The position numbers were made by a program, and so were the translations under genes. Shown one piece after another: positions 1 to 64,000 of a DNA stretch of 64,000 bases. How positions within the stretch are numbered: position 1 is the first letter of the stretch; each line of letters starts with the position of its first letter. The notes beneath the pieces are model-generated. The model was not told the DNA's origin. It ran no database searches and worked only from the letters and a program-made list of their open reading frames with translations. Location: NCBI GenBank assembly GCA_020975725.1, contig QXJR01000026.1:124001-188000 (forward strand), read 5' to 3'. Source of the DNA: Picocystis sp. L7 (taxonomy: Eukaryota > Chlorophyta > Picocystophyceae > Picocystales > Picocystaceae).

Positions 1-1
1 C

Positions 2-244
2 AAGAACTACCCCGGTGGTGACTACTTTGACCCCCTGGGCTTGGCTGACGATCCCGACACCTTTGCTGAGTTGAAGGTGAAGGAGATCAAGAACGGCCGT
101 CTTGCCATGGTCGCCATGTTCGGCTTCTTCGCCCAGGCCATCGTGACCGGCAAGGGACCCCTTGAGAACTTGTTGGACCATCTTTCCAGCCCCGGAGCTG
201 TCAACGCCTTCAAGTATGCTACTAACTTCGTGCCCGGACAGTAA
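2..244 (+). CDS. LHCII-type chlorophyll a/b-binding protein, C-terminal part
   Basis: Partial gene cut by the left window edge; only the last 80 codons are present, with the stop at 242-244. Light-harvesting proteins of this family bind chlorophyll a/b and carotenoids in the thylakoid membrane as the antenna of photosystem II. Seen here: a [16 protein letters not shown] segment, then the third transmembrane helix with the conserved chlorophyll-binding pattern [17 protein letters not shown], then the typical tail with PLENL and YATNFVPG. The helix and tail are of the green LHCII type (Lhca/Lhcb superfamily), not the red-lineage fucoxanthin type. TGTAA, the common green-algal poly(A) signal, occurs 7 nt after the stop, and a CATAAAG follows near 258. 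Whether this is an LhcbM major protein or a minor antenna protein cannot be decided from the fragment. Confidence 0.93.
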
Positions 245-271
245 ACTGATGTGTAATTCATAAAGGGCAAG

Positions 272-1420
272 TTATTTAGCTGAAATTACATGTTGCACTT
301 TCTGCGCTGGTCCATCCTGTTTCACTTTCCTTGCACGAAATCCTAGTCTTTTATTGACATCCCGTGGCTTCTCATGAAGAGGAGAGATTTGTGGTCCTTG
401 CGCTCGCCTGGTTGATCGCACACGGGCTGGGAGGAGTGCTGGGTATCTGCTTGCTGTAGATTCTGTGTCCACTTTCTCCCCTTTCCGCTTTTGCCGAGAA
501 CGTGTCCCACGTGGCTTTGGTGGTGACAATGTGTCCTCTCCAAGTAGCCATTCAACTGTATTGTGCGGATCGTTCTCCCTCTTGGCAACCACAGCAGGAA
601 ACTGCACACCAACTTCTGGCTGTTGACAGCTTTCACAAGCATACACTGTGCGATTGGAGATGCTCCAGCTCCGAACAGGTTTGTGGCAGCGCCTGCATGT
701 CTCACGATTGTAGACATATCTTCGCTCTCCGCCTTTCAATGCAGCAAGTGGCCTTCCGGCTTCCTCTGGATTGATGGTGACTATGAAGCCTGATTGAAAC
801 CCTCGCTGCATCAGTTCGACAGAATGATTCCAAACACAATCGAACTCAGCTCTTTCTAGCTCTGACGCTTTCTTGTCAGGGTGAATTCCAGCGCAAAACA
901 GGATTTCCGAACGGTAGATATTCCCTACCCCAGCGATAGCTGCTTGGTCCATCAGCAGGTAGCCGACTGACCTCTTTGGTCTCTTTTGAATGAAGTTCCA
1001 GAATCTCTCTTTGTCTGCATCTTCTCTCAGGGGGTCGGGTCCGAGTTTATCCTTCTTCTCCGCGTACAGTTCTGGCCCTCCAAGCATGCATGTCATGGCG
1101 GTGAGCTGTGCAACCAGCGGGGCTTTTTCGCGCGTGATCAATTGGATTCGGGTTGTGGCTCTCGGTTCTGGTCCCGGAACATTGCGAATCGTGAATCTAC
1201 CAGCCATACCGAAGTGGACGTGCATGACCGTGATGAGGCCTGCAGCGTTCTGGAAGGTGTAGAAGAGGTTCTTCCCAATGGCTTCCACCCCCATAACGCA
1301 GGATCCATGGATCTTTGAGGCATCTACCCGTCCATTCGGCGAGGTAGCATCCACCACCTTGCCTACCATGGACTGCCGATGCTTTGCAGCCACGCGATGC
1401 ACGCCATGGCCTTCCACCAT
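272..1420 (-). CDS. Fpg/Nei-family DNA glycosylase/AP lyase with N-terminal valine
   Basis: A base-excision-repair enzyme predicted to remove oxidised bases and cut the abasic site. The start is placed at 1420 (MVEGHGVHRVA) because this family needs the residue after the initiator Met to be its N-terminal nucleophile; an in-frame extension upstream lacks an obvious role. From this Met the protein has 382 residues. Visible features: E3, conserved K50 (GKNLF), HVHFGMAGRF at about 68-76, the helix-two-turn-helix LLMDQAAIAGVGNIYRSEIL around 155-174, and a four-cysteine zinc finger C242/C245/C262/C265. About 110 basic residues follow the finger, longer than in bacterial enzymes. The nucleophile position is Val, not the usual Pro; human NEIL3 is known to use Val there. 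Overall similarity looks closer to bacterial Nei-like proteins of the HTIHR type. The gene ends 28 nt from the convergent LHCII stop. Targeting is not evident. Confidence 0.88.
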   Translation of the reverse strand: MVEGHGVHRVAAKHRQSMVGKVVDATSPNGRVDASKIHGSCVMGVEAIGKNLFYTFQNAAGLITVMHVHFGMAGRFTIRNVPGPEPRATTRIQLITREKAPLVAQLTAMTCMLGGPELYAEKKDKLGPDPLREDADKERFWNFIQKRPKRSVGYLLMDQAAIAGVGNIYRSEILFCAGIHPDKKASELERAEFDCVWNHSVELMQRGFQSGFIVTINPEEAGRPLAALKGGERRYVYNRETCRRCHKPVRSWSISNRTVYACESCQQPEVGVQFPAVVAKRENDPHNTVEWLLGEDTLSPPKPRGTRSRQKRKGEKVDTESTASRYPALLPARVRSTRRAQGPQISPLHEKPRDVNKRLGFRARKVKQDGPAQKVQHVISAK

Positions 1421-2436
1421 GTCCGTTGCTGGTTTCGAAGTGCAGGACGTTCCCGTCACCACGTCGTTTTCCCTCCTCGTACGAGTACGCCCTCCATGCC
1501 ACCATTTCATACGGAGATTGAGGCACGGTTTCCCTGCCGTGGCCACGACCGCTGAGGTATATCTTGGTATCGCAATGCCCCCCTTTTAGGGGGGTACGAG
1601 GGACATCGCATGCCCCCCTTTTTGGTGGGCAAGGGGATGGGTCGCAACATCTTCGTTCAATCTTTGCTGTCCAACCTGCCTGGTTCGTCTCGTTCCATCC
1701 ATCCCAGATTGCCATTTGTTGGACCATGGAAACCCCACGGTTGCCCGGCGTGCGTGCAAGTTTGGATGTATTTCCTTCTGCCTTTTAGGGGAGGCATGGT
1801 CTCGACCGGCAGGACGCAAGCGATGTCGGTCGACGTGTCGCATTCCTTCTCTCGATCCACGGGACGTGGTATCGGAGGGATGCAGCGCTTGGCGTGTTCC
1901 CTCCGTTCCTTTGCCCTTCGCCGTTGGGTGTGGTGTCCTTCCCTTGCGACCTTGTCAAGGAATGTGGCGTGGGTCCGTTGTTCCTTCTTTCCTGAATGGC
2001 AGGTATCTTTCTTCCTCTCGTTCGACGCCTTCGGATCGTTCGGTTCCTTCTTTTTTCGGGTGGTTCCCTCCCATCTCACGCCAAGGCACCGCATTCGCAC
2101 CCACCTTTCGTCGGCCCGTCCCCCATGGCCTTCCCCCCTTCGGAGAAGAAACTCCCTCGATCGGACGTGGCTCCCCGAGGGACCTTTCGGATCGGGAGGG
2201 GTACGGCATCCCGTGGGGAAAGCAATCGGGAGGGGGTCGTTGTCTCTCCCTTCCCCCCTTTGTTTGTGGTGGGGATGGGGTCGGTGCTCGTCCCCCACCC
2301 CCTTCGATACGAGGTCCACGTGGGTCGAGGGGGAAGGGAGGGTGGGAACCTGTCCCCATCCAAAGGGACAGACAGAGACCGAAAGGGAGTGGACAGAGAG
2401 AGAGAGAGAGAGCAGAGAGAGGTGGCGGCGTGTCGG
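1421..2436. promoter_or_regulatory. Shared divergent upstream region of the glycosylase and TypA genes
   Basis: About 1 kb between two divergent starts, with no supported gene. Two near-identical direct copies of an element reading ATCGC(A)ATGCCCCCCTTTT occur at about 1568-1586 and 1604-1622. The same C-run motif, or its complement GGGGGGCAT, recurs upstream of Rubisco activase and Psb28. A GA-rich run lies at 2391-2421, just before the TypA start. Open frames through this region are GC-driven and match no family I recognise. Confidence 0.5.
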
Positions 2437-4392
2437 ATGCAAGCCGCCATGCGCATGGCGATGCGGGCACGTGCGGGAGTGCGTGGATGCAGGAAGGCGA
2501 GTGGAGGGAAGGGAAAGGTCCAGGCAAGGGAGGGGACGAGAACGGCGGCCGTGGCGGTGGAAGAGACCGGAGCGACCGGACGGGAAGGGAAGGTGCCGCA
2601 GGAACAGCTGAGGAACATCGCCATCGTCGCACACGTCGATCACGGGAAAACGACGCTGGTGGACGGGATGCTCAAGCAGTCCAAGGTGTTCCGAACCAAC
2701 CAATCGGTCTCCGAACGCATCATGGACTCCAACGACCTGGAACGCGAGAGAGGAATCACCATCCTCTCCAAGAACACCGCCATCCGATACGATGGAATCA
2801 AAGTCAACATCATCGATACGCCAGGACACGCGGATTTCGGTGGCGAGGTGGAACGCGTGCTCAACATGTGCGACGGAGTACTCCTGCTCGTCGATTCCGT
2901 GGAAGGACCCATGCCGCAAACCAGGTTCGTCCTCAAAAAGGCCTTGGCCCTCGGCTTGAAAGTGGTCGTGGTCGTGAACAAAATCGACAGGGATGCAGCC
3001 AGACCCGATTACGTCATCGATAAGACGTTCGAGCTCTTCTGCGAACTCGGAGCGTCAGACGAACAATGCGACTTCCCCATCGTATACGCAAGTGGATTCA
3101 ATGGAATTGCAGGCCACGAACCGGACCAGATGGAAGAAGACCTCAGGCCTCTCTTCAACACTATCATCGGTTCGGTCAGCCCTCCGCTTGTCAATCCAGA
3201 CGCACCCCTTCAGCTCCTGGTCACAAACTTGGACTACGATGAACACAAGGGCCGCATCGCCATTGGCCGTATCAATGCGGGCTCCATTGCAAAGGGGCAG
3301 AACGTCTCCATCATGTGCCCAGGCAAAGACACCAAACAAGCCAAGATCTCGGAACTGTTTGTGTATGACAATTTCTCGCGCGTTCCTGCAGAAAAAGTGG
3401 AGGCCGGCGATATTGTTGCGGTGTGTGGCGTCCAAGATGTGAGCATTGGTGATACAATTGCCTGCAATGTGGAGGGTACGGCTCTCCCTGCCATCAAGGT
3501 AGAAGATCCAACCGTGCGGGTATCGTTCCTTGTGAACACCTCTCCCTTTGCTGGCCGTGAAGGGAAGTTCGTGACCACACGGAACCTGCGAGACAGGCTG
3601 TACAGGGAACTTGAGCGTAACCTGGCCATGAAGGTTGAAGCGGGTGATACAGCTGACACCTACATTGTGAGTGGCAGGGGATCCCTCCACATCACCATCC
3701 TCATAGAGAACATGAGGAGGGAAGGGTATGAATTCGCTGTCGGCCCCCCTCAGGTCATTTTCAAAGAAAGTAACGGAAAGAAGTTGGAACCTTTTGAGGA
3801 GGCTACAGTGGAGGTCCCGGAGGAGTACGTTGGTTCTGTTGTGGACATGTTGGGGCAAAGAAAGGGTCAAATGTTGGACATGCAGCCAAGCAATGATTCG
3901 GGTCTCAGCAGGATTATTTACAAGATGCCAACAAGAGGACTTCTTGGGCTCCGCAATGCCCTTCTCACTGCTACCCGTGGTACGGCAGTGATCAACACCA
4001 TATTTGATTCTTACGGGGAATATTGTGGAGAGATTGGGACAAGGGAGCAAGGTTCATTGGTTTCGTTTGAAGCCGGGCAAAGCACAAGCTATGCGCTGCA
4101 GTCCGCTCAGGCAAGAGGGCAGCTTTTCATCGAACCTGGTGTTGAAGTTTACGAGGGGCAGGTGGTTGGCATCCACCAGAGACCAGGGGACCTGAAAATC
4201 AACATATGCAAGGCCAAGAAGGCCACCAACATTAGGTCGAACAAAGACCAAACCGTCACAATTGCGGCCTCAAAATTCATGGGGCTTGATGATGCAATTG
4301 AGTACATTGGAGTGGATGAACTTGTCGAGATCACGCCAAAGAGTATCCGCATCAGGAAAAATGACAAATCCCAATCGAAAGGTAGCCGCTGA
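2437..4392 (+). CDS. typA: TypA/BipA translational GTPase, probably chloroplast
   Basis: Ribosome-associated GTPase related to EF-G; in plants the chloroplast homologue (SVR3) supports plastid translation and cold growth. The 651-residue protein starts at MQAAMRMAMRARAG, a basic, Ala/Arg-rich stretch of about 55 residues suitable as a plastid transit peptide. G1 is AHVDHGKT at 65-72, followed by a switch I region with RERGITI, G3 DTPGHADFGG and G4 NKIDRDAARPD. The C-terminal half has the BipA-specific domains, including GRGSLHITILIENMRREGYE, MPTRGLLGLRN and a C-terminal segment with HQRPGDLKINICKAKKATNIRS. The open frame continues upstream to 1996, but that stretch is low-complexity and unlike a transit peptide, so I chose the Met at 2437. 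No intron is needed. A TGTAA poly(A) signal follows about 48 nt after the stop. A mitochondrial location is the alternative. Confidence 0.95.
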   Translation: MQAAMRMAMRARAGVRGCRKASGGKGKVQAREGTRTAAVAVEETGATGREGKVPQEQLRNIAIVAHVDHGKTTLVDGMLKQSKVFRTNQSVSERIMDSNDLERERGITILSKNTAIRYDGIKVNIIDTPGHADFGGEVERVLNMCDGVLLLVDSVEGPMPQTRFVLKKALALGLKVVVVVNKIDRDAARPDYVIDKTFELFCELGASDEQCDFPIVYASGFNGIAGHEPDQMEEDLRPLFNTIIGSVSPPLVNPDAPLQLLVTNLDYDEHKGRIAIGRINAGSIAKGQNVSIMCPGKDTKQAKISELFVYDNFSRVPAEKVEAGDIVAVCGVQDVSIGDTIACNVEGTALPAIKVEDPTVRVSFLVNTSPFAGREGKFVTTRNLRDRLYRELERNLAMKVEAGDTADTYIVSGRGSLHITILIENMRREGYEFAVGPPQVIFKESNGKKLEPFEEATVEVPEEYVGSVVDMLGQRKGQMLDMQPSNDSGLSRIIYKMPTRGLLGLRNALLTATRGTAVINTIFDSYGEYCGEIGTREQGSLVSFEAGQSTSYALQSAQARGQLFIEPGVEVYEGQVVGIHQRPGDLKINICKAKKATNIRSNKDQTVTIAASKFMGLDDAIEYIGVDELVEITPKSIRIRKNDKSQSKGSR

Positions 4393-4454
4393 TTAGATCG
4401 CGCTCCAAACTTTCGTGTCACTATTGCCAAACCTGCACATGTAAGATGAATGAC

Positions 4455-5884
4455 TCAGTTTACCTTTTCACTGATTGTTCGATGGATGTTTCTCAGTCTG
4501 GTCGACCATTTACCCATGGCCTCGTATCTTTGTGCCCCTTCGTCCTCGTGGTCCAGCTCGAGCTGTTGATTCACCTGATCAATGTGACCCCTCACCCGTC
4601 CATCTAAAATCAGCGAAACAAGCAGAGATTCGACATCTTCTTCGCAAATATTCAACTCGCTGGAGATGAATGGGATGCCAATCCTAGAGTAAGGCTTTAT
4701 AAGCTCCAGAAGAACTTGTGTTCTTACTTTGTTCAAAAGGTCCTCAATGTAATTTCGAATGAATGGGTCATCCATGATGGTTTGCTTGTTTTTCTTTAGA
4801 ATAAGCTCGAATTCTGCAATGTCATTTTGTTGGTATGCACTGATGAGATTCGTCATTGCCAAAATTTCTGGGTCATTGCGATAAGGCTTGGCTTCTTGTG
4901 CGTCGAATGGATTGACCTCGGATTCCATCAGCATATTGCCAAGAACCAGATACTTGAGGCATTGGATCCGGCGACTAGCACCAGCTTCATCATAGTTCTT
5001 AAAAGCCTCAAAGAAATCCGTAGTGGCCTCCACCCATTGCCTCTCCGCAGCATGCATCTTTCCTCCACACTCCCTGACGATGCCCATTATTCTTGGGTGT
5101 GGGATAGCCGATTTGATTGTCAAAGCTTTTTGGTACAACTCCTTCAGTTTCTTATTGTTTTTCTGTTCCGTGTAAATTTGGATCTCAACGGCAAACACCT
5201 CCAGCAGCTGGGTCCCCTTCTTCTGATCATCAGTGCCATCTTCCATCTGGCATGATCTGCGCAGCTCTCTCAAAATCTTCCTGGCCTTTGCAAATTCTTT
5301 CCTACTGTGGTACAAGTGACAGAGCTTGAGATTCGTCTTGAACCACAGCCGATCGTTCTTCGCTTCTTCCAATGCTTGGAGGGTGGTCTCGTAGAGCTCT
5401 TGCAGGAGGTCCATTTTCGAGCTGGTGGAGACGAAATCCAGCACACTGTTGATCACTTTTTCTCCGTAGTTTCGGGTGACTGCTGACTTGGTGTAGGTCA
5501 ACAGCTCTCGGTATGCCCTCATGACGTCTTGATCGTGTCCCATCTTGTAGTGCAGCTTCACGGTCTGTTTGAGTGCTTTGAACCCCCACTCCCCTTTTTC
5601 TTGTTCCATCTCCACCACTCTTGCGAAGCCATTCAATGCATCTTCCAGCTGTCCATCTTCCAGCATCCCTTTCGAGTTGTAATACTGCATTGCGCCCATC
5701 AACTGCGGTCAGCTTGTGGGCCAGCCTGGGCTCCATTCCCTTCCTCGAACGCAGCTTTCGACCGCTCCCTCGTCGCCCTCCTACCCTCCGGTTCGAAACG
5801 TACCTGGTTCTCGATGTCCACGTCTTCTTCCTCTTCTTCGTCCTCCGAGTATTCGAATCCGTAGTCTTCCATGTCCTCGTCCAT
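4455..5884 (-). CDS. CSN2: COP9 signalosome complex subunit 2
   Basis: PCI-domain subunit of the COP9 signalosome, which removes NEDD8/RUB from cullin-RING ligases. Two exons: 5804-5884 (27 codons, [25 protein letters not shown]) and 4455-5684, separated by a 119-nt intron 5685-5803 with donor GTACGT and acceptor GCAATGCAG. The join gives DIENQ-YYNSKG, which matches the known CSN2 sequence at exactly this point (acidic N-terminus, then ENQYYNSK). The product is 436 residues, close to human CSN2 (443). Helical-repeat and PCI signatures are clear: [12 protein letters not shown], then [20 protein letters not shown], and a C-terminal winged-helix region ending [13 protein letters not shown]. It converges with TypA, with 62 nt between stops. 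Confidence 0.95.
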
Positions 5885-8800
5885 GGCGCTTGTCCTTCCT
5901 GCGACGTGGCGACGCTCGATTCCGACGATCAATGGACCCAGGAGTCGGTGAACCACACACTTAACTTGTTCACGTGAACAAGGGGTCACATTCGGATGCA
6001 GATCCAACCGTGTGAATCGGGATTCAAGCGTTTCCTAGCGTGAGGGTATCTCAAGGAGGGTGTGACGAACACTCTCCCCCCTGATTCCCAGTCGTCATCG
6101 AGGAATCCCAAACCCAGGATTCCAATACGAGGAACGCGTGAAGGCTTCGAAAGCACATAGGATCGACGAACATCCCCTTTTCATGGACGAACCGAGGGCG
6201 TATGTAAGAAGATGTGAGATGTACACTATTGCAAGAGGTCGTTGGTCCACGGAAGGCGAGCCTCTGTCGAAAACAACGTCGCCTTGACAATTAACGATGT
6301 TCGCCAATGTCGTGCTTGGCCATTGGCACGTCCTTGGTAGTTAGTAGCTTGGTGATTGATCACAATAGGGAGGATGCCATTGTTTGATAGTAGTCCAGAC
6401 GACTCTTTTATAGCTTGAGGTCGAATGCTTCATAAAAAAGCTACTTGCAAGGTGAACGAGGGCGTCGTCATCGTGAGTTTTGCGTGTTGACCCGTCTTAG
6501 TCCCGGATTCTTGCTTTGGCGTCGAATGTAGGCAGTGCAGGTTGGCTTGCCTCTATCATTGGACTTCTAGTTCCGAATTCTAGGGAGTGCCGCTTCTAAC
6601 GGGTCTTCAACCTCGTTTGGAATGAGCTACAACCAATGGAAGAGGGGCACTTTTACTAGCACTAGGACTCAATGGACTTCGTTCTCGGCCCCCAGGTTAT
6701 TCCCGACGAGGATCGATCTCGTCCCTTCAAGCATCCGTTTGAGGTGTCGTTGGCGAGAGCAACCCGTTCAATTCGCGCGGGGATCGTGGTCTCATTACTT
6801 GGAAACCACGAACCTTTTTAATTTACGCCACCTTGCTCACTTGCCTGTCAAGTGCGCCCCGGTCTTTTCCACGCTCGCTCACATCTCCTCATCACCGGCA
6901 ACCACGCTTTGCATGTCTAAAGGAGGGATCTCCTATGATTATTACAGGTGCGGACGTAGCAATACCGTTGGTCCAAGCGAGCAAATAGACAAATACCACC
7001 CCTTACTCTCAAAGATGCAACGAGATTGCTTGGAGGTGTGGCGTTAGGATCCTCTCTCTTTTGAGGGTTTGGTTTTGTGGCCAGGTCACCGACCAACACA
7101 ACATGCGTCCTTGCAACCTTTGCGTCGTCTGCACCAACGCTGCCGGTGCTGAATGGGATTCAAAGGCCACGCTCCTCCCCCTCCCGCCATGAGGTGCCTT
7201 TGCCTTCCTTCTAATGTCCGTGGTTGTCAAGTCAAGGTTCTAGGCCTAGGCATTGTTTGACATGAGTGGAATTTATGGTTGTGGCGTTCTCGTAAAGCCA
7301 AAACACCCATCACAAGTACGATGCAAGATGGGGTAAGATCTTTCCTCGAGATCCCGTAAGCGGCTTGGAAACAACGAGGCCCTAGGAGATGTCGACGACC
7401 ACTTGTTGGAGGCGTATGCCAATGTAGCATGCCTAGTGCCAAGGAGTGAGCAGTGTGACACAGTCTGTTGGATCACCTCTCGTCAAACTACTCGTAAATC
7501 TGTAGATATGAACCTTCCCAATATCAAACCTATAACACACATGCGGTGCCCACGTCTCCCAACCTGACTTCTCAACTAGGACCCGCACCAAGAACCGACC
7601 ACAATGGAGCCCTCTACACGCTTTAGCGTTGTCGGAAATGGGGAGCCGTTGCCGTCCATCCGTATGCACCACACTTGCTATGTGGTATGCACTCGTGTTG
7701 AACGACTATTCTACCACTTTGAAGACGATCAATTGTATAAAATCGTCGAAGGAAGCTCATACGAAAGAAACATCTTTTGAAAATAGGAACCGGACCGGAA
7801 AAGGACCAAAAGATTAAAGATGGACTGGCTTTGCAATAGAACGATGTGAAGGGTGCATCTAACAGATTCTTATGTGGCAACGCTCCGTTTCATTGCAAAA
7901 TCCTACACGCGAGCCAAAAGTGCGCCATTGCCTATCCTTCATGCAAGCATTTGGCTATCATGCGCTTGAACATGTTGCTTCAAGAAGTATAGCATGGTGT
8001 CGAAAGCGGTGTTTGGTGCGACTTTCAAGTGCACTTTGTATTCAATCGGATACTTCCAGCACATTCATGTTGTGGATGACCAACATGCCCGAAACATCCT
8101 CAAAAATCGATGTTTTTGCTTAGCGACATCCCACTCTTCGAACCATGATCAATGCGCCGTCGACTAATGGGGAGCACCTTTACATACTCTGCTTAGGGGC
8201 ATGATGTGTTGGAAGAATTTAAGCAAGCACTACAGTACGCATTTATTCCAATGGGTCGAGAAATGGTTGAATTCCTATGAGGTAGAGAAACGACTCGAAT
8301 CCTCGATTCCTATGTTGGATTTCAAGAACGCAAACTAGGTTTTGACATACTATTGATGCATTGAACCTCCTCCCAAGGATGCCCAAGCTCTCCTCGATGC
8401 CTTGCCTTAAGGTCTCTTTCCGGAGATGCATATGAGAAAGAAGATTCGGGGCAAAAACGCTCTGCTGAACATACATGGCTCAAGGAACCGATGTCTTTCG
8501 TGAGAAAAAGACAAAGTAGGCAATCTTCATCGATTCATACGTTGCAAACACTTCGGAAGGCTAGGGGTTCACACAAGCACCCGTTTTTCGCATCCCAAAG
8601 TAGTTGATGATTATCTATGCCATTGTCTTACACGACGCCGTGAAATTGGAATAGTCAACCAACAATTGCAAAGCTTGTGCGGAGAAGGCGAAGAGCATTG
8701 ATAATCCGCAATCGTTCTAGATGGGTGCACGAAGAAGACATGACGTTTGGAAGGACATTGCAAACGGTAAAGGGGTCCGTACTACTTCGTTACAAACGAT

Positions 8801-9780
8801 ACTCATGAAAACGTCCATGTTTGCCCCGACAGCCAATAATTCGTTACCCCTTTCGTTGGTTCCAGAGGACGGTGGCGATGGAATCTAGTTGGGAGGGGTC
8901 GTTATCTTGTCCTTCGCTTGGAACGATTGACCTATGTATCGGTAGATGGCCCTTGCAAGAAAGGCGATTTTGTATCCAAATGGATTTCGTCTGTGCCAGT
9001 TGAAAGTTTGTGTCATGGTAGAACCGAGAAGACATCAAGTTGGGTTTACAAACTTCGGCTAATAGCTTGCCACGGGGATGACCGGTGCGACGTTTCTTTG
9101 GTACCTACAAGCAGCGAAAGGTATATGCTTGTTCATGTGGGTTGCGCATTTATGAAGAAAATTGTCCAAACAATCTCTGCGTTTGAGGGGAGGAGAATGC
9201 ACACGTTAGCCTGCTTCTTTACTCGCTTGCAAACGAACATCGGAAAGGAGAAGACCATAAAGGTCTCGAATGGTCCCGCAAAGTTTGATCCGGATGGCAA
9301 TGGCGGGGTTTCTATTCCAAAACGCCATGTGTCCAAGAAGCGTTCAATAATTTGGATATGAGAAATATGAACGAGATCTAGATGACACGCGTACACTAGA
9401 ACACGCTTATGCTCATTGAAGGTGTGGAAAAGGCGAGGTACGAAAAATATGGTCCAAGGCTTGCACTGGTGTTGTTCCATCATCGAAACGTGATGGAATA
9501 TCTTATGCAAGAATGACATTATCGCGTTCGATATCTTGAATTGCATGCTTAAAAATCATCAACCTATCCTGCTTCGCATGAACACAACACCGTAAAATAA
9601 TTGAACACGGCATTGCATTTTCCATTTCAAAGAATGTCATGAAATGGAGAACAGGGTATGGAGGGCTTTCCGGTGCAAATTCTGTGGTGTAGAATATCAG
9701 GCCGTTCGTAAACGGGGCTGAGAAGTCGTAACTATACCTCCCCTTCGTTCTGTACACCATCCACCACAGGAAGGAGTTGT
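5885..9780. other. Gene-free 3.9-kb block, possibly decayed mobile DNA
   Basis: No supported gene. Base composition is visibly more A+T-rich than the flanking genes. Only short open frames occur on both strands, none with a recognisable domain. A few stretches (for example about 8190-8450 on the plus strand, and about 9200-9420 on the minus strand) have a faint look of retroelement polyprotein, but they lie on opposite strands and are too weak to assign a family. No terminal repeats or target-site duplications were found by eye. It may be a fossil of mobile DNA or simply neutral intergenic sequence. Confidence 0.35.
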
Positions 9781-10370
9781 CTCATCCTCTTTTTGGCGGC
9801 GATTGTCTCGACGATGAAGGTGCTTGCAGTGGTATGGCAGGAAGGGAATAGACGAAAGCCACACTGCTCTGTCGACCCCCCCACCCCACCGCCACTTTTT
9901 CTTCATAGGGAGAGAGGGGGTGTCGCTGTGGGATCCGTGGAGCCTCCGGAGGACCTCTCCAGACGTTGCTGCCCCAATCGAAGTTGTAGAGCACTCCGTG
10001 TTGAGGGGTTTGGATCGATGGACCCCGGCCTAGTTCGGCCCGTGCGAGAGCAAGGAGGCCCGTGCACGTCCCAGGGTCTTTCGGGGCTGGATCCTGCCTC
10101 GTTTCCCCTGGCGGGTGCTCCTTCCTTTCGACGCGCGTATCTCTTTGAATATGGGCTCTAATCGAGCGAACGATAGCTCGTTGGATAGGTCTCGGGGTGT
10201 CCTTTGCAACACCGCTCTCCAAGTGCCCAAATTCGGTCTGGCACGATTTCTACAGGCGAAAAACCACCAGCAGGTGGTGGGGACCCCAAACGGCACCTCT
10301 TCTCGGCACCTCCCCGAGGGCAGCCGAGCGCCCACAGGGAACCGGAACGCCAAACCCGGGGAAAGGAAAG
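9781..10370. other. Intergenic stretch upstream of the basic-protein candidate
   Basis: About 590 bases between the A+T-rich block and the small plus-strand candidate at 10371. G+C content rises sharply here. Overlapping open frames exist on both strands but none has a recognisable domain or a convincing start context. I see no RNA gene and no clear repeat. Confidence 0.3.
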
Positions 10371-10748
10371 ATGGCAAGACAGGACACGCGCATGAGAAAA
10401 ATCGGATCGAAAAACGATGCCGCCGGTGCCATGGAACGCATGGGCAGCTCCCTGCCCAAAACGCCCAAAAAAGGGCGAATTTTGGGACCCCCCAGGCCAG
10501 CCACGCCGAGTCCACCGGGAAGGCGAACGATCCAGGACCAGGAAGGCTCAGATTCGGATTCACCTCGTCGAACCACCCAGGTAAGCGACGAAAAGGAACG
10601 GGGAACGGGCCTGAGGCAGAGAAAGAGCCCGAGGACTCACGCTCCCCCCAAGTGGCGGTGGGGTGCCCCCACCCCGGAGAAGCAGGACAAGCTAATACAC
10701 GTGCAAGTGGCACAAACACAGGGGACATGGCCCATGAACAACTGGTGA
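10371..10748 (+). CDS. Hypothetical small basic protein (weakly supported)
   Basis: I do not recognise this gene. An open frame of 125 codons begins at MARQDTRMRKIGSKND, is rich in Lys/Arg/Pro/Ser, and contains a short acidic patch (DQEGSDSDS). A plausible splice donor (CAG followed by GTAAGC) lies at about 10579, so the true gene may have a short first exon with a different continuation. No domain, membrane segment or targeting signal is evident. It lies tail-to-tail with the NRAMP transporter gene. The region is GC-rich and open in several frames, so chance is a real alternative. Confidence 0.25.
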   Translation: MARQDTRMRKIGSKNDAAGAMERMGSSLPKTPKKGRILGPPRPATPSPPGRRTIQDQEGSDSDSPRRTTQVSDEKERGTGLRQRKSPRTHAPPKWRWGAPTPEKQDKLIHVQVAQTQGTWPMNNW

Positions 10749-10860
10749 GAATTGTGCAACTGCATAGTACAGTGTAACGGGTAGCTGCTTTCTATCTGTC
10801 GAAGGGAGAATATGGGGGCACAGCAATGTGTGGAAGAGTATGGCGTTGAGAACGCCTGGA

Positions 10861-12420
10861 TCAATCAACAACTTCGTCTAAGAATGGGGTCCTTGCACAC
10901 CTTTCCTGTGCAAGCGTCATGCTGGGAACGAAGAGGATGTACCCCAACATCCCGAAATAAAGTGCACATCCCATGAGAAGGATTCCATAGTGTGGAAGTG
11001 CTGCCGACGGTAAAAGTGAACCACCCCCTACAACCAAAAAGTAAAAATTGATGCTTCCAATCAGCGCACTACCAGAGCCCCCAAAGATCATCATCCATGT
11101 AGAATTCACCAAACCCTTCATGATCCTCTTTGAAGATGTGAAACGAAGGAGGGTAATCAGAATAAACGGGAGGATGAGACTTTGTTCCACGTTGATGCAC
11201 TGGCTCAGCGTATCAAGATAGCTGCTGTTGGAAAAGAGGACCGCAACCAACAGTGTAGGAATCAACGAGATACTCCTAGTGATCAAAACACGCTGCCAGG
11301 GCTTCACATGCAAGTCAAGGAATCCTTGCATGACGAACTGCCCCGAGTAAGTCCCTGTCATGGTGGAAGATTGTCCTGCAGCCAGCAATCCCACGCCCCA
11401 TATGTACTTCATGGTATTCCCAAAATGCTGCCCGAGGTACTCACCAGCATTTTGGAGGCCAAGATCTTGTATTTGCTTTCCGAAAAAACCCTTTGCAAAG
11501 ACGCTGACCACAAACACATTGATGCACAGGCTCGCAGTCAATGCTACGGTTGCTTCAAGTGCGAAATATCTAGAGGCTTCTCGTGTCGTGACACCGTGTA
11601 CTGTGGTTCTTGAGCGCACGAGCGCCGAGTGGAGGAAAAGGTTGTGTGGCATGATAATTGCCCCAACAATAGCTAATGTCTGAGTCAAATACTTCTTCTC
11701 AATGTCTGGTATAAGAAGCCCCTCGATGACTTGAACTTGATCTACACCCACGCAGAAGTACATGTATCCAAAGCAGAAGCACATGACCGAAATAAGCATC
11801 CCAAAGAAGGCCTCAAGCTTTCTCACCCCCAGACGCTCGATGAACAAAAAGATGAAAGCAGCCAGAGCGCTGATAATCACCCCAATGTAGAGAGGCACTT
11901 TTCCACCGGTGAGTACCTCAATGGCGATCGAACTTCCAATGACTTCCTGCACATCCGATCCAATTATGGCCAGTTCGGTAACAATCCAAAGAAAAATCGA
12001 GACAGGTCTGGAGTATTCAGCTCGGCAGTGCTCGGCCAAGTGTTTGGTAGTGCCAATGCCAAGCCGAGCGGAGAGTATTTGGATGAAGAGTCCCAAGTAG
12101 ATGGACCACAGGAGCACCCACAGCAGCTTCGTTCCGCTGGTTGCACCAGCTTGTAGATCACTTTCAAGGTTTCCGGGATCCACAAACGCAATGCTCATGA
12201 GGAATCCTGGTCCACAGAACAGCCAGAACTTTCTCCATGTGAACCATCCTGGTGACAGTGGTTCTTGATACCGATAGTGCCAGTACCCCAGCAGCTCGTC
12301 GTCTACCCGCAGCGGGGAGGAGGGATCCTCCACTTCATCCTCGTTTTGCCATCCCAGCTCTCGATCGGCACAGTCGGAGCGCTGCGACAGCAGTGGTAGG
12401 CGTGTGACTTCGTCGTCCAT
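10861..12420 (-). CDS. NRAMP-family divalent metal transporter
   Basis: Proton-coupled transporter for Mn2+/Fe2+ and related ions. From the Met at 12420 the protein has 519 residues. It shows a hydrophilic N-terminus of about 60 residues, then around 11-12 hydrophobic segments. The two metal-site motifs are intact: DPGN at 81-84 in TM1 (SIAFVDPGNLESDLQ) and MPHN at 257-260 in TM6. The conserved transport motif with AAGQSSTMTGTYSGQ is also present. Features such as ARLGIGTTKHLAEHCR and SDVQEVIGSSIA match the plant vacuolar NRAMP2/3/4 group, so a vacuolar or endomembrane location is likely by inference. There is no C-terminal EIN2-like domain. An in-frame Met at 12516 would add 32 residues. No intron. 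It is divergent from TIM50. Confidence 0.93.
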   Translation of the reverse strand: MDDEVTRLPLLSQRSDCADRELGWQNEDEVEDPSSPLRVDDELLGYWHYRYQEPLSPGWFTWRKFWLFCGPGFLMSIAFVDPGNLESDLQAGATSGTKLLWVLLWSIYLGLFIQILSARLGIGTTKHLAEHCRAEYSRPVSIFLWIVTELAIIGSDVQEVIGSSIAIEVLTGGKVPLYIGVIISALAAFIFLFIERLGVRKLEAFFGMLISVMCFCFGYMYFCVGVDQVQVIEGLLIPDIEKKYLTQTLAIVGAIIMPHNLFLHSALVRSRTTVHGVTTREASRYFALEATVALTASLCINVFVVSVFAKGFFGKQIQDLGLQNAGEYLGQHFGNTMKYIWGVGLLAAGQSSTMTGTYSGQFVMQGFLDLHVKPWQRVLITRSISLIPTLLVAVLFSNSSYLDTLSQCINVEQSLILPFILITLLRFTSSKRIMKGLVNSTWMMIFGGSGSALIGSINFYFLVVGGGSLLPSAALPHYGILLMGCALYFGMLGYILFVPSMTLAQERCARTPFLDEVVD

Positions 12421-13101
12421 CACGCGTGCTTGTGTCGGTGTCGCCAGGGCTGGTTGACGTCGGTGCTGTCCCCCCTCCGGGACTCCCACCCGGATTAGAA
12501 AGGAACGGACTCCCAATCGGACCCACTTCGACCCAGGTCATCGACCGGATCCCCCGGACGGACCCGACGGTTCGATCGGGGACCGAGGATTCAACACGGT
12601 CTTCGCGATCCATACTTTGTAATTGCAAGGGTGAGAGACGGTCTTTCGACGGTCCCTGGGGCTGGGGCTGGCGGGATGTCTTGCGATTGAATTCGGTTGG
12701 CACCGAAGCTGTTCCCTGCTGGCACACACCTTGTGGAGCCATTGGAACATCCGGCAACAAAGCAGGCAGACGAATCCCCCACCGACCACGACATGTGATC
12801 GCTCCTTCCACGCGCAAGAAATGCAGTGGCTTATGAACAGGAAATCGCGGTTCAACTGGTCGATCCATGGATCCACGCTCCTCTGTCATGGCAGGACCGC
12901 AGCGGACTTGCCCAACGTTTCACAACCACGTCACAACTCCATTGCATCCTTCATCGTAGGGGAGGCCTCGGACTGCCTCTCTGCTCCACCGGGTTCGGAT
13001 CCGGTTTCGACACCCTTTCAGAAGGGGCGTCGACTTCCGATTGGACCGGAAACAGACGGGGGTTCGAAAGGAAACCGACCTGGAACGGTGTCGAAAAGAC
13101 G
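12421..13101. promoter_or_regulatory. Divergent upstream region of NRAMP and TIM50 genes
   Basis: About 680 bases between two divergent starts, with no supported gene. A GGGTTCGGATCCGG sequence lies at about 12990-13003. A GGTTCGAAAGGAAACCG element at about 13061-13077 sits 25 nt upstream of the TIM50 start and resembles TTCGAA-cored elements elsewhere in the window. Confidence 0.4.
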
Positions 13102-14430
13102 ATGGCGATGTCGCAAGCGCTCGCCTTTGCGGCTGCTGCTGCACGTCGAAGCGCCGCACGCGTAGGAGCAATGGCGGCATTGGGCGGTGCTTCGAAAGCA
13201 GGATCCAGGTAGGAACCCAAATCCGCCGAAACCACGACGAAATGCGAAACGGAGGGCTTCGCTGACGGGGATGGCCACGAACGCGTCACGCTTGGAACAG
13301 CGCGGAAACAGCCGGAGGATCGCCTTCGAAGCATCCGGTGGTGGCTGCAGCCAGTGCAATGTTGTGGACGGCACTAGTGGGTGGATCTGCTGCAGTAGGA
13401 TACGCCACTTATAGTACGTGGACGGCGTCGAAGCCTCTCCTACTCGAAACTGTTGGAAGCGAGGTTCGCACGCGAGCGCAGAAGAAGCTGACGGATGGAT
13501 GAACGCGTGTGCAGAGTACGATTTGGAAGAAATCACCGAGGCGGTGAAGGAACTGGAGCGGACGAAAAGGGTCCCGGAAGGAGCCTTTCTCGGAGGCACC
13601 AAGGTTCCCGACGCCGTCATCAAAGCCTGCAAGACCTACGTCGATTACAGACAGGACGCGCAAAAGAAAGTGCAGGAATACGCCGACCCGTCCTCCGAAA
13701 GGTTGCTGCCAGATCTTCCGGTACGCGAAAGCATCGACTCGAAAACCGGCAGTAGGAAATGCGAAGCTTGTCCACCTGGTCTGACCGACGGTTCGTTCTC
13801 GTGATTCTGCATCTGTGTGGATAGCCTTCGCAAGCGCCATACATCAGGACCCTTGTGCTGGACTTGGACGACACTATCATACACTCAGATTGGAAAAGAG
13901 AGCGTGGGTGGAGGACCTTCAAACGTCCAGGAGTGGATGCGTTCCTCAAACAGGTCTCCCAGTTTTACGAGGTGGTAGTGTACACAGACCAGCTGCAGAC
14001 CTATGCTGATCCCATCCTCGACAGGTTAGATCCTAATCGACAGTACATACATTACCGACTGTACCGAGATGCTACCAAATATACAGGTGGCGAGCATGTC
14101 CGTGATTTGAGCCAACTTAACCGAGATCTGTCCAGGGTCATACTCATCAGTCCAAACGAGAAGGCTTTCCGATTGCAACCAGATAATGCGATCGAGGTGC
14201 GCCCATACAAATTGGAAAAGGAGGACACAATGCTGCTGGATCTCATGCCGTTTTTGGAAAGCATCTGTAGAACCAACGTGCCAGATGTTCGGCAAGTTGT
14301 GCGCTCTTACAAGGGCTTGGACGTACCCACGGAATTTAAGCGAAGAATGAAAGAAGTACAAGAGAAAAGCAAGGAAAAGCAGTCTAAGTCACGTGGCTTT
14401 TTCAATCCTATTGCACCCCAGAAACAATGA
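13102..14430 (+). CDS. TIM50: TIM50-type mitochondrial inner-membrane translocase subunit, FCP1-like domain
   Basis: Receptor subunit of the TIM23 presequence translocase. Inferred exons: 13102-13208, 13355-13413, 13482-13720, 13825-14430. The introns are 146, 68 and 104 nt with donors GTAGGA, GTACGT and GTACGC. Together they give 336 residues. The N-terminus (MAMSQALAFAAAAARRSAAR) is a good mitochondrial presequence; exon 2 encodes a single membrane span (LWTALVGGSAAVGYATY). The matrix/intermembrane-space boundary is followed by LLPDLPPSQAPYIRTLVLDL and the FCP1-like phosphatase fold with DWKRERGWRTFKRPGVDAF and DLSQLNRDLSRVI, closely matching plant TIM50. The DxDxT phosphatase motif (DLDDT, from D148) is complete, whereas yeast Tim50 has lost it. 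The last exon is certain; the first three rest on splice signals and frame. Confidence 0.88.
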
Positions 14431-14563
14431 AAATGTGTAATGCCAGCAATACGGGAATTTCAATTATGTCGTTCTGAGGGGGATCCTTTCGTATATACAT
14501 TGAGAAGAGTGAAGCTGCCCCCTACTGAAAGATCTTTGATCTCTCAAGGGACGACTCACATGT

Positions 14564-15109
14564 TCATATCGTTTCGTTTTCCTTGCCAGACTCAAGTGTA
14601 CCCTGGATATCTGCTGGAGAATACTGCACGGACTTGAGGACCTTGTTATCGGAGTCTCTGTAGACCAGCCATTCTCCATCCACTTTCTGGTACGAGCATG
14701 GCTGTTCGAGCTTCACATAGTGCTCCACGGTGGCCTGAGCGATCTCCTCGGTCTCGCATGCTTTGCTCATGTTGCTTCTGTGCACTTCTTCGAACACATC
14801 CTTGAACTTGTCGGCCATCCCAAATTCCAGGACGGCACCGCTCACGACGTACTGGAGGTCTGCGAGCGCATCTGCAGCTTCCACCACGTCGTTGTTTTGG
14901 ATCGCTTGGCGCAATTCGTCGAGCTCTTCCTGGATGAGGGCCACGCGGAGCGCTGCTCGCTTCGCGTCCGGAACGCAAGGCCGCGGTTCCACCGGCACTC
15001 GAAACAGCCGATGGAACTGCGCCACGGCATTCAGGCACTTCGGTTCCCCGATCGTCTTCGCCATTCGTTCCGGAATGGCGCGTGCTGCGTCTTCGAAGCG
15101 ACGCGCCAA
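14564..15109 (-). CDS. MazG/PRA-PH-like nucleoside triphosphate pyrophosphohydrolase
   Basis: A 181-residue protein of the all-alpha NTP pyrophosphatase superfamily (MazG, dCTPase, HisE). The Mg2+-binding pattern is present: a helix with EELDELRQAI (EExxE) followed by VVEAADALADLQYVV (ExxD). The QFHRLFRVPVEPRP start and EVHRSNMSK with a C-terminal KVLKSVQYSPADI are typical of the phosphoribosyl-ATP pyrophosphohydrolase-like group found in bacteria, phages and some eukaryotes. Likely role, by inference, is house-cleaning of non-canonical nucleotides; the substrate cannot be told. There is no targeting peptide beyond a short basic N-terminus and no intron. It converges with TIM50. Confidence 0.85.
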   Translation of the reverse strand: MARRFEDAARAIPERMAKTIGEPKCLNAVAQFHRLFRVPVEPRPCVPDAKRAALRVALIQEELDELRQAIQNNDVVEAADALADLQYVVSGAVLEFGMADKFKDVFEEVHRSNMSKACETEEIAQATVEHYVKLEQPCSYQKVDGEWLVYRDSDNKVLKSVQYSPADIQGTLESGKENETI

Positions 15110-15993
15110 AAAATGGGTCGTTTCGTTTCGCGCGCTTTCTTCACCTCTCGAACCGAAGGACGTGTTGATCGGACGGAGGAAAGGGAGACGATCCGGGTTC
15201 GATCGAGAAAAGCCACCGGGAACATCGGGGGAAGACCGGTTCTAAAGGCCAGAGGAAGGAGAGGCCCCGAAGCATTCGTTCGCGAAGCTCGCACATCGAT
15301 CGTTGATGAAAGAGTGCAACAAGTGGAAGTCGGCGGACGGAATGGTGTGGTACAACATGATGTGGACGCATGGCTACCCAAGTGAGATACCCACCATAGT
15401 GTGGCATTCCTTCCTCCAATGCTTTGGCACATTTCGAAGATTACACCTCGGGAGAGGAGAAGACAGGGTATTCAAGCATCCGGAGCGAACAGGACATGCC
15501 GGTCAGCTCATTCAAAAGGCCTTCGCAACAACAATGTGCGAAATCGATGAGTCTCTTGCAAGCAACAGAGTCAGGCACAGCAGATTTCCACCAACTCGTG
15601 TGGTTTGTGGCCCCGAAGAAGTTACTCGAGTTCTCCTTCACTTGAATGGAGGGCGTGCAAAATCATTGACGAGATGTACATGTCACGGTTGGCCTCATAT
15701 CTCCCTATTCACTCAACATGAATTTCTTCCAGTCGGCATGGACCGTTCCATCCATGCCTTTCCTCAACCTTGCACGATCCTTCTAGGCTTCGACGCATGC
15801 CTTTCCTACGAAAGGATTTCCGAGACAAGAGCCTCTCTCCCACACGTCACAACATCGTCACAACCGATCATTCGCCCTGCCTGGCATGCATTGTCTTTCC
15901 GGAAGAAAGGAAGGCTCCATCAGATTGGATCTCCGGTAGTCCCTTTCAAGATTCTGGATTTGATTGGATGATGGCTCGGGACTGTGACCGGAG
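15110..15993. promoter_or_regulatory. Upstream region between the pyrophosphohydrolase and RibF genes
   Basis: About 880 bases separating divergent genes. A GATCCGGGTTCGATCGAG stretch at about 15187-15204 is a half-site of the GGGTTCGAACCC element seen elsewhere. Open frames here show no recognisable family. Confidence 0.35.
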
Positions 15994-16833
15994 ATGGCGG
16001 CCATGGCCGGCGCGGTGGTGGCGCTGGGAAAATTCGACGCCATGCACGTCGGACATAGAGCATTGGCGGAAGATGCTGCAAGGATGGGAAAACCGTACCT
16101 TGTTTCCTTCTCTGGAATGGCCGAAGTGCTGGGCTGGTCGCCCAGAGCGCCGCTCACGGCCGCCTGCGACCGACACCGTGTGCGTCAACTCTGGAAGAAA
16201 GATTGCGAAGGAAAAGACGTCGGAGAAATAGAACTGCCCTTTGGAGAGATCAGGGAACTCAGCCCAGAGGCATTTGTGGACCTCTTGCGGGACCAGTACT
16301 GCGTGCAAGGAATGGTGGCCGGAGTCAACTACAGGTTCGGATATCGAGCTGCAGGTAACGCAGGGACGCTAGAAAAGCTTGGGAAGGAAAGAGGCATGGA
16401 GGTGAAAATTTTGGACTTGGTAGTGGACAACATAAGTGGAGTTGAGGGAATAATCTCTTCAACACGCGTTCGAGATGCCTTGGAAGTCGGCGATATAATC
16501 ACAGCAAATGCGCTGTTGGGAAGACCGTATAGGTTGGTTGTTGATGCCCCTCCGTACACGGAGCAGTCAAACTCGGGATGCAGCCTAGACTTGTGCTTTT
16601 CACCGGGGCATGTTCTCAATCAATTACCACGACCTGGAAACTACACTTGCACGGTCACTGCTTTAGAAAAGTCAGCGCCATTAGACACAATTGGGTGCCA
16701 TGTCCTCCATCAAGAGGAAGCGTTCACCACGATCGACAGGGATGGCAGAGTGAATATTTCCTTGCGACATAATTCTCAAGCTCACGACGTAGCTATGCTG
16801 TACACACTAGATTTCTGCACCAATGTTATGTGA
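15994..16833 (+). CDS. FAD synthetase, RibF-type nucleotidyltransferase (plastid-type, FAD synthetase domain only)
   Basis: Adenylates FMN to FAD. The 279-residue protein opens directly with the nucleotidyltransferase motif GAVVALGKFDAMHVGHRAL. It continues with LVSFSGMAEVLGWSPRAPLT, VAGVNYRFGYRAAGNAGTL and the conserved ISSTRVRDALEVGDI..ALLGRPYRL, all matching the plant chloroplast RibF1/RibF2 enzymes. These keep the FMN adenylyltransferase domain and lack a true riboflavin kinase. The C-terminal hundred residues form a degenerate beta-domain. No transit peptide is visible at this start, so either the mature enzyme is cytosolic or an upstream exon was missed. The HAD phosphatase at 50621-51646 belongs to the same pathway. 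Confidence 0.9.
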   Translation: MAAMAGAVVALGKFDAMHVGHRALAEDAARMGKPYLVSFSGMAEVLGWSPRAPLTAACDRHRVRQLWKKDCEGKDVGEIELPFGEIRELSPEAFVDLLRDQYCVQGMVAGVNYRFGYRAAGNAGTLEKLGKERGMEVKILDLVVDNISGVEGIISSTRVRDALEVGDIITANALLGRPYRLVVDAPPYTEQSNSGCSLDLCFSPGHVLNQLPRPGNYTCTVTALEKSAPLDTIGCHVLHQEEAFTTIDRDGRVNISLRHNSQAHDVAMLYTLDFCTNVM

Positions 16834-17398
16834 GCGAGGCTTCGCAGCAGGTTGAACCAGTGTTCATAATCTAGTGTGAATAAATGGTCAGGCGTACCAA
16901 CATCGACTGCCCGATTGCTTTTGCCATTGCAAGACCTCGTCTCTCCACCGTTGAATCGAGGTACTTGTGGCCTTCGAATCCCAGCTTGATAGCATTTCAT
17001 CCCCTTTTGCTACTTCGTTCCACAAGCCCCAATTCATAGTCCCTCCCGTCCGCAATGGATCTGAAGAGGACCTGTCATTCACCATCACGCATTTGGACGT
17101 CCCAATGCTTCGTAATTCGATCTCTGCCATGCGTCCAGACACCCCCTGCATTTGTCGGACGTCCTTGGTTGGATTTGTCCTCCTCATTGGCCTGCAAGGC
17201 ATCCCACCAAACGTTGAACGCCAGTGTATCTCCCTATCCAGAGGGGGTTTCCCATTCCCCAACCCCATCGGTTCTATTCTTCTCCCCGCCCTTTCAACAT
17301 CGTCTCTTTTCGTTTCAAACACTCCCTTTTTGATTGGGGAGGATTGAGGGTCGTGTCGACGTTCGACCGAGGCTGCACGAGAAAACTGCGCCGACGCC
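16834..17398. promoter_or_regulatory. Intergenic region before the Psb28 paralog
   Basis: About 565 bases with no supported gene. The first part holds the RibF 3' region, with an AATAAA at about 16879-16884; the rest is the presumed promoter of the downstream gene. Frames open on the minus strand here show no domain. Confidence 0.35.
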
Positions 17399-17962
17399 AT
17401 GGCGACGCGGATGGCGAGCTTGGAAACGCGCAGCTGGGGATCCCGTGGGACGGTCGCAACTTCCAGGACGGTTCAGACGCGCATTCGTGCGTCGGTATCG
17501 AGGTTCCAGCCGAACTATTCTGCTTCGTTTCAATTCATTCGCGGCGTGGATGAACCGGTGCTTCCCGACGTGCGATTGATGCGCTCCAATCGTCCGTCGG
17601 AAGTATTTGCGGTGGCAACCTTTGTGTTTGAAAATCCAAGCCTCTTCCAGGACGAGTACTACCACGGTGATGCAGTTATCGAAGGACTGTACCTCGTCAA
17701 CGTGTTGCGAGGTGGCTGCGAGGACCTGATGTCGGATTGGTATTGGAGGAGTTGGCTGCGGGAACCACCTGGTGCAGACTATTTAGGACAAGCGGCATTC
17801 GTCCTCAAATGCGACCAGGACATCAAAGCTACGTTCAGGGACGGAAAACCGCACGCTGTCGAGGCAAAGTGCACCATCTACACAGCACTCGAGTACAAGA
17901 ACTTTGTGGAATTCATGGAGAAGTATGCAGTGGAACGTGGCATGGGATATGCCATACGCTAA
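17399..17962 (+). CDS. Psb28-like photosystem II assembly protein, divergent paralog with insertion
   Basis: Psb28 is a small stromal-side factor that binds assembling photosystem II (CP47/RC47 complexes). This gene encodes 187 residues with an Arg/Ser-rich plastid transit-like N-terminus. The Psb28 signature follows: FQFIRGVDEPVLPDVRL, ATFVFENPSLF, IEGLYLV, then KATFRDGKPHAVEAK and FVEFMEKYAVERGMGY. Between GLYLVN and DIKATF there are about 39 residues (17702-17818) with no counterpart in Psb28. The segment begins with GT, ends with AG, has no stop and is a multiple of three, so it may be a retained or mis-read intron; its donor (GTGTTG) is weak. It is distinct from the canonical copy at 32488-32946. 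AATAAA follows soon after the stop. Confidence 0.85.
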   Translation: MATRMASLETRSWGSRGTVATSRTVQTRIRASVSRFQPNYSASFQFIRGVDEPVLPDVRLMRSNRPSEVFAVATFVFENPSLFQDEYYHGDAVIEGLYLVNVLRGGCEDLMSDWYWRSWLREPPGADYLGQAAFVLKCDQDIKATFRDGKPHAVEAKCTIYTALEYKNFVEFMEKYAVERGMGYAIR

Positions 17963-18072
17963 GACCATGTAGAAATCCAATAAAATAAGAAGTGACGAGT
18001 GTACTCGCGAGATCGCACTCGTTAGGAATGTTCTCGTGTATATGAATTCAATTCGGATCTAGCCAAGGAGTC

Positions 18073-19473
18073 TCACACGTCCAAAAGGAGGCGACGTGGG
18101 TCTTCTACCACTTCCTTTATGCGCTTCAGGAATGTGACAGCTTCTCTTCCATCAATCAAACGGTGGTCGTACGACAACGCCACGTACATCATGGGGCGAA
18201 CCTCGATCTCGTCATTTATGACCATGGGGCGCTTTTGTATCGAGTGCATCCCAAGCACAGCCGATTGGGGCATGTTGATAATGGGCGTGGAAAGCAAGCT
18301 TCCATAGACGCCCCCGTTGGAGATGGTAAAAGTCCCTCCTGTCATATCATCTATGGAAAGGCTCCCATCCCTCGCTTTCATTCCCAGGGTGTTGATGCCT
18401 TTCTCGATATCTGCGAAAGACATCTTCTCCACATTTCTCAGGACCGGAACCACCAGACCTCTCGGGGTACTCACTGCAATGCTCACATCATGATAGTGTC
18501 TGTACACGATTTCGTCTCCATCGATGACTCCATTTGCTGAAGGGATCTCGCTCAATGCACATGAAGCAGCCCTGACAAATGCAGACATGAAACCCAATTT
18601 CACCCCGTGCTTCTCCATGAATTCGTCCTTGAAAGCTGCACGTAGGTTCAGAAGATTTGTCATATCGATCTCATTGAAAGTGGTCAGCATAGCATAGGTG
18701 TCTTGTGCCTCTTTGAGACGTTCTGCCACCCTACGCCTCAACCTGGACATCGCCACTCGATTCTCTGTGCGCTCTCCTTTAGACACCGATGGCTCAGATT
18801 CAGGCTCTGGTGTCGGTGGAGGTGTTGGTTTCGGTTTCGGTTCGGGTGCGGAAGTTGCTTGAGTATCTGCTTCAGCCTTCATCTCCTCAGGTTTTGGTTC
18901 TGGCGTTGGAGCGGACGGTGTCTCGGATTTTTCTTCCGCAGGAGCTTCCTTCTCGCCTGCTTCTTCCTTCTTCTCTGCGGCTCCTGGTGAGAATTCCGCG
19001 ATGGTTTGTCCGACGATGACGTTGTCTTCGACGCTCACAAGAATTTTGTCGATTACTCCCGCGGCCGGTGAACGCACATCGATGGTGACCTTGTCGGTTT
19101 CGATCTGTGCGATGACCTCGTCTTCTTCCACAGCGTCTCCCACTTCCTTGTCGATGCTGGCGATGGTCCCTTCGGTGATTGACTCTCCCATGGGGGGCAC
19201 CTGGATCGCGTCGTGCAGGACTGGACTCCCAGACACGTGTCGCGCCATCCACCGCGCATGCCATGCTTTTTCCGCAGCATTCTTCGTTGTGCACGGTTGG
19301 TTGGAAAGGGGACCGACGGTCACGAATCCTCTTCCGACGAGCGCGGTCGCGGCTCTCCGACCGCACCTGGACGCTTCCATGGACTCTCCTCCGTTCCTGC
19401 ACGCCACCAGGCGCCTTCCACTGTTCCGAATCGCGGCTGCGAGCGCACGTCTCGCCGCGATCGCGTGCGCCAT
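18073..19473 (-). CDS. DLST: Dihydrolipoamide succinyltransferase, E2 of 2-oxoglutarate dehydrogenase
   Basis: Core subunit of the mitochondrial 2-oxoglutarate dehydrogenase complex in the TCA cycle; it transfers succinyl groups to CoA. The 466-residue protein has an Arg/Ala-rich mitochondrial presequence, then a lipoyl domain beginning [16 protein letters not shown], with the lipoylated Lys at 128 in [10 protein letters not shown] Pro/Glu/Lys-rich linker of about 80 residues follows. The catalytic domain has [32 protein letters not shown] and the active-site [11 protein letters not shown] near the end. As in other DLST proteins there is no clear peripheral subunit-binding domain. Length and architecture match the family. 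No intron. Confidence 0.97.
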
Positions 19474-19610
19474 CGTGGCTGGACGTCGGCTTCGTGGTCT
19501 GGACCGTTCTCAACCACCCTTCCTCCTCCCAGTCCTTCCTTTCAGATGGGGAACGAGATGGGGATCGAAAGGGACCAGCCATCGGGTTCCATCGGACGTT
19601 CGATCCGGGT

Positions 19611-20765
19611 TCAAACCATGCCGCTCTGGTTGATGTGGTTCCGGTCGGCGTATTCCACCATCTGGAAGTCGAGCATCTCGCTGGCCAAAGGATACGAGAG
19701 CAGCTCTTGGAAGGAAGCCACGCTGCCGCAACCACCGCCAGAGTGTAGGCGTGAGAGGCCCTGCAAGATGGCCGCCACGAAATGATCCCGACACGTGCGA
19801 TTCTGCGCGTACAGCTCCCGCACCACCGTCTTTCGTTGCAGGTCCGAAGCAGGTGGAGGAGGAGACGCACGACAGAACCAACGCATACCACGTTTCGTGC
19901 GTTCGAACGTGGCCGTCACACGGAACCCGTAAAGGGCGCTTCCATCGTCCATGTCTCGTGGGAGGCAAGTGCGAGACCTGGTCGAACGCTCCACGGGTTC
20001 CAGCGACACAATCATTCCATTCAATTCCCCGTCGTCCTTGATGCCCAGCCAGGCGAGCGGCTGGAACTCGATGTGCTTGAAGAACGGCTTCATCACATCC
20101 GCCTGGAGAGCGCTGTCGGAGAAACGGAGCTCGCCGAACTCGGTCACCACGAACCATTTGCGCACCAATCGTTGGCCTGGGAAGCAAGCCGACCTGGGCT
20201 TCGACACGAATAGGTAGCCTTGGTGGATCACTTGCACGAACGAATTCCCGCTCTCCTGTCGCACTCCCAGCTTCTCGAACACCGAAGCTGGGAAGCTTCC
20301 TTGCGACTTGAGTTTCTTTCGGATGCGGTGGACGGGTTTGCCATCAACCTTCTTGCTTTGGATCTCTTCTTTTCCTTCGTGTTCGTCCTTTTCGTGTTCG
20401 TGTTCCGGTCCGTGCTTAGTTTCGTCCCTCTTTTCCTTGTGCAGACGAGGTGAGATGCTTTTCGTGGCTCTAATGATGGGTTTTTTGATGGCATTTTCCG
20501 CCTTATGCAAGGTGGCAGGTAAGAATCCTCTGGACGTGAGCGAATGTCGCTTCGCCTTGACTTTCGTCTTGGCGTGTGGCACGTCACCGCTCCCTTCGCA
20601 CACCAGGTTCACCTTCAAATCTGCAGGCCACTCCATCCATTCCGCAGAGTTCTGACGCGAACGTGGTGTGAAGGGAAGCTCCTCTTCCGCCACCGCTTCT
20701 CCAGCACCTTCGGTGTCCGCAGAGGTCCCTGCCATCATCTTGCCGTCGTGCTCTGCTTCCTCCAT
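19611..20765 (-). CDS. Unknown protein with a PH-like region
   Basis: A 384-residue protein I cannot assign to a named family. The first 140 residues are charged and low in complexity, with a Lys/Glu/His-rich run around 110-140. From about 175 to 310 a segment (VIHQGYLFVSKPRSA, RKWFVVTEFGELRFSD, KHIEFQPLAWLGIKDD, YGFRVTATFERTKRGMRWF, then REL..HFVAAILQGL) looks like a pleckstrin-homology fold: beta strands with a conserved Trp in RKWFVV and a C-terminal helix. If so it may bind phosphoinositides or act as an adaptor. The upstream region is the pyrimidine-rich repeat shared with the divergent DDT/PHD gene. It is co-oriented with DLST, with 137 nt between them. Coding status is likely given the uninterrupted frame with low-GC-bias codons. 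Confidence 0.6.
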   Translation of the reverse strand: MEEAEHDGKMMAGTSADTEGAGEAVAEEELPFTPRSRQNSAEWMEWPADLKVNLVCEGSGDVPHAKTKVKAKRHSLTSRGFLPATLHKAENAIKKPIIRATKSISPRLHKEKRDETKHGPEHEHEKDEHEGKEEIQSKKVDGKPVHRIRKKLKSQGSFPASVFEKLGVRQESGNSFVQVIHQGYLFVSKPRSACFPGQRLVRKWFVVTEFGELRFSDSALQADVMKPFFKHIEFQPLAWLGIKDDGELNGMIVSLEPVERSTRSRTCLPRDMDDGSALYGFRVTATFERTKRGMRWFCRASPPPPASDLQRKTVVRELYAQNRTCRDHFVAAILQGLSRLHSGGGCGSVASFQELLSYPLASEMLDFQMVEYADRNHINQSGMV

Positions 20766-20767
20766 GG

Positions 20768-21085
20768 ACCCCTCCTCCCTCTCAGCCTCCCCTCCCTCAA
20801 CCTCTCTCCCTCTCAGCCTCCCTGTCCCTCCCTCCCTCTCTCAGCTTCCCTCCCTCAACCTCTCTCCCTCTCAGCCTTCCCTCCCTCAACCTCCCTCCCT
20901 CTCAGCCTCCCCTCCCTCAACCTCTCTCCCTCTCAGCCTTCCCTCCCTCAACCTCTCCCTCTCTCAGCCTCCCTCCCTCAACCTCTCCCTCTCTCAGCCT
21001 CGATCCCTCTCTCGACCTCCATCCCTCTCCCTGTCTCCCACCCTGGTTCCCTCTCACCCTCAGCCTCTGTCCTTCTGTACCTTTC
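20768..21085. repeat. Pyrimidine-rich minisatellite between divergent genes
   Basis: A run of imperfect tandem units built from CCTCCCTCAACCTCTCTC and CCCTCTCAGCCT, repeated about a dozen times and degenerating toward 21080. One strand is nearly all C/T. It lies 3 nt beyond the start codon of the PH-like gene and about 440 nt upstream of the DDT/PHD gene. Such tracts can form triplex or altered DNA or act as promoter elements; that is inference. The strand asymmetry keeps several reading frames open. Confidence 0.85.
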
Positions 21086-21418
21086 CCTGTCCGTCCTTCT
21101 CGGCTTCCATCGAAGAAGCGGCCAGGTGCAACGGCAATCGGCGGATGTCCGTCGCTGTCCATGTAGCTGGTGGTCTGGGAAGGTTGGCAGGTGGATGCGA
21201 ACTGCCACGATGGGGATGCGACCGAGACGGATGCACGAAGTGGCTGCACTTGGAGGATGGATGGATGGGACCCATCGGTGGTGCCATCCCGCCTCGCCTG
21301 GAGCGACCGGTCTTGCCAAAACCACTTCGAGCATACCCCATCCCTTCTCTCAACCTCCATACCGAAATATACCCTATTATGGACGATCCTCGTGTCCGCC
21401 TCGTCCTCCGGGGATCCC

Positions 21419-21436
21419 CTCGGGTTCGAACCCGAG
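21419..21436. promoter_or_regulatory. 18-bp perfect palindrome with GGGTTCGAACCC core
   Basis: CTCGGGTTCGAACCCGAG is a perfect 18-bp palindrome about 95 nt upstream of the DDT/PHD gene start. The same 14-bp core occurs at 28397-28410 and 34584-34597. The sequence resembles the tRNA T-arm/B-box, but no tRNA can be folded around it. Confidence 0.6.
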
Positions 21437-21529
21437 TTCCGTCCCTTTCGGATCTGGATCGAAAGGGGAAGAGAAGGGAGACGAAAGGGAAGGATCACTG
21501 GAGACGAAGCAGGACACGACCGACGAAGC

Positions 21530-24500
21530 ATGGCCGTGCGAGAGGCGCTGAGCGGAACGGGAACGGGCGCACTGGCGGGCGCGTACGTGATCCTGCGGGC
21601 GTTTTCGTGGCAAATAAAAGCCAGTCCGTTCGCCTTCGTCGACCTGGTGGAAGCGGTGGAAAGGAGGGAACCCACGGCGCTGCTGGACGAAGTGCACCTC
21701 AACCTCCTGCGCCTGCTCGTTGCAGACGAGTCGGAGCAAGAGAGAAGCGAATGGGAAGCAGACCTGGCCAAAATGGATGCAACCACGTGGACCGTGTTCC
21801 TCTGGGAATGGATCCGGAAGCACAGGTGGCAATGGGCCAAAGAAAACCTCGAACGGTGCTGGACACGAGGAGGTCCCAAAGCGGAGTACTGCTGGAACCA
21901 TCCAGACGACAAAGCAGCGGTGCTGCTCGAACTCTGCGATTCGGCGATCGAAAGTGCAAGTGTAGCCGAAGACATACGGACCAGAGAAAGGGCAGGCGCG
22001 TTCAACTTGGGTGAAGGACCAATACAAAACGGCATCCTGTCCAAGTGGGCGTCGCTCGGATGGGAGAGGTATGAAGAAGGACCCGATGGCGTGATGATGT
22101 GCGTCAACAAGGACAGGTTCGAAGATGAAGATCCCAACTACGATTACTGCATGCTCTGCGGTGCTGGAGGGAACATTGTCTGCTGTGACCGGTGCCCGGC
22201 GTCCTACCACATGAAGTGTACAGGAGAGAGCCGGACCAAATTAGCACCTGAGGAAACCTGGCTCTGTGAAGAGTGCCGTTTCGATGGAAAGGGAGAATCT
22301 TCAGGGTTGAGGGTTTTAGATATCGGGCCAGATGAAAAAGGGAGGCATTGCTGGATGTGCCATGGAGTGCTGTTTCTGGTAGACCCAGCAACTGGGGAAA
22401 CATCATTCGTGGAAGGAGAAGAGGCCAAGAAGCAAATCGATGCAATTGAGCGCGTAGAAGCAAGTAAGAAGACTAGGAAAAGTAAACAGATGGACTTGGA
22501 TGTAAGCACACGAATAGCTCGAAATGCAGCCAAAAGGAACACCCCGCCCTATCCCCCGCCGGCTAGCGGGATATCAGGGCCAGGTGGATATCTCAACAAG
22601 TATCGGTTTGCATGGCAGGTCAAGTCCACCCTCCTGCATAGCTGGAGAAAGGCAAGCCGCAAAGATGAGGAAGAGTACGGCCTCCCGCTTCCTCACAGCT
22701 CGTTTCGATGGCCCCTGTTCGCCACAAAAGGGACACAATTAGAGAAATGTGGAAAGTGCACGAGCTGCCTGGTGCCAACCTTTCACAAACCTTGCTTGAA
22801 GTACACCATTGGTGGAATTGGGCCTTGCGATCTGGAGGTGAACATTGGGCCATCTATAGATAGGAAGTGTGGAGGGCACTTGTCTACTGTCATGGCTTAC
22901 ATTCTTAAGCTGGAGCGAGATGTGTGGAGTCTCTTGTACAAGCAATGGGAATGGGATCTCCAGTGGAGGAAAATATGGTTTGAAAAAGTGTCAAAGTGCT
23001 GTAGTGTGGTAGAGATGGGACAACATTTGCTGGATTTGGAGGAGGCGATGTCTTGCATGCTTTTCACGACTGGCTGGAGCTCGAGCAAAGAGACTGAGTT
23101 GCGCAATCAATCGCATGCTGACAGTTTATATAGCAAAGCAACTGCCTGTTCGTGGAAGAAGGATGTAGGTATTGGCAGCAGAATTGTTGATCCAGACCCA
23201 AGTGGACCGCCCGACATCACCCTGAGTAAATTGGACAGGCAGATGCACAAGTACCAACTACCGCTCAAAGTCTTTAAACAGGCCAGGCGACAAGGAGGCT
23301 TGAAGATGCTTGTGGGCTTGGACTACAGCCAAAGTTCCAGGCATGCAATATTTTCGCCCCAAACAAGTTTCCGTTCCCAGGTCACCTCAGCCACCACCTC
23401 CGGGGAGCTTGCTTATGCTATCCGACTCCTTGATGCATACATAAACTGGGAAGGTCTCCGTCGCCCCCCAGCAGGCTTTGTTGGTAAAGTTTTGAATGAA
23501 AGAGTCGGAGATTATGGCAAAGAGTACTTCGTGCAAATACCCGATCCTCCGGCGAAAGCGGCAAGCGGGGAGAAGAAATTTGGAACCGATCAATCACTTG
23601 CAAAAGATGAAGAGCGCGGTGGGATTGCAGCAGTTCATGCAAAGCCAAATGATGCACCCCAAGATCCCAGACCTCCAAGTTGGGTACTAGAGCACAGTGT
23701 GCCACTCTACATGTTGAAAGCTCACCGGGAACATCAGAGGCGACTTCATGCCACTAAAGAGGGCAAGGAAATGGCCTACTCTCCTCTTAAAGGAAACGTA
23801 TCAGCCAGCAAGAAGGCAAAGCGAAATGGCGATCGGAATAAAATGCAAGTGAAGGCTTCAAAGGCGAAGGCTTACTGCCTCTGTCAAGCCACGGATACAG
23901 ACAACGATCCCATGGTAATGTGTGACTACTGCTTAGACTGGTTTCATCCAGAATGTGTGGGTCTTGCTTGGGAGGATATAGAGGTGATGGACCGATACAA
24001 ATGCCCCAGATGCATCAAGAAGCACAGGAATGTGCCTATGCATGATGGTGCGAGCACACCATCGTGCACAGTATGTGGAACTAGTTGTGAAATCGGTAAA
24101 ACAGGGCAAGAATGTGCTTCATGCGGGATCCTGCTCCATTTTAGCTGCCGCTTTGATGCAATCAATGAATGCATTACAGAAGGAATCACTTTGCAGAGTA
24201 AAAGAGGCAGCAGAAAACAAAAGTGGCACTGCGAAGCATGCAGTGCTGGTCTAGGAAGAAAGAAGCGTACGTGCAAGCTCTGTTCTGTAGTAGGCGGGGC
24301 CCTGAAGAAGTGTAAGTATGGAGGATGGGTCCACACTGTTTGTGCTCTCTGGGTCCCAGAGACGTTCATCAATGTAGATGGACTTGTTGAAGGGCTGGAT
24401 GAAATTCCAAAGAGACGTTCTGAATTGACATGCACAGTCTGCAAACAGAAATGCGGGGCAGTTGTGCAGTGTGGCCATCCATCTTGCGGCGTTCCACTGC

Positions 24501-25993
24501 ACGCCCAGTGTGCTAGAGATGCTGGACTTCCAATGGCTTTCAGAGTTAAGGATGGCTACCTTCGGTGTACATTGTATTGCAAGCGCCATGCAGACCTATA
24601 CGGTGGTCAGAAACATGTTCCGAAATCCCAGTCCAAAATGAAGCCTGCAAAAGCGGTGCCGGTAGCCTCGAGTGAAGGTATAGCAAAACAGCCAAGCAAG
24701 GGTGGCAAAAACGTTGCATTAGAACCTCCTGTGGCTGCAAAGTGTTTGCGGGAGTTGAAGAGAGTAATGACCACATCAGCCGCACGCTGGTTCCTTGAGC
24801 CTGTAAATGCGGAAAGCCTAGGGCTTTTTGATTATCACAAAATCGTAAAAAAACCCATGGATTTGGGGACAGTATGTGCCAAACTTGAAGGCAACACCTC
24901 ATTGAAACCTTACAAAAGTTTGAAAGAACTAGTCGGGGATATCAGGCTGGTGTTTGCTAACTGCAAGGCCTACAATCTGGAGAACTCTCCTGTGTGGAGA
25001 GACTGTGTTGCAACCGAGCAGCTGCTATTGTCTTTGTTCTGTAAAGTAGGTATTTGTGGGGATGACTGGCAAGTTGAGGCTTCTGCACATTGTCCAGCTT
25101 CTGTGACAGCAAATCCACAGAAAAAAAACGGGGAAAACCAGGCAAAGGATCATGCGCAGAATGGAAATGGCGCAGCAAGCCTGGTAAGTGCTGCAGATCT
25201 TCAGGCTGTTTCGAAACTTCTGCAGACTATGTTGAGGTCCGAGTATGCAACCACACTTGATTTGAATAAAAGTGGCACATCTGCATCCAGAAATGGTGGC
25301 AGCGTGAATACTTTGCGTCAGGTGAAGACGTACGTCTCACGGCAGCTCAAGGGTATGGAGCCAAAGTATGCAAGCCTGGAGAGCATTGGTACTGATGTTA
25401 CGTCAGCACTCTTCCAAGTAAAGAAGACAGTTGATGGAAGAAGCAAACAGGCACGGGATGCGAGATCCTTGGAGAAGATATTTAACGAGTCCTGGGAGCA
25501 GATTATTCGAAGCGAACACGAGAATTGCAGCAGCTTGCGCTCCACGGGAATTCAAGGCAAAACCAATGCTGTGTCAAGCGGGAAGAAACGAAAGGCAAAG
25601 GAAGAACCCTTTGAAGGTGGCCAGCTCCGTGATGCCCTACTGGTGATCCAATCAGTCCTTCGCATGAAGCGGGCACAGCCTTTTTCGACACCAGTGGATG
25701 CAAAGGCCCTGGGCCTCGTTGACTACCACCAAATTGTGAGGAAGCCTATGGATCTAGGAACAATCATGTCAAACATTAAGAGGCAAATCAAAAGTGGGGA
25801 AGGAATATATGGCAGCGCAGCAGAAGTTTACAAGGATGTGTGCCTAGTCTGGGACAACTGCAAGCTCTACAATTTAGAAGGATCTCCTATTTATGCAGAC
25901 TGCCTCATGGTCCAGAAGGCTTTTGAGAAGCACTGGGCAGAGAAAGGCCTACCGATAGTCTCTGCGCCAGGAAAACAGCGCAGGACAAGCTAG
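21530..25993 (+). CDS. Large chromatin reader: DDT domain, PHD fingers, extended PHD and two bromodomains
   Basis: A 1487-residue nuclear protein in one exon, probably part of a chromatin-remodelling or acetyl-lysine-reading complex. Order of parts (approximate residues): DDT-like domain 15-75 (YVILRAFSWQIKASPFAF, LLDEVHLNLLRLLVAD); a WHIM-like stretch to about 150; PHD finger 1 at 203-246 (CMLCGAGGNIVCCDRCPASYH); a CxxC-rich patch near 405-425; PHD finger 2 at 782-830 (CLCQATD, MCDYCLDWFHPECVG); a PHD-like zinc region at 846-905; an extended PHD at 914-1025 (CKLCSVVGGALKKCKYGGW); bromodomain 1 at about 1070-1180 (FDYHKIVKKPMDLGTVCAKL, NCKAYN); bromodomain 2 at about 1363-1480 (VDYHQIVRKPMDLGTIMSNI, NCKLYN). 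The Asn that contacts acetyl-lysine is present in both bromodomains. The Met at 21530 is the first before the DDT domain; upstream in-frame codons are low-complexity promoter DNA. Confidence 0.93.
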   Translation: MAVREALSGTGTGALAGAYVILRAFSWQIKASPFAFVDLVEAVERREPTALLDEVHLNLLRLLVADESEQERSEWEADLAKMDATTWTVFLWEWIRKHRWQWAKENLERCWTRGGPKAEYCWNHPDDKAAVLLELCDSAIESASVAEDIRTRERAGAFNLGEGPIQNGILSKWASLGWERYEEGPDGVMMCVNKDRFEDEDPNYDYCMLCGAGGNIVCCDRCPASYHMKCTGESRTKLAPEETWLCEECRFDGKGESSGLRVLDIGPDEKGRHCWMCHGVLFLVDPATGETSFVEGEEAKKQIDAIERVEASKKTRKSKQMDLDVSTRIARNAAKRNTPPYPPPASGISGPGGYLNKYRFAWQVKSTLLHSWRKASRKDEEEYGLPLPHSSFRWPLFATKGTQLEKCGKCTSCLVPTFHKPCLKYTIGGIGPCDLEVNIGPSIDRKCGGHLSTVMAYILKLERDVWSLLYKQWEWDLQWRKIWFEKVSKCCSVVEMGQHLLDLEEAMSCMLFTTGWSSSKETELRNQSHADSLYSKATACSWKKDVGIGSRIVDPDPSGPPDITLSKLDRQMHKYQLPLKVFKQARRQGGLKMLVGLDYSQSSRHAIFSPQTSFRSQVTSATTSGELAYAIRLLDAYINWEGLRRPPAGFVGKVLNERVGDYGKEYFVQIPDPPAKAASGEKKFGTDQSLAKDEERGGIAAVHAKPNDAPQDPRPPSWVLEHSVPLYMLKAHREHQRRLHATKEGKEMAYSPLKGNVSASKKAKRNGDRNKMQVKASKAKAYCLCQATDTDNDPMVMCDYCLDWFHPECVGLAWEDIEVMDRYKCPRCIKKHRNVPMHDGASTPSCTVCGTSCEIGKTGQECASCGILLHFSCRFDAINECITEGITLQSKRGSRKQKWHCEACSAGLGRKKRTCKLCSVVGGALKKCKYGGWVHTVCALWVPETFINVDGLVEGLDEIPKRRSELTCTVCKQKCGAVVQCGHPSCGVPLHAQCARDAGLPMAFRVKDGYLRCTLYCKRHADLYGGQKHVPKSQSKMKPAKAVPVASSEGIAKQPSKGGKNVALEPPVAAKCLRELKRVMTTSAARWFLEPVNAESLGLFDYHKIVKKPMDLGTVCAKLEGNTSLKPYKSLKELVGDIRLVFANCKAYNLENSPVWRDCVATEQLLLSLFCKVGICGDDWQVEASAHCPASVTANPQKKNGENQAKDHAQNGNGAASLVSAADLQAVSKLLQTMLRSEYATTLDLNKSGTSASRNGGSVNTLRQVKTYVSRQLKGMEPKYASLESIGTDVTSALFQVKKTVDGRSKQARDARSLEKIFNESWEQIIRSEHENCSSLRSTGIQGKTNAVSSGKKRKAKEEPFEGGQLRDALLVIQSVLRMKRAQPFSTPVDAKALGLVDYHQIVRKPMDLGTIMSNIKRQIKSGEGIYGSAAEVYKDVCLVWDNCKLYNLEGSPIYADCLMVQKAFEKHWAEKGLPIVSAPGKQRRTS

Positions 25994-26179
25994 GCCCATA
26001 GCACAATAAAACAACACACGCATTTCCTGTACCGCACAAAGTTTGTTGATTTCGTTCATCCTTACTGCTCGTCCTGTTACTCGTTGGGCACTTTGTTTGT
26101 AAAGGTCTTCTGGGTTCGGCTCCGCGGGTGTGGTAATTTCTCCTCGACGTATTGCGTGTCATGGAAAATGGTGTAAACT

Positions 26180-27280
26180 TCACTCTTGTGCGTTTCGAGC
26201 GAATTCGGTTCCTTTCTGGATACTTCGCAGTAAATCGGGCTTGATAAGCTGGAGGGCTTCTCTTTCTCCAGCATTCAGTGGTCCAAGGGGTAAGTAGGCT
26301 TCCACTCCATCTCGCCCAAGCACCACTGGAGAAGCAAAGTAGGGAAGTTCAGTGATGCTAGACGATACATAGGCACATTCTACAATGCCTTTGACACCCT
26401 GCATAGCTCGCAGGCATTGTCCCACGAATCGATCGGCGGCATGGGCCATGGACAGCGTAGCTGAGCCTCCTCCTGCTTTAGCTTCTACCACTTGCGTTCC
26501 TGCTTCCCTGAGTTTGGTGGTGATATCTTCGACTTCCTGCTCGGTAAATGCAAATCTAGGAGAGCACTGTGACAGCAGCGGGAGCATGGTGTTGGCTGCG
26601 TGTCCACCAACCACTGGAACCTTGATGCGTGCAGGATCGATTCCTACAGCATCGCCCACGAACTTTCTCGCACGCACGGCATCTAGGCTGGTCACTCCAA
26701 TCACTTTCCTGTCATCTCCTGCTCCTTTCCTACGCATGGCCTCGAGTGCAATGGGCACTGTTGCATCCACTGGGTTGGTGACTACCAGCAACCATGCTTT
26801 GGGTGCGTGTTGGGCCGCTGCTGTGGCCAGTGCATACACCACCTTGGCGTTGATCTGGAAGAGATCGTCTCTCGACATGCCTGGTTTCCTCGCCGCACCA
26901 GCTACGAGGACGACGAGATCGACGCCGTGCAGTGCGTCCGCCAGCTCCGACGGTCCGAGGTAGGCGCGAACCGGCGCACGTGCATCCACGTGGGACAGGT
27001 CGGCCGCCACTCCTGCCACGTTTGCCACGTCGTACAGCCTCAACGAGGCCAGTTCGGACCCGCGTCGGGCCAAGAGCAGCGAAAGCGGCTGGCCGATCCC
27101 GCCAGATGCGCCGAGCACCGCCACGTGGATCCCGAGGCGCGGGTTCGCCGTCGCCGTCCCGATGATGGCGCATCCTTGCGCCTTCAATCCATCGTTTGGC
27201 ACCAAATGTTTGTGCAGTCCAGCCGTGCGCCTACGTGCAGCTCCTTCCGCCTCTCTGATGTCGTCCAAACGCCGCTCCAT
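26180..27280 (-). CDS. NAD-dependent malate dehydrogenase, possibly glyoxysomal
   Basis: Interconverts malate and oxaloacetate. The 366-residue protein has the Rossmann motif VAVLGASGGIGQPLSLLL at 54-70 and the mobile-loop VAGAARKPGMSRDDL. The TNPVDATVPI segment and the catalytic His region VPVVGGHAANTMLPL follow. All of this is typical of the mitochondrial/glyoxysomal MDH clade. The 50-residue N-terminal extension contains RTAGLHKHL, which resembles the plant glyoxysomal PTS2 signal (R-I-x2-I-S-A-H-L type) but misses two positions, so peroxisomal import is possible but not assured; a mitochondrial or plastid location is the alternative. The start is the ATG at 27280. Further upstream codons come from the tandem repeat. 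The gene converges with the DDT/PHD gene. Confidence 0.93.
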   Translation of the reverse strand: MERRLDDIREAEGAARRRTAGLHKHLVPNDGLKAQGCAIIGTATANPRLGIHVAVLGASGGIGQPLSLLLARRGSELASLRLYDVANVAGVAADLSHVDARAPVRAYLGPSELADALHGVDLVVLVAGAARKPGMSRDDLFQINAKVVYALATAAAQHAPKAWLLVVTNPVDATVPIALEAMRRKGAGDDRKVIGVTSLDAVRARKFVGDAVGIDPARIKVPVVGGHAANTMLPLLSQCSPRFAFTEQEVEDITTKLREAGTQVVEAKAGGGSATLSMAHAADRFVGQCLRAMQGVKGIVECAYVSSSITELPYFASPVVLGRDGVEAYLPLGPLNAGEREALQLIKPDLLRSIQKGTEFARNAQE

Positions 27281-27302
27281 GACGCGTGATGGCGACGTGC
27301 GC

Positions 27303-27630
27303 CTTTCCTTCCCTTTTCCTTCGACTCGTCTCCCTTTCAAACCTTCCCTTTCCATCGGTACGACGCCCTTTCAAACCTTCCCTTTTCCTTCGACTCGTCT
27401 CCCTTTCAAACCTTCCCTTTCCATCGGTACGACGCCCTTTCAAACCTTCCCTTTTCCTTCGACTCGTCTCCCTTTCAAACCTTCCCTTTCCATCGGTACG
27501 ACGCCCTTTCAAACCTTCCCTTTTCCTTCGACTCGTCTCCCTTTCAAACCTTCCCTTTTCCTTCGACTCGTCTCCCTTTCAAACCTTCCCTTTCCATCGA
27601 TGCGACGCCCTTACAAACCTTTTCTTTCTG
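27303..27630. repeat. 69-bp tandem repeat upstream of malate dehydrogenase
   Basis: About four and a half copies of a 69-bp unit. Successive CCTTCGACTCG starts fall at 27318, 27387, 27456 and 27525, then a half-unit step to 27560. Each unit is itself two related half-units of about 34-35 bp sharing CCCTTTCAAACCTTCCCTTT. Because 69 is a multiple of three, several frames stay open across it on both strands; I regard those as shadows. Confidence 0.92.
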
Positions 27631-28739
27631 GGGTCGATCCGGGTTCCGACACGTTCCCGAACGGTCTGGTGTCGGAAGAGGAGCAGGTCCGTCGCCTTGT
27701 CTCGTCTGCAAGGCTCGAATGGGAGACAACGAAGGAACAGGCGCTATTCCTGCGGCTCGACTGTTCCACGATGGAACGATCTCTTCCTCCAGACGGGGTT
27801 TCGTTGGCACGTGGTTCGCTTCCGTCGTCTCGTGCAATCGGCCCGAGACTGCTCGTCCGAGGATCGGAACGAAACACAAGGACAAACGTTCGTCGACCGC
27901 AACGGCAACGGTTCGTTCTTGGGTCTAGGATCGTTCTCCAAACGGCATCGTTGGAGAGGCGAATTTCGAGATCGACAGCACGGGAGATCCGCCTCGGAGG
28001 TGGGCGACGAGAAGCAGACGTCCCGGAGAGGTTTGGAAGCGTTCGCTCCTCCGGCGTCGGCCGATGCCTGGTCGGATCGACCCGACGACGGCGTTTTTGG
28101 ATGCAAGATGGGATCTCGTCCATTCTTCCTTTCGAAATGCGTCCAAGTCTCGTTCGCTTGCAGCTGCAAGGTGAGACGCGGCCATGCTTCCCAGCCGACG
28201 GTCCGTCCACCTTCGTGCCACGTGGCAGTGTGGAAGACCCCAGAAGCATCACCTGAAATCCTCCCTTTCGCCTTGGTAAAGTCTCCCTCGAATCGGGGAC
28301 AGAGAAGGCGGGATTTGAGACGCACCCGAGGACGCCCCGGGACGGTGCTCCCCTTTCCGAAAGGAAAGACCGGTCCTTTCAATCGGGGATGTACTTCGGG
28401 TTCGAACCCGGTTCTTGTTCGGGTCTGTTCCCGGTCGATGTCCTGGGGCAGGTGGTTCGGCGGAGGCAGAGCACGACATCTGCGCACGTGCGTGCGCGCA
28501 CTTCGGCGCTTCACCCGTCGAACACACGAGCGAAAGGAGCGAGTGGGAGGTACGTGAAGGAAAGGAGGAAGCAGGAGAATTCGCACGTGCCTTTCTAAAA
28601 CGATCGCACGGTGAAAAGAACAGGTGCAGCACGAGGATGGCGAAGTGATCGGGGGGTCAGGACGTCGACCTCGACGCACTGCAGGAACGGAGCAATTCCA
28701 GGAACAGAAGCGGCAGCGAGGGATAGGATACGAATCAGA
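27631..28739. promoter_or_regulatory. Divergent upstream region of MDH and HSP20-like genes
   Basis: About 1.1 kb with no supported gene. It contains the palindrome CGGGTTCGAACCCG at 28397-28410 (about 330 nt upstream of the HSP20-like start) and a half-site GATCCGGGTTCCGAC near 27634. Both strands are open in several frames because of high G+C, without recognisable domains. Confidence 0.4.
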
Positions 28740-29369
28740 ATGTGCTGCAGCCGAGAACCCCCCAAACGGGACGTCTTCGTTTCGCGCACGAGAGGACCGG
28801 TGCCCATAGAGGCGGCAGGAGGCGTATCTCACAATGTTCCTGTAAGGACTCCCTTACCACACAAGAGGGCAAACTCCGTCGACAGCGAGACCAGTACAAC
28901 GGACGATTCGCTCCGCGAAGGGGTCAAGGTGGACAGGAAAGGAAAGAAATCGGTTCAACGGACATCTACGGACTGTACCAAGATCACCAAAGTGCTGACA
29001 GTCCAGGAAGCAACAGACCTGGAGTCCTTCTGGTCATCTACTGTCAACAACAAGTGGTGGCCATTCGACCAGGTGGTGGAAAACGAGCAGACCTATTGTA
29101 CGGCATCCTTCGCTCCTGGAATCAGACCTGGGGACATACAGGTGGATGTGGATGGGACCACGGTCCACATTGAAGTGCAGGACGATTGGGACGTAGTGGT
29201 GCCAGGGGATGGCCACAGCAACATGAACGAGGTGGAACACACGAAGCTCCATTTGTACAGGATGTTCGAGTTGCCGTCGGATGTGGATACGGATGCGATG
29301 TATGGGAACCTCACCAACGCAATTTTCACACTTCTGATGCCCAAAAAGACGAAGCAAGTGTTGGGTTGA
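28740..29369 (+). CDS. HSP20/alpha-crystallin-like small heat-shock protein
   Basis: The 209-residue product begins at the first ATG of the frame (28740). The N-terminal 95 residues are Ser/Thr/Arg-rich and could include a targeting peptide. The C-terminal half has the beta-sandwich pattern of the alpha-crystallin domain: TYCTASFAPGIRPGDIQVDV, VDGTTVHIEVQDDW, then LYRMFELPSDVDTDAMYGN and a final strand AIFTLLMPKK, matching the (F)R.F.LP..VD...... A..NG.L.. .PK form of HSP20 proteins. The usual C-terminal I-x-I oligomerisation motif is not obvious. A function as an ATP-independent holdase is inferred. No operon-like neighbour. Confidence 0.75.
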   Translation: MCCSREPPKRDVFVSRTRGPVPIEAAGGVSHNVPVRTPLPHKRANSVDSETSTTDDSLREGVKVDRKGKKSVQRTSTDCTKITKVLTVQEATDLESFWSSTVNNKWWPFDQVVENEQTYCTASFAPGIRPGDIQVDVDGTTVHIEVQDDWDVVVPGDGHSNMNEVEHTKLHLYRMFELPSDVDTDAMYGNLTNAIFTLLMPKKTKQVLG

Positions 29370-30463
29370 GGACGTACTTCTCCTGTGGGTCCACCCTCTG
29401 GTTTTCTTGTGCACGTTTCATCCATCGTTCCCTCCCCTGTTCTGCAACCGCGGTTTGCCCATCGATGCGGGACAAGCCCATGGGCTTGCATGTACACGCT
29501 CCCGCTCCTGGTATATGTAGAGTTTTTTCCATCCCTTTTCTTCGACCTCCGTTTCGTATGGGTTCCCCTCTTCGGTGTCGGAGGGTGGATCTCCGTCCTC
29601 CAGATCTGTCTCCACACACCTTGGGGTCGTTTCTCGGTGGCATCCAGGAAAGGGTGCGTTTCCCTCCCCTGCCACTTGTCCAAAGCCCGTCCCTCCGCCT
29701 CCCCCCCTCCCCCCCCGGGATCGAGGGACGAACAGGGTGCGATCGATCCGGATCCACCCCTCGGGAAGGGTCTCCACCCTCCAGTCTGGCGTCGTCCGTA
29801 CGAGACCGTGTGGTGGTCGTGCACCGTGGCATCTAGACTCCCCCGAGGAAGGAGGGGGTGGGCGGGGGAGGCGGGATGCCCCTGCGAGGAGGGGAAAGTC
29901 CGCCCTGCAGATCCACCCTGCCGGAGGGAGGACAAGGGGAAGGGGAACCCCGGCGGGAGAACGGATGCCGACGAGGAATGTACGGAAGATCGATTCCGAC
30001 GGACCGCTCGCGAATGCCCCCCTCGTTTCTGGGAGAAAAGGGGGGCATTCGAAGACGGGGGAAGGAGGAGGACCACACGCGATCTCGAAACACGTGCCTG
30101 TTCGTCGCGTGGCGCGGTCGAGCTTTTCCCCCTTCTGGATCCGAACCACGCCCCGGTTCCATCCACCATCGCCTGTCGAGGATCGATCCCCCATGTGCGG
30201 CTGTCCTGCGCCCCGCCGCGGCGCACGACCGTACTTCCTCATCAGCGACTGTCGATGGACCCCGCACCTCCCCTGGATCGAATGAGGTTTCTCCCAGCCT
30301 TCGACCATCCCTCGCAGAGGGTAGGGTCCCTGACGAGCACGATATCCAGTCTTCGTCCACAGATCGTCGGCCACTTGTTCCACCGACGCAGACGAACGCA
30401 CACGCTCCTGTGCGCATCTGAAGCTCCTCCGCTGCAAGCGTAAGCACCGAACTTCCAGAAGAG
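29370..30463. promoter_or_regulatory. Upstream region of Rubisco activase, with a 12-bp inverted repeat
   Basis: About 1.1 kb with no supported gene. A perfect inverted repeat, CGAATGCCCCCC at 30011-30022 and GGGGGGCATTCG at 30040-30051, could form a stem with a 17-nt loop, or be two facing protein-binding sites. The same GGGGGGCAT motif occurs upstream of Psb28 and in the glycosylase/TypA promoter. Long frames open on both strands are GC-driven. Confidence 0.5.
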
Positions 30464-31880
30464 ATGAACACCTCCGTGATGCAGGCCAAGGTACGTCGAG
30501 AACGCGAAAAAGAACGGATCGATCGCGAGAGAGACGAAAAAACGACGGATCCGAGACCGTGGTCATCCGGATAAGGACGGGATCGACGCCGGCGATCATG
30601 GATGTAGCTGACGCATTATCTTCGCGCTAATACAGGTTGTGGCCAACACCAAGACCGTGTCTGGACAGAGGCTGTCCGCCCGCTCCTCCATGGTGAGCCA
30701 AAGGGTAATGGCACGTGCCAACGGTAGCAAGGTCGTCATGGCCAGCGACTACGCCGAGGAGCTCAAGAAGAAGCGTAACCAGCAGGGCCGCTGGAAAGGA
30801 ATGGATGAGGACATCTCCGACGATCAGCAGGACATCACCCGCGGGAGGAATATGGTTGATTCCAAGTTCCAAGGATGGCAAGGGCAGGAAGGCACCCACA
30901 ACGCCATGATGACCTCCACTGATTACATCTCTCAGGGGCAGAAGGACCTGGCATCTGTGGAAGGTGAGTACTACATTTCCCCAGCATTCTTGGACAAGTT
31001 GACCGTGCACATCGCCAAGAACTTCATGCAACTCCCGAAGATCAAGGTGCCCCTGATTTTGGGTATCTGGGGAGGAAAGGGACAGGGAAAGACCTTCCAG
31101 TGTGAGCTTGCCTTCAAGAAGCTTGGCATCACCCCCATCGTTATGTCTGCAGGAGAGCTGGAGTCTGGAAATGCAGGAGAGCCCGCCAAGCTCATCCGCC
31201 AGCGTTACCGCGAGGCTGCTGACATCATCAAGAAGGGAAAGATGGCTGCCCTCTTCATCAACGATCTGGACGCTGGAGCAGGTCGTATGGGCGGTGCTAC
31301 TCAGTACACTGTTAATAACCAGATGGTGAACGCCACTCTGATGAACATTGCAGACAGCCCCACCAATGTGCAGTTGCCTGGCGTGTACAACACGGAGGAG
31401 AACCCCCGTGTTCCTGTCATCTGTACTGGTAACGACTTCTCCACCCTTTACGCTCCCCTCATCCGTGATGGACGTATGGACAAGTTCTACTGGCAACCAA
31501 CTAGGGATGACCGCATCGGTGTTGCGATGGGCATCTTCCGTGAAGATGGTGTGACGGAGAAGGATGTTGAGCTTCTGGTGGATACCTTCCCAGGCCAGTC
31601 TATCGATTTCTTTGGAGCCCTCCGTGCTCGTGTGTACGATGACATGGTGCGCGAATTCATTGGAGGAATCGGGATGGAGAATTTGAGCAAGAGGTTGGTG
31701 AACTCGAAGGATGGCCCTGTGACCTTTGATAAGCCCCAGATGACCATTGATGTCCTGCTTAGCTATGGCCGACAGCTGACAAATGAACAGGAGAACGTGA
31801 AGAGGGTTCAATTGGCAGATGCATACTTGGATGGTGCCGTGCTCGCAGGAGAGACTGGTTCCTCCATGCCTGATCGCTAG
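30464..31880 (+). CDS. RCA: Rubisco activase, short form
   Basis: AAA+ chaperone of the chloroplast stroma that removes inhibitory sugar phosphates from Rubisco. Exon 1 is 30464-30490 (MNTSVMQAK); a 145-nt intron (donor GTACGT, acceptor TAATACAG) ends at 30635; exon 2 is 30636-31880. The product has 423 residues. A transit peptide of about 35-45 residues is followed by the activase N-terminal region with GRWKGMD, Walker [17 protein letters not shown], Walker [13 protein letters not shown], and the sensor region with [22 protein letters not shown]. It ends shortly after [15 protein letters not shown] without the C-terminal extension that carries redox Cys in the plant long isoform, so thioredoxin control of that kind is not expected. 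The sequence is of the green type. Confidence 0.97.
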
Positions 31881-32487
31881 GCATCTGAAGCCCCGAGGTC
31901 GCTGCATTCGGCTCCACTGCGGTAACATCCTTGTTTGAAAAAAAAGCCAGTTGGCCATGCTCATGTAAAAACGAACGCACCTTGACGCGGACACATGCTT
32001 TTCCTTTCTCTCGTTGGATTATCTCCCAAACTACCTTGGGCAGCCTTTAATGATTGCTATGGTGATTGAAATCGGAATGGATGTGTTCGATCGCAGCGAC
32101 CAACGGTTGATATGTTTGGTCTAGATGGTGCTAGTTCCAGGTGGATCTGGTGGATCCAGACTCGGTTGTTGAACCATCTGGACCTGCAACGATTGCGGGG
32201 GTGTTTTTTCTTTCTTCTGCAGCGCTCAGTGCTTCCATGATCCACGCCTGATGGTTCGAGACCTGCTTCCCCTTGGTCCCCCCTTGCACGTTCGATCCCC
32301 CGCTCCTTGTGGGAAATGTATCCCCTCGTTTAGCGTTTCCTCACCAAGGGATCCCTTTTCCCCAGTCTGATCCGCTCCACCCTCCCTTGTCCCTTACGTC
32401 TCGTGGTCGTGTGGTGGGGGGAGGCCCACATCCCCAGCAAGGGGGGCATTGACCCTCCCCTGGAAGGGGGGCAGCCAGACCGTAAAA
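31881..32487. promoter_or_regulatory. Intergenic region between Rubisco activase and Psb28
   Basis: About 600 bases with no gene seen. Near the Psb28 start it holds GGGGGGCATTGACC (about 32438-32451) and GGGGGGCAG (about 32466-32474), the motif also paired upstream of Rubisco activase. Confidence 0.45.
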
Positions 32488-32946
32488 ATGGCGTGTGTGT
32501 CGATGCGCACCGCACGCGTCGCTGCGGCACGTGGAAGCGCATTTGCAGGCCGATCGACGGCTTTGCGTCGATGTGTGGGACGCAACGTGGCATCCACGAG
32601 GATGATGGCTGCGTCCTTGCAGTTCATTCGCGGTTTGGACGAGGAATCGGTCCCGGACGTGAAGCTCACCAGGTCGAGGGACGGCACGTCCGGCACCGCC
32701 ACCTTCGTGTTCGACGAACCGGCTGTCTTCGAGGCCACTGGCGAACTGGGAGACATCACCGGACTCTACATGGTGGATGACGAGGGAACGATCCAAACCG
32801 TGGACGTGCAAGCCAAGTTCATCAACGGTAAGCCTTCCAAGATCGAAGCCAAATACATCATGCGGAGCTCTGGAGATTGGAACCGGTTCATGCGCTTCAT
32901 GGAGAAGTATGCCGAGTCCAATGGACTCGGGTTCAATAAGGCATGA
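32488..32946 (+). CDS. psb28: Psb28 photosystem II assembly factor (canonical copy)
   Basis: The 152-residue precursor has an Ala/Arg/Ser-rich transit peptide of about 40 residues. The mature Psb28 sequence then runs with no gap: [88 protein letters not shown]. This is close to cyanobacterial and plant Psb28, which associates with CP47 during photosystem II assembly and repair. The start is the first ATG after an upstream GC-rich leader that includes the GGGGGGCAG element. No intron. It converges with the HSP70-like gene. Compare the diverged copy at 17399-17962. Confidence 0.96.
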
Positions 32947-33094
32947 GACCGTCCAGGAACGGAGGGGGATGGACGGAAGAAGAACGGCGTTGTTCGAAGG
33001 AAGTGTTGGGCGGCGGAACGAAGGAGCCGACCGGAGATTGCTTTTGTGCGTTGGAATACGATAGTTTCTTTGACCATAGTCTTCGTCGTACGAT

Positions 33095-34540
33095 TTATTC
33101 GTCCGGCTCGCTCGAGCTCGCCTTCTCTTCTCTCTGCTTGGCCTTGGCCAACGCTCGCATCAACGCAGCCTGCCACACGTCCATCACCAGGAACCCGTCC
33201 ACGTCGCCCGAGAGAATGGCCGCTTGGACGGCCGCACCACGTGCCACGGCTTCGTCGGGATTGATTCGAACCTTGGGCTTCACACCAGTCATGTTCTCCA
33301 CGAACTTTTGGATCATGGGCATGCGAGTTGGACCACCCACCATCAAGACATGGTCGACAGGCCGGATCGAACGCTCCTTCTTCTTCCTTTTATTCGAGTC
33401 GTTTCTGTGAGAATCCTGCACCTGCTCTAAATCAATCCCGGCCTGCCAGCATGCCTGTTGGGTGGGAAGGGCGCATCGCTTCAGTGTGCTTGCACACAGC
33501 GATTCCAACTTGTCCCTAGTCAGACACACTTCTGTGGGCTGAGTGCCCCCTGAAGATGTGGGAAGGTGAATGGTGGTTTCCATGGTAGCTGTCAACTCCT
33601 CCCTGGCCATGCGAGCCTTCTTCAAAACGCTGTCTAAGGTTCGAGGATCTTGGAACACGCTTCCATCTGGTCCCATGTGATTGGCTTCAATCCACGCGAC
33701 GATCGCCAGGTCGAAATCGTCCCCGCCGAGATGAGGATCACCGGATGTGGCCAACACTTCAATTGCTCCACCGCCAACTTCGAGGATGGAAACATCGAAA
33801 GTTCCTCCGCCGAAATCAAAGACCAGGATGGTTTCGTCCTCCTCCAGCTTAAGACCGTAAGCCAGAGCTGCAGACACAGGTTCTCGAAGCAGCTTCACCG
33901 TCTCGATCCCGGCAATCAGTCCAGCAGTTTTGGTCGCTTCTCTCTGTTCTTCGCCAAAATAAGCTGGCACGGTGACCACGGCTTTATTCACTCTGGTCCC
34001 AACTCCCACGTGTGCCTCTGCGGTAGCACACAGGTGCCGCAGGATCTCCCCTGAAACCTCCTCAGGATAAAGCACACCTTCTGGTACGTTGTCACACTTT
34101 AGAACGACGGATCCATCCTCGTCCTTGTCGATGTCAAATGGGAAATCGGGCTGGAACGCCTGGGCTTCTTCATACGTGAGTCCCATGAGCCGCTTCACCG
34201 AGTAGTAGGTGTTTCTCGGATCCGAACCCAGCCGGTTCAAAGCCGCATTTCCTACCAAAACCTCGCCTCCTGGAAGATACGAAACGACGGACGGAACTGT
34301 GCGGTTCCCGTCGGCATCCGGAACGATTTTCGCCTTTCCGTCCACGAACAGTGCGACGGCGGAGTTGGTGGTTCCGAGGTCGATGCCCACGTAGACGTCT
34401 TGCGTCGGCGTTCCAACCGAGGCTGCACACTTGTTCAAGCGAATTGATCCCTTCTTTTGCCTTTCCTTCGCTTTGGTTCGCCTGTCGGAGGTCAGGAACC
34501 GCCGTCCAATCGGTGTTCCGACCGCCATGCCCATCGCCAT
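33095..34540 (-). CDS. HSP70-like protein with ATPase domain only
   Basis: 481 residues from MAMGMAVG. About 45 basic residues precede GIDLGTTNSAVALF, so organelle import is possible. The nucleotide-binding domain is complete: phosphate-1 loop GIDLGTTNS, TVPAYFGEEQREATKTAG, phosphate-2 VFDFGGGTFDVSILEV, GGDDFD and the adenosine motif VLMVGGPTRMP. About 20 extra basic residues (around SHRNDSNKRKKKER) are inserted just before VDHVLMVGG. After INPDEAVARGAAVQAAIL the protein ends within about 40 residues in a charged tail; the whole beta-sandwich substrate-binding domain and helical lid of DnaK are absent. The ORF simply terminates there and there is no sign of lid sequence downstream. It may act like HSPA13/STCH-type or as a regulator. 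It is head-to-head with a J-domain gene. Confidence 0.92.
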   Translation of the reverse strand: MAMGMAVGTPIGRRFLTSDRRTKAKERQKKGSIRLNKCAASVGTPTQDVYVGIDLGTTNSAVALFVDGKAKIVPDADGNRTVPSVVSYLPGGEVLVGNAALNRLGSDPRNTYYSVKRLMGLTYEEAQAFQPDFPFDIDKDEDGSVVLKCDNVPEGVLYPEEVSGEILRHLCATAEAHVGVGTRVNKAVVTVPAYFGEEQREATKTAGLIAGIETVKLLREPVSAALAYGLKLEEDETILVFDFGGGTFDVSILEVGGGAIEVLATSGDPHLGGDDFDLAIVAWIEANHMGPDGSVFQDPRTLDSVLKKARMAREELTATMETTIHLPTSSGGTQPTEVCLTRDKLESLCASTLKRCALPTQQACWQAGIDLEQVQDSHRNDSNKRKKKERSIRPVDHVLMVGGPTRMPMIQKFVENMTGVKPKVRINPDEAVARGAAVQAAILSGDVDGFLVMDVWQAALMRALAKAKQREEKASSSEPDE

Positions 34541-34924
34541 CGTCGACGTTCCTTTCGTTTCCACGACGATCCAATCGATCGCTCGGGTTCGAACCCGGAT
34601 CCCATCCCCTTTCGAAACCGAACGTCCCTTCGGTTCGATCTCGCCCGCTACCGACGCCTCGCAAAGCGATATCGATATCTCAAAAAGGTATCGATATCCC
34701 GTGCTCATCGAGCTGAACTTCGACTTAACGTCCGAGCCCGGGCACGTTCGGGGGACGAACGCAGGGTTAACTTGTAGCTTAACTCGACTCGTCGGGGTTC
34801 CGTTGGCACGAAAGTTAAGCGAATGTTCACCTTCCCCTTCTCCCACTCCCTCCGCGGGGTGGGGACCTCCCTGTGCTGGGTTTACGTCGAGGTTAACCTC
34901 GTCCAAGGGAAGGCGCCATTGGCG
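34541..34924. promoter_or_regulatory. Compact bidirectional promoter of the HSP70-like/J-protein pair
   Basis: 384 bases between divergent start codons, unusually rich in palindromes. CGGGTTCGAACCCG is at 34584-34597. TATCGATA occurs twice at 34670-34677 and 34689-34696. A TTAAC-type pair lies at about 34760-34782. The perfect palindrome CGAGGTTAACCTCG at 34888-34901 ends 24 nt before the J-protein start. All are seen directly; their function as binding sites is inference. Confidence 0.7.
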
Positions 34925-35747
34925 ATGGCGCCTTCGCACGCGTGGACGCGCGATGGCGGCAGCTCTCGCGGAGGGAAGGCGTCTTCGAGAGGACGTGGAG
35001 CGTTCAGAGGACCCGTCAAACGCGTGTGGTCCCGCACGGACGCGGAGGAGAGCGAATGCGACGCCAAACGTCCTCCTGGCGACTTGGATCCCGACGCACC
35101 GGCCTTCGTGCCCAAACGAGCGCGCATTAGCACGCAAGAAAGCATCGAACACGAGCTCAAGAGGAAGCAAGAGGAGGCCGAGAGACTCAAAGCAGAGCTG
35201 GAAGCCAAGAGGCGAGCCGTAGAGGAGGAAAAGGTGCGTCCACGTGGAACGAAGGGCGAGAAAGAAGGACGAACTGGCGACGAAGAGGGAACCAACTGAC
35301 CGTAACTTGCGCGAATTTGCGTGCCATGTGCTGTAGGAGAGGAGAATAAAGCTCGCTGCAGCACGTGCGGAGGCGAAGAAGGCAATGCTAGAAGAAGAAA
35401 AGCGGCAAAGAGCGCAGAAGCTGGCGAAAGGATTCGCCTCGGCGGTGAAAGCTGCGGAAGAGTTCCATGCCACCCGAAAGGCGCAGGAACAAGCCATGGA
35501 AGAAGAGGAGAGATTAGACCGAGAAGCGAAGATGCATGAGGAAGAGTCCATCTCGCGCGTACTCGTGGCAGAAACGGATTACGAGGTGCTGGATGTGAAA
35601 GTAGGCGCCACCCAGGAAGAAGTCAGGGCGGCCTACAGGAGACTTGCACGAGAGTTGCACCCAGACAAGAGCACGGCACGAAGAGCGAAAGATGCCTTCC
35701 AAAGACTCACGAAGGCTTATCAAAGTCTTTCCTCCACTTTCAGGTGA
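34925..35747 (+). CDS. J-domain protein with C-terminal J domain
   Basis: Two exons, 34925-35233 and 35337-35747, separated by a 103-nt intron with donor GTGCGT and acceptor CTGTAG (branch-like CTGAC upstream). The 239-residue protein has a basic N-terminus, a likely nuclear-localisation patch (VPKRARIS), and a long charged coiled coil rich in Glu/Lys/Arg from about 75 to 175. At the very C-terminus there is a J domain (about 184-235) with YEVLDVKVGATQEEVRAAYR and the HPD motif at 211-213. J domains stimulate HSP70 ATPase. Its divergent neighbour is an HSP70 consisting only of the ATPase domain, suggesting co-expression. Overall similarity beyond the J domain is not recognised. Confidence 0.88.
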
Positions 35748-36031
35748 GTGCGAGGGTGGTTTTCGTTGAAACACACTCCAACGCGAGTGTGCGTTCCACC
35801 CCTTGTATCCTATCATTCAAACGTATACTCAAGGCAATAAATGAGCAGAAGAAGCTGTAAAAATATTTCCGTGCTTGGATGGCGTTCAGAAAACGCCGAT
35901 TGAAGCCTTGGGTTCTCTTCCAGCACGCGTTACGTGCGCCTTTATTCCTGCGCGTGTCCGACTCGCTTCCGCACATGGCACAGAAACTTAAGTCAGTAAT
36001 ACTCGCTTTCGGTAGTTTATTCCTACGTGCC

Positions 36032-37462
36032 TTACCTGATGTTGATGCTCCTGAGCATGCTGGTGGAATTGTTTCCTGATGGTTTTTCCTTGCTTGCAAT
36101 TTCCGGAGCAGCAAAAGCTTTCCAAAACCGCAAGGTCTCGTCTGCTGCTGCTGATACAATGGTTGTTCCATCGGGATTCATAGCCAGATGCAACACCCTC
36201 GACGTGTGCCCTGTCATCTCAGCCATCTTTACCATACTGGGGTACTTCCAGAGGCAGAGTTGATTTTGGCTGAATCCATGGCTGCTCAAGATTTCACGCT
36301 CGTGCGGGTTCCACTGCAATGAGCAGACCTGGCTATGAGTATCGATGGAGTTGAGCATTGCTCCGGTGTATGTGTTCCAGAACTTGATGCAGCGGTCTGC
36401 AGTACCACCTCCCGAGGCAAGTAAATTGCTCTGGAAGGGGCACCAAGCCAGAGCTTTTACTGCGGCTTGATGTCCGGTGATGCGATGGACGTGAGTTCCG
36501 CTGCTCATGGAGTTAGCATCCCAAATGTGGAGGAGGTTGTCATTGCCCCCACTGGCCAGCTGTTGTCCATTTGGCGACCACTTCAAACCACAAACCTCTT
36601 GTTCGTGGGATCGAAGTGTTGCGGTCACATGCTCCCTTATCCTGACGTCGTGCTGCATGATTACGCTGTCTCTACCGCCGGAGCACAGGAGGGGACCGTT
36701 CCATGCCAAACTGCTCACGCGGGCTGCGTGGCCCCGGAGGGAACGTATCTGCCGGACCCTCTCTGCATCCCAAATCTGCACCTCATTCGTGCTGGTACCA
36801 ACAGAAATGTGCTTGCCATCTGGAGCCCATTGGACGCTAGAAATGTAGTCATCCTCGTCGCTCATCTGGCAGAGCTGTTGTATGTCTCCCGATTCTGCAT
36901 TCCACAGATAAACCGTGGAAGAGAGGGCAACAGCTAGCACATTCTTGCAGTTCCAGTCCAGAAGGTTCAGGTAGTAGTCATCCAGTATCTCTGGAGCGTC
37001 CAGTATGCGTTCTGGAGCTTGTGGGATCTGTCTGAACTGCTTCTTTCTTGCATTCCCTGGCCCTGTGCTAGTGTTGGCCGAGTACAGTGCTCTCATGGGG
37101 TTGTCGTATCCAGCAGGCGGAGGAGGAGCTTTGTTTTTGAAGGCAAGGATCTTTGCTCCTTCTGCGCTGCCGTTTTCGCCCATCAGCCCAACAGCAAGCC
37201 TTTTCTTGTATTCTTCCTTGGATGGGGAGCGCACTTCCACGGGGTTATCCTCCGGACACGCAGCGTTCTCCTTCATCAAGTTGAACTGTGCCATGTCAAC
37301 ATCCATTGCGCTTCTGTTCGGTATGAAGCGGTCCCCTTGCGTCTTGCTTCTCGGCGTCCTTCCGGATGCCTTTGACGGAGTGGTCCATCTTGAACTTGGA
37401 GAGGTGACGAGCGTGGGCTCCCCCATGTTCTCGTCAACGGATAGGGTTTTGACTTCCGTCAA
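36032..37462 (-). CDS. CDC20: CDC20, activator of the anaphase-promoting complex
   Basis: WD40 co-activator that brings substrates to the APC/C in mitosis. The 476-residue protein has the C-box DRFIPNR at 44-50, which binds the APC/C, and a KEN box at 64-66. A MAD2-binding-type stretch KILAFKNKAPPPP follows near 104, and a seven-bladed WD40 propeller starts about 160 (LNLLDWNCKNVLAVALSSTVYLWN), with clear repeats such as GHQAAVKALAWCPFQSNLLASGGG. It ends in the Ile-Arg tail needed for APC3 binding. The combination of MAD2-binding motif and KEN favours CDC20 over CDH1/CCS52. No intron. Confidence 0.96.
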   Translation of the reverse strand: MTEVKTLSVDENMGEPTLVTSPSSRWTTPSKASGRTPRSKTQGDRFIPNRSAMDVDMAQFNLMKENAACPEDNPVEVRSPSKEEYKKRLAVGLMGENGSAEGAKILAFKNKAPPPPAGYDNPMRALYSANTSTGPGNARKKQFRQIPQAPERILDAPEILDDYYLNLLDWNCKNVLAVALSSTVYLWNAESGDIQQLCQMSDEDDYISSVQWAPDGKHISVGTSTNEVQIWDAERVRQIRSLRGHAARVSSLAWNGPLLCSGGRDSVIMQHDVRIREHVTATLRSHEQEVCGLKWSPNGQQLASGGNDNLLHIWDANSMSSGTHVHRITGHQAAVKALAWCPFQSNLLASGGGTADRCIKFWNTYTGAMLNSIDTHSQVCSLQWNPHEREILSSHGFSQNQLCLWKYPSMVKMAEMTGHTSRVLHLAMNPDGTTIVSAAADETLRFWKAFAAPEIASKEKPSGNNSTSMLRSINIR

Positions 37463-38628
37463 AGCTCGTCCAACGGCGAGAGATATAAAGTACGAAGGTA
37501 CCGAAGCGACGTTTTCTCAAGCGATCTTGAGGGTGCGTGGCTACTCCGATCCTTCTTCGAAGCCCTGGTCAAGGGTTCTTTCGTTCGTGGTGGTTGTGAT
37601 GGGAGACCTTCGCGCCTGGCGTCGGTCACGTTCGTCGTTCGCGTGCGTTTTCTTCGAGCGTCCTTTTCCTCCTGTGAAGGGAAGGACGCGTGTCTTGCTT
37701 CTTGTTCGTGCTTCTGAGCGCGGATGGGGCCGCTGGTTCGTCTGGTTCGCCTCGCGTGTGCTGCACACGTCGGTGGTTCGTCGTGAAGAATGGCGACTGT
37801 CGGCTGTCGTTGAGCCGTTCGAACTCTTCGTTCCCCTCTGCATCCTCTCCGACAACGGTCCTTACCACGCATCGATCTCGATGAAACCGACGGCAAAAGA
37901 CTCCGTTTTGAACCACGCCCGCAGAGGAGGGAGGGGTCGCGGGTCCTCAGCGGGTCATGGTCTGGTTTGGAACGGTGGATGGAAACGACCTGGGACGAGT
38001 CGGGGGTGTGCCTCCATGACCCGCGGCGCTTCGTCCCCCCCGTTCGCCCCGGTTCGCCCCAACGTTAACAACGAGGTGGATCCTTCGGAAGCCACCCACG
38101 TGGCCATGGAGAGGCAAGGAGACCCCCTCCTGGTGTGTGGGTGCCTGTGTGGTGGAGCCAAGGAACCGCCTCTGCCGACATGGAGATACATGCATGACAG
38201 GGATGTGGGACTGGGCCGAGATACATCCCATGGTTGAAAGGGGAAACGCAGCAGGTGGAGGGTGCCCGTTGATGAAGAATGGACCGACCTGGAACAAGCA
38301 GGAAGGATACGGGTGGGGATGAGGCATCCAACATTACCCATGCCGATGCTCCGCCTGCTCAGAAGAACACCCCCTTCCATCTCCTCCCGCGTTGTCCGAC
38401 CATCGGCGGCGACCACCGCCCCTGCTGGAGGGAGACGCAGGTGGTCTGGCCATGCCCCACCTGTCGGTTGTGAGTGGGAATCCAAAATTGTGCACGTCCG
38501 AGTTCTCGAGTGCCCCCCCCCCCTGGTTCACAAGGCCAATCGATTAGGGTTTACACGACGAAGTGGAAAAGCGCTTTCCAAGCGAAAGGCGACCAACGCA
38601 CGTGCAGGTACGACCTCGCCTGGGGTCC
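37463..38628. promoter_or_regulatory. Divergent intergenic region, CDC20 to unknown membrane protein
   Basis: About 1.17 kb with no supported gene. A 13-C run occurs at about 38512-38524. A possible splice pair near CGTGCAG/GTACGAC (around 38602-38610) means a short 5' exon of the downstream gene could lie here. Frames open on both strands match nothing known. Confidence 0.35.
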
Positions 38629-39537
38629 ATGGCGACGCTCTCGCATGGCGGCAAGCTGGTCGTAGACCTGGCAGTGCCCAAAACCGTGTCCCATGTGCAT
38701 GCAGCGGCGGCCGCGGCTGCTGCAGCCGCAGGCCTGACGCTCCGATACACCCCCAACACGAGGTGCGAAAGCGACTTCGTTGGCTATCTCAGCACCAATG
38801 AAGCTTCAGATGCGTATGCTAAACAAGGGAAGAAGCAGTACGTCATTCAACAGAAAAGCTGGACTTCTATGTTCGACCCGAAGATTCTCCTCATCCTACT
38901 TATGAGGAGCAGTGCGATCCATTTCCTTCCTGTCCTGGAGCAATATGCGAAAGACGTCGAAAAACTAGGCGACGCGGATGACGGAATGGGAGAGAACGAC
39001 ATGTTTCCACCCATGCCTGATCTGAAACCGGCATCAAAGAAGACATTCCTGTCTATTGTGCGCGATCTGGTAGTCATGACAACCAGGAGAGTCCTAGAGC
39101 GCACGAGCGAGGTCTATCTGCCACGGCGCTGGACTTGGAAACTCATGAAGAACGTGCAAGACTCTGCCATAAGAAAATACCAACGTGGTGTCGTTGGGCT
39201 GGCTTTGTGCACCAAGATGATTCAGACCTCCTTTGTCGGACATGCCATTACTGTTCTGTCGGAATTCACTGTGGCAGAGAGCATCATTCTGGGTAAGCTT
39301 CTCTCGAGCAAGACAAAAAACAGGAAAGCGTTGGCTATTGCAAGGCGAGACATGATTTTTGCGGCCATTCGCTGTACTTTTTCTCTCTGTGGTGCAGGGC
39401 TGGGTGCGGGCATTGGGAGTGCAATCAAGCCTGGGATTGGTACATTCCTTGGACTGAATGGGGGCGACATTGCGGCATCGATATTCATCCTATCGATGTA
39501 TAAAAGATGGACCGATGCCACGCACAACGGGCAGTAG
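38629..39537 (+). CDS. Unknown protein with C-terminal membrane segments
   Basis: 302 residues from MATLSHGGKLVVDLAV. I do not recognise the family. The first 60 residues include an Ala run (HAAAAAAAAAAG). At about 88-108 a hydrophobic stretch (ILLILLMRSSAIHFLPVL) may enter the membrane. Middle residues 130-220 are charged and include RRVLERTSEVYLPRRWTWKLM. The C-terminus has two hydrophobic segments, AAIRCTFSLCGAGLGAGIG and a glycine-rich GSAIKPGIGTFLG..DIAASIFILSMY, resembling glycine-zipper membrane hairpins. Codon pattern and an uninterrupted frame support a real gene. A short upstream exon is possible. It is divergent from CDC20. Confidence 0.7.
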   Translation: MATLSHGGKLVVDLAVPKTVSHVHAAAAAAAAAAGLTLRYTPNTRCESDFVGYLSTNEASDAYAKQGKKQYVIQQKSWTSMFDPKILLILLMRSSAIHFLPVLEQYAKDVEKLGDADDGMGENDMFPPMPDLKPASKKTFLSIVRDLVVMTTRRVLERTSEVYLPRRWTWKLMKNVQDSAIRKYQRGVVGLALCTKMIQTSFVGHAITVLSEFTVAESIILGKLLSSKTKNRKALAIARRDMIFAAIRCTFSLCGAGLGAGIGSAIKPGIGTFLGLNGGDIAASIFILSMYKRWTDATHNGQ

Positions 39538-40574
39538 AATGTTGCAATTAGGAAGCACACCATAGGGATCCAGCACCAAGCACCGCTGCAGCTCCTGCTG
39601 CAGGACATGGGCATGCCAGATCATCATGTTTTCCTCCCCCCAGGAGGCGCAGCGACCGGACGCACGCACAATTCAGTTCCTGAAACCTACCAAGGGAAGG
39701 CCGTCCACCTGCCCTCTATTCATGTATGGCCATTCGTACCGCTATTTGTTGCCCTTTCTTGCACTCGTGGTAGTTCCAGCCCAGCTGGAGCACGAATCCT
39801 CACTTCTAGGGACTTCGCCCCCTGGTCGATTGGATCGCCACTGGTCAACCTTCGGGTTCGTGTCCTTTTTGATCGGGGCTCGTCCGTCTCGAACCCTCCT
39901 TTTCGTCGAGGGGGGCCAACCGAACCTTCCCATCGATATTTCGTATCCTATTCGTTCGATATCTTCAAGCAAGATATCGATGCTTCTCCAGGTGGTGTCC
40001 CTGGATCTGCCTGAGGCCTCCAGCCAATCGGATCGCAGCTTGTCCACCCGAATCCGAGCGGATAACCGCCCACCTGCCCCACGGATCCCACATCTCCCGT
40101 CGAGGACCGCTTCCCCCACCTCTCGCCTCCTCCGCGGTCGACGTTCTCTTAACGAACTCCCCGGTCGACGTCTTCTCGGCCCCCTTCCTTTCCATTTCTT
40201 CCCCTTCCTGTTGCTTCGTTTGTTACGTGTGCTGCAGAGGATGCATCCGCTGGTTGCGCCCAGTGGCACTTCCAAGGAGTCTCGTGAAGCGATTGGCGGC
40301 AGTTGACGCTTGCATCCGCTCCATTCGCAGCACGTTTCGCGCAGCCATGGCGAGCACGGTGCGTGTGCGAACGGACGTGGTGGCGAGGAGGAAGCCTGGC
40401 GGACCACGTGGAACACGCACGTGCGAAAACGAGACCGAAAACGCGCGTGGGAGGGAAGTTTCGTGGCCGAGCACGTGCTCGAGGATCCAGCTGACGCGAT
40501 GGATGCGTTCGTGTACGGCGTTTTTTTTCGGCGGTGTCACGCGGATGGAATGCTTCATGCGCATGTAGGTCCAG
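39538..40574. promoter_or_regulatory. Upstream region of PsaF
   Basis: About 1 kb with no supported gene. A paired inverted element, ATCGATATT at about 39932-39940 and GATATCGAT at about 39973-39981, resembles those near CTF18, ABCC and HSP70 starts. On the minus strand near 40230-40350 a short Arg-rich, presequence-like frame is followed by a GTAACA donor, but I found no continuing exon. Confidence 0.4.
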
Positions 40575-41490
40575 ATGACGCACCGCGACGTTTCTTTCAA
40601 GGCCACGATGCGCCCGATGCGGGCCAAGGCCGCTACGAGAGTTGCACCTGTCAAGCGCGTCGTCGTTGCCAAGTGCTCCTCCGAAGCGTCTCCAGTGATG
40701 GAAGGTGCTCGCAAGGCAGCCACTGCGCTGGCCGTGGCCACGCTCGCCACGTCCGTCTCCTACGCAGATGTGGCACCGGCACACGCAGACGTCGCCGGAC
40801 TCACGCCTTGTTCCGAGTCCAAGCCTTACCAGAAGAGGCTCAAGAACGAAGTCAAGGCTCTCAACAAGCGCCTGAAGCAGGTGCGTTGTGCTTGATGCGA
40901 CCATCGGCGAAGACGCCTGCGGACAACCGACGGAACGAGGTGCTGACGACGGGTGTTTTGTTGTGCGAACTCGTCGGCTGGTAACACAACAGTACGAGCC
41001 CGGCTCAGCACCCGCCCTGGCTCTGGAAGCCTCCATTGCAAGGACCGAGACACGCTTTGCCAAGTATGCCAATGATGGCCTCCTTTGTGGTTCCGATGGT
41101 CTGCCACACCTGATCTCTGATCCTGGCCTGGCACTTCGATTCAACCATGCTGGAGATGTCTGGGTAAGTAGCGCGTTTGTGACAGCAAATGTAGGAATCG
41201 AGCACGGCGAGTTGATGATGGGTGGTCTCTGACGTTGGATTATTTGTGACGTGTAGATTCCCACCTGGCTGTTCCTTTACAGTGCAGGAGCGATTGGCTG
41301 GGTTGGTCGCGAGTACTTGATCAAGGCACGAGAGGCTGCCAAGCCTATGGACAAGGAAATCATCATCGATGTGCCATTGGCGCTGTCCGTTTTCTTCCAA
41401 GGGGCTGTCTGGCCTGTGCGCGCGTACGCTGCATGGAGGAATGGGACTCTGCTGGAGAAGGATGAGAACATCACCATCTCCCCACGCTAA
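40575..41490 (+). CDS. psaF: Photosystem I subunit III, PsaF
   Basis: Three exons: 40575-40880, 40993-41163, 41257-41490, with introns of 112 nt (donor GTGCGT) and 93 nt (donor GTAAGT), all phase 0. The 236-residue precursor has a bipartite targeting sequence. A basic stromal-import part comes first, then a hydrophobic thylakoid signal ([19 protein letters not shown]) ending in the AHA cleavage motif before [14 protein letters not shown]. The mature protein has the lysine-rich N-terminal helix ([17 protein letters not shown]) that docks plastocyanin in green organisms, [13 protein letters not shown], and the membrane helices in exon 3 ([39 protein letters not shown]). A TGTAA follows the stop by about 28 nt. 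Confidence 0.97.
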
Positions 41491-41554
41491 ATATATCGGG
41501 CACACAAATGGAATAGGATGTAATACAGCAACCTGAAGTCCTCTTTTATGGCTT

Positions 41555-44164
41555 TCAGAGTAGATCCGAGAACCTAATGCTCATTCGTACTGCCCTTGTC
41601 ACACCCTCTTTGAACTTGTACATCAGGCGGACTTTCTTGCCTGATCCGCCTTCAAGTTCGCCGTCCCTGATGCCCAAGGTTCTCTTCACAGCTAAATTTC
41701 TCATCTCGTCAAGCCAGGTGATCTTCCCCAACGGCTTGCATCTTGACATCTGGACGGCATCGTCTCGGACCGTTAGCTCGGTGACCAGCTGGGGTTCGTG
41801 TTTCTTTGGGATTGGGGGCGCATCTAGGGTATGCCCCCCGTGCCTAACATTGGTGCGTCTGATTCTTTCCACAGTGAGCTCATGAGTTATGATCTGCCTT
41901 TGTGTGTCGGTGACATGACGCTTCTTGCCAGGTAAATCTTTATACCGGTGCAGTCTGTCGATGGCAGGATCTAGGTATGTCCTGGACCCTGTAAAGTCAT
42001 CCATGCCCCCACTTGCATACGAGAGGCCATACGAAATCATGATACTCACAAGGTTTCTGATGGCATCCTTCTCACCTCTGGTCTGAAGGTTGCTTGCCAC
42101 CGTCCTGAAATTCACAGACAGTGCATTTAGCAAGTAAGTCAACATGTCTAGCGCTGCTGACTTGGGTGAAATGTGAGGAACAGAACGAGGTTCGACATGC
42201 TGCAGCCAACCAACAAGCAGCCCTTTGTTGCTCTGCAGTTGCCTTTGAAAACTGGAATATGCTTTGGGCCACTCCAGATTCACACGGTCTGGGCAAGAAG
42301 CAATGTGCTTCACAGCTAGAGGTCCATAGTGAGCGTATGCCATCAAAGAATAATCAGAAGTCCTGTGAGCATGGCACACCATCGATTCTGACATCCCAAT
42401 CCACTCAAGAGCCTCACAAGTCTTTTTCATTGTAAGATCACTGTATGGCATGCGCAAGAGGTTTTCATGGCAACCACCAAGTACAAGTTCCGTATCTCCA
42501 ACAGACTGGAGTAGAGACAGCGTATTGTTCAGCTCTTGCTGTTCATGTGAAACAGGCTCAAAACCTCGACTAGAACCTGGTGCCATCTTTCCTTTCTGGA
42601 ATGTTGTAGTTTTCACCGATGATGCTTGGAAAATCGCTGTCCAAGCATCGAACACTCCCCTGGTCAGATCTTTCTGCCCAACACCCAGACCAGCAACATC
42701 GGTTGTGGTCACGCTCTTCCCTTGCCTATACAAAAATTGCAAGGTATTCAAGCATGATCGAATATCTCCATCTGCGTTCGTGCTAAGCACAGACAAGGCT
42801 CTTCCCTCCACTCTGACCTTCTCAATGTCACAAACCCTGCGCAATCTACTTGTGAGGCGTGCAGGGTTCGGTTTTTTGAAGCGAACAATGGCAGCGATCT
42901 CTCGGAGAGGCCTCAATGCAGGAGCATATAGATCGTTGCAAATGCAGATAACAGGTCTCTGCAGCTTACCCACCTGTCCTTGCCTTCGTGCCCTCTTATC
43001 CTTCTTAGCATCCCCTTCTACAGCATTGCTTTGTGACTCTCCAGCAGTCACAATCTTCAACAGCGCATCAATCCCGCCTCTGCCTTCCCCTCCAAGTGCT
43101 CCATCTATCTCGTCTACAATAATGCAGTTCGGTCGTTTGTCTCCAATAAGAGATTGCATTTGAACGGCATCAAGGACCCGTTGGTGCAGCGATGTTGAGG
43201 ACCGGTTGTCACTTGCATTGATCTCGTATGGTCTGTACCCACAGTGCTTGGCCAGGATATGTGCTAAGGTTGTTTTCCCATAACCTGGTGCACCAGTAAT
43301 GAGCAAGACTTTGTGCTTCGGCCTACCATCTGAGCCCATTTCATGGCAAGGATTCACGTAGGCCTTGTGGTCTTGCTTGCCATACTTTCTGGACGCATAT
43401 GATGCGGGTGCTTGTCTGGGTGTAGGCGGATCCCGCCCAAACACGCATGGATCCCAGTTCTTCAGCCAGTGCAGGACATCACGATTGATCCTCTCATCGC
43501 TGAGAAGTTCCAAGAAATTCTTTGGCGAGTACTTATCAACCCACAAGTCGTCTGGATCTTTCCTTCCAGAGATTATGTTCGTTTTCGTCGCCCCTTTTGG
43601 TCCCGTTTCATCCATCATATGTAGCTCATCCTTACATTCGAACATGGTCCGGAGTTCCTCAGCTTTTTGAACGGCAGCAAGTGCACGTTTCTTCTCCATG
43701 TTGCTCATCATGGTACCAATGGGCACTTTAAGTAGACTACCGTGTCTTTTTTTCCTCAGACGATCTACGTTCTCCTGCTGCACGCCCTCCCGTTCCTTTG
43801 GACCGTAGACTTTGCAGTACACCAGCTCACCGTCGTGACTGGTGACACGCAGTGACTCTCCATCCAGCTCCAGCAGTCGCTTGGTAGGTGCTACGTATTC
43901 GCATGCTGCCATCCGCAGCTTCCCATCGGACTCCTTCCTCTCGTTTTCCTCCTCGATTTCTTCGCACGCATCCGCTTGTTCTTCTGGGACGCTTGTGGTG
44001 GTGGCCGCACCTGCCGCGTCGCCTTCTGCTTCGTGTCCTTCCGTTCTTCGCGTGGCATCTTCCATCTCCTGGAGCACCTCCATGGGCACGTCTTCCAACT
44101 GTTCTTCCTCCTCGTGCGCCAAAAGCATGTCCAATTCGGCGTCCATCATTATCGTCGCATCCAT
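41555..44164 (-). CDS. CTF18: CTF18, large subunit of the alternative RFC clamp loader
   Basis: AAA+ protein of the CTF18-RFC complex, which loads PCNA and supports sister-chromatid cohesion and the replication checkpoint. The 869-residue protein has an acidic N-terminal 90 residues, then WVDKYSPKNFLELLSDERINR, the typical RFC entry. Walker A GAPGYGKTTLAHILAKHCGY is near 290, followed by EINASDNRSS and Walker B CIIVDEIDGALGGEGRGG. The sensor-1 region is ICNDLYAPALRPLR. The C-terminal domain includes LPGKKRHVTDTQRQIITHEL, then FLDEMRN-like sequence (TWLDEMRNLAVKRTLG), typical of CTF18. One exon. A paired ATCGATATC element lies 50-90 nt upstream of the start. Confidence 0.95.
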   Translation of the reverse strand: MDATIMMDAELDMLLAHEEEEQLEDVPMEVLQEMEDATRRTEGHEAEGDAAGAATTTSVPEEQADACEEIEEENERKESDGKLRMAACEYVAPTKRLLELDGESLRVTSHDGELVYCKVYGPKEREGVQQENVDRLRKKRHGSLLKVPIGTMMSNMEKKRALAAVQKAEELRTMFECKDELHMMDETGPKGATKTNIISGRKDPDDLWVDKYSPKNFLELLSDERINRDVLHWLKNWDPCVFGRDPPTPRQAPASYASRKYGKQDHKAYVNPCHEMGSDGRPKHKVLLITGAPGYGKTTLAHILAKHCGYRPYEINASDNRSSTSLHQRVLDAVQMQSLIGDKRPNCIIVDEIDGALGGEGRGGIDALLKIVTAGESQSNAVEGDAKKDKRARRQGQVGKLQRPVICICNDLYAPALRPLREIAAIVRFKKPNPARLTSRLRRVCDIEKVRVEGRALSVLSTNADGDIRSCLNTLQFLYRQGKSVTTTDVAGLGVGQKDLTRGVFDAWTAIFQASSVKTTTFQKGKMAPGSSRGFEPVSHEQQELNNTLSLLQSVGDTELVLGGCHENLLRMPYSDLTMKKTCEALEWIGMSESMVCHAHRTSDYSLMAYAHYGPLAVKHIASCPDRVNLEWPKAYSSFQRQLQSNKGLLVGWLQHVEPRSVPHISPKSAALDMLTYLLNALSVNFRTVASNLQTRGEKDAIRNLVSIMISYGLSYASGGMDDFTGSRTYLDPAIDRLHRYKDLPGKKRHVTDTQRQIITHELTVERIRRTNVRHGGHTLDAPPIPKKHEPQLVTELTVRDDAVQMSRCKPLGKITWLDEMRNLAVKRTLGIRDGELEGGSGKKVRLMYKFKEGVTRAVRMSIRFSDLL

Positions 44165-45276
44165 CGTTTCGCGCGATTTTCAGATCCCCAGGAAGGCGGG
44201 AAGCGCCCATCCATCGATATCTTTCGAATGATAGCGATCTAGATATCGATACGGGCGTTAGATCTCGAAGCCAGGGGATCCGGGGACCGTACTGGTCCTT
44301 GAGTTCGATCGGAATGGGTTGATAGGAAAGACCGGGCATTTGAACCGGACATCTTCCCGTTCGAAAGGCCTTTGGCTGGCGGGAAAGGGAAGGATGGGTT
44401 TACGTGCTCCGGCCGAGTCCGTTCGGCTTTTGGAAAAGATGGAGCGACGAAGACGGCACCGGAATCGTATCCGCGTTGCCACACAGCTGAACCAAGCAGA
44501 CCAGGGAAATCAAGAGGAAAAACACCGTACGATGAAGTCCCGTTTATGCGCTGCGGTACAACGAAACGGGTTCGCTTGGATTGGGAACACAAAGCATCGC
44601 ACCACAATGCACAAAGCCTAGGACGAAAACAAGCCGTGCCTTTTTCGTCTACCTACAGCATGCAAGCACGTGTGGTTCTTTCACCTACGTCAATCTCGGA
44701 GCCTTGAATCACGTTCGTCGTGCCCTGTTGGGTCTGGGGGATGGGGGATCCATGTAACATTGCATTCGATCGCAACGAAATTCCGAGCATCTGAATCTTG
44801 ATATTGATTTCTTCCCTATTGCAATCGATGATCACCGTTCCGGAACCCACGTCCGGGTGAACAACGCTTGCCAGCGTTGCACATCGAACCATTCACAACA
44901 TCGCGTGGACAGCAATCCCGTAACCTATCTCCCGAACTCGACGTTTGACTCGTGCATTTCGTGTGTGTGCACTCGACCAAACGGCAACGATGCGTACCAA
45001 CGCTTGTTCTTCACGTTCGAATTCCGAGCGACATGCACGTCTCTCTTGTGTTCCCGTGGCTTCCATCGAACGCTTCCCTGGTTCCTCGTGGCTCCTGAGA
45101 TTAACTTCGAAGTTAACCTTGGGTCGGGGTCCGACCTCGGAACTTCGCGGGGTCGCAGGGGCGGGGTGTGTCTGCTCGAAGGAGGGTGCATCTGCCCCGG
45201 CTGGTTCCCCGGGGGTGGGGGTTCGAGGGGAGCGGGAGGGCAGGTGCATCTGATCGATTGGCGTGTGTTTCGTGCG
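44165..45276. promoter_or_regulatory. Divergent upstream region of CTF18 and the SUMO protease
   Basis: About 1.1 kb with no supported gene. Near CTF18 there is ATCGATATC at 44214-44222 facing GATATCGAT at 44242-44250, including TATCGATA at 44244-44251. Near the protease there is the perfect 16-bp palindrome TTAACTTCGAAGTTAA at 45101-45116, about 160 nt before the start. A TTCGAAAGG occurs near 44360. Confidence 0.6.
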
Positions 45277-47367
45277 ATGGCGCGGGACGGTGCTCGTGGC
45301 GCCACGAACCCTTTCCTACGTCCATTGGCATCTCCACCTCCCTTGTTCGAGCCTCCTTCGCCCATGCGCGTGGAGGATGGCGAGGAGGGATCCAGTCGAC
45401 CGGTTCGTTTGGAAGAATGCATCGACGGTGCGTCTTGGCTGGAATCTGGAAGCCATTCCTACTCGCACGAAAGCATCCACGACGGACCACATGGACAGGA
45501 TGGGAAGCGAAAAGGGAACAGAAAGGATGGAAAAATCAAGGATCTGGAAAGCCTGCTGTCCTATTCCAACCAGAGACGTGCCAGGAGGAGCGTGGAAGAT
45601 ATACGAGAGGTGATCCTATGCCAATCCGACGACGACGAACGAGACACCAAGCAGCGAAAGGAAAACGACCACGTGCCGGAACGAGGGGTTGAGACGATAT
45701 GCGACGTATCGCAGACGGAAGAGGCCGAAAAATCGGGCGCGGAGACATGGAAAGACGTCAAACGGACCTTCGTGGTCCACGTGAGAAGGGCTTGGCTTGG
45801 TGCCTACCACACGGGAGCATGTCGAGCGGAATTCCAAACCAAAGGTTTGCAAGTGGAGTGCGGCAAAGACTCAGAACTCAACACCTTCGTCAAAATCGAA
45901 GACGTCGAGAGGTTCGGCGTGCATTACACGCCACAGATGGATGCAAGCTGTGCACAGCAAGACAAGGAAGCACTCGTGGTGCTCCATTTGCGAGAGGCCC
46001 CAGCCAACCTCAGAAAGGTGCTGGACCTTAACAGCACCAGCCTGCTCAACAGGACCATCGTGCTGGAAACAGGAAACAAGGAGTACGTCGAGGTGCAGAG
46101 GGAAATGCTGACCAAGCTCATCGGTTGGCAGAAGCTGTGGAGCCCTGTGAAGGAACTGGAAGCACTCGAGGTGGTAGCGAGGTTAGAGAATCAGAGGAAA
46201 ATGGACACAGGGTTGAAGGTGACCCTGGCCAACGATTTTTATTATCCGTCCAGGACCGAGAGGGATGCAGTCAACATCACGAACAGAGACCTGCGACGAT
46301 TGAGACCCACAGAGTTCCTCAATGACACCATCATTGACTTCTACATCAAGTACCTTCAGAGAAGTCTAAAAGGAACTCTTACAGGGAGGTTTCACTTCTT
46401 CAGCAGTTTTTTCTACAAACGTCTTGTCACTGCAGGGAAGGGGGGTGCATTTGACGACAGGAAACGGCGGGCCTACGAACAAGTGCAAAACTGGACGAAG
46501 GACGTGGATATCTTTGAAAAGGATTACCTGGTTATACCTGTGAATGATGCACTGCACTGGAGCCTTGTGATAGTGTGTAACCCTGGCGCAATTGTTGACA
46601 CTGTCTTGCAAGTCAGAAAGGAGAAAGAACCTCTTGTGATAAATGATGACGATGACGGCGACGAGGTGCTAGTCATGGAGAAAGAGCAGGCCATTGACCA
46701 TGTCAGGCATAGGACTTGTATACTACATTTTGATTCCATGAACGGTAAGCATGGTGATATTGATGCTGTCAGGGCTTATCTAGAGTTTGAGTGGACCAAC
46801 AAAAGGGCAGCAGATGAGAAAAATAGTGTTGCGGTCTCGTTTGACAAAGAGTTTGTGTCTTTGCTGAAGTGCGATGTGCCGCAGCAAACAAATTTCTGCG
46901 ATTGTGGGCTTTTTCTACTTCACTACCTTGAATTGTTTTTGAAGGAAGCTCCTGCAAAGTTTTCACACCCTTCTCAAGATGGACCCCCGTCTTTCCTTGC
47001 GCCTTCATGGTTTGAGCCGACAGAAGCATCACGCAAAAGATCTACTATCAGGGATCTGTTGGTCTCTCTTAGTGAGAATGAGTATCGTTCTGAAGGCCCT
47101 GGCGAGTCGGAGGGGCTCAGCAATGCAGAAGAGAACCCAGATGAAGTGGAGATTCAATGCATGGAGGATGTGCCTCCTGCAGCTGTTCATAAGGAAATCG
47201 AACCACCTTCGGAGAATGCGCTTGACGTAACAGCAACTCCATCTGCCACCCCAAGCCCGTCTAGTAGGGGCATAATGGCGTGGCTGCACAGAAGTACACC
47301 ACCTGAGAAGCAACCTGAAGCACTAAGGAAGCAGAAAGCTGTACCCAACATGGTCGTGCATGATTAG
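45277..47367 (+). CDS. ULP1/SENP-type SUMO protease (ULP2/SENP6-7-like)
   Basis: Cysteine protease (C48) predicted to process SUMO or remove it from targets. The protein is 696 residues. The N-terminal 280 residues are charged and of low similarity. The catalytic core starts near DAVNITNRDLRRLRPTEFLN DTIIDFYIKYL and has the triad His427 (ALHWSLVIV), Asp486 (LHFDSMNG), Gln536/537 and Cys543 (PQQTNFCDCGLFLL). An acidic insertion (INDDDDGDE) between the His strand and the Asp strand, within an otherwise conserved core, is typical of the ULP2/SENP6-SENP7 branch, which trims poly-SUMO chains. The C-terminal tail is acidic and Ser/Pro-rich, possibly with SUMO-binding motifs. The first in-frame ATG near the conserved region is 45277; the longer frame upstream includes promoter palindromes. 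Confidence 0.93.
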   Translation: MARDGARGATNPFLRPLASPPPLFEPPSPMRVEDGEEGSSRPVRLEECIDGASWLESGSHSYSHESIHDGPHGQDGKRKGNRKDGKIKDLESLLSYSNQRRARRSVEDIREVILCQSDDDERDTKQRKENDHVPERGVETICDVSQTEEAEKSGAETWKDVKRTFVVHVRRAWLGAYHTGACRAEFQTKGLQVECGKDSELNTFVKIEDVERFGVHYTPQMDASCAQQDKEALVVLHLREAPANLRKVLDLNSTSLLNRTIVLETGNKEYVEVQREMLTKLIGWQKLWSPVKELEALEVVARLENQRKMDTGLKVTLANDFYYPSRTERDAVNITNRDLRRLRPTEFLNDTIIDFYIKYLQRSLKGTLTGRFHFFSSFFYKRLVTAGKGGAFDDRKRRAYEQVQNWTKDVDIFEKDYLVIPVNDALHWSLVIVCNPGAIVDTVLQVRKEKEPLVINDDDDGDEVLVMEKEQAIDHVRHRTCILHFDSMNGKHGDIDAVRAYLEFEWTNKRAADEKNSVAVSFDKEFVSLLKCDVPQQTNFCDCGLFLLHYLELFLKEAPAKFSHPSQDGPPSFLAPSWFEPTEASRKRSTIRDLLVSLSENEYRSEGPGESEGLSNAEENPDEVEIQCMEDVPPAAVHKEIEPPSENALDVTATPSATPSPSSRGIMAWLHRSTPPEKQPEALRKQKAVPNMVVHD

Positions 47368-50300
47368 TCTTGGAGCGAGGCTAGGTGGAGCATCCAGACA
47401 CATCCAGTCAAATAAAGGTTTGTAACCAGGTCGGCGAGCCAGCACTGCAGTTTCAACAATGGCGAGCAGATTTTTTAAAGCATGTTTGCTTGCCTCCTGT
47501 TGAATTACTCCAACTTGGGGCAACATTGTCCCTTACTCCAAAGAGTTCGTTGATATTCTCGAATGGCCAGACAAGTGTTTTCTTCCGACCTGCGTGTCTC
47601 GCCTGAAAGACCTTCGGCGACGAATTGTGGAAGCACACAAAGCGAATGCTCCCCACCGGAGGTTATTAGCCTCCACCCCCCCCCCATTTCTGCAGCGGGT
47701 TGCGGTCAGTCTGGTCGAATCGGCTTCACAAACCCCCGACATTGTACATGGTTTTCACGTGTGGTGCATTTGAATTCAATTGTAGACCGGATGCATATAT
47801 AGTCTGGGCACCTTTAGTCTTCTCAACAAAGTTGACTTCCAAAGTGTTCAAGTTTTCAATTCGTTTAATAGCATAGCTAACAATCGAAGTTTGACAGAAG
47901 GCATAGCACCTAAGTCAATTGCCTAAACTCAGTTTTCATGCTCTTTTATTAGGGACTACGCACCCTTGAAGTGATCATAAAGCATGCAGCCAGGTGTCTT
48001 GGCAAAGAATATAAGCTTTTGGCTTTCGCCAGAAGGATCGCTGCTCTAGAAATCACTTCCGAGCATGCACACTCGAGCAACTATCATTGGTTCCCCGGCA
48101 ATACGTGCCTCGAGTTGTTACAACGGCTATGCAACAATAAGCATTTGCCCCTCACCTTTATTCGACGCACATGCTACACGCAACGAATTTATATAATCTC
48201 CATAGAACCTTCACACTCGCCAGTAAAAATCTCAACTCACAAGAGATGGAATGTGGGTTGGACGATGAAGTTTTTGTATTCCTTGGTAAACCCATTGCGG
48301 ATGGTTTTTCGTGTGCAATGGAGCTCCTTCTATTTTTCCTTGGTGTATCTATCTTGGTTTGATGGCTGGAACGAACATCAATGGGCTTCGCCTACTACTC
48401 ATTTTGCAAGAGACGGTATGTACGAAGCACATGACATCGAATACTTCCTCACTACGCCTTTATAGCTGTGCATATTAGGTTCTAAGCAAATGAACTACGA
48501 ACCCCTCGGGCACTATCCTTTCAATTTCATATTTTGCGCTAGAAGATTGTCTTCATTTATAAGTAGGTAAGGATGTTCTAAGTATGACAACCCCTTGAGG
48601 AACTATCCAACACCTTGGTCTAGTGTTTTTTCGACCTACCTCCACTGACTATCAAATCTTTCAGAGAGAAATTGAACTTCATGTCCACACAGGTCATGCA
48701 CATGTCTTTGACCGTTTGCCTCATGTCCTAAATGAGGGTCAATATCCCCTTGTCGGCAACTCATAACTATGGTTGGAACTATCTCTTGATCTTGTTCTAT
48801 ATGGCTTAACAATGAAAAACTTGTGACAAGCGCATTTTGCTACCATTTTGTGTGCTACCTTTTGAAATGGTTGGTGTCTTTTACGAGGACATATTTCCGC
48901 CATCGGTCTCGAAATAAGTTGTGGTGGTCCACTTTGGATTCTGGATGAATGCCTTTGTCAGACGTAGAGTTTGGAAACGATTGGTTGCTTTCATTGCACA
49001 TTGCTTCCTCACACGGCAAACAGGATTAAGATTTTTGGAAGTTCGTCGCAAGTTTGCTAGATGGCATTCTAATCCATTTGCGCGTAGCGAGTGGATATAT
49101 ACATCCTTGATGAATCTTGTGAACAAGTATATTCGACCATATATTTGTCAGCCCCTTCTTAACAAGCAAGCTCTACGTCAAATCCTAGCTTCGAAATGCT
49201 GTGATGGGAATGCTGGCACGTACAAGAAGCTCACTGGCGGTTTCGCCTATTTTGGCATTCTGTTTCCCACGTTGTCACGATGGAAATGCTATATCATGGT
49301 ATCCGTAAGTTGGCCACCCGCATTGGCATCCTCGTTCTCGTCCCACCGAAGTGCAACTTGTTTGCATGCCATTGCCTTGGGTGCGTCCGATGCCTCATTC
49401 GATTCATAGATTTTTCATTGTTGCTCATTGGTGCCCGTCATCCCTTCCTTCTCTTTCCTAACAAGGGTCAGGTGTCGCGATCTTGATCACAAAGCTAGTC
49501 ACCCTCATGTCCATCCTCTTCGGCATTGACATGGGAGGAGAGCCCGAGGGAGCTAAGGCAAGGAGCGACAAATCAAATACCATAAGATGCATACGCTCCT
49601 CACATGCGCTTCAATCTCAGCACTATTGGTATGTGCTAGAAGTGGTGTATGAACATCCCTTCTGGATGCATCTCTACGAGCGTATGCTTTGTCTACCTTT
49701 GCTCTATCGTCCTCGGTCCCATGCACCACGAGCACAAGTGTTTGGTGTGAGCGATGCTCCTAAAAGACGTGGGAATCAATATAGATCGCCGCGCACCAAC
49801 CGACAAGGGGAAAGCTAAAATGTCCTCTAACAACATGTCATATGAGATCTGCGGCATTTGCCTAGATCGAGGAATGGTGCGCAGGGCTAAACGTAGGACC
49901 AACACATCATGACACAGTGGGGATACAAGTATGGGAATGGATAGTATGGGGCCACAAAAAAGACCGAAGCAAGTGCACCAACGTTCATACATGGGTGTTT
50001 CACAAATTTGAAAGAACGGAAGCATGGAGGAACCATCGGAGAATAAAAGGAAGTAGCCATCAGTCAAACAACTGCCCGGTTTGATTACTTTTAACGATGG
50101 CCAAAAATTTTCATATGGGCTGTTTGGCTTCCCTTTTTGGAAAACGCAAGTTGATGAACGACAACATTACGGTGTAGGCATCTGCCCCCACCTGCAAATC
50201 GTGACCTATCACACGATGATAACTTTGCTCAAGCCCAACAACCTTGTACGGCCATGCTCGAAAGACAAGGTAAGGCAATCCGAGTGCAGAAGCAGCAAAA

Positions 50301-50620
50301 TATGATCCAACTTGACATCGTCAAGCCATAACGATGAAGGCAAGCCATCGTCATCTTCAATGGAGTACATTGCCACATCAGCAATGAACAAAAGAGTTCA
50401 CTAAGGGAATAAGCCTGTAGAGCTGTACCACGAAAAATCCCGGGCAAATATATATTTCACTAGTGAATAATTCACACGCTTAATAGACCACCTGGTCATG
50501 GCCCTTGGACACTCCTGCCACTTGCATTCTTGTTCTTCCCCTGGCCATCCACCATATTCCACAGTCTAATATACACTGTACACTCCCAGTCCCATACTGT
50601 ACATCGGAAACCGAAAGAAT
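47368..50620. other. Gene-free 3.2-kb A+T-rich block
   Basis: After the protease 3' end (AATAAA near 47411) no supported gene is seen until the HAD phosphatase. The composition is more A+T-rich than the genes, as in the block at 5.9-9.8 kb. Only short frames occur, without recognisable domains, and I found no terminal repeats or tRNA. It may contain degraded mobile DNA of undeterminable family. Confidence 0.35.
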
Positions 50621-51646
50621 TTAATCATAGAAGAAGCTGGTTTGAATATCTGCCTCTTCTTCCAACTGAAGTTGCGGCTCTGTCCCCTCTTCTTGGCTAA
50701 ATAGTGCTTTTAAGTTGATCAAGGAGAGCTCGTCCAGCCGCCTGACCACCAGATCAGCAGCAGATAGCTCGTACAATGGCCTGCGACTCGCAACAGTTAC
50801 ACATTTCATACCAGCATCGTGCGCTGCCTCGGTACAAGAGTTGTCATTGCCTATCACAATGCACCTAGCAGTAGGTCGCTCAATGAGCTGAGAGGCGTAC
50901 CAATAGCACTCTGGGTCTGGTCGACCCCTGGACACATCCTCTCCCGATACCACAGCATCAAAGAAAGAAGAGAGGTCAAGCTCCTTCAGAATCACGTCGA
51001 TGTGATCTTTGGGCAGAGATGAACCGATTGCAACAGGAACACCATGCTTCTTCAGCAAGTTCAACAGATGCCGCGCACCATCCAGTTCCTCATGTCTGTA
51101 ACCTTCCCCGAGGAGTTCCAGGTAAAGTTCATGCTTTCTCCTTGCAAGGCGTCTCACTTCAGTGGGATCTCGCGTCCAGCAGAGAACTTCTGAGACGACT
51201 TGTTCATTCTTCTTGCCGATGGCCCTATGCAAAGCGAAGGCAAGGGGTGCTGGCCTCCTCTCCTCATCTGACAGTTTTTGCCATGCCGTCATGTGTGCTT
51301 CGACGTTCTCTCTCACGATCACGCCTTCAAGGTCAACAACCACGCCCATCCATCCTGTTCCCAGGCGTTCGAATCTCTGGAGAGGGTTTGCAAGGCGAGG
51401 GTCGTCCGCAGGGTTCTCCAGGGGCACGGGCACGGACGCGGTGGTCGTCCCTTGTTCGGCACCCGAGTCGGAGGTCCACGTTCTCTCTCCAGTGCGTTTC
51501 GTGCTGTACGCGGTCTCTTGGACCGGTGCGGTCGTGAATGCCAACGCTTTGGTTCCCTTCCTAGCACGGCTTGCTCTTCGGGCCGTGCGGCTGGTGAGCC
51601 CGATCGGGCGCACTGAGGTAGCTATGGAACAATATACAGACGCCAT
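50621..51646 (-). CDS. HAD-family phosphatase, PYRP2-like (riboflavin synthesis)
   Basis: 341 residues with a Ser/Thr/Arg-rich plastid transit peptide. The HAD core begins GWMGVVVDLEGVIV, in which the nucleophile Asp105 is present but the second acid is Glu107 rather than Asp. It continues with SEVLCWTRDPTEVRRLARRK, a motif II-like VAIGSSLPKDH, motif III VVSGEDVSRGRPDPECYWYA, and motif IV CIVIGNDNSCTEAAHDAGMKCVTVAS. The tail is ELSAADLVVRRLDELSLINL. From memory, this closely follows the plant chloroplast 5-amino-6-(5-phospho-D-ribitylamino)uracil phosphatase PYRP2, in the GTP-to-riboflavin pathway. The exact substrate is inferred. No intron. It pairs functionally with RibF at 15994-16833. Confidence 0.87.
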   Translation of the reverse strand: MASVYCSIATSVRPIGLTSRTARRASRARKGTKALAFTTAPVQETAYSTKRTGERTWTSDSGAEQGTTTASVPVPLENPADDPRLANPLQRFERLGTGWMGVVVDLEGVIVRENVEAHMTAWQKLSDEERRPAPLAFALHRAIGKKNEQVVSEVLCWTRDPTEVRRLARRKHELYLELLGEGYRHEELDGARHLLNLLKKHGVPVAIGSSLPKDHIDVILKELDLSSFFDAVVSGEDVSRGRPDPECYWYASQLIERPTARCIVIGNDNSCTEAAHDAGMKCVTVASRRPLYELSAADLVVRRLDELSLINLKALFSQEEGTEPQLQLEEEADIQTSFFYD

Positions 51647-53964
51647 TAGGTTTCTAGGCTGCCCAGGCCAACACGTGTAGGTTTGTACAGCGGGCTATGA
51701 TACAGACGCGAGGTCTTCTGGGTGTAGACACAGGTCCTACTCGTCCCTGCGTCGCACTTCCGATCGGCTTCGGTCCTTCCCTCTGCGTCTTTCCACGTCC
51801 ACCACTGGCGCGGAAACGTCGTTCGAGCGCCTCTTTCGCGGACAGAGGTGCGGTCCACGTGCGCGCGTGTTCGTCCACGTTCGTGTTGAACTGAACCGAA
51901 GCACGGTGGCAGCAGGCCAAGACCCCCCTCCCCCTCCCTGTCTGTCCCCTTGCCCCCCTGTGCCTCTCAGAAACCGGGCACACGACCGACACGGACGGTC
52001 CACGAGGCTCGGCACGCCCCTGCCAACCTCCTACGGTCATTTCGAAAAGACGGAAGTGCCAGAGACGGGCAGAGCAGGGCCCACGGTCGGGGCGTGATTG
52101 CCCTCGGAGTCGGACGGACGGAGAAGGCGGGAACCCCAGGGCGTGGGGATTCCTCTGCGCATCATGGAGTAAAGAACGGCTTTCCACCCGGGAGCGGATA
52201 GGGATACCTTCGGGGTAGGAGGGGGTCGGTGTTTCGATCTCCGTCCAGGGCTTGCAGAGGAAGATTCTTTCCCGCGAACGGGACCCGCGAGCAGAGCCAC
52301 GAACCGTCTTCCTCCACAGCACATGGTGCATACTCTCACGCACAAGGGTTCGAAGCCTCGATCCACCACCTCCGGAGTCCATGGACCGCAGCATCTCCTC
52401 CGCGACTTCCGTTTCCCACGATTCCACACCCTCTCATCGACTGGTCGATACTTCGGGTACGGATACGGATCGCGTCGAGGATCCTCGTCCGGCACGACCG
52501 TGACGAGCACGTCGCCGACACGTGCTGACGTGGTCGAAACGTGACCCCCAGGTTTCCCGCCAAACGAGGGTGCCACGTGGCCCTTCTCTCGCCGCCACGA
52601 AAGACACGTGGACGAGACGAGATCGCCGACGACGTGGGCTCGAGACGACGAGACGAGGCGTGGCTTCCGGAAGCGACCGCGAATGGGGAAACCACGCGAA
52701 CGTGTCCAGACCGAGACGTGCTGGTGAATAGGACGTGCCACGTCCGCGAAGCGCTTCCTCCGTGGACTGGAATGAAGAACGGGCATGCCGGGATCGAGAC
52801 GATGTACACCGTCTCACTCGAGGCCTCTTGCGAGTGATGCATTGGCTCCTGCCCTGTTCGCATAGAAGATGGACGTCGACGGTGGATTCGGCCGAGTACG
52901 AAAGGCTCGTCCACACCACCCCGTCGGCCGAAGATCTGCACAATATGTTCCCTCCGTCCTTCCGCACAGATCGGTGGTTTCTGGTCTTGACCAGATTGCT
53001 ACTTCACGCATTGACGGATCCCTTCGCCTTCACAGGCGGTGATCCGCGTCACCAATCTTCGTTTTTTCTCTGCAAATGTTCGGACCTCGTCCCTGCACGG
53101 TGCGCAGTCTCAGGGACGCACAAGGGCGGCTTGCTGGTGGCCGCGGCTGTTTTTGCAATCATGGCACATGCCACTGGAGCAGGCAATGGCGTACAACGGT
53201 AACCGTTGCTTGACTCGACCGGACCCGTGCTGTGGTCCCAGCCTTTTCCGAAACGGTAAGGGGCAGAATGGAAACGTTCTGCCTTTTGCTATCCTTTGCA
53301 GCTCAAGAAATGAGGCTCGGAGCATTGTATACCTACACTGCCACACCAGGGTAGGTACCAGTTCTAGTTCCACCTGGTAGACGTGATGCCGACGTCAGGG
53401 CACCATGGACTTGGGATGTCGGAGCGATTGCACGCTCCCTTGCACGATACGCCCAGCGTCGAATCGTGCAGGGGAACGCACAATCCTTTGGTTTTCGCAT
53501 CTGTGCATGTTCCAGTTGTCCTGTTCTTTCTCTGAGATTGGTTGGGTTTGGTGCGCTCCTAGCATACGCTGACTTTTCCCGAATGTCCTGCTTCCATGGA
53601 TAGGAGGTCGAGGCGCCAGAGTCACCGTCAGTTCCGCCTTCACGCGAATGCAGGGACGAAGCCCAACCCTGCCAGCGCATCGAAACGCGTTGCCTTTCCC
53701 ACCTGGTTTCACTGCACGGGGGTCCCTTCCACGTCCCCAGCACCCGTGTCCGATTTCCACGCCCTTTTGTTCCTTGCTTCCTGTGTCCCCTTGCATCACC
53801 GGTTCACTTCCATTCTCGCCCACGTCGGTGAACTCGGTTTTCCAGAGGAGACGAGAGGGTGGTTGGGTCCCGAACGGGGTTAACCTGCAAGTTAACTTCG
53901 GCTGGACGAGCGATCTTGGTCGCAAAGGCATCCTCGCGACGGCATCCGCGCACTTTCAGGCGCC
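51647..53964. other. 2.3-kb region without a confident gene
   Basis: Upstream of the HAD phosphatase and of the CPP1-like gene. It is very GC-rich and open in many frames. G-box-like CACGTGG sequences cluster at about 52570-52615. Two weak coding hints exist. A minus-strand stretch around 52400-52520 reads GDVLVTVVPDEDPRRDPYPY and then loses frame. A plus-strand stretch around 53115-53210 reads GLLVAAAVFAIMAHATGAG, followed by a possible GTAACC donor and a pyrimidine-rich CTTTGCAG acceptor near 53301. Near 53878-53897 a TTAAC-type pair (GTTAACCTGCAAGTTAAC) precedes the CPP1 gene by about 70-85 nt. Confidence 0.4.
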
Positions 53965-54881
53965 ATGGACGTCGTTTCCTCCACCACACGCGCGCGTTTC
54001 GCGGTGTGCGGATCCAGGAGGATCCTGCAGACCCCCAGGAGGCGCGGAAGGACCGCACGCGCGGCCGCGGAAGGCGCCGCCGGCGACGAAAACCCGTATC
54101 AAGTGCTAGGCGTGGCACCAGGCGCCGACAGCGACGCGGTTCGAAAGGCTTACAACCGCGCCTTGCGGGATGCCAGGGCGCAAGGAGACGACGCTACCAT
54201 CGCCAGGATCGAGTACGCCCACGACAGGATCGTCATGTCCGCGCTTTCGGCCAGGCTTTCAGGATCTGGGTCACAGAACGTGTCCAAGGAAGTGCTCTAT
54301 GCAGACAAACAGGAGATGTTTCCATGGAGGCCAAGGTGAGTGAATCCTCCAATCCAGAAGAACGCTAGTGGAAATATGTCGATGCCTTGGTGGCGAACGT
54401 AAGTATGCAGCCGTCGTAGTAGGAATCCGTGGCTGACCCTCTCCTGGATGCTCGTCCACGCCATGCGGCTGTCAACAACAGGAAGTCGCAGTGTCAGAAT
54501 CGGGACATTGCCATCAATGCTGTGATTGCAACCTTCGCATCTTCATGGTCGTTGAGCTCTCCCATGGCAGGTTACCAGCCCATGCTGGCTGCTATGGTGG
54601 TGTATTTCTTCCGCTTCCAACAGAAGCTCAACGCTGTTTTCCCTTCCCCTTCTGCAGACAAGGAGGAGGCCAACCGGCAGAACAATAAGAAGATGATCCG
54701 TTCGTTCGGACTGGCCATCGGATCTGTGGCCTTGGGTGCATTCATGATGCAGACGGTCCCGTTCCTGCTTCGTGAATACCTGAATCTGCGCCTCCCCTTC
54801 TGGTTCATCTACAAGCAGCAGGTCTTCACCAACGTTGTCTCCAGCTGGACCCTGTTTGTCCTGTCTTCCTTCTACCGTTGA
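53965..54881 (+). CDS. CPP1-like chloroplast J-like membrane protein
   Basis: Exons 53965-54335 and 54482-54881 flank a 146-nt intron (donor GTGAGT, acceptor AACAACAG), giving 256 residues. A plastid transit peptide of about 38 residues is followed by a J-like domain (ENPYQVLGVAPGADSDAVRKAYNRAL) that lacks the HPD motif. Then comes the conserved YADKQEMFPWRPR. The splice joins WRPR to KSQCQNRDIAINAVIATF, matching in spacing the first membrane span of Arabidopsis CPP1 (a chaperone-like protein that protects protochlorophyllide oxidoreductase). Further membrane segments: MLAAMVVYFFRFQQKL, LAIGSVALGAFMMQTVPFLL, and a terminal VVSSWTLFVLSSFYR. Because HPD is missing it is unlikely to stimulate HSP70. 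Confidence 0.9.
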
Positions 54882-55021
54882 GTTTTAAATAACAAGGATT
54901 CTGTCCTGTGCCATTTCTTCTACCTGAAGAGCCTCGGCGTATCCATGGATGCATCTTCACCGGTTTCTCTTCTTCCACACGACCTGCACCACCTCAATCT
55001 CTTGTCCACTCCTTTGAACAC

Positions 55022-56344
55022 ATGCAGGACCGTGTGTCGGACGATGTGGCTTCGCAGCAGGCGGCGATGTCGGACGTCTCCGAGCTCAAGGAGAGAGCCA
55101 GGCGGCACGGACTTCACCCTTCGGTTCGCAAGTCTGCTTGGTTGAAGCTGACGTCTCACGTGCAGGTTCCGAAGGAGACGACGAACGCGCTTTGCGAGGC
55201 CGACGAACGTTGCATTCGATTGGACGTGAAGCGGTCCTTGGGCGGGTTTCTGAAGGAGGAGGAGATGCCAGCGGCCCAGGAGCGCCTAGAACAGGTGATT
55301 CTAGGAGGCATGCGACGTGCACATCCTGGTTCGCGGTACGTTCAAGGCCTCCACGACGTGGCCGGTGTGTTGATGTTGGCGATGGAAGGCGACGATGCTG
55401 CCGCCGAGGAACTTTTGGCGCGCATTTTGCGAACCTATATGCGAGATCTTACCGTGGAGGATCCTCCACCTCCTCGCACGCGCCTTTCTTCGCTTCCAGG
55501 CGAGTCGCAAGGCCAATCCGCGTCCAATGTCGCAGACGACCACGTCCACACCACAGGTCTCGAAAGGGGATCCTTGCAAGGGGAACCTTCGGGGATAGAA
55601 GGGAGCACATCCGATTCCATCGGAATTCCTTCCGGTTTGGCTTTGGTGGTCCATCGACTGTCCAACCTGCATCCATTGGTGTTTGAAGGCAATCCAAGAT
55701 TGGGAAAAGCATTGATGGAAAGCCAAGTAAGGCCCTTGTATGCTCTCAGCTGGGTGATGACCTGGTTTGCACACGATTTGAAAGACGTGGAAGCGGCATG
55801 CAGGCTGTATGACCTCTTCCTGGCTTCCCATCCCGCCATGCCGGTGTACTTGGCTGCATCACACATGATGGCACACAGTGAAGTTATCCTACAAGGGGCC
55901 GAGAAAGACAGGAGAGAGAGGAGGAGCTGGGAGAGAGGCATATCGTATGCAAGATACACCAAGGCTTTGGCTGTAGGCGGCGCAGCCATGGCGTACCTCG
56001 CTGCGACTTTTCGAGGATTTGAGACACCCAAAGAAGCAGGGAGGAAACTAACAAACCTGTGGGACACATGCAAACATTATAACAACCGATGGAACCGAGC
56101 TGGAGGCGCACTGCTGGTAGGAGTGGTGTGTTGGTGGATCGCCCGAGCCACAAAAAAGTACCAAAGACAGAAGAAACAATCCATGGAACCTAGGGATGCA
56201 CCCGAACTCTATGCACAGTTGAGGCACCTACCAACGATCACAGCAGGACAGGCACACCGGAGAGCATTGGAAGCAATTGAACTCTTCCATGAAGTACCCG
56301 TCACGCAATTGCCTTTTGAAACCTGGTATGAGACCCCTTGGTGA
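55022..56344 (+). CDS. TBC-domain Rab GTPase-activating protein, TBC1D20/Gyp8-like
   Basis: 440 residues from MQDRVSDD. Both catalytic fingers are intact: the arginine finger I-x2-D-x2-R (IRLDVKR, 65-71) and glutamine finger YVQG (106-109). The TBC helices continue with LYALSWVMTWFAHDLKDVEA and RLYDLFLASHPAMPVYLAAS. Two hydrophobic segments near the C-terminus (KALAVGGAAMAYLAATFRGF and AGGALLVGVVCWWIARA) suggest membrane anchoring, as in TBC1D20/Gyp8, which act on Rab1/Ypt1 at the ER-Golgi. A Ser/Gly-rich insertion at about 150-205 separates the two halves of the domain. An in-frame Met at 54908 is only 27 nt after the CPP1 stop, so I prefer 55022. The two genes are tightly packed. Confidence 0.88.
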   Translation: MQDRVSDDVASQQAAMSDVSELKERARRHGLHPSVRKSAWLKLTSHVQVPKETTNALCEADERCIRLDVKRSLGGFLKEEEMPAAQERLEQVILGGMRRAHPGSRYVQGLHDVAGVLMLAMEGDDAAAEELLARILRTYMRDLTVEDPPPPRTRLSSLPGESQGQSASNVADDHVHTTGLERGSLQGEPSGIEGSTSDSIGIPSGLALVVHRLSNLHPLVFEGNPRLGKALMESQVRPLYALSWVMTWFAHDLKDVEAACRLYDLFLASHPAMPVYLAASHMMAHSEVILQGAEKDRRERRSWERGISYARYTKALAVGGAAMAYLAATFRGFETPKEAGRKLTNLWDTCKHYNNRWNRAGGALLVGVVCWWIARATKKYQRQKKQSMEPRDAPELYAQLRHLPTITAGQAHRRALEAIELFHEVPVTQLPFETWYETPW

Positions 56345-56574
56345 GGGACTTAAAGTACCTTCGCGAAGAAAGCAAAGAACAATGGCAATGAAGCTAGAAT
56401 TGCTACAGTAGGTTTGCTTGCTGACAGGGAGTCTATTTCGGTGTCCTAGAACGAACAATCCAAGGGTATCAATACAACCTTGCTTCATGTTGTTGTGGAA
56501 GCTTTATTGGCTCATCACCACCAACAGACAGTTGTTCGTAGGGAGCTGAGCCATCAACAGTCATCTGAACAGGC

Positions 56575-59500
56575 TCATTCACGATCGCTTGCAGGTGCTT
56601 GTTCCCCTTCCATAGTGTCAATCAACTTCTTGAATAAGGAGTTGGGATTGCCCAACAACCGAGACACAGAGTCAAACTCTGCTAGGTGTCCGTTTTCCAT
56701 GACCATCACCTTGTCACTGTCAAGTATGGTATTCAGTCTGTGCGCAATTGTAATAACCGTACTGTTTTTGAATCTGGTTCTGATAGTCTTTTGCAGTAAG
56801 GCATCGGTCTCTGGATCGACCGAAGCCGTGGCTTCATCTGCAATCAACACCTTTGGCTTTCGCAACAACGCCCTTGCAACGCACATCAGCTGCCGTTGCC
56901 CTACGCTGAAGTTCTCACCACCCTCTGAAACACCCGATTCCAATCCTTTTCTCATGCCCTTCACTGTGTCTTTCAAATACGCATGTTCGAGCGCTTCCCA
57001 AATTTCAGGATCGGTGTGTCTGCTGTAAGGGTCAAGGTTTGAACGCACTGTGCCACTGAACAGAGCAGGATCCTGTGGAATAGCCGCAATTCTGCTCCTC
57101 AAGTCTTCTAATCCAATCTGGGAAACATCCACATCATCGATCTTGATGCTACCCGCATGAAGCTCTACAATTCGAAACAATGCCACCAACAAAGAAGACT
57201 TTCCACTGCCGGTACGCCCAACAATTCCAATGTGCTCTCCAGGCCGAATATCAAAGGACACGCCTTTCAACACCATTGGCGTATCTGGCCGGTACTTCAT
57301 GTAAACGTTCTCAGCTGTTACCCTACCTTTTGAAGGCCAATCCTCGGGCGGACGACAATCAGGAACGATGTCAGGAGCCTCCACAGGGAGTCTACTGTAT
57401 TCCAACACCCTGTCGACTGCGTTCAGCCGAACTTCGACCATCGCAAGAGTGCGCACAGCGTGCTTCAGGAAGGCAGTCATTTCAAGCGCTTCTGTGATAG
57501 CAAGTCCAATGAGTGCAGAATTCAAATTGTCAGCATTTGCAACGCCCAAAACTGCTGCAAGAAAGGTGATTGACGCCCCAATCAGTTCCAACCTCACAGA
57601 CAACCACTCGTCTGCATGCTTCAAGGTCCAGTACGCTTGGTTGTTAGCATCTTGCTTCAAGTCACTAGATTTGGCAAAGCGGTCCTGAAGCCTGAAGGCG
57701 CGTATCGTTTCTACACCGCTTAAGCATTCCGAGAAGTGCGAAAAAACAGGGCTCTTGCTAACCGCATCCAATCGTTGAAGTTCAATAGACGTAGCCCTGA
57801 AGAACTTTTGAATGAAGTAGTAGATGATCATCAAAGGTACAATACCTGCAAGAAACCATACTTCGACAACAGAAATGAATATCATTGCTCCCAATGGCTG
57901 CATAAGGCAATTGATGAACTCTGTCATGGACTGGGGAAGGAGATAGTCTATCTCATCTGTGTCTTTGCTGAACCGGTTCAGAACGCGACCAACAGGTGTC
58001 GTATCAAAAAAGGAGATGGGGACCCGCACGATGCAATCCAGCATGGCAAAGTGAAGCTTCCTAGCCGCTCGCACGGCGCTGAGATTATTAGAAAGGGAGC
58101 GGATGAGTGTAGTGATCGCGAAGGCGCCAGTGAGAGCTCCGTATATCCCAATGTAATAGCCCGTGGTCCTTCCGTTCTCGTATCTTGTGAATGAAGCATC
58201 TGACCATTGCGAAAGCCACCAGTTTGTCAGCACTCGAAGAGCTTGTTCAGCAGCCACCAGAGATGACACCACCACCACCAAGAACAACCCATAGGCCTTT
58301 GCATATCCCATGTAAACGTTCCCCTTTACTTGCCCTGCAGATCTTGCCTCAATGGTCATGAGTCGCCCTAAGACCGGCTTTGATGTCATGCGCTTAACCT
58401 CTGCCTGGTTGAGCTTCTCATCTTGCGATTGTTGCTTGGAAAGTAAGTCTACAGATTTCTTCCTTGCCAGCCCGCTCTTTTCCTCCAAAGACTTTCGCAA
58501 CTCAACAGTTGACTGCGAGCGTGGCACAGCTCCTTCCTCCTCTTCTTCAAGCACCTCACCTGGTTCGTTAGATGAAGAGCTGTTAAACTCAGCAACCATG
58601 TTGCAAAAGTCTGCAGATTGAGACATGCATTTTCTGTATTCTCCCTGTGCCGCAATCCTGCCTTCTTGCATGAAGATGACGTAATCCGCTCGCGAAAGGT
58701 ACTGCAGTTGATTTGTCACCAGTATCCTAGTCTTGTTCTTCAGCATTCCGCTAATGCAGTGATCAAAGATGTGTTTACCCACGTGTACATCAACAGCCGA
58801 CAGAGGGTCGTCCATGATGTAGACATCTGCATCGTAGTAAAGTGCACGGGCAATAGCAACACGCTGTTTCTGCCCACCACTTAGATTAATTCCTTTTTCC
58901 CCGATCTCAGTCTCCGCCCCTGCTGGTAGAACCTCCAGGTCTGATGTCAATGCAGATGCAAAAATGGATCGATTCCATTTCTCCTCATCGGGCTCCTGCC
59001 CAAAGAGCACGTTATTACGAAGGGTGTCATTCATGATCCAAGCCTGCTGCGCAACATAAGCAGTGCTTCCCGAAACATTTACGGTACCTCCCAGTTGATC
59101 CATGTTTCCCAGCAATGCAGCAGCGAGAGAGCTCTTCCCAGATCCAACTCTGCCAACCACCATACACAACTGTCCCTTCTCTACTTCAAGATTGACATTC
59201 TCAAGCCTGAACGCAACATCTGCCGTCCCCAAGGATGGTGCCAATACCCCTCCGTTGCTTGCATTCCCGTTCTGCCCGCCCTGCTTACCGTCCACACCGT
59301 TTACCTTGGACTCCTTCGTCTCCGATTCTGTTACCTGACCTTTCGAATCTTCTGACTTCCTGCTTTCCATTGCGTACCAGACAAACTCTCCGCCGGAAAC
59401 AAAAGTGTTCTTGGACAAGTCCCTGCCGACACCAGTCTCCTGCAACTCCTCCAAACGCAGAAACTCTGTGAGCCTCCGTATTGAGACTAAGGAGGTTCCT

Positions 59501-60840
59501 ATCTGTATCAAGCTGAATGGCAAAATGACAAGAGGGAACCTCATAATGTTGAAGAGTGCAAGTGCAGAAAAAACGCGTGCAGGGGTAAGCGAGTCTGGGT
59601 TCACAAGGCCATAGATCATGAAAGAAAGCACGGCTGCCAGTAAAGGACTAACAAAGAGTGCTGTCTGGATCCCCACCCTGGCAAGTGCCATTTTTCTCAA
59701 CCAAGAAAGCTCCACGTTTCGAGTTGCTGCAACCATACACTTCTGTGCTTGCTCCCATGCATATAGTTTGAGGACCCTGATCCCACTAAGCAACTGACTG
59801 GTCTGGCGTACACGTTGATCCGTGACCCCCAGCATCTTTCTTCTAAACTTAGTCACAATCATCGTAAACTTGCTGCTTACAGGAGTAGACAGAAGCAGCA
59901 CGCCCAAACCAATGAAAGTGCCCCACTTGATCTGGTAGTAGAGAAGGACAAGAGCAACGATGATTGTCACTGGTGCAGTGAATATGGTGCCAAAAAACGG
60001 ATAAAGCACATTGACTGTGTTGTTAACATCTGCTGACATCAGGTTAACGATTTTGCCGGTTTCGGTGGCCATCCTGGCCCGGGACGACAACACTTGACTT
60101 TTCCTGTATATGGCAGATGTCAATTCTGCTCGAACCTTAGTCTGCACAGTAAATGCAATTTGGTTGGATTGCGAGTAGCAAAGCGCACCAAAGAAAGGTG
60201 CGAGGAACAATCCCATTGCAAAGAGGTAGCCTTTGTAATCTGCATCTGACAAACCTGCGGTCTTTTCCCCAATGTAGGTGATGACCTCCCGCAACAAGAT
60301 GGGGCTGGTCAACGTTGCTCCTGAGTAAATGAATTGAAGAAGGATGGTCATCAGCACTTGCCAACCGTGCAAAGCTTTGAGAGTTCCCAAAAGGGACTTG
60401 GACCCTGCAAACAATCCTTTGGGCAGCTTGTCATGGGGTCCTGGTTTCCTTTGGTTCCATTCGTCCATGAACTTCGGATAGACCTGTTGCGACTTCTGAT
60501 CTTCCCGCAGCGGCACTAGATTCTCCGCTTCTATCCTCCGGTTCCTCCATCCGAAGCGCAGCAACGGTTGGATCCAGTAGACGAAGAGGACGGACAGCGG
60601 CGAGCGATAGATGCGCGGCTTGGGTCCCATGGTGATGGGTTCCGCCCGTTCACGCACGAAGAAGCTGAACCTACGTGTGGACAACGCCTTCTTGGCCTCG
60701 TCCTTCCCATCCATCGCCATCGCCATCGTTCCAGGCGGGGAAGAGTGGCGCAATTCGTCGCCGAAGCACGTCGATCTGGCGTTCGTGGCCGACAGTTGTC
60801 CATCCACGTCGCCCCCTTCCATCGATATCTCTTCAATCAT
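56575..60840 (-). CDS. ABCC (MRP)-type full ABC transporter
   Basis: 1421 residues in one uninterrupted 4.3-kb frame. It has no TMD0; the layout is TMD1-NBD1-TMD2-NBD2. TMD1 begins about 85 (RSPLSVLFVYWIQPLLRFG, then LVPLREDQKSQ). NBD1 has Walker A VGRVGSGKSSLAAALLG, signature LSGGQKQRVAIARAL and Walker B VYIMDDPLSAVD. NBD2 has Walker A VGRTGSGKSSLLVALFR, a slightly altered signature FSVGQRQLMCVARAL and Walker B VLIADEATASVD with a normal catalytic Glu, whereas NBD1 carries Asp there, as is usual for ABCC. Probable substrates are glutathione conjugates or organic anions at the vacuole or plasma membrane. Two Met codons compete: 60840 and 60822. The second is part of GATATCGATGG, an element seen at other promoters. 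Confidence 0.96.
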   Translation of the reverse strand: MIEEISMEGGDVDGQLSATNARSTCFGDELRHSSPPGTMAMAMDGKDEAKKALSTRRFSFFVRERAEPITMGPKPRIYRSPLSVLFVYWIQPLLRFGWRNRRIEAENLVPLREDQKSQQVYPKFMDEWNQRKPGPHDKLPKGLFAGSKSLLGTLKALHGWQVLMTILLQFIYSGATLTSPILLREVITYIGEKTAGLSDADYKGYLFAMGLFLAPFFGALCYSQSNQIAFTVQTKVRAELTSAIYRKSQVLSSRARMATETGKIVNLMSADVNNTVNVLYPFFGTIFTAPVTIIVALVLLYYQIKWGTFIGLGVLLLSTPVSSKFTMIVTKFRRKMLGVTDQRVRQTSQLLSGIRVLKLYAWEQAQKCMVAATRNVELSWLRKMALARVGIQTALFVSPLLAAVLSFMIYGLVNPDSLTPARVFSALALFNIMRFPLVILPFSLIQIGTSLVSIRRLTEFLRLEELQETGVGRDLSKNTFVSGGEFVWYAMESRKSEDSKGQVTESETKESKVNGVDGKQGGQNGNASNGGVLAPSLGTADVAFRLENVNLEVEKGQLCMVVGRVGSGKSSLAAALLGNMDQLGGTVNVSGSTAYVAQQAWIMNDTLRNNVLFGQEPDEEKWNRSIFASALTSDLEVLPAGAETEIGEKGINLSGGQKQRVAIARALYYDADVYIMDDPLSAVDVHVGKHIFDHCISGMLKNKTRILVTNQLQYLSRADYVIFMQEGRIAAQGEYRKCMSQSADFCNMVAEFNSSSSNEPGEVLEEEEEGAVPRSQSTVELRKSLEEKSGLARKKSVDLLSKQQSQDEKLNQAEVKRMTSKPVLGRLMTIEARSAGQVKGNVYMGYAKAYGLFLVVVVSSLVAAEQALRVLTNWWLSQWSDASFTRYENGRTTGYYIGIYGALTGAFAITTLIRSLSNNLSAVRAARKLHFAMLDCIVRVPISFFDTTPVGRVLNRFSKDTDEIDYLLPQSMTEFINCLMQPLGAMIFISVVEVWFLAGIVPLMIIYYFIQKFFRATSIELQRLDAVSKSPVFSHFSECLSGVETIRAFRLQDRFAKSSDLKQDANNQAYWTLKHADEWLSVRLELIGASITFLAAVLGVANADNLNSALIGLAITEALEMTAFLKHAVRTLAMVEVRLNAVDRVLEYSRLPVEAPDIVPDCRPPEDWPSKGRVTAENVYMKYRPDTPMVLKGVSFDIRPGEHIGIVGRTGSGKSSLLVALFRIVELHAGSIKIDDVDVSQIGLEDLRSRIAAIPQDPALFSGTVRSNLDPYSRHTDPEIWEALEHAYLKDTVKGMRKGLESGVSEGGENFSVGQRQLMCVARALLRKPKVLIADEATASVDPETDALLQKTIRTRFKNSTVITIAHRLNTILDSDKVMVMENGHLAEFDSVSRLLGNPNSLFKKLIDTMEGEQAPASDRE

Positions 60841-61266
60841 CGCGATGTCTACATAGATATCTTTTACCCGAGATCTCGATGCCAGATCGATCCACTCCCT
60901 CCCGAACCCGCCCCTTCCGGATGGATCCGGTCCAAAGGGGAGCTCCCCCGATCAACTTTCGGTTTCGAAAGGAAATCGGTGCGGGTTCGAGACCGTACGG
61001 ATCCAAGGGGGAGAGAGGGGAGGATGACGTGGGCAGTGCAGGCGATCCTGGTGGAGCACAGAGATGCCCTTTTCAATAGAAGTAATGAAAACACACGAAA
61101 GAAGCTGGATTGACACCCCAAAACTCGTGACAGGGTACGTAGGGCAGGATGGAAGGGTGAAACAAGGATGGGAAGCGAGGTCCTAATGTACAATGCATGA
61201 AAGTATCGATACAAAAGCCAGCCAGGCAACGTTCCACGGTGCGTCTCGAGGTGGACGAGGGAGGGG
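60841..61266. promoter_or_regulatory. Promoter region of the ABCC transporter
   Basis: About 425 bases between the SECIS-like hairpin and the transporter start. It contains AGATATC at 60856-60862 facing ATCGATATC at 60821-60829, GCGGGTTCGAGACCG near 60980, TTTCGAAAGGAAATCGG near 60962, and TATCGATA at 61204-61211. Confidence 0.45.
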
Positions 61267-61336
61267 CATCGAGCGACTTCAGGTCCGACACGGCTCCTGG
61301 AGGAGATTTGGCGCCGGCCCGTCATAGGCTGCGATG
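61267..61336 (-). promoter_or_regulatory. SECIS-like hairpin in the 3' UTR of the candidate selenoprotein
   Basis: On the minus strand, starting 34 nt after the gene's final stop. In order: an outer stem strand CATCG (61332-61336); the 5' core ATGA; a 12-nt arm CGGGCCGGCGCC; an apical loop beginning AAA (AAATCTCCTCCA); the 3' arm GGAGCCGTGTCG; the 3' core GA; and the outer strand CGATG (61267-61271). The arms pair at 9 of 12 positions, counting one G-U. The 12-nt spacing between ATGA and the loop AA is what eukaryotic SECIS elements require, and a GA directly after the 3' arm completes the non-Watson-Crick quartet. Folding was done by eye. Confidence 0.6.
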
Positions 61337-61369
61337 AGTTGCTAAAGCTGCATGGGTCGTCTTTTAGAC

Positions 61370-62050
61370 TCAGAGGTTGGGCTCAGACCGAATGTTCCTC
61401 CACGCTGTCCGCACCTTTGTGCCCACTCTTGCAGTCCACAGAGTGCTGACGATCAGGCAACAAAAGCCCGAGTAGGTGAAAACAATGGTAAACAACCAAC
61501 CAACTACGGAAAGACACCGGAATTTGATGGGTCCAGAAACATGGCAACCAGGTCTGTACATGCTGCTGCCTGGGGCTGACCAAACACCAGAGTCCTCCAG
61601 AAGGTGCCGCGTCAGGTCTGCCATCACAAGAGGCACAGAAAGCATGCATATGTACAGGGGTCCGAACCGTTGCCAGTGAGAGCCTTTCCTTCCCTTGGTT
61701 TTCCAGGCAATGTACTGGCATATGTTTGTCAGCACGGCCAGCGTCACACCAAACGAGATGGCGTGGCTGAGCGCCCTGGCCCCTTCCGAAGCAGCCACTC
61801 CTAGCAGTCCTGCCAGGAGCAAGGGCCAGCATCAGGATCCCACGAGCGCTGGGATGGAAATCAGCAGCGTTGCCACGGACGCCCACACTCCCGTGGTGTC
61901 CGCTTCCGACACCTGGCCGGCCTCTCCTTCGTCCGCAGCTGCGGCAGCACTCCTGCGCCTACGCCGCGGTCTCGGGGCTCATGCCGTCCCTTCGCACGTT
62001 TCTTCCAGCAGAGGCTCCTCCAGCGCGCTTTCCTCGTCGCGAGGAGCCAT
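61370..62050 (-). CDS. Candidate membrane selenoprotein with one in-frame TGA (Sec58)
   Basis: Inferred exons are 61998-62050 and 61370-61952, with a 45-nt intron (donor GTGCGA, acceptor GCGCAG) that removes an upstream in-frame TGA. The product is 211 residues: an acidic N-terminus with a dileucine-type motif (MAPRDEESALEEPLLEE), then hydrophobic VWASVATLLISIPALVGS, then TGA (61832-61834), then CWPLLLAGLLGVAASEGARA in the same frame. Further membrane segments follow (AISFGVTLAVLTNICQYIAW, RFGPLYICMLSVPLVMADL, SVVGWLFTIVFTYSGFCCLI) and a basic tail. The frame is hydrophobic and protein-like on both sides of the TGA, and no GT-AG intron I can find removes the TGA while keeping frame. A SECIS-like hairpin lies just downstream. 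I do not recognise the family. If the TGA is a true stop, the gene would be a short fragment or pseudogene. Confidence 0.6.
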
Positions 62051-62522
62051 CGCGGCGGTCGCGAACGTGCTCGCGAGGTTTTCTGGTCACGCCGAATAGA
62101 CGCTCACACTGTCCACACACGGTCCACAGACGGTCCACAGACGGTCCATAGACGGTTCCTCGGGGTGGGATCGTACCCTGTTCCGGTTCCACCCTGGATG
62201 TGTGCCCGGTCGATCCCGTTTGCAAGGGACGTTTAGACCGGACGGTCTTCCAACAATCGGACCCTTTCACAAGGGAAGCCTTCCACCCAGAGGTGGCTTC
62301 CATCCGACGAACCGAGGGGAGACGTGGTACGCTGCAGGGAAACCGATTCAACGATCGATCGATTGGGTTCCTTTGATTGGGACTTCCTTTGAAAGGCATC
62401 CAATTGAAAAGGAACGATTCCGGGTTCGATTCGGGTCTGGGAAGAGGAACGTGGACGGGAGTGCGAAGCGCGACGACGAAGCAACGCACGCAAACGAAGC
62501 ACAGGCGCAGGATCGACCCCGG
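62051..62522. promoter_or_regulatory. Divergent promoter of the candidate selenoprotein and TAF11
   Basis: About 470 bases. It contains an 11-bp tandem repeat GGTCCACAGAC (starts at about 62121, 62132 and 62143, with degenerate flanks), about 70-100 nt from the selenoprotein start. Closer to TAF11 there is a CGGGTTCGATTCGGGT element at about 62431-62446. Confidence 0.55.
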
Positions 62523-63225
62523 ATGGAGGGGGTTGCGGTTCACAAACGAAAGGCAGAAGAGATGGACGAAGACGACTACGACGAAGAAGACCCGGCGAAG
62601 GAAGAGAGTGATGCACAGGCCCTGAAGAAAAAGCAGAAGGTGGAGGGAGAAGAAGCAGATGCTGGACAAGTTGGAGAAGAAAGGAAGCCGGCCAAGGCTC
62701 CCATGCTAGTGCCGAAAGATGCTCAAGATACTGATCGAACAATGGAAGAGAACCACGCCAACGAGACGCCAAAAGGACACCGCACCAAAAAGCAAACCAT
62801 GACCGAGTTTCAAGAGAGGAACAAGTGCGTGCCTGGCGACTTTGAGCTCGGATGGAGACGAATCTCCTTACACATCTTGACTGACATCGACAATGCAAAC
62901 GTAACACAGGAACGTTCTTGCGTTGTTCACCGACGAGCAAATGAACCGATACGAGAGTTTTCGTAGGTCTGCTTTTCAGAGGTCCACCATCCGAAAGATT
63001 CTCACAAGCATCACCGGGAACCCCGCCAGCTTGCCAATGACCATCGTGATGTGCGGCATTGCGAAACTGTTCGTGGGCGATCTGGTCGAAACGAGCAGAA
63101 TCGTGATGAGTGAGAGGGGGGACACAGGGCCCATTCAACCGGTCCATCTACGGGAAGCGTACGAGAGGTTAAGGTCTGCACGACAAATACCCATTCGAGG
63201 AAAGGTGCCACGTTTATTCAGATGA
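62523..63225 (+). CDS. TAF11: TAF11, TFIID subunit with histone fold
   Basis: Exons 62523-62824 and 62910-63225, with an 85-nt intron (donor GTGCGT, branch-like CTGAC, acceptor AACACAG), giving 205 residues. The N-terminal 95 residues are charged and acidic/basic mixed, as in other TAF11 proteins. The splice creates QERNK-NVLALFTDEQMNRY, which aligns with the human TAF11 lead into its histone fold. The fold is clear: RYESFRRSAFQRSTIRKILT, SITGNPASLPMTIVMCGIAK, LFVGDLVETSRIVM, then PIQPVHLREAYERLRSARQIP. TAF11 pairs with TAF13 in TFIID for RNA polymerase II initiation. It is divergent from the selenoprotein candidate and converges with the AlkB-like gene, with 33 nt between stops. Confidence 0.94.
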
Positions 63226-63258
63226 GGTGGGGTGCCAAAATTGCTACTGTGATAGTTT

Positions 63259-63999
63259 TTAGGGAGCGATCGGTTTTCGCATCGGCTGCTCGGTGACGGG
63301 AGAATCCCTGAAGGTCACCGAAACCCTGCGTGAGCTTAGCAAGTGCTCATTCTTGATAGCATGTGTGTATGTGTATCGTGCATCCTTCTGCAGCACTTGG
63401 AGAGACCGCCTGGGAAGCAGCACCTCCCTCCTGAGCTCTTGACTGGAAGTTCCTTCCCTTTGAAACGTCATGATGCAATCTCCAGCCAGGCTGAGATTCA
63501 CAAGAGTGTCTTTCGTGAGCTGTCGGTCATCCACATGTGGCAGAAGCTCATGTCCATGCGTGGGGATGTATTCGATGGCGTTCGCATCCGTCGCTAGGAA
63601 CATCTCCAGGAAGGGGATGGATTGGCGCATTCGTTTTACCAAACGCAAAAGTGGTTCTGGGAGGGGCCCATCTCCAAGTGTGACTTTCCTGTCCCTGAGA
63701 TTGACGAAGTGTCCCCATTTTTTCCCGTGGTGTCGTCCATTGATACGCAGTACTTTCCACGGAGGCGAACATGTATCTATCCAATGGAGAAGATCCGTTT
63801 CCTCTTGTTCTGTGATAAAGTTCATAAAGACGTGATGTCCCAACAAGGTCTTGCACCCATGATCCCCTTCCACGGCATCCTGACCTGGAGCTGTTGGGTT
63901 GGTTTTCAAACGCTTGGGCAGGACCAACCCGCACGTATCCAGGTGCACGTTGATGGTTAGTAGCGGAACTCTTCGCCCGCACTGCGGGCAATCCACCAG
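63259..63999 (-). CDS. AlkB-like 2-oxoglutarate/Fe(II) oxygenase with N-terminal zinc finger, 5' end outside window
   Basis: The visible part is about 246 codons; no ATG is seen before the window edge, so the start lies beyond 64000. The N-terminus has CPQCGRRVPLLTINVHLDTC, a CxxC...HxxxC pattern like the UBZ4/Rad18 ubiquitin-binding zinc finger. The AlkB-type oxygenase core follows: HHVFMNFITEQEETDLLHWI, NLRDRKVTLGDGPLP, the iron-binding HxD in LLPHVDDRQL, LAGDCIMTF, a distal His in YTHAIKN, and RRVSVTFR, the 2-oxoglutarate-binding Arg pair. Such proteins repair alkylated nucleic acids or modify RNA/protein; the substrate is not predictable here. A finger fused to the oxygenase suggests recruitment to ubiquitinated PCNA or damage sites (inference). 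Confidence 0.85.
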   Translation of the reverse strand: MVDCPQCGRRVPLLTINVHLDTCGLVLPKRLKTNPTAPGQDAVEGDHGCKTLLGHHVFMNFITEQEETDLLHWIDTCSPPWKVLRINGRHHGKKWGHFVNLRDRKVTLGDGPLPEPLLRLVKRMRQSIPFLEMFLATDANAIEYIPTHGHELLPHVDDRQLTKDTLVNLSLAGDCIMTFQREGTSSQELRREVLLPRRSLQVLQKDARYTYTHAIKNEHLLSSRRVSVTFRDSPVTEQPMRKPIAP

Positions 64000-64000
64000 G

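Follow-up and report, generated by a model that had tools for sequence, protein, structure and literature searches.

A candidate membrane selenoprotein gene of a green alga with two in-frame TGA codons and a SECIS match behind its stop codon

SELENOK, SELENOS, SELENOT and SELENOI are membrane-bound eukaryotic selenoproteins, and their selenocysteine (Sec) is placed outside the membrane core. VKOR and DsbB have a redox pair at or within a membrane helix bundle. MSP, predicted to be a membrane selenoprotein and reported to have two Sec residues, was described by Lobanov et al. in 2007 from Ostreococcus, Chlamydomonas, Volvox and Dictyostelium, and the same report lists SelK, SelS and SelT for Ostreococcus (PMC2375036). 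In a survey of 137 algal species, MSP was named among the families whose members almost all occur in the Sec form (PMC7539508). An MSP of O. tauri (ostta10g02090) is entered in a proteomics table together with its protein abundance (PMC8834552), and an MSP is listed for Volvox carteri (PMC6681478). The distance between UGA and SECIS is stated to range from 207 to 5207 nt in mammalian selenoproteins, and the minimum distance for Sec insertion in Dio1 is given as 51-111 nt (PMC3316567).

In this study, we analysed a 64-kb stretch of green algal DNA (the window) and examined a candidate selenoprotein gene on its minus strand. The features of the locus are listed below.

62050..61370, minus strand: coding frame of 226 codons from the ATG at 62050, with 2 in-frame TGAs, ending in the stop codon TGA at 61372-61370
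61981-61979, minus strand: TGA1, codon 24, in EGTA-TGA-APRPRRRRR; a second Sec codon, or removed with an intron of 39-48 nt
61834-61832, minus strand: TGA2, codon 73, midway through the first hydrophobic segment, IPALVGS-Sec-CWPLLLAG; the proposed main Sec codon
61372-61370, minus strand: terminator TGA, 44 nt upstream of the SECIS core
61335-61268, minus strand: putative SECIS element in the 3' UTR, matching Rfam SECIS_1 with 25.5 bits over model positions 1-64 of 64

The start codon lies in the context GCGATGG. The 226-codon frame holds exactly two internal stop codons, both TGA, and no frameshift is needed to read it. The preliminary description had placed TGA2 in a hydrophobic frame, IPALVGS-TGA-CWPLLLAGLLG, and its coordinates and peptide strings were correct. 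Translation of the frame also confirmed that the N-terminus, MAPRDEESALEEPLLEE, is in the same frame as the TGA2 region, and the C-terminal part is unbroken as claimed, the frame being open from TGA2 to the stop at 61372. The N-terminus had further been joined through a short intron. The same continuous frame was found there, but the intron was an assumption, and the break is the second in-frame TGA (61981-61979). The selenoprotein frame has no ATG from TGA1 to TGA2, and therefore Sec at both codons, splicing around TGA1 or an unusual start is required. The terminal TGA is followed by GTC TAA (61372-61364, minus strand), and readthrough would append Sec-Val at the C-terminus.

The SECIS_1 match lies on the coding strand and begins 34 nt past the stop codon; it was absent from the preliminary description. 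The AUGA (61325-61322), the AAA, the mini-stem and the 3' UGA were all in place. When 701 nt around the stop were compared with 4227 Rfam families, the match had an E-value of 0.013, and its score of 25.5 was below the Rfam gathering score of 35. When the whole 64 kb was searched against Rfam, its E-value was 1.2, which was the lowest among the 4227 families, with one further, weaker match at E ≤5. By our own arithmetic, the single-family expectation is 3e-6 for the 701 nt (0.013/4227) and 3e-4 for the 64 kb (1.2/4227). A control search of 8 bacterial loci totalling 64 kb gave 37 Rfam matches at E ≤10, none of which was SECIS. The predicted fold of the site showed the expected long helix, an apical loop with unpaired A residues and the mini-stem. 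Its fold energy was unexceptional (z -0.78), with 45 of 200 shuffles folding equally well. In a separate pattern-and-helix test, the site held the strongest helix in the window; with this cruder detector, 200 shuffles of the 64 kb gave 62 helices of equal strength, or 0.31 per shuffle. The distance to the SECIS core was 653 nt for TGA1, 506 nt for TGA2 and 44 nt for the terminator, and TGA2 thus has a candidate 3' UTR SECIS at a permitted distance. The terminal TGA as a third Sec codon (Sec-Val, then TAA) was held unlikely, and this codon could remain a stop, because 44 nt is below the Dio1 minimum of 51-111 nt as given in that source (PMC3316567).

We then compared TGA2 with the other TGAs of the window. 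Among 1790 TGAs on both strands of the 64 kb, 71 had at least 32 open codons before and at least 100 after them. TGA2 ranked 1st of these 71 by summed coding score, and it alone had a mean hydropathy of at least 1.5 on both sides. In the reference genes, the codon score had a median of 0.20 and a 5th percentile of 0.04 bits per codon, and the 95th percentiles of the two other frames were 0.14 and 0.12. The stretch directly before TGA2 (61930-61835) scored 0.30 bits per codon in frame, which falls within the reference-gene range and exceeds that of the other frames, the part from the ATG to TGA1 scored 0.34, and that from TGA1 to 61931 scored -0.06. The 153 codons after TGA2 scored 0.01 bits per codon, which is under the reference-gene 5th percentile, and one reverse-strand frame over this region scored 0.02, as high as the coding frame. 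Synonymous codon choice alone gave 0.07 after TGA2, equal to the reference-gene median, although this measure discriminates frames poorly (the next frame had 0.05). Since synonymous choice was at the median, amino-acid composition may be a cause of the low codon score in this region. TGA2 therefore lies in frame with coding sequence on both sides, though the codon score after it is weak. Genome-wide reassignment of TGA was rejected because TGA terminates 8 of the 15 reference stretches.

When Sec was treated as Cys, the hydropathy of the protein peaked at TGA2 (window centred on residue 71), and two hydropathy peaks reached at least 1.6. A single-sequence AlphaFold model of low confidence (mean pLDDT 57) contained four long helices at 49-86, 91-118, 125-153 and 173-222, which hint at a multi-pass protein. 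The product is probably a small multi-pass membrane protein of about 226 residues. A Foldseek search with this model (pLDDT 57) found no match at E 0.001. For residues 41-226, no Pfam family was found at E ≤10, in a search where the HMMER filters drop most matches above 0.1, and the NCBIfam search had no match. The best match among PDB sequences had an E-value of 0.15 and was to Sec61-type channels. No relative of residues 41-226 was found among viral contigs (9 pattern-matched stretches) or prokaryote genome contigs (121 pattern-matched stretches). Looser DNA patterns had 2, 7 and 1 matches in viral contigs and 86 in prokaryote genome contigs; tblastn against all 96 pattern-matched loci found none at E ≤1, and the best E-value in a smaller set of 9 loci was 0.31. 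Plasmid and phage collections gave no tblastn match at E 0.01. The viral, prokaryote, phage and plasmid collections thus gave no homologue that could show Sec or Cys at the TGA position, and a literature search by peptide strings found no paper.

The candidate differs from SELENOK, SELENOS, SELENOT and SELENOI in that residues 41-226 matched no Pfam family at E ≤10. VKOR and DsbB are an analogy of mechanism only; the candidate has a putative vicinal Sec-Cys where they have CxxC, and it has no Pfam match. The preliminary description had called the protein undescribed. This was not supported, as a membrane selenoprotein with two Sec residues, MSP, had been published in 2007 (PMC2375036). The candidate resembles MSP in being a predicted membrane protein of a green alga, with two in-frame TGAs, of which TGA1 may be intronic, against the two Sec residues of MSP. 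An A precedes the UGA in the SECIS found here, unlike the G reported for all O. tauri SECIS elements but one (PMC2375036). Because the Sec count, the membrane nature and the range of organisms all fit, MSP is by description the nearest family and the likeliest one. By that same comparison, the gene may belong to the MSP family.

Splicing was examined against introns of the window itself. A simple gene finder, which treats TGA as a stop by design, called 25 genes in the window, including 3 with an intron, of which one was doubtful (767 nt); it missed two introns that were spotted by eye and did not call the candidate selenoprotein gene. Genes for Rubisco activase and PsaF are both present in the window and mark it as DNA of a photosynthetic eukaryote, the PsaF gene at 40617-41400 (plus strand) carrying an intron of 112 nt. 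A gene with a TAFII28 (TAF11-like) domain at 62523-63225 (plus strand) is divergent from the selenoprotein gene, and short repeats of the type 'tgtggaccgtc' lie between the two. The supported introns, and one that could remove TGA1, are listed below.

5803: supported intron of 101 nt, donor GTACGT, from the gene finder
13721: supported intron of 104 nt, donor GTACGC, from the gene finder
40881-40992, plus strand: supported intron of the PsaF gene, 112 nt, CAG/GTGCGT..AACACAACAG/TAC; in the joined protein, the PF02507 match spans the junction
62825-62909, plus strand: supported intron of the TAFII28-domain gene, 85 nt, donor GTGCGT, leading into the TAFII28 domain
61997-61953, minus strand: possible intron over TGA1, 45 nt, AAC/GTGCGA..GGCGCAG/GAG, frame kept

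The four best supported introns all begin with GTRCGY (GTRCG core), and in 3 of the 4 a [CG]TRAC motif was read by eye near the acceptor. Their lengths rest on the gene finder and the by-eye joins, because an automatic scan placed other acceptors higher for 3 of the 4. In the selenoprotein frame, 282 introns of at least 30 nt would remove TGA2 (78 GT-AG and 204 GC-AG), and none resembled the supported introns. Nine of the 282 had a GTRCG donor; these all start at 61997 and are at least 222 nt long. Under 125 nt, there were 4 GT-AG and 9 GC-AG candidates. The short GT-AG candidates (105-120 nt) begin at 61880 or 61886 and remove most of the first hydrophobic segment. A fair-looking acceptor, CCTTGCTCCTGGCAG, ends at 61810 just past TGA2, and its sole in-frame partner under 125 nt was a GC donor that gives an intron of 108 nt. 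The gene has two [CG]TRAC-plus-AG arrangements (61732 and 61615), both well beyond TGA2, with 0.8 expected by density. Since the in-frame candidates are unlike the supported introns and the [CG]TRAC-plus-AG pairs come only after TGA2, TGA2 is very unlikely to be intronic.

TGA1 alone could be removed by 39 in-frame introns of at least 30 nt. The donor GTGCGA at 61997 gives 39 and 48 nt in-frame introns over TGA1 in addition to that of 45 nt, and a selenoprotein with one Sec, in which TGA2 is Sec and TGA1 lies inside such an intron of 39-48 nt, is a possible form of the preferred reading to which we give tentative weight. This donor, AAC/GTGCGA, shares its GTRCG core with the donors of the four best supported introns, excision preserves the frame and yields a smooth N-terminus, and the codon score from TGA1 to 61931 is low (-0.06). 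However, GTRCG is unremarkable as a donor, with 265 copies on both strands of the window, the three usable acceptors are without the [CG]TRAC motif found in 3 of the 4 supported introns, and 39-48 nt is atypically short next to 85, 101, 104 and 112 nt. A second Sec at codon 24 accounts for TGA1 as an alternative to the short intron, and if TGA2 is Sec, two Sec residues are reasonably likely.

Both TGAs would be lost if a single intron of 222 nt (61997-61776) were spliced from a membrane protein without Sec. The GTGCGA donor is shared and the frame is kept in this case, but the intron would delete the first hydrophobic segment, whose codon score is that of coding sequence, it is twice as long as the supported introns, and at its acceptor (61776) the [CG]TRAC motif is missing and the pyrimidine tract is poor (0.41). 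The SECIS match would also have to be a coincidence, and we regard such splicing as highly improbable. A pseudogene, a chance frame or an assembly error, with the TGAs as true stops or wrong bases, would agree with the weak codon score after TGA2 and with the lack of a homologue in the viral and prokaryote collections searched. Against this, the 226 codons hold no other stop and run without a frameshift, and the SECIS match is correct in place and strand; we see very little room for this explanation.

We consider it highly probable that TGA2 is read as Sec and that the gene encodes a selenoprotein. The claim of a green algal membrane selenoprotein was well supported, chiefly because a SECIS match lies at 61335-61268. 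Going by what is established for selenoproteins, the SECIS would be bound by SECIS-binding protein 2 and the Sec elongation factor. By the standard eukaryotic mechanism, Sec-tRNA would be delivered to the UGA of codon 73, which precedes the SECIS core by 506 nt, and the UGA of codon 24, 653 nt from the core, would probably be recoded as well; the terminal UGA, 44 nt from the core, would remain a stop. Sec73 adjoins Cys74 at the hydropathy peak, which suggests a membrane redox pair: the two residues in the first membrane segment might form a selenol/thiol pair able to close to a selenenylsulfide, and the protein could conceivably act as a membrane-embedded redox enzyme. It seems unlikely that this is an undescribed selenoprotein family in which one SECIS serves two UGAs 49 codons apart and an intramembrane selenol redox centre is present. 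Such a family would have one Sec in the basic N-terminal tail and the other beside Cys in the core of the first membrane segment, and its terminal UGA would be spared by nearness to the SECIS.

Other features of the window were also noted. No tRNA gene was found in the 64 kb. Repetitive open frames, for instance FPFPSTRLPFKPSLSIGTTPFQT and LSLPSLNLSPSQP, arise from tandem repeats at 20700-21000 and 27290-27600 (plus strand). Two short genes at 17530-17962 and 32602-32946 (plus strand) presumably are Psb28-like paralogues.

An annotation that reads TGA as a stop truncates or loses the candidate selenoprotein gene. If real, the gene would enlarge a group of unknown function by one membrane selenoprotein, in which two Sec residues are likely. 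It would also be a clear test case, with one SECIS at distances of 653, 506 and 44 nt from three UGAs, the nearest of which is expected to stay a stop.
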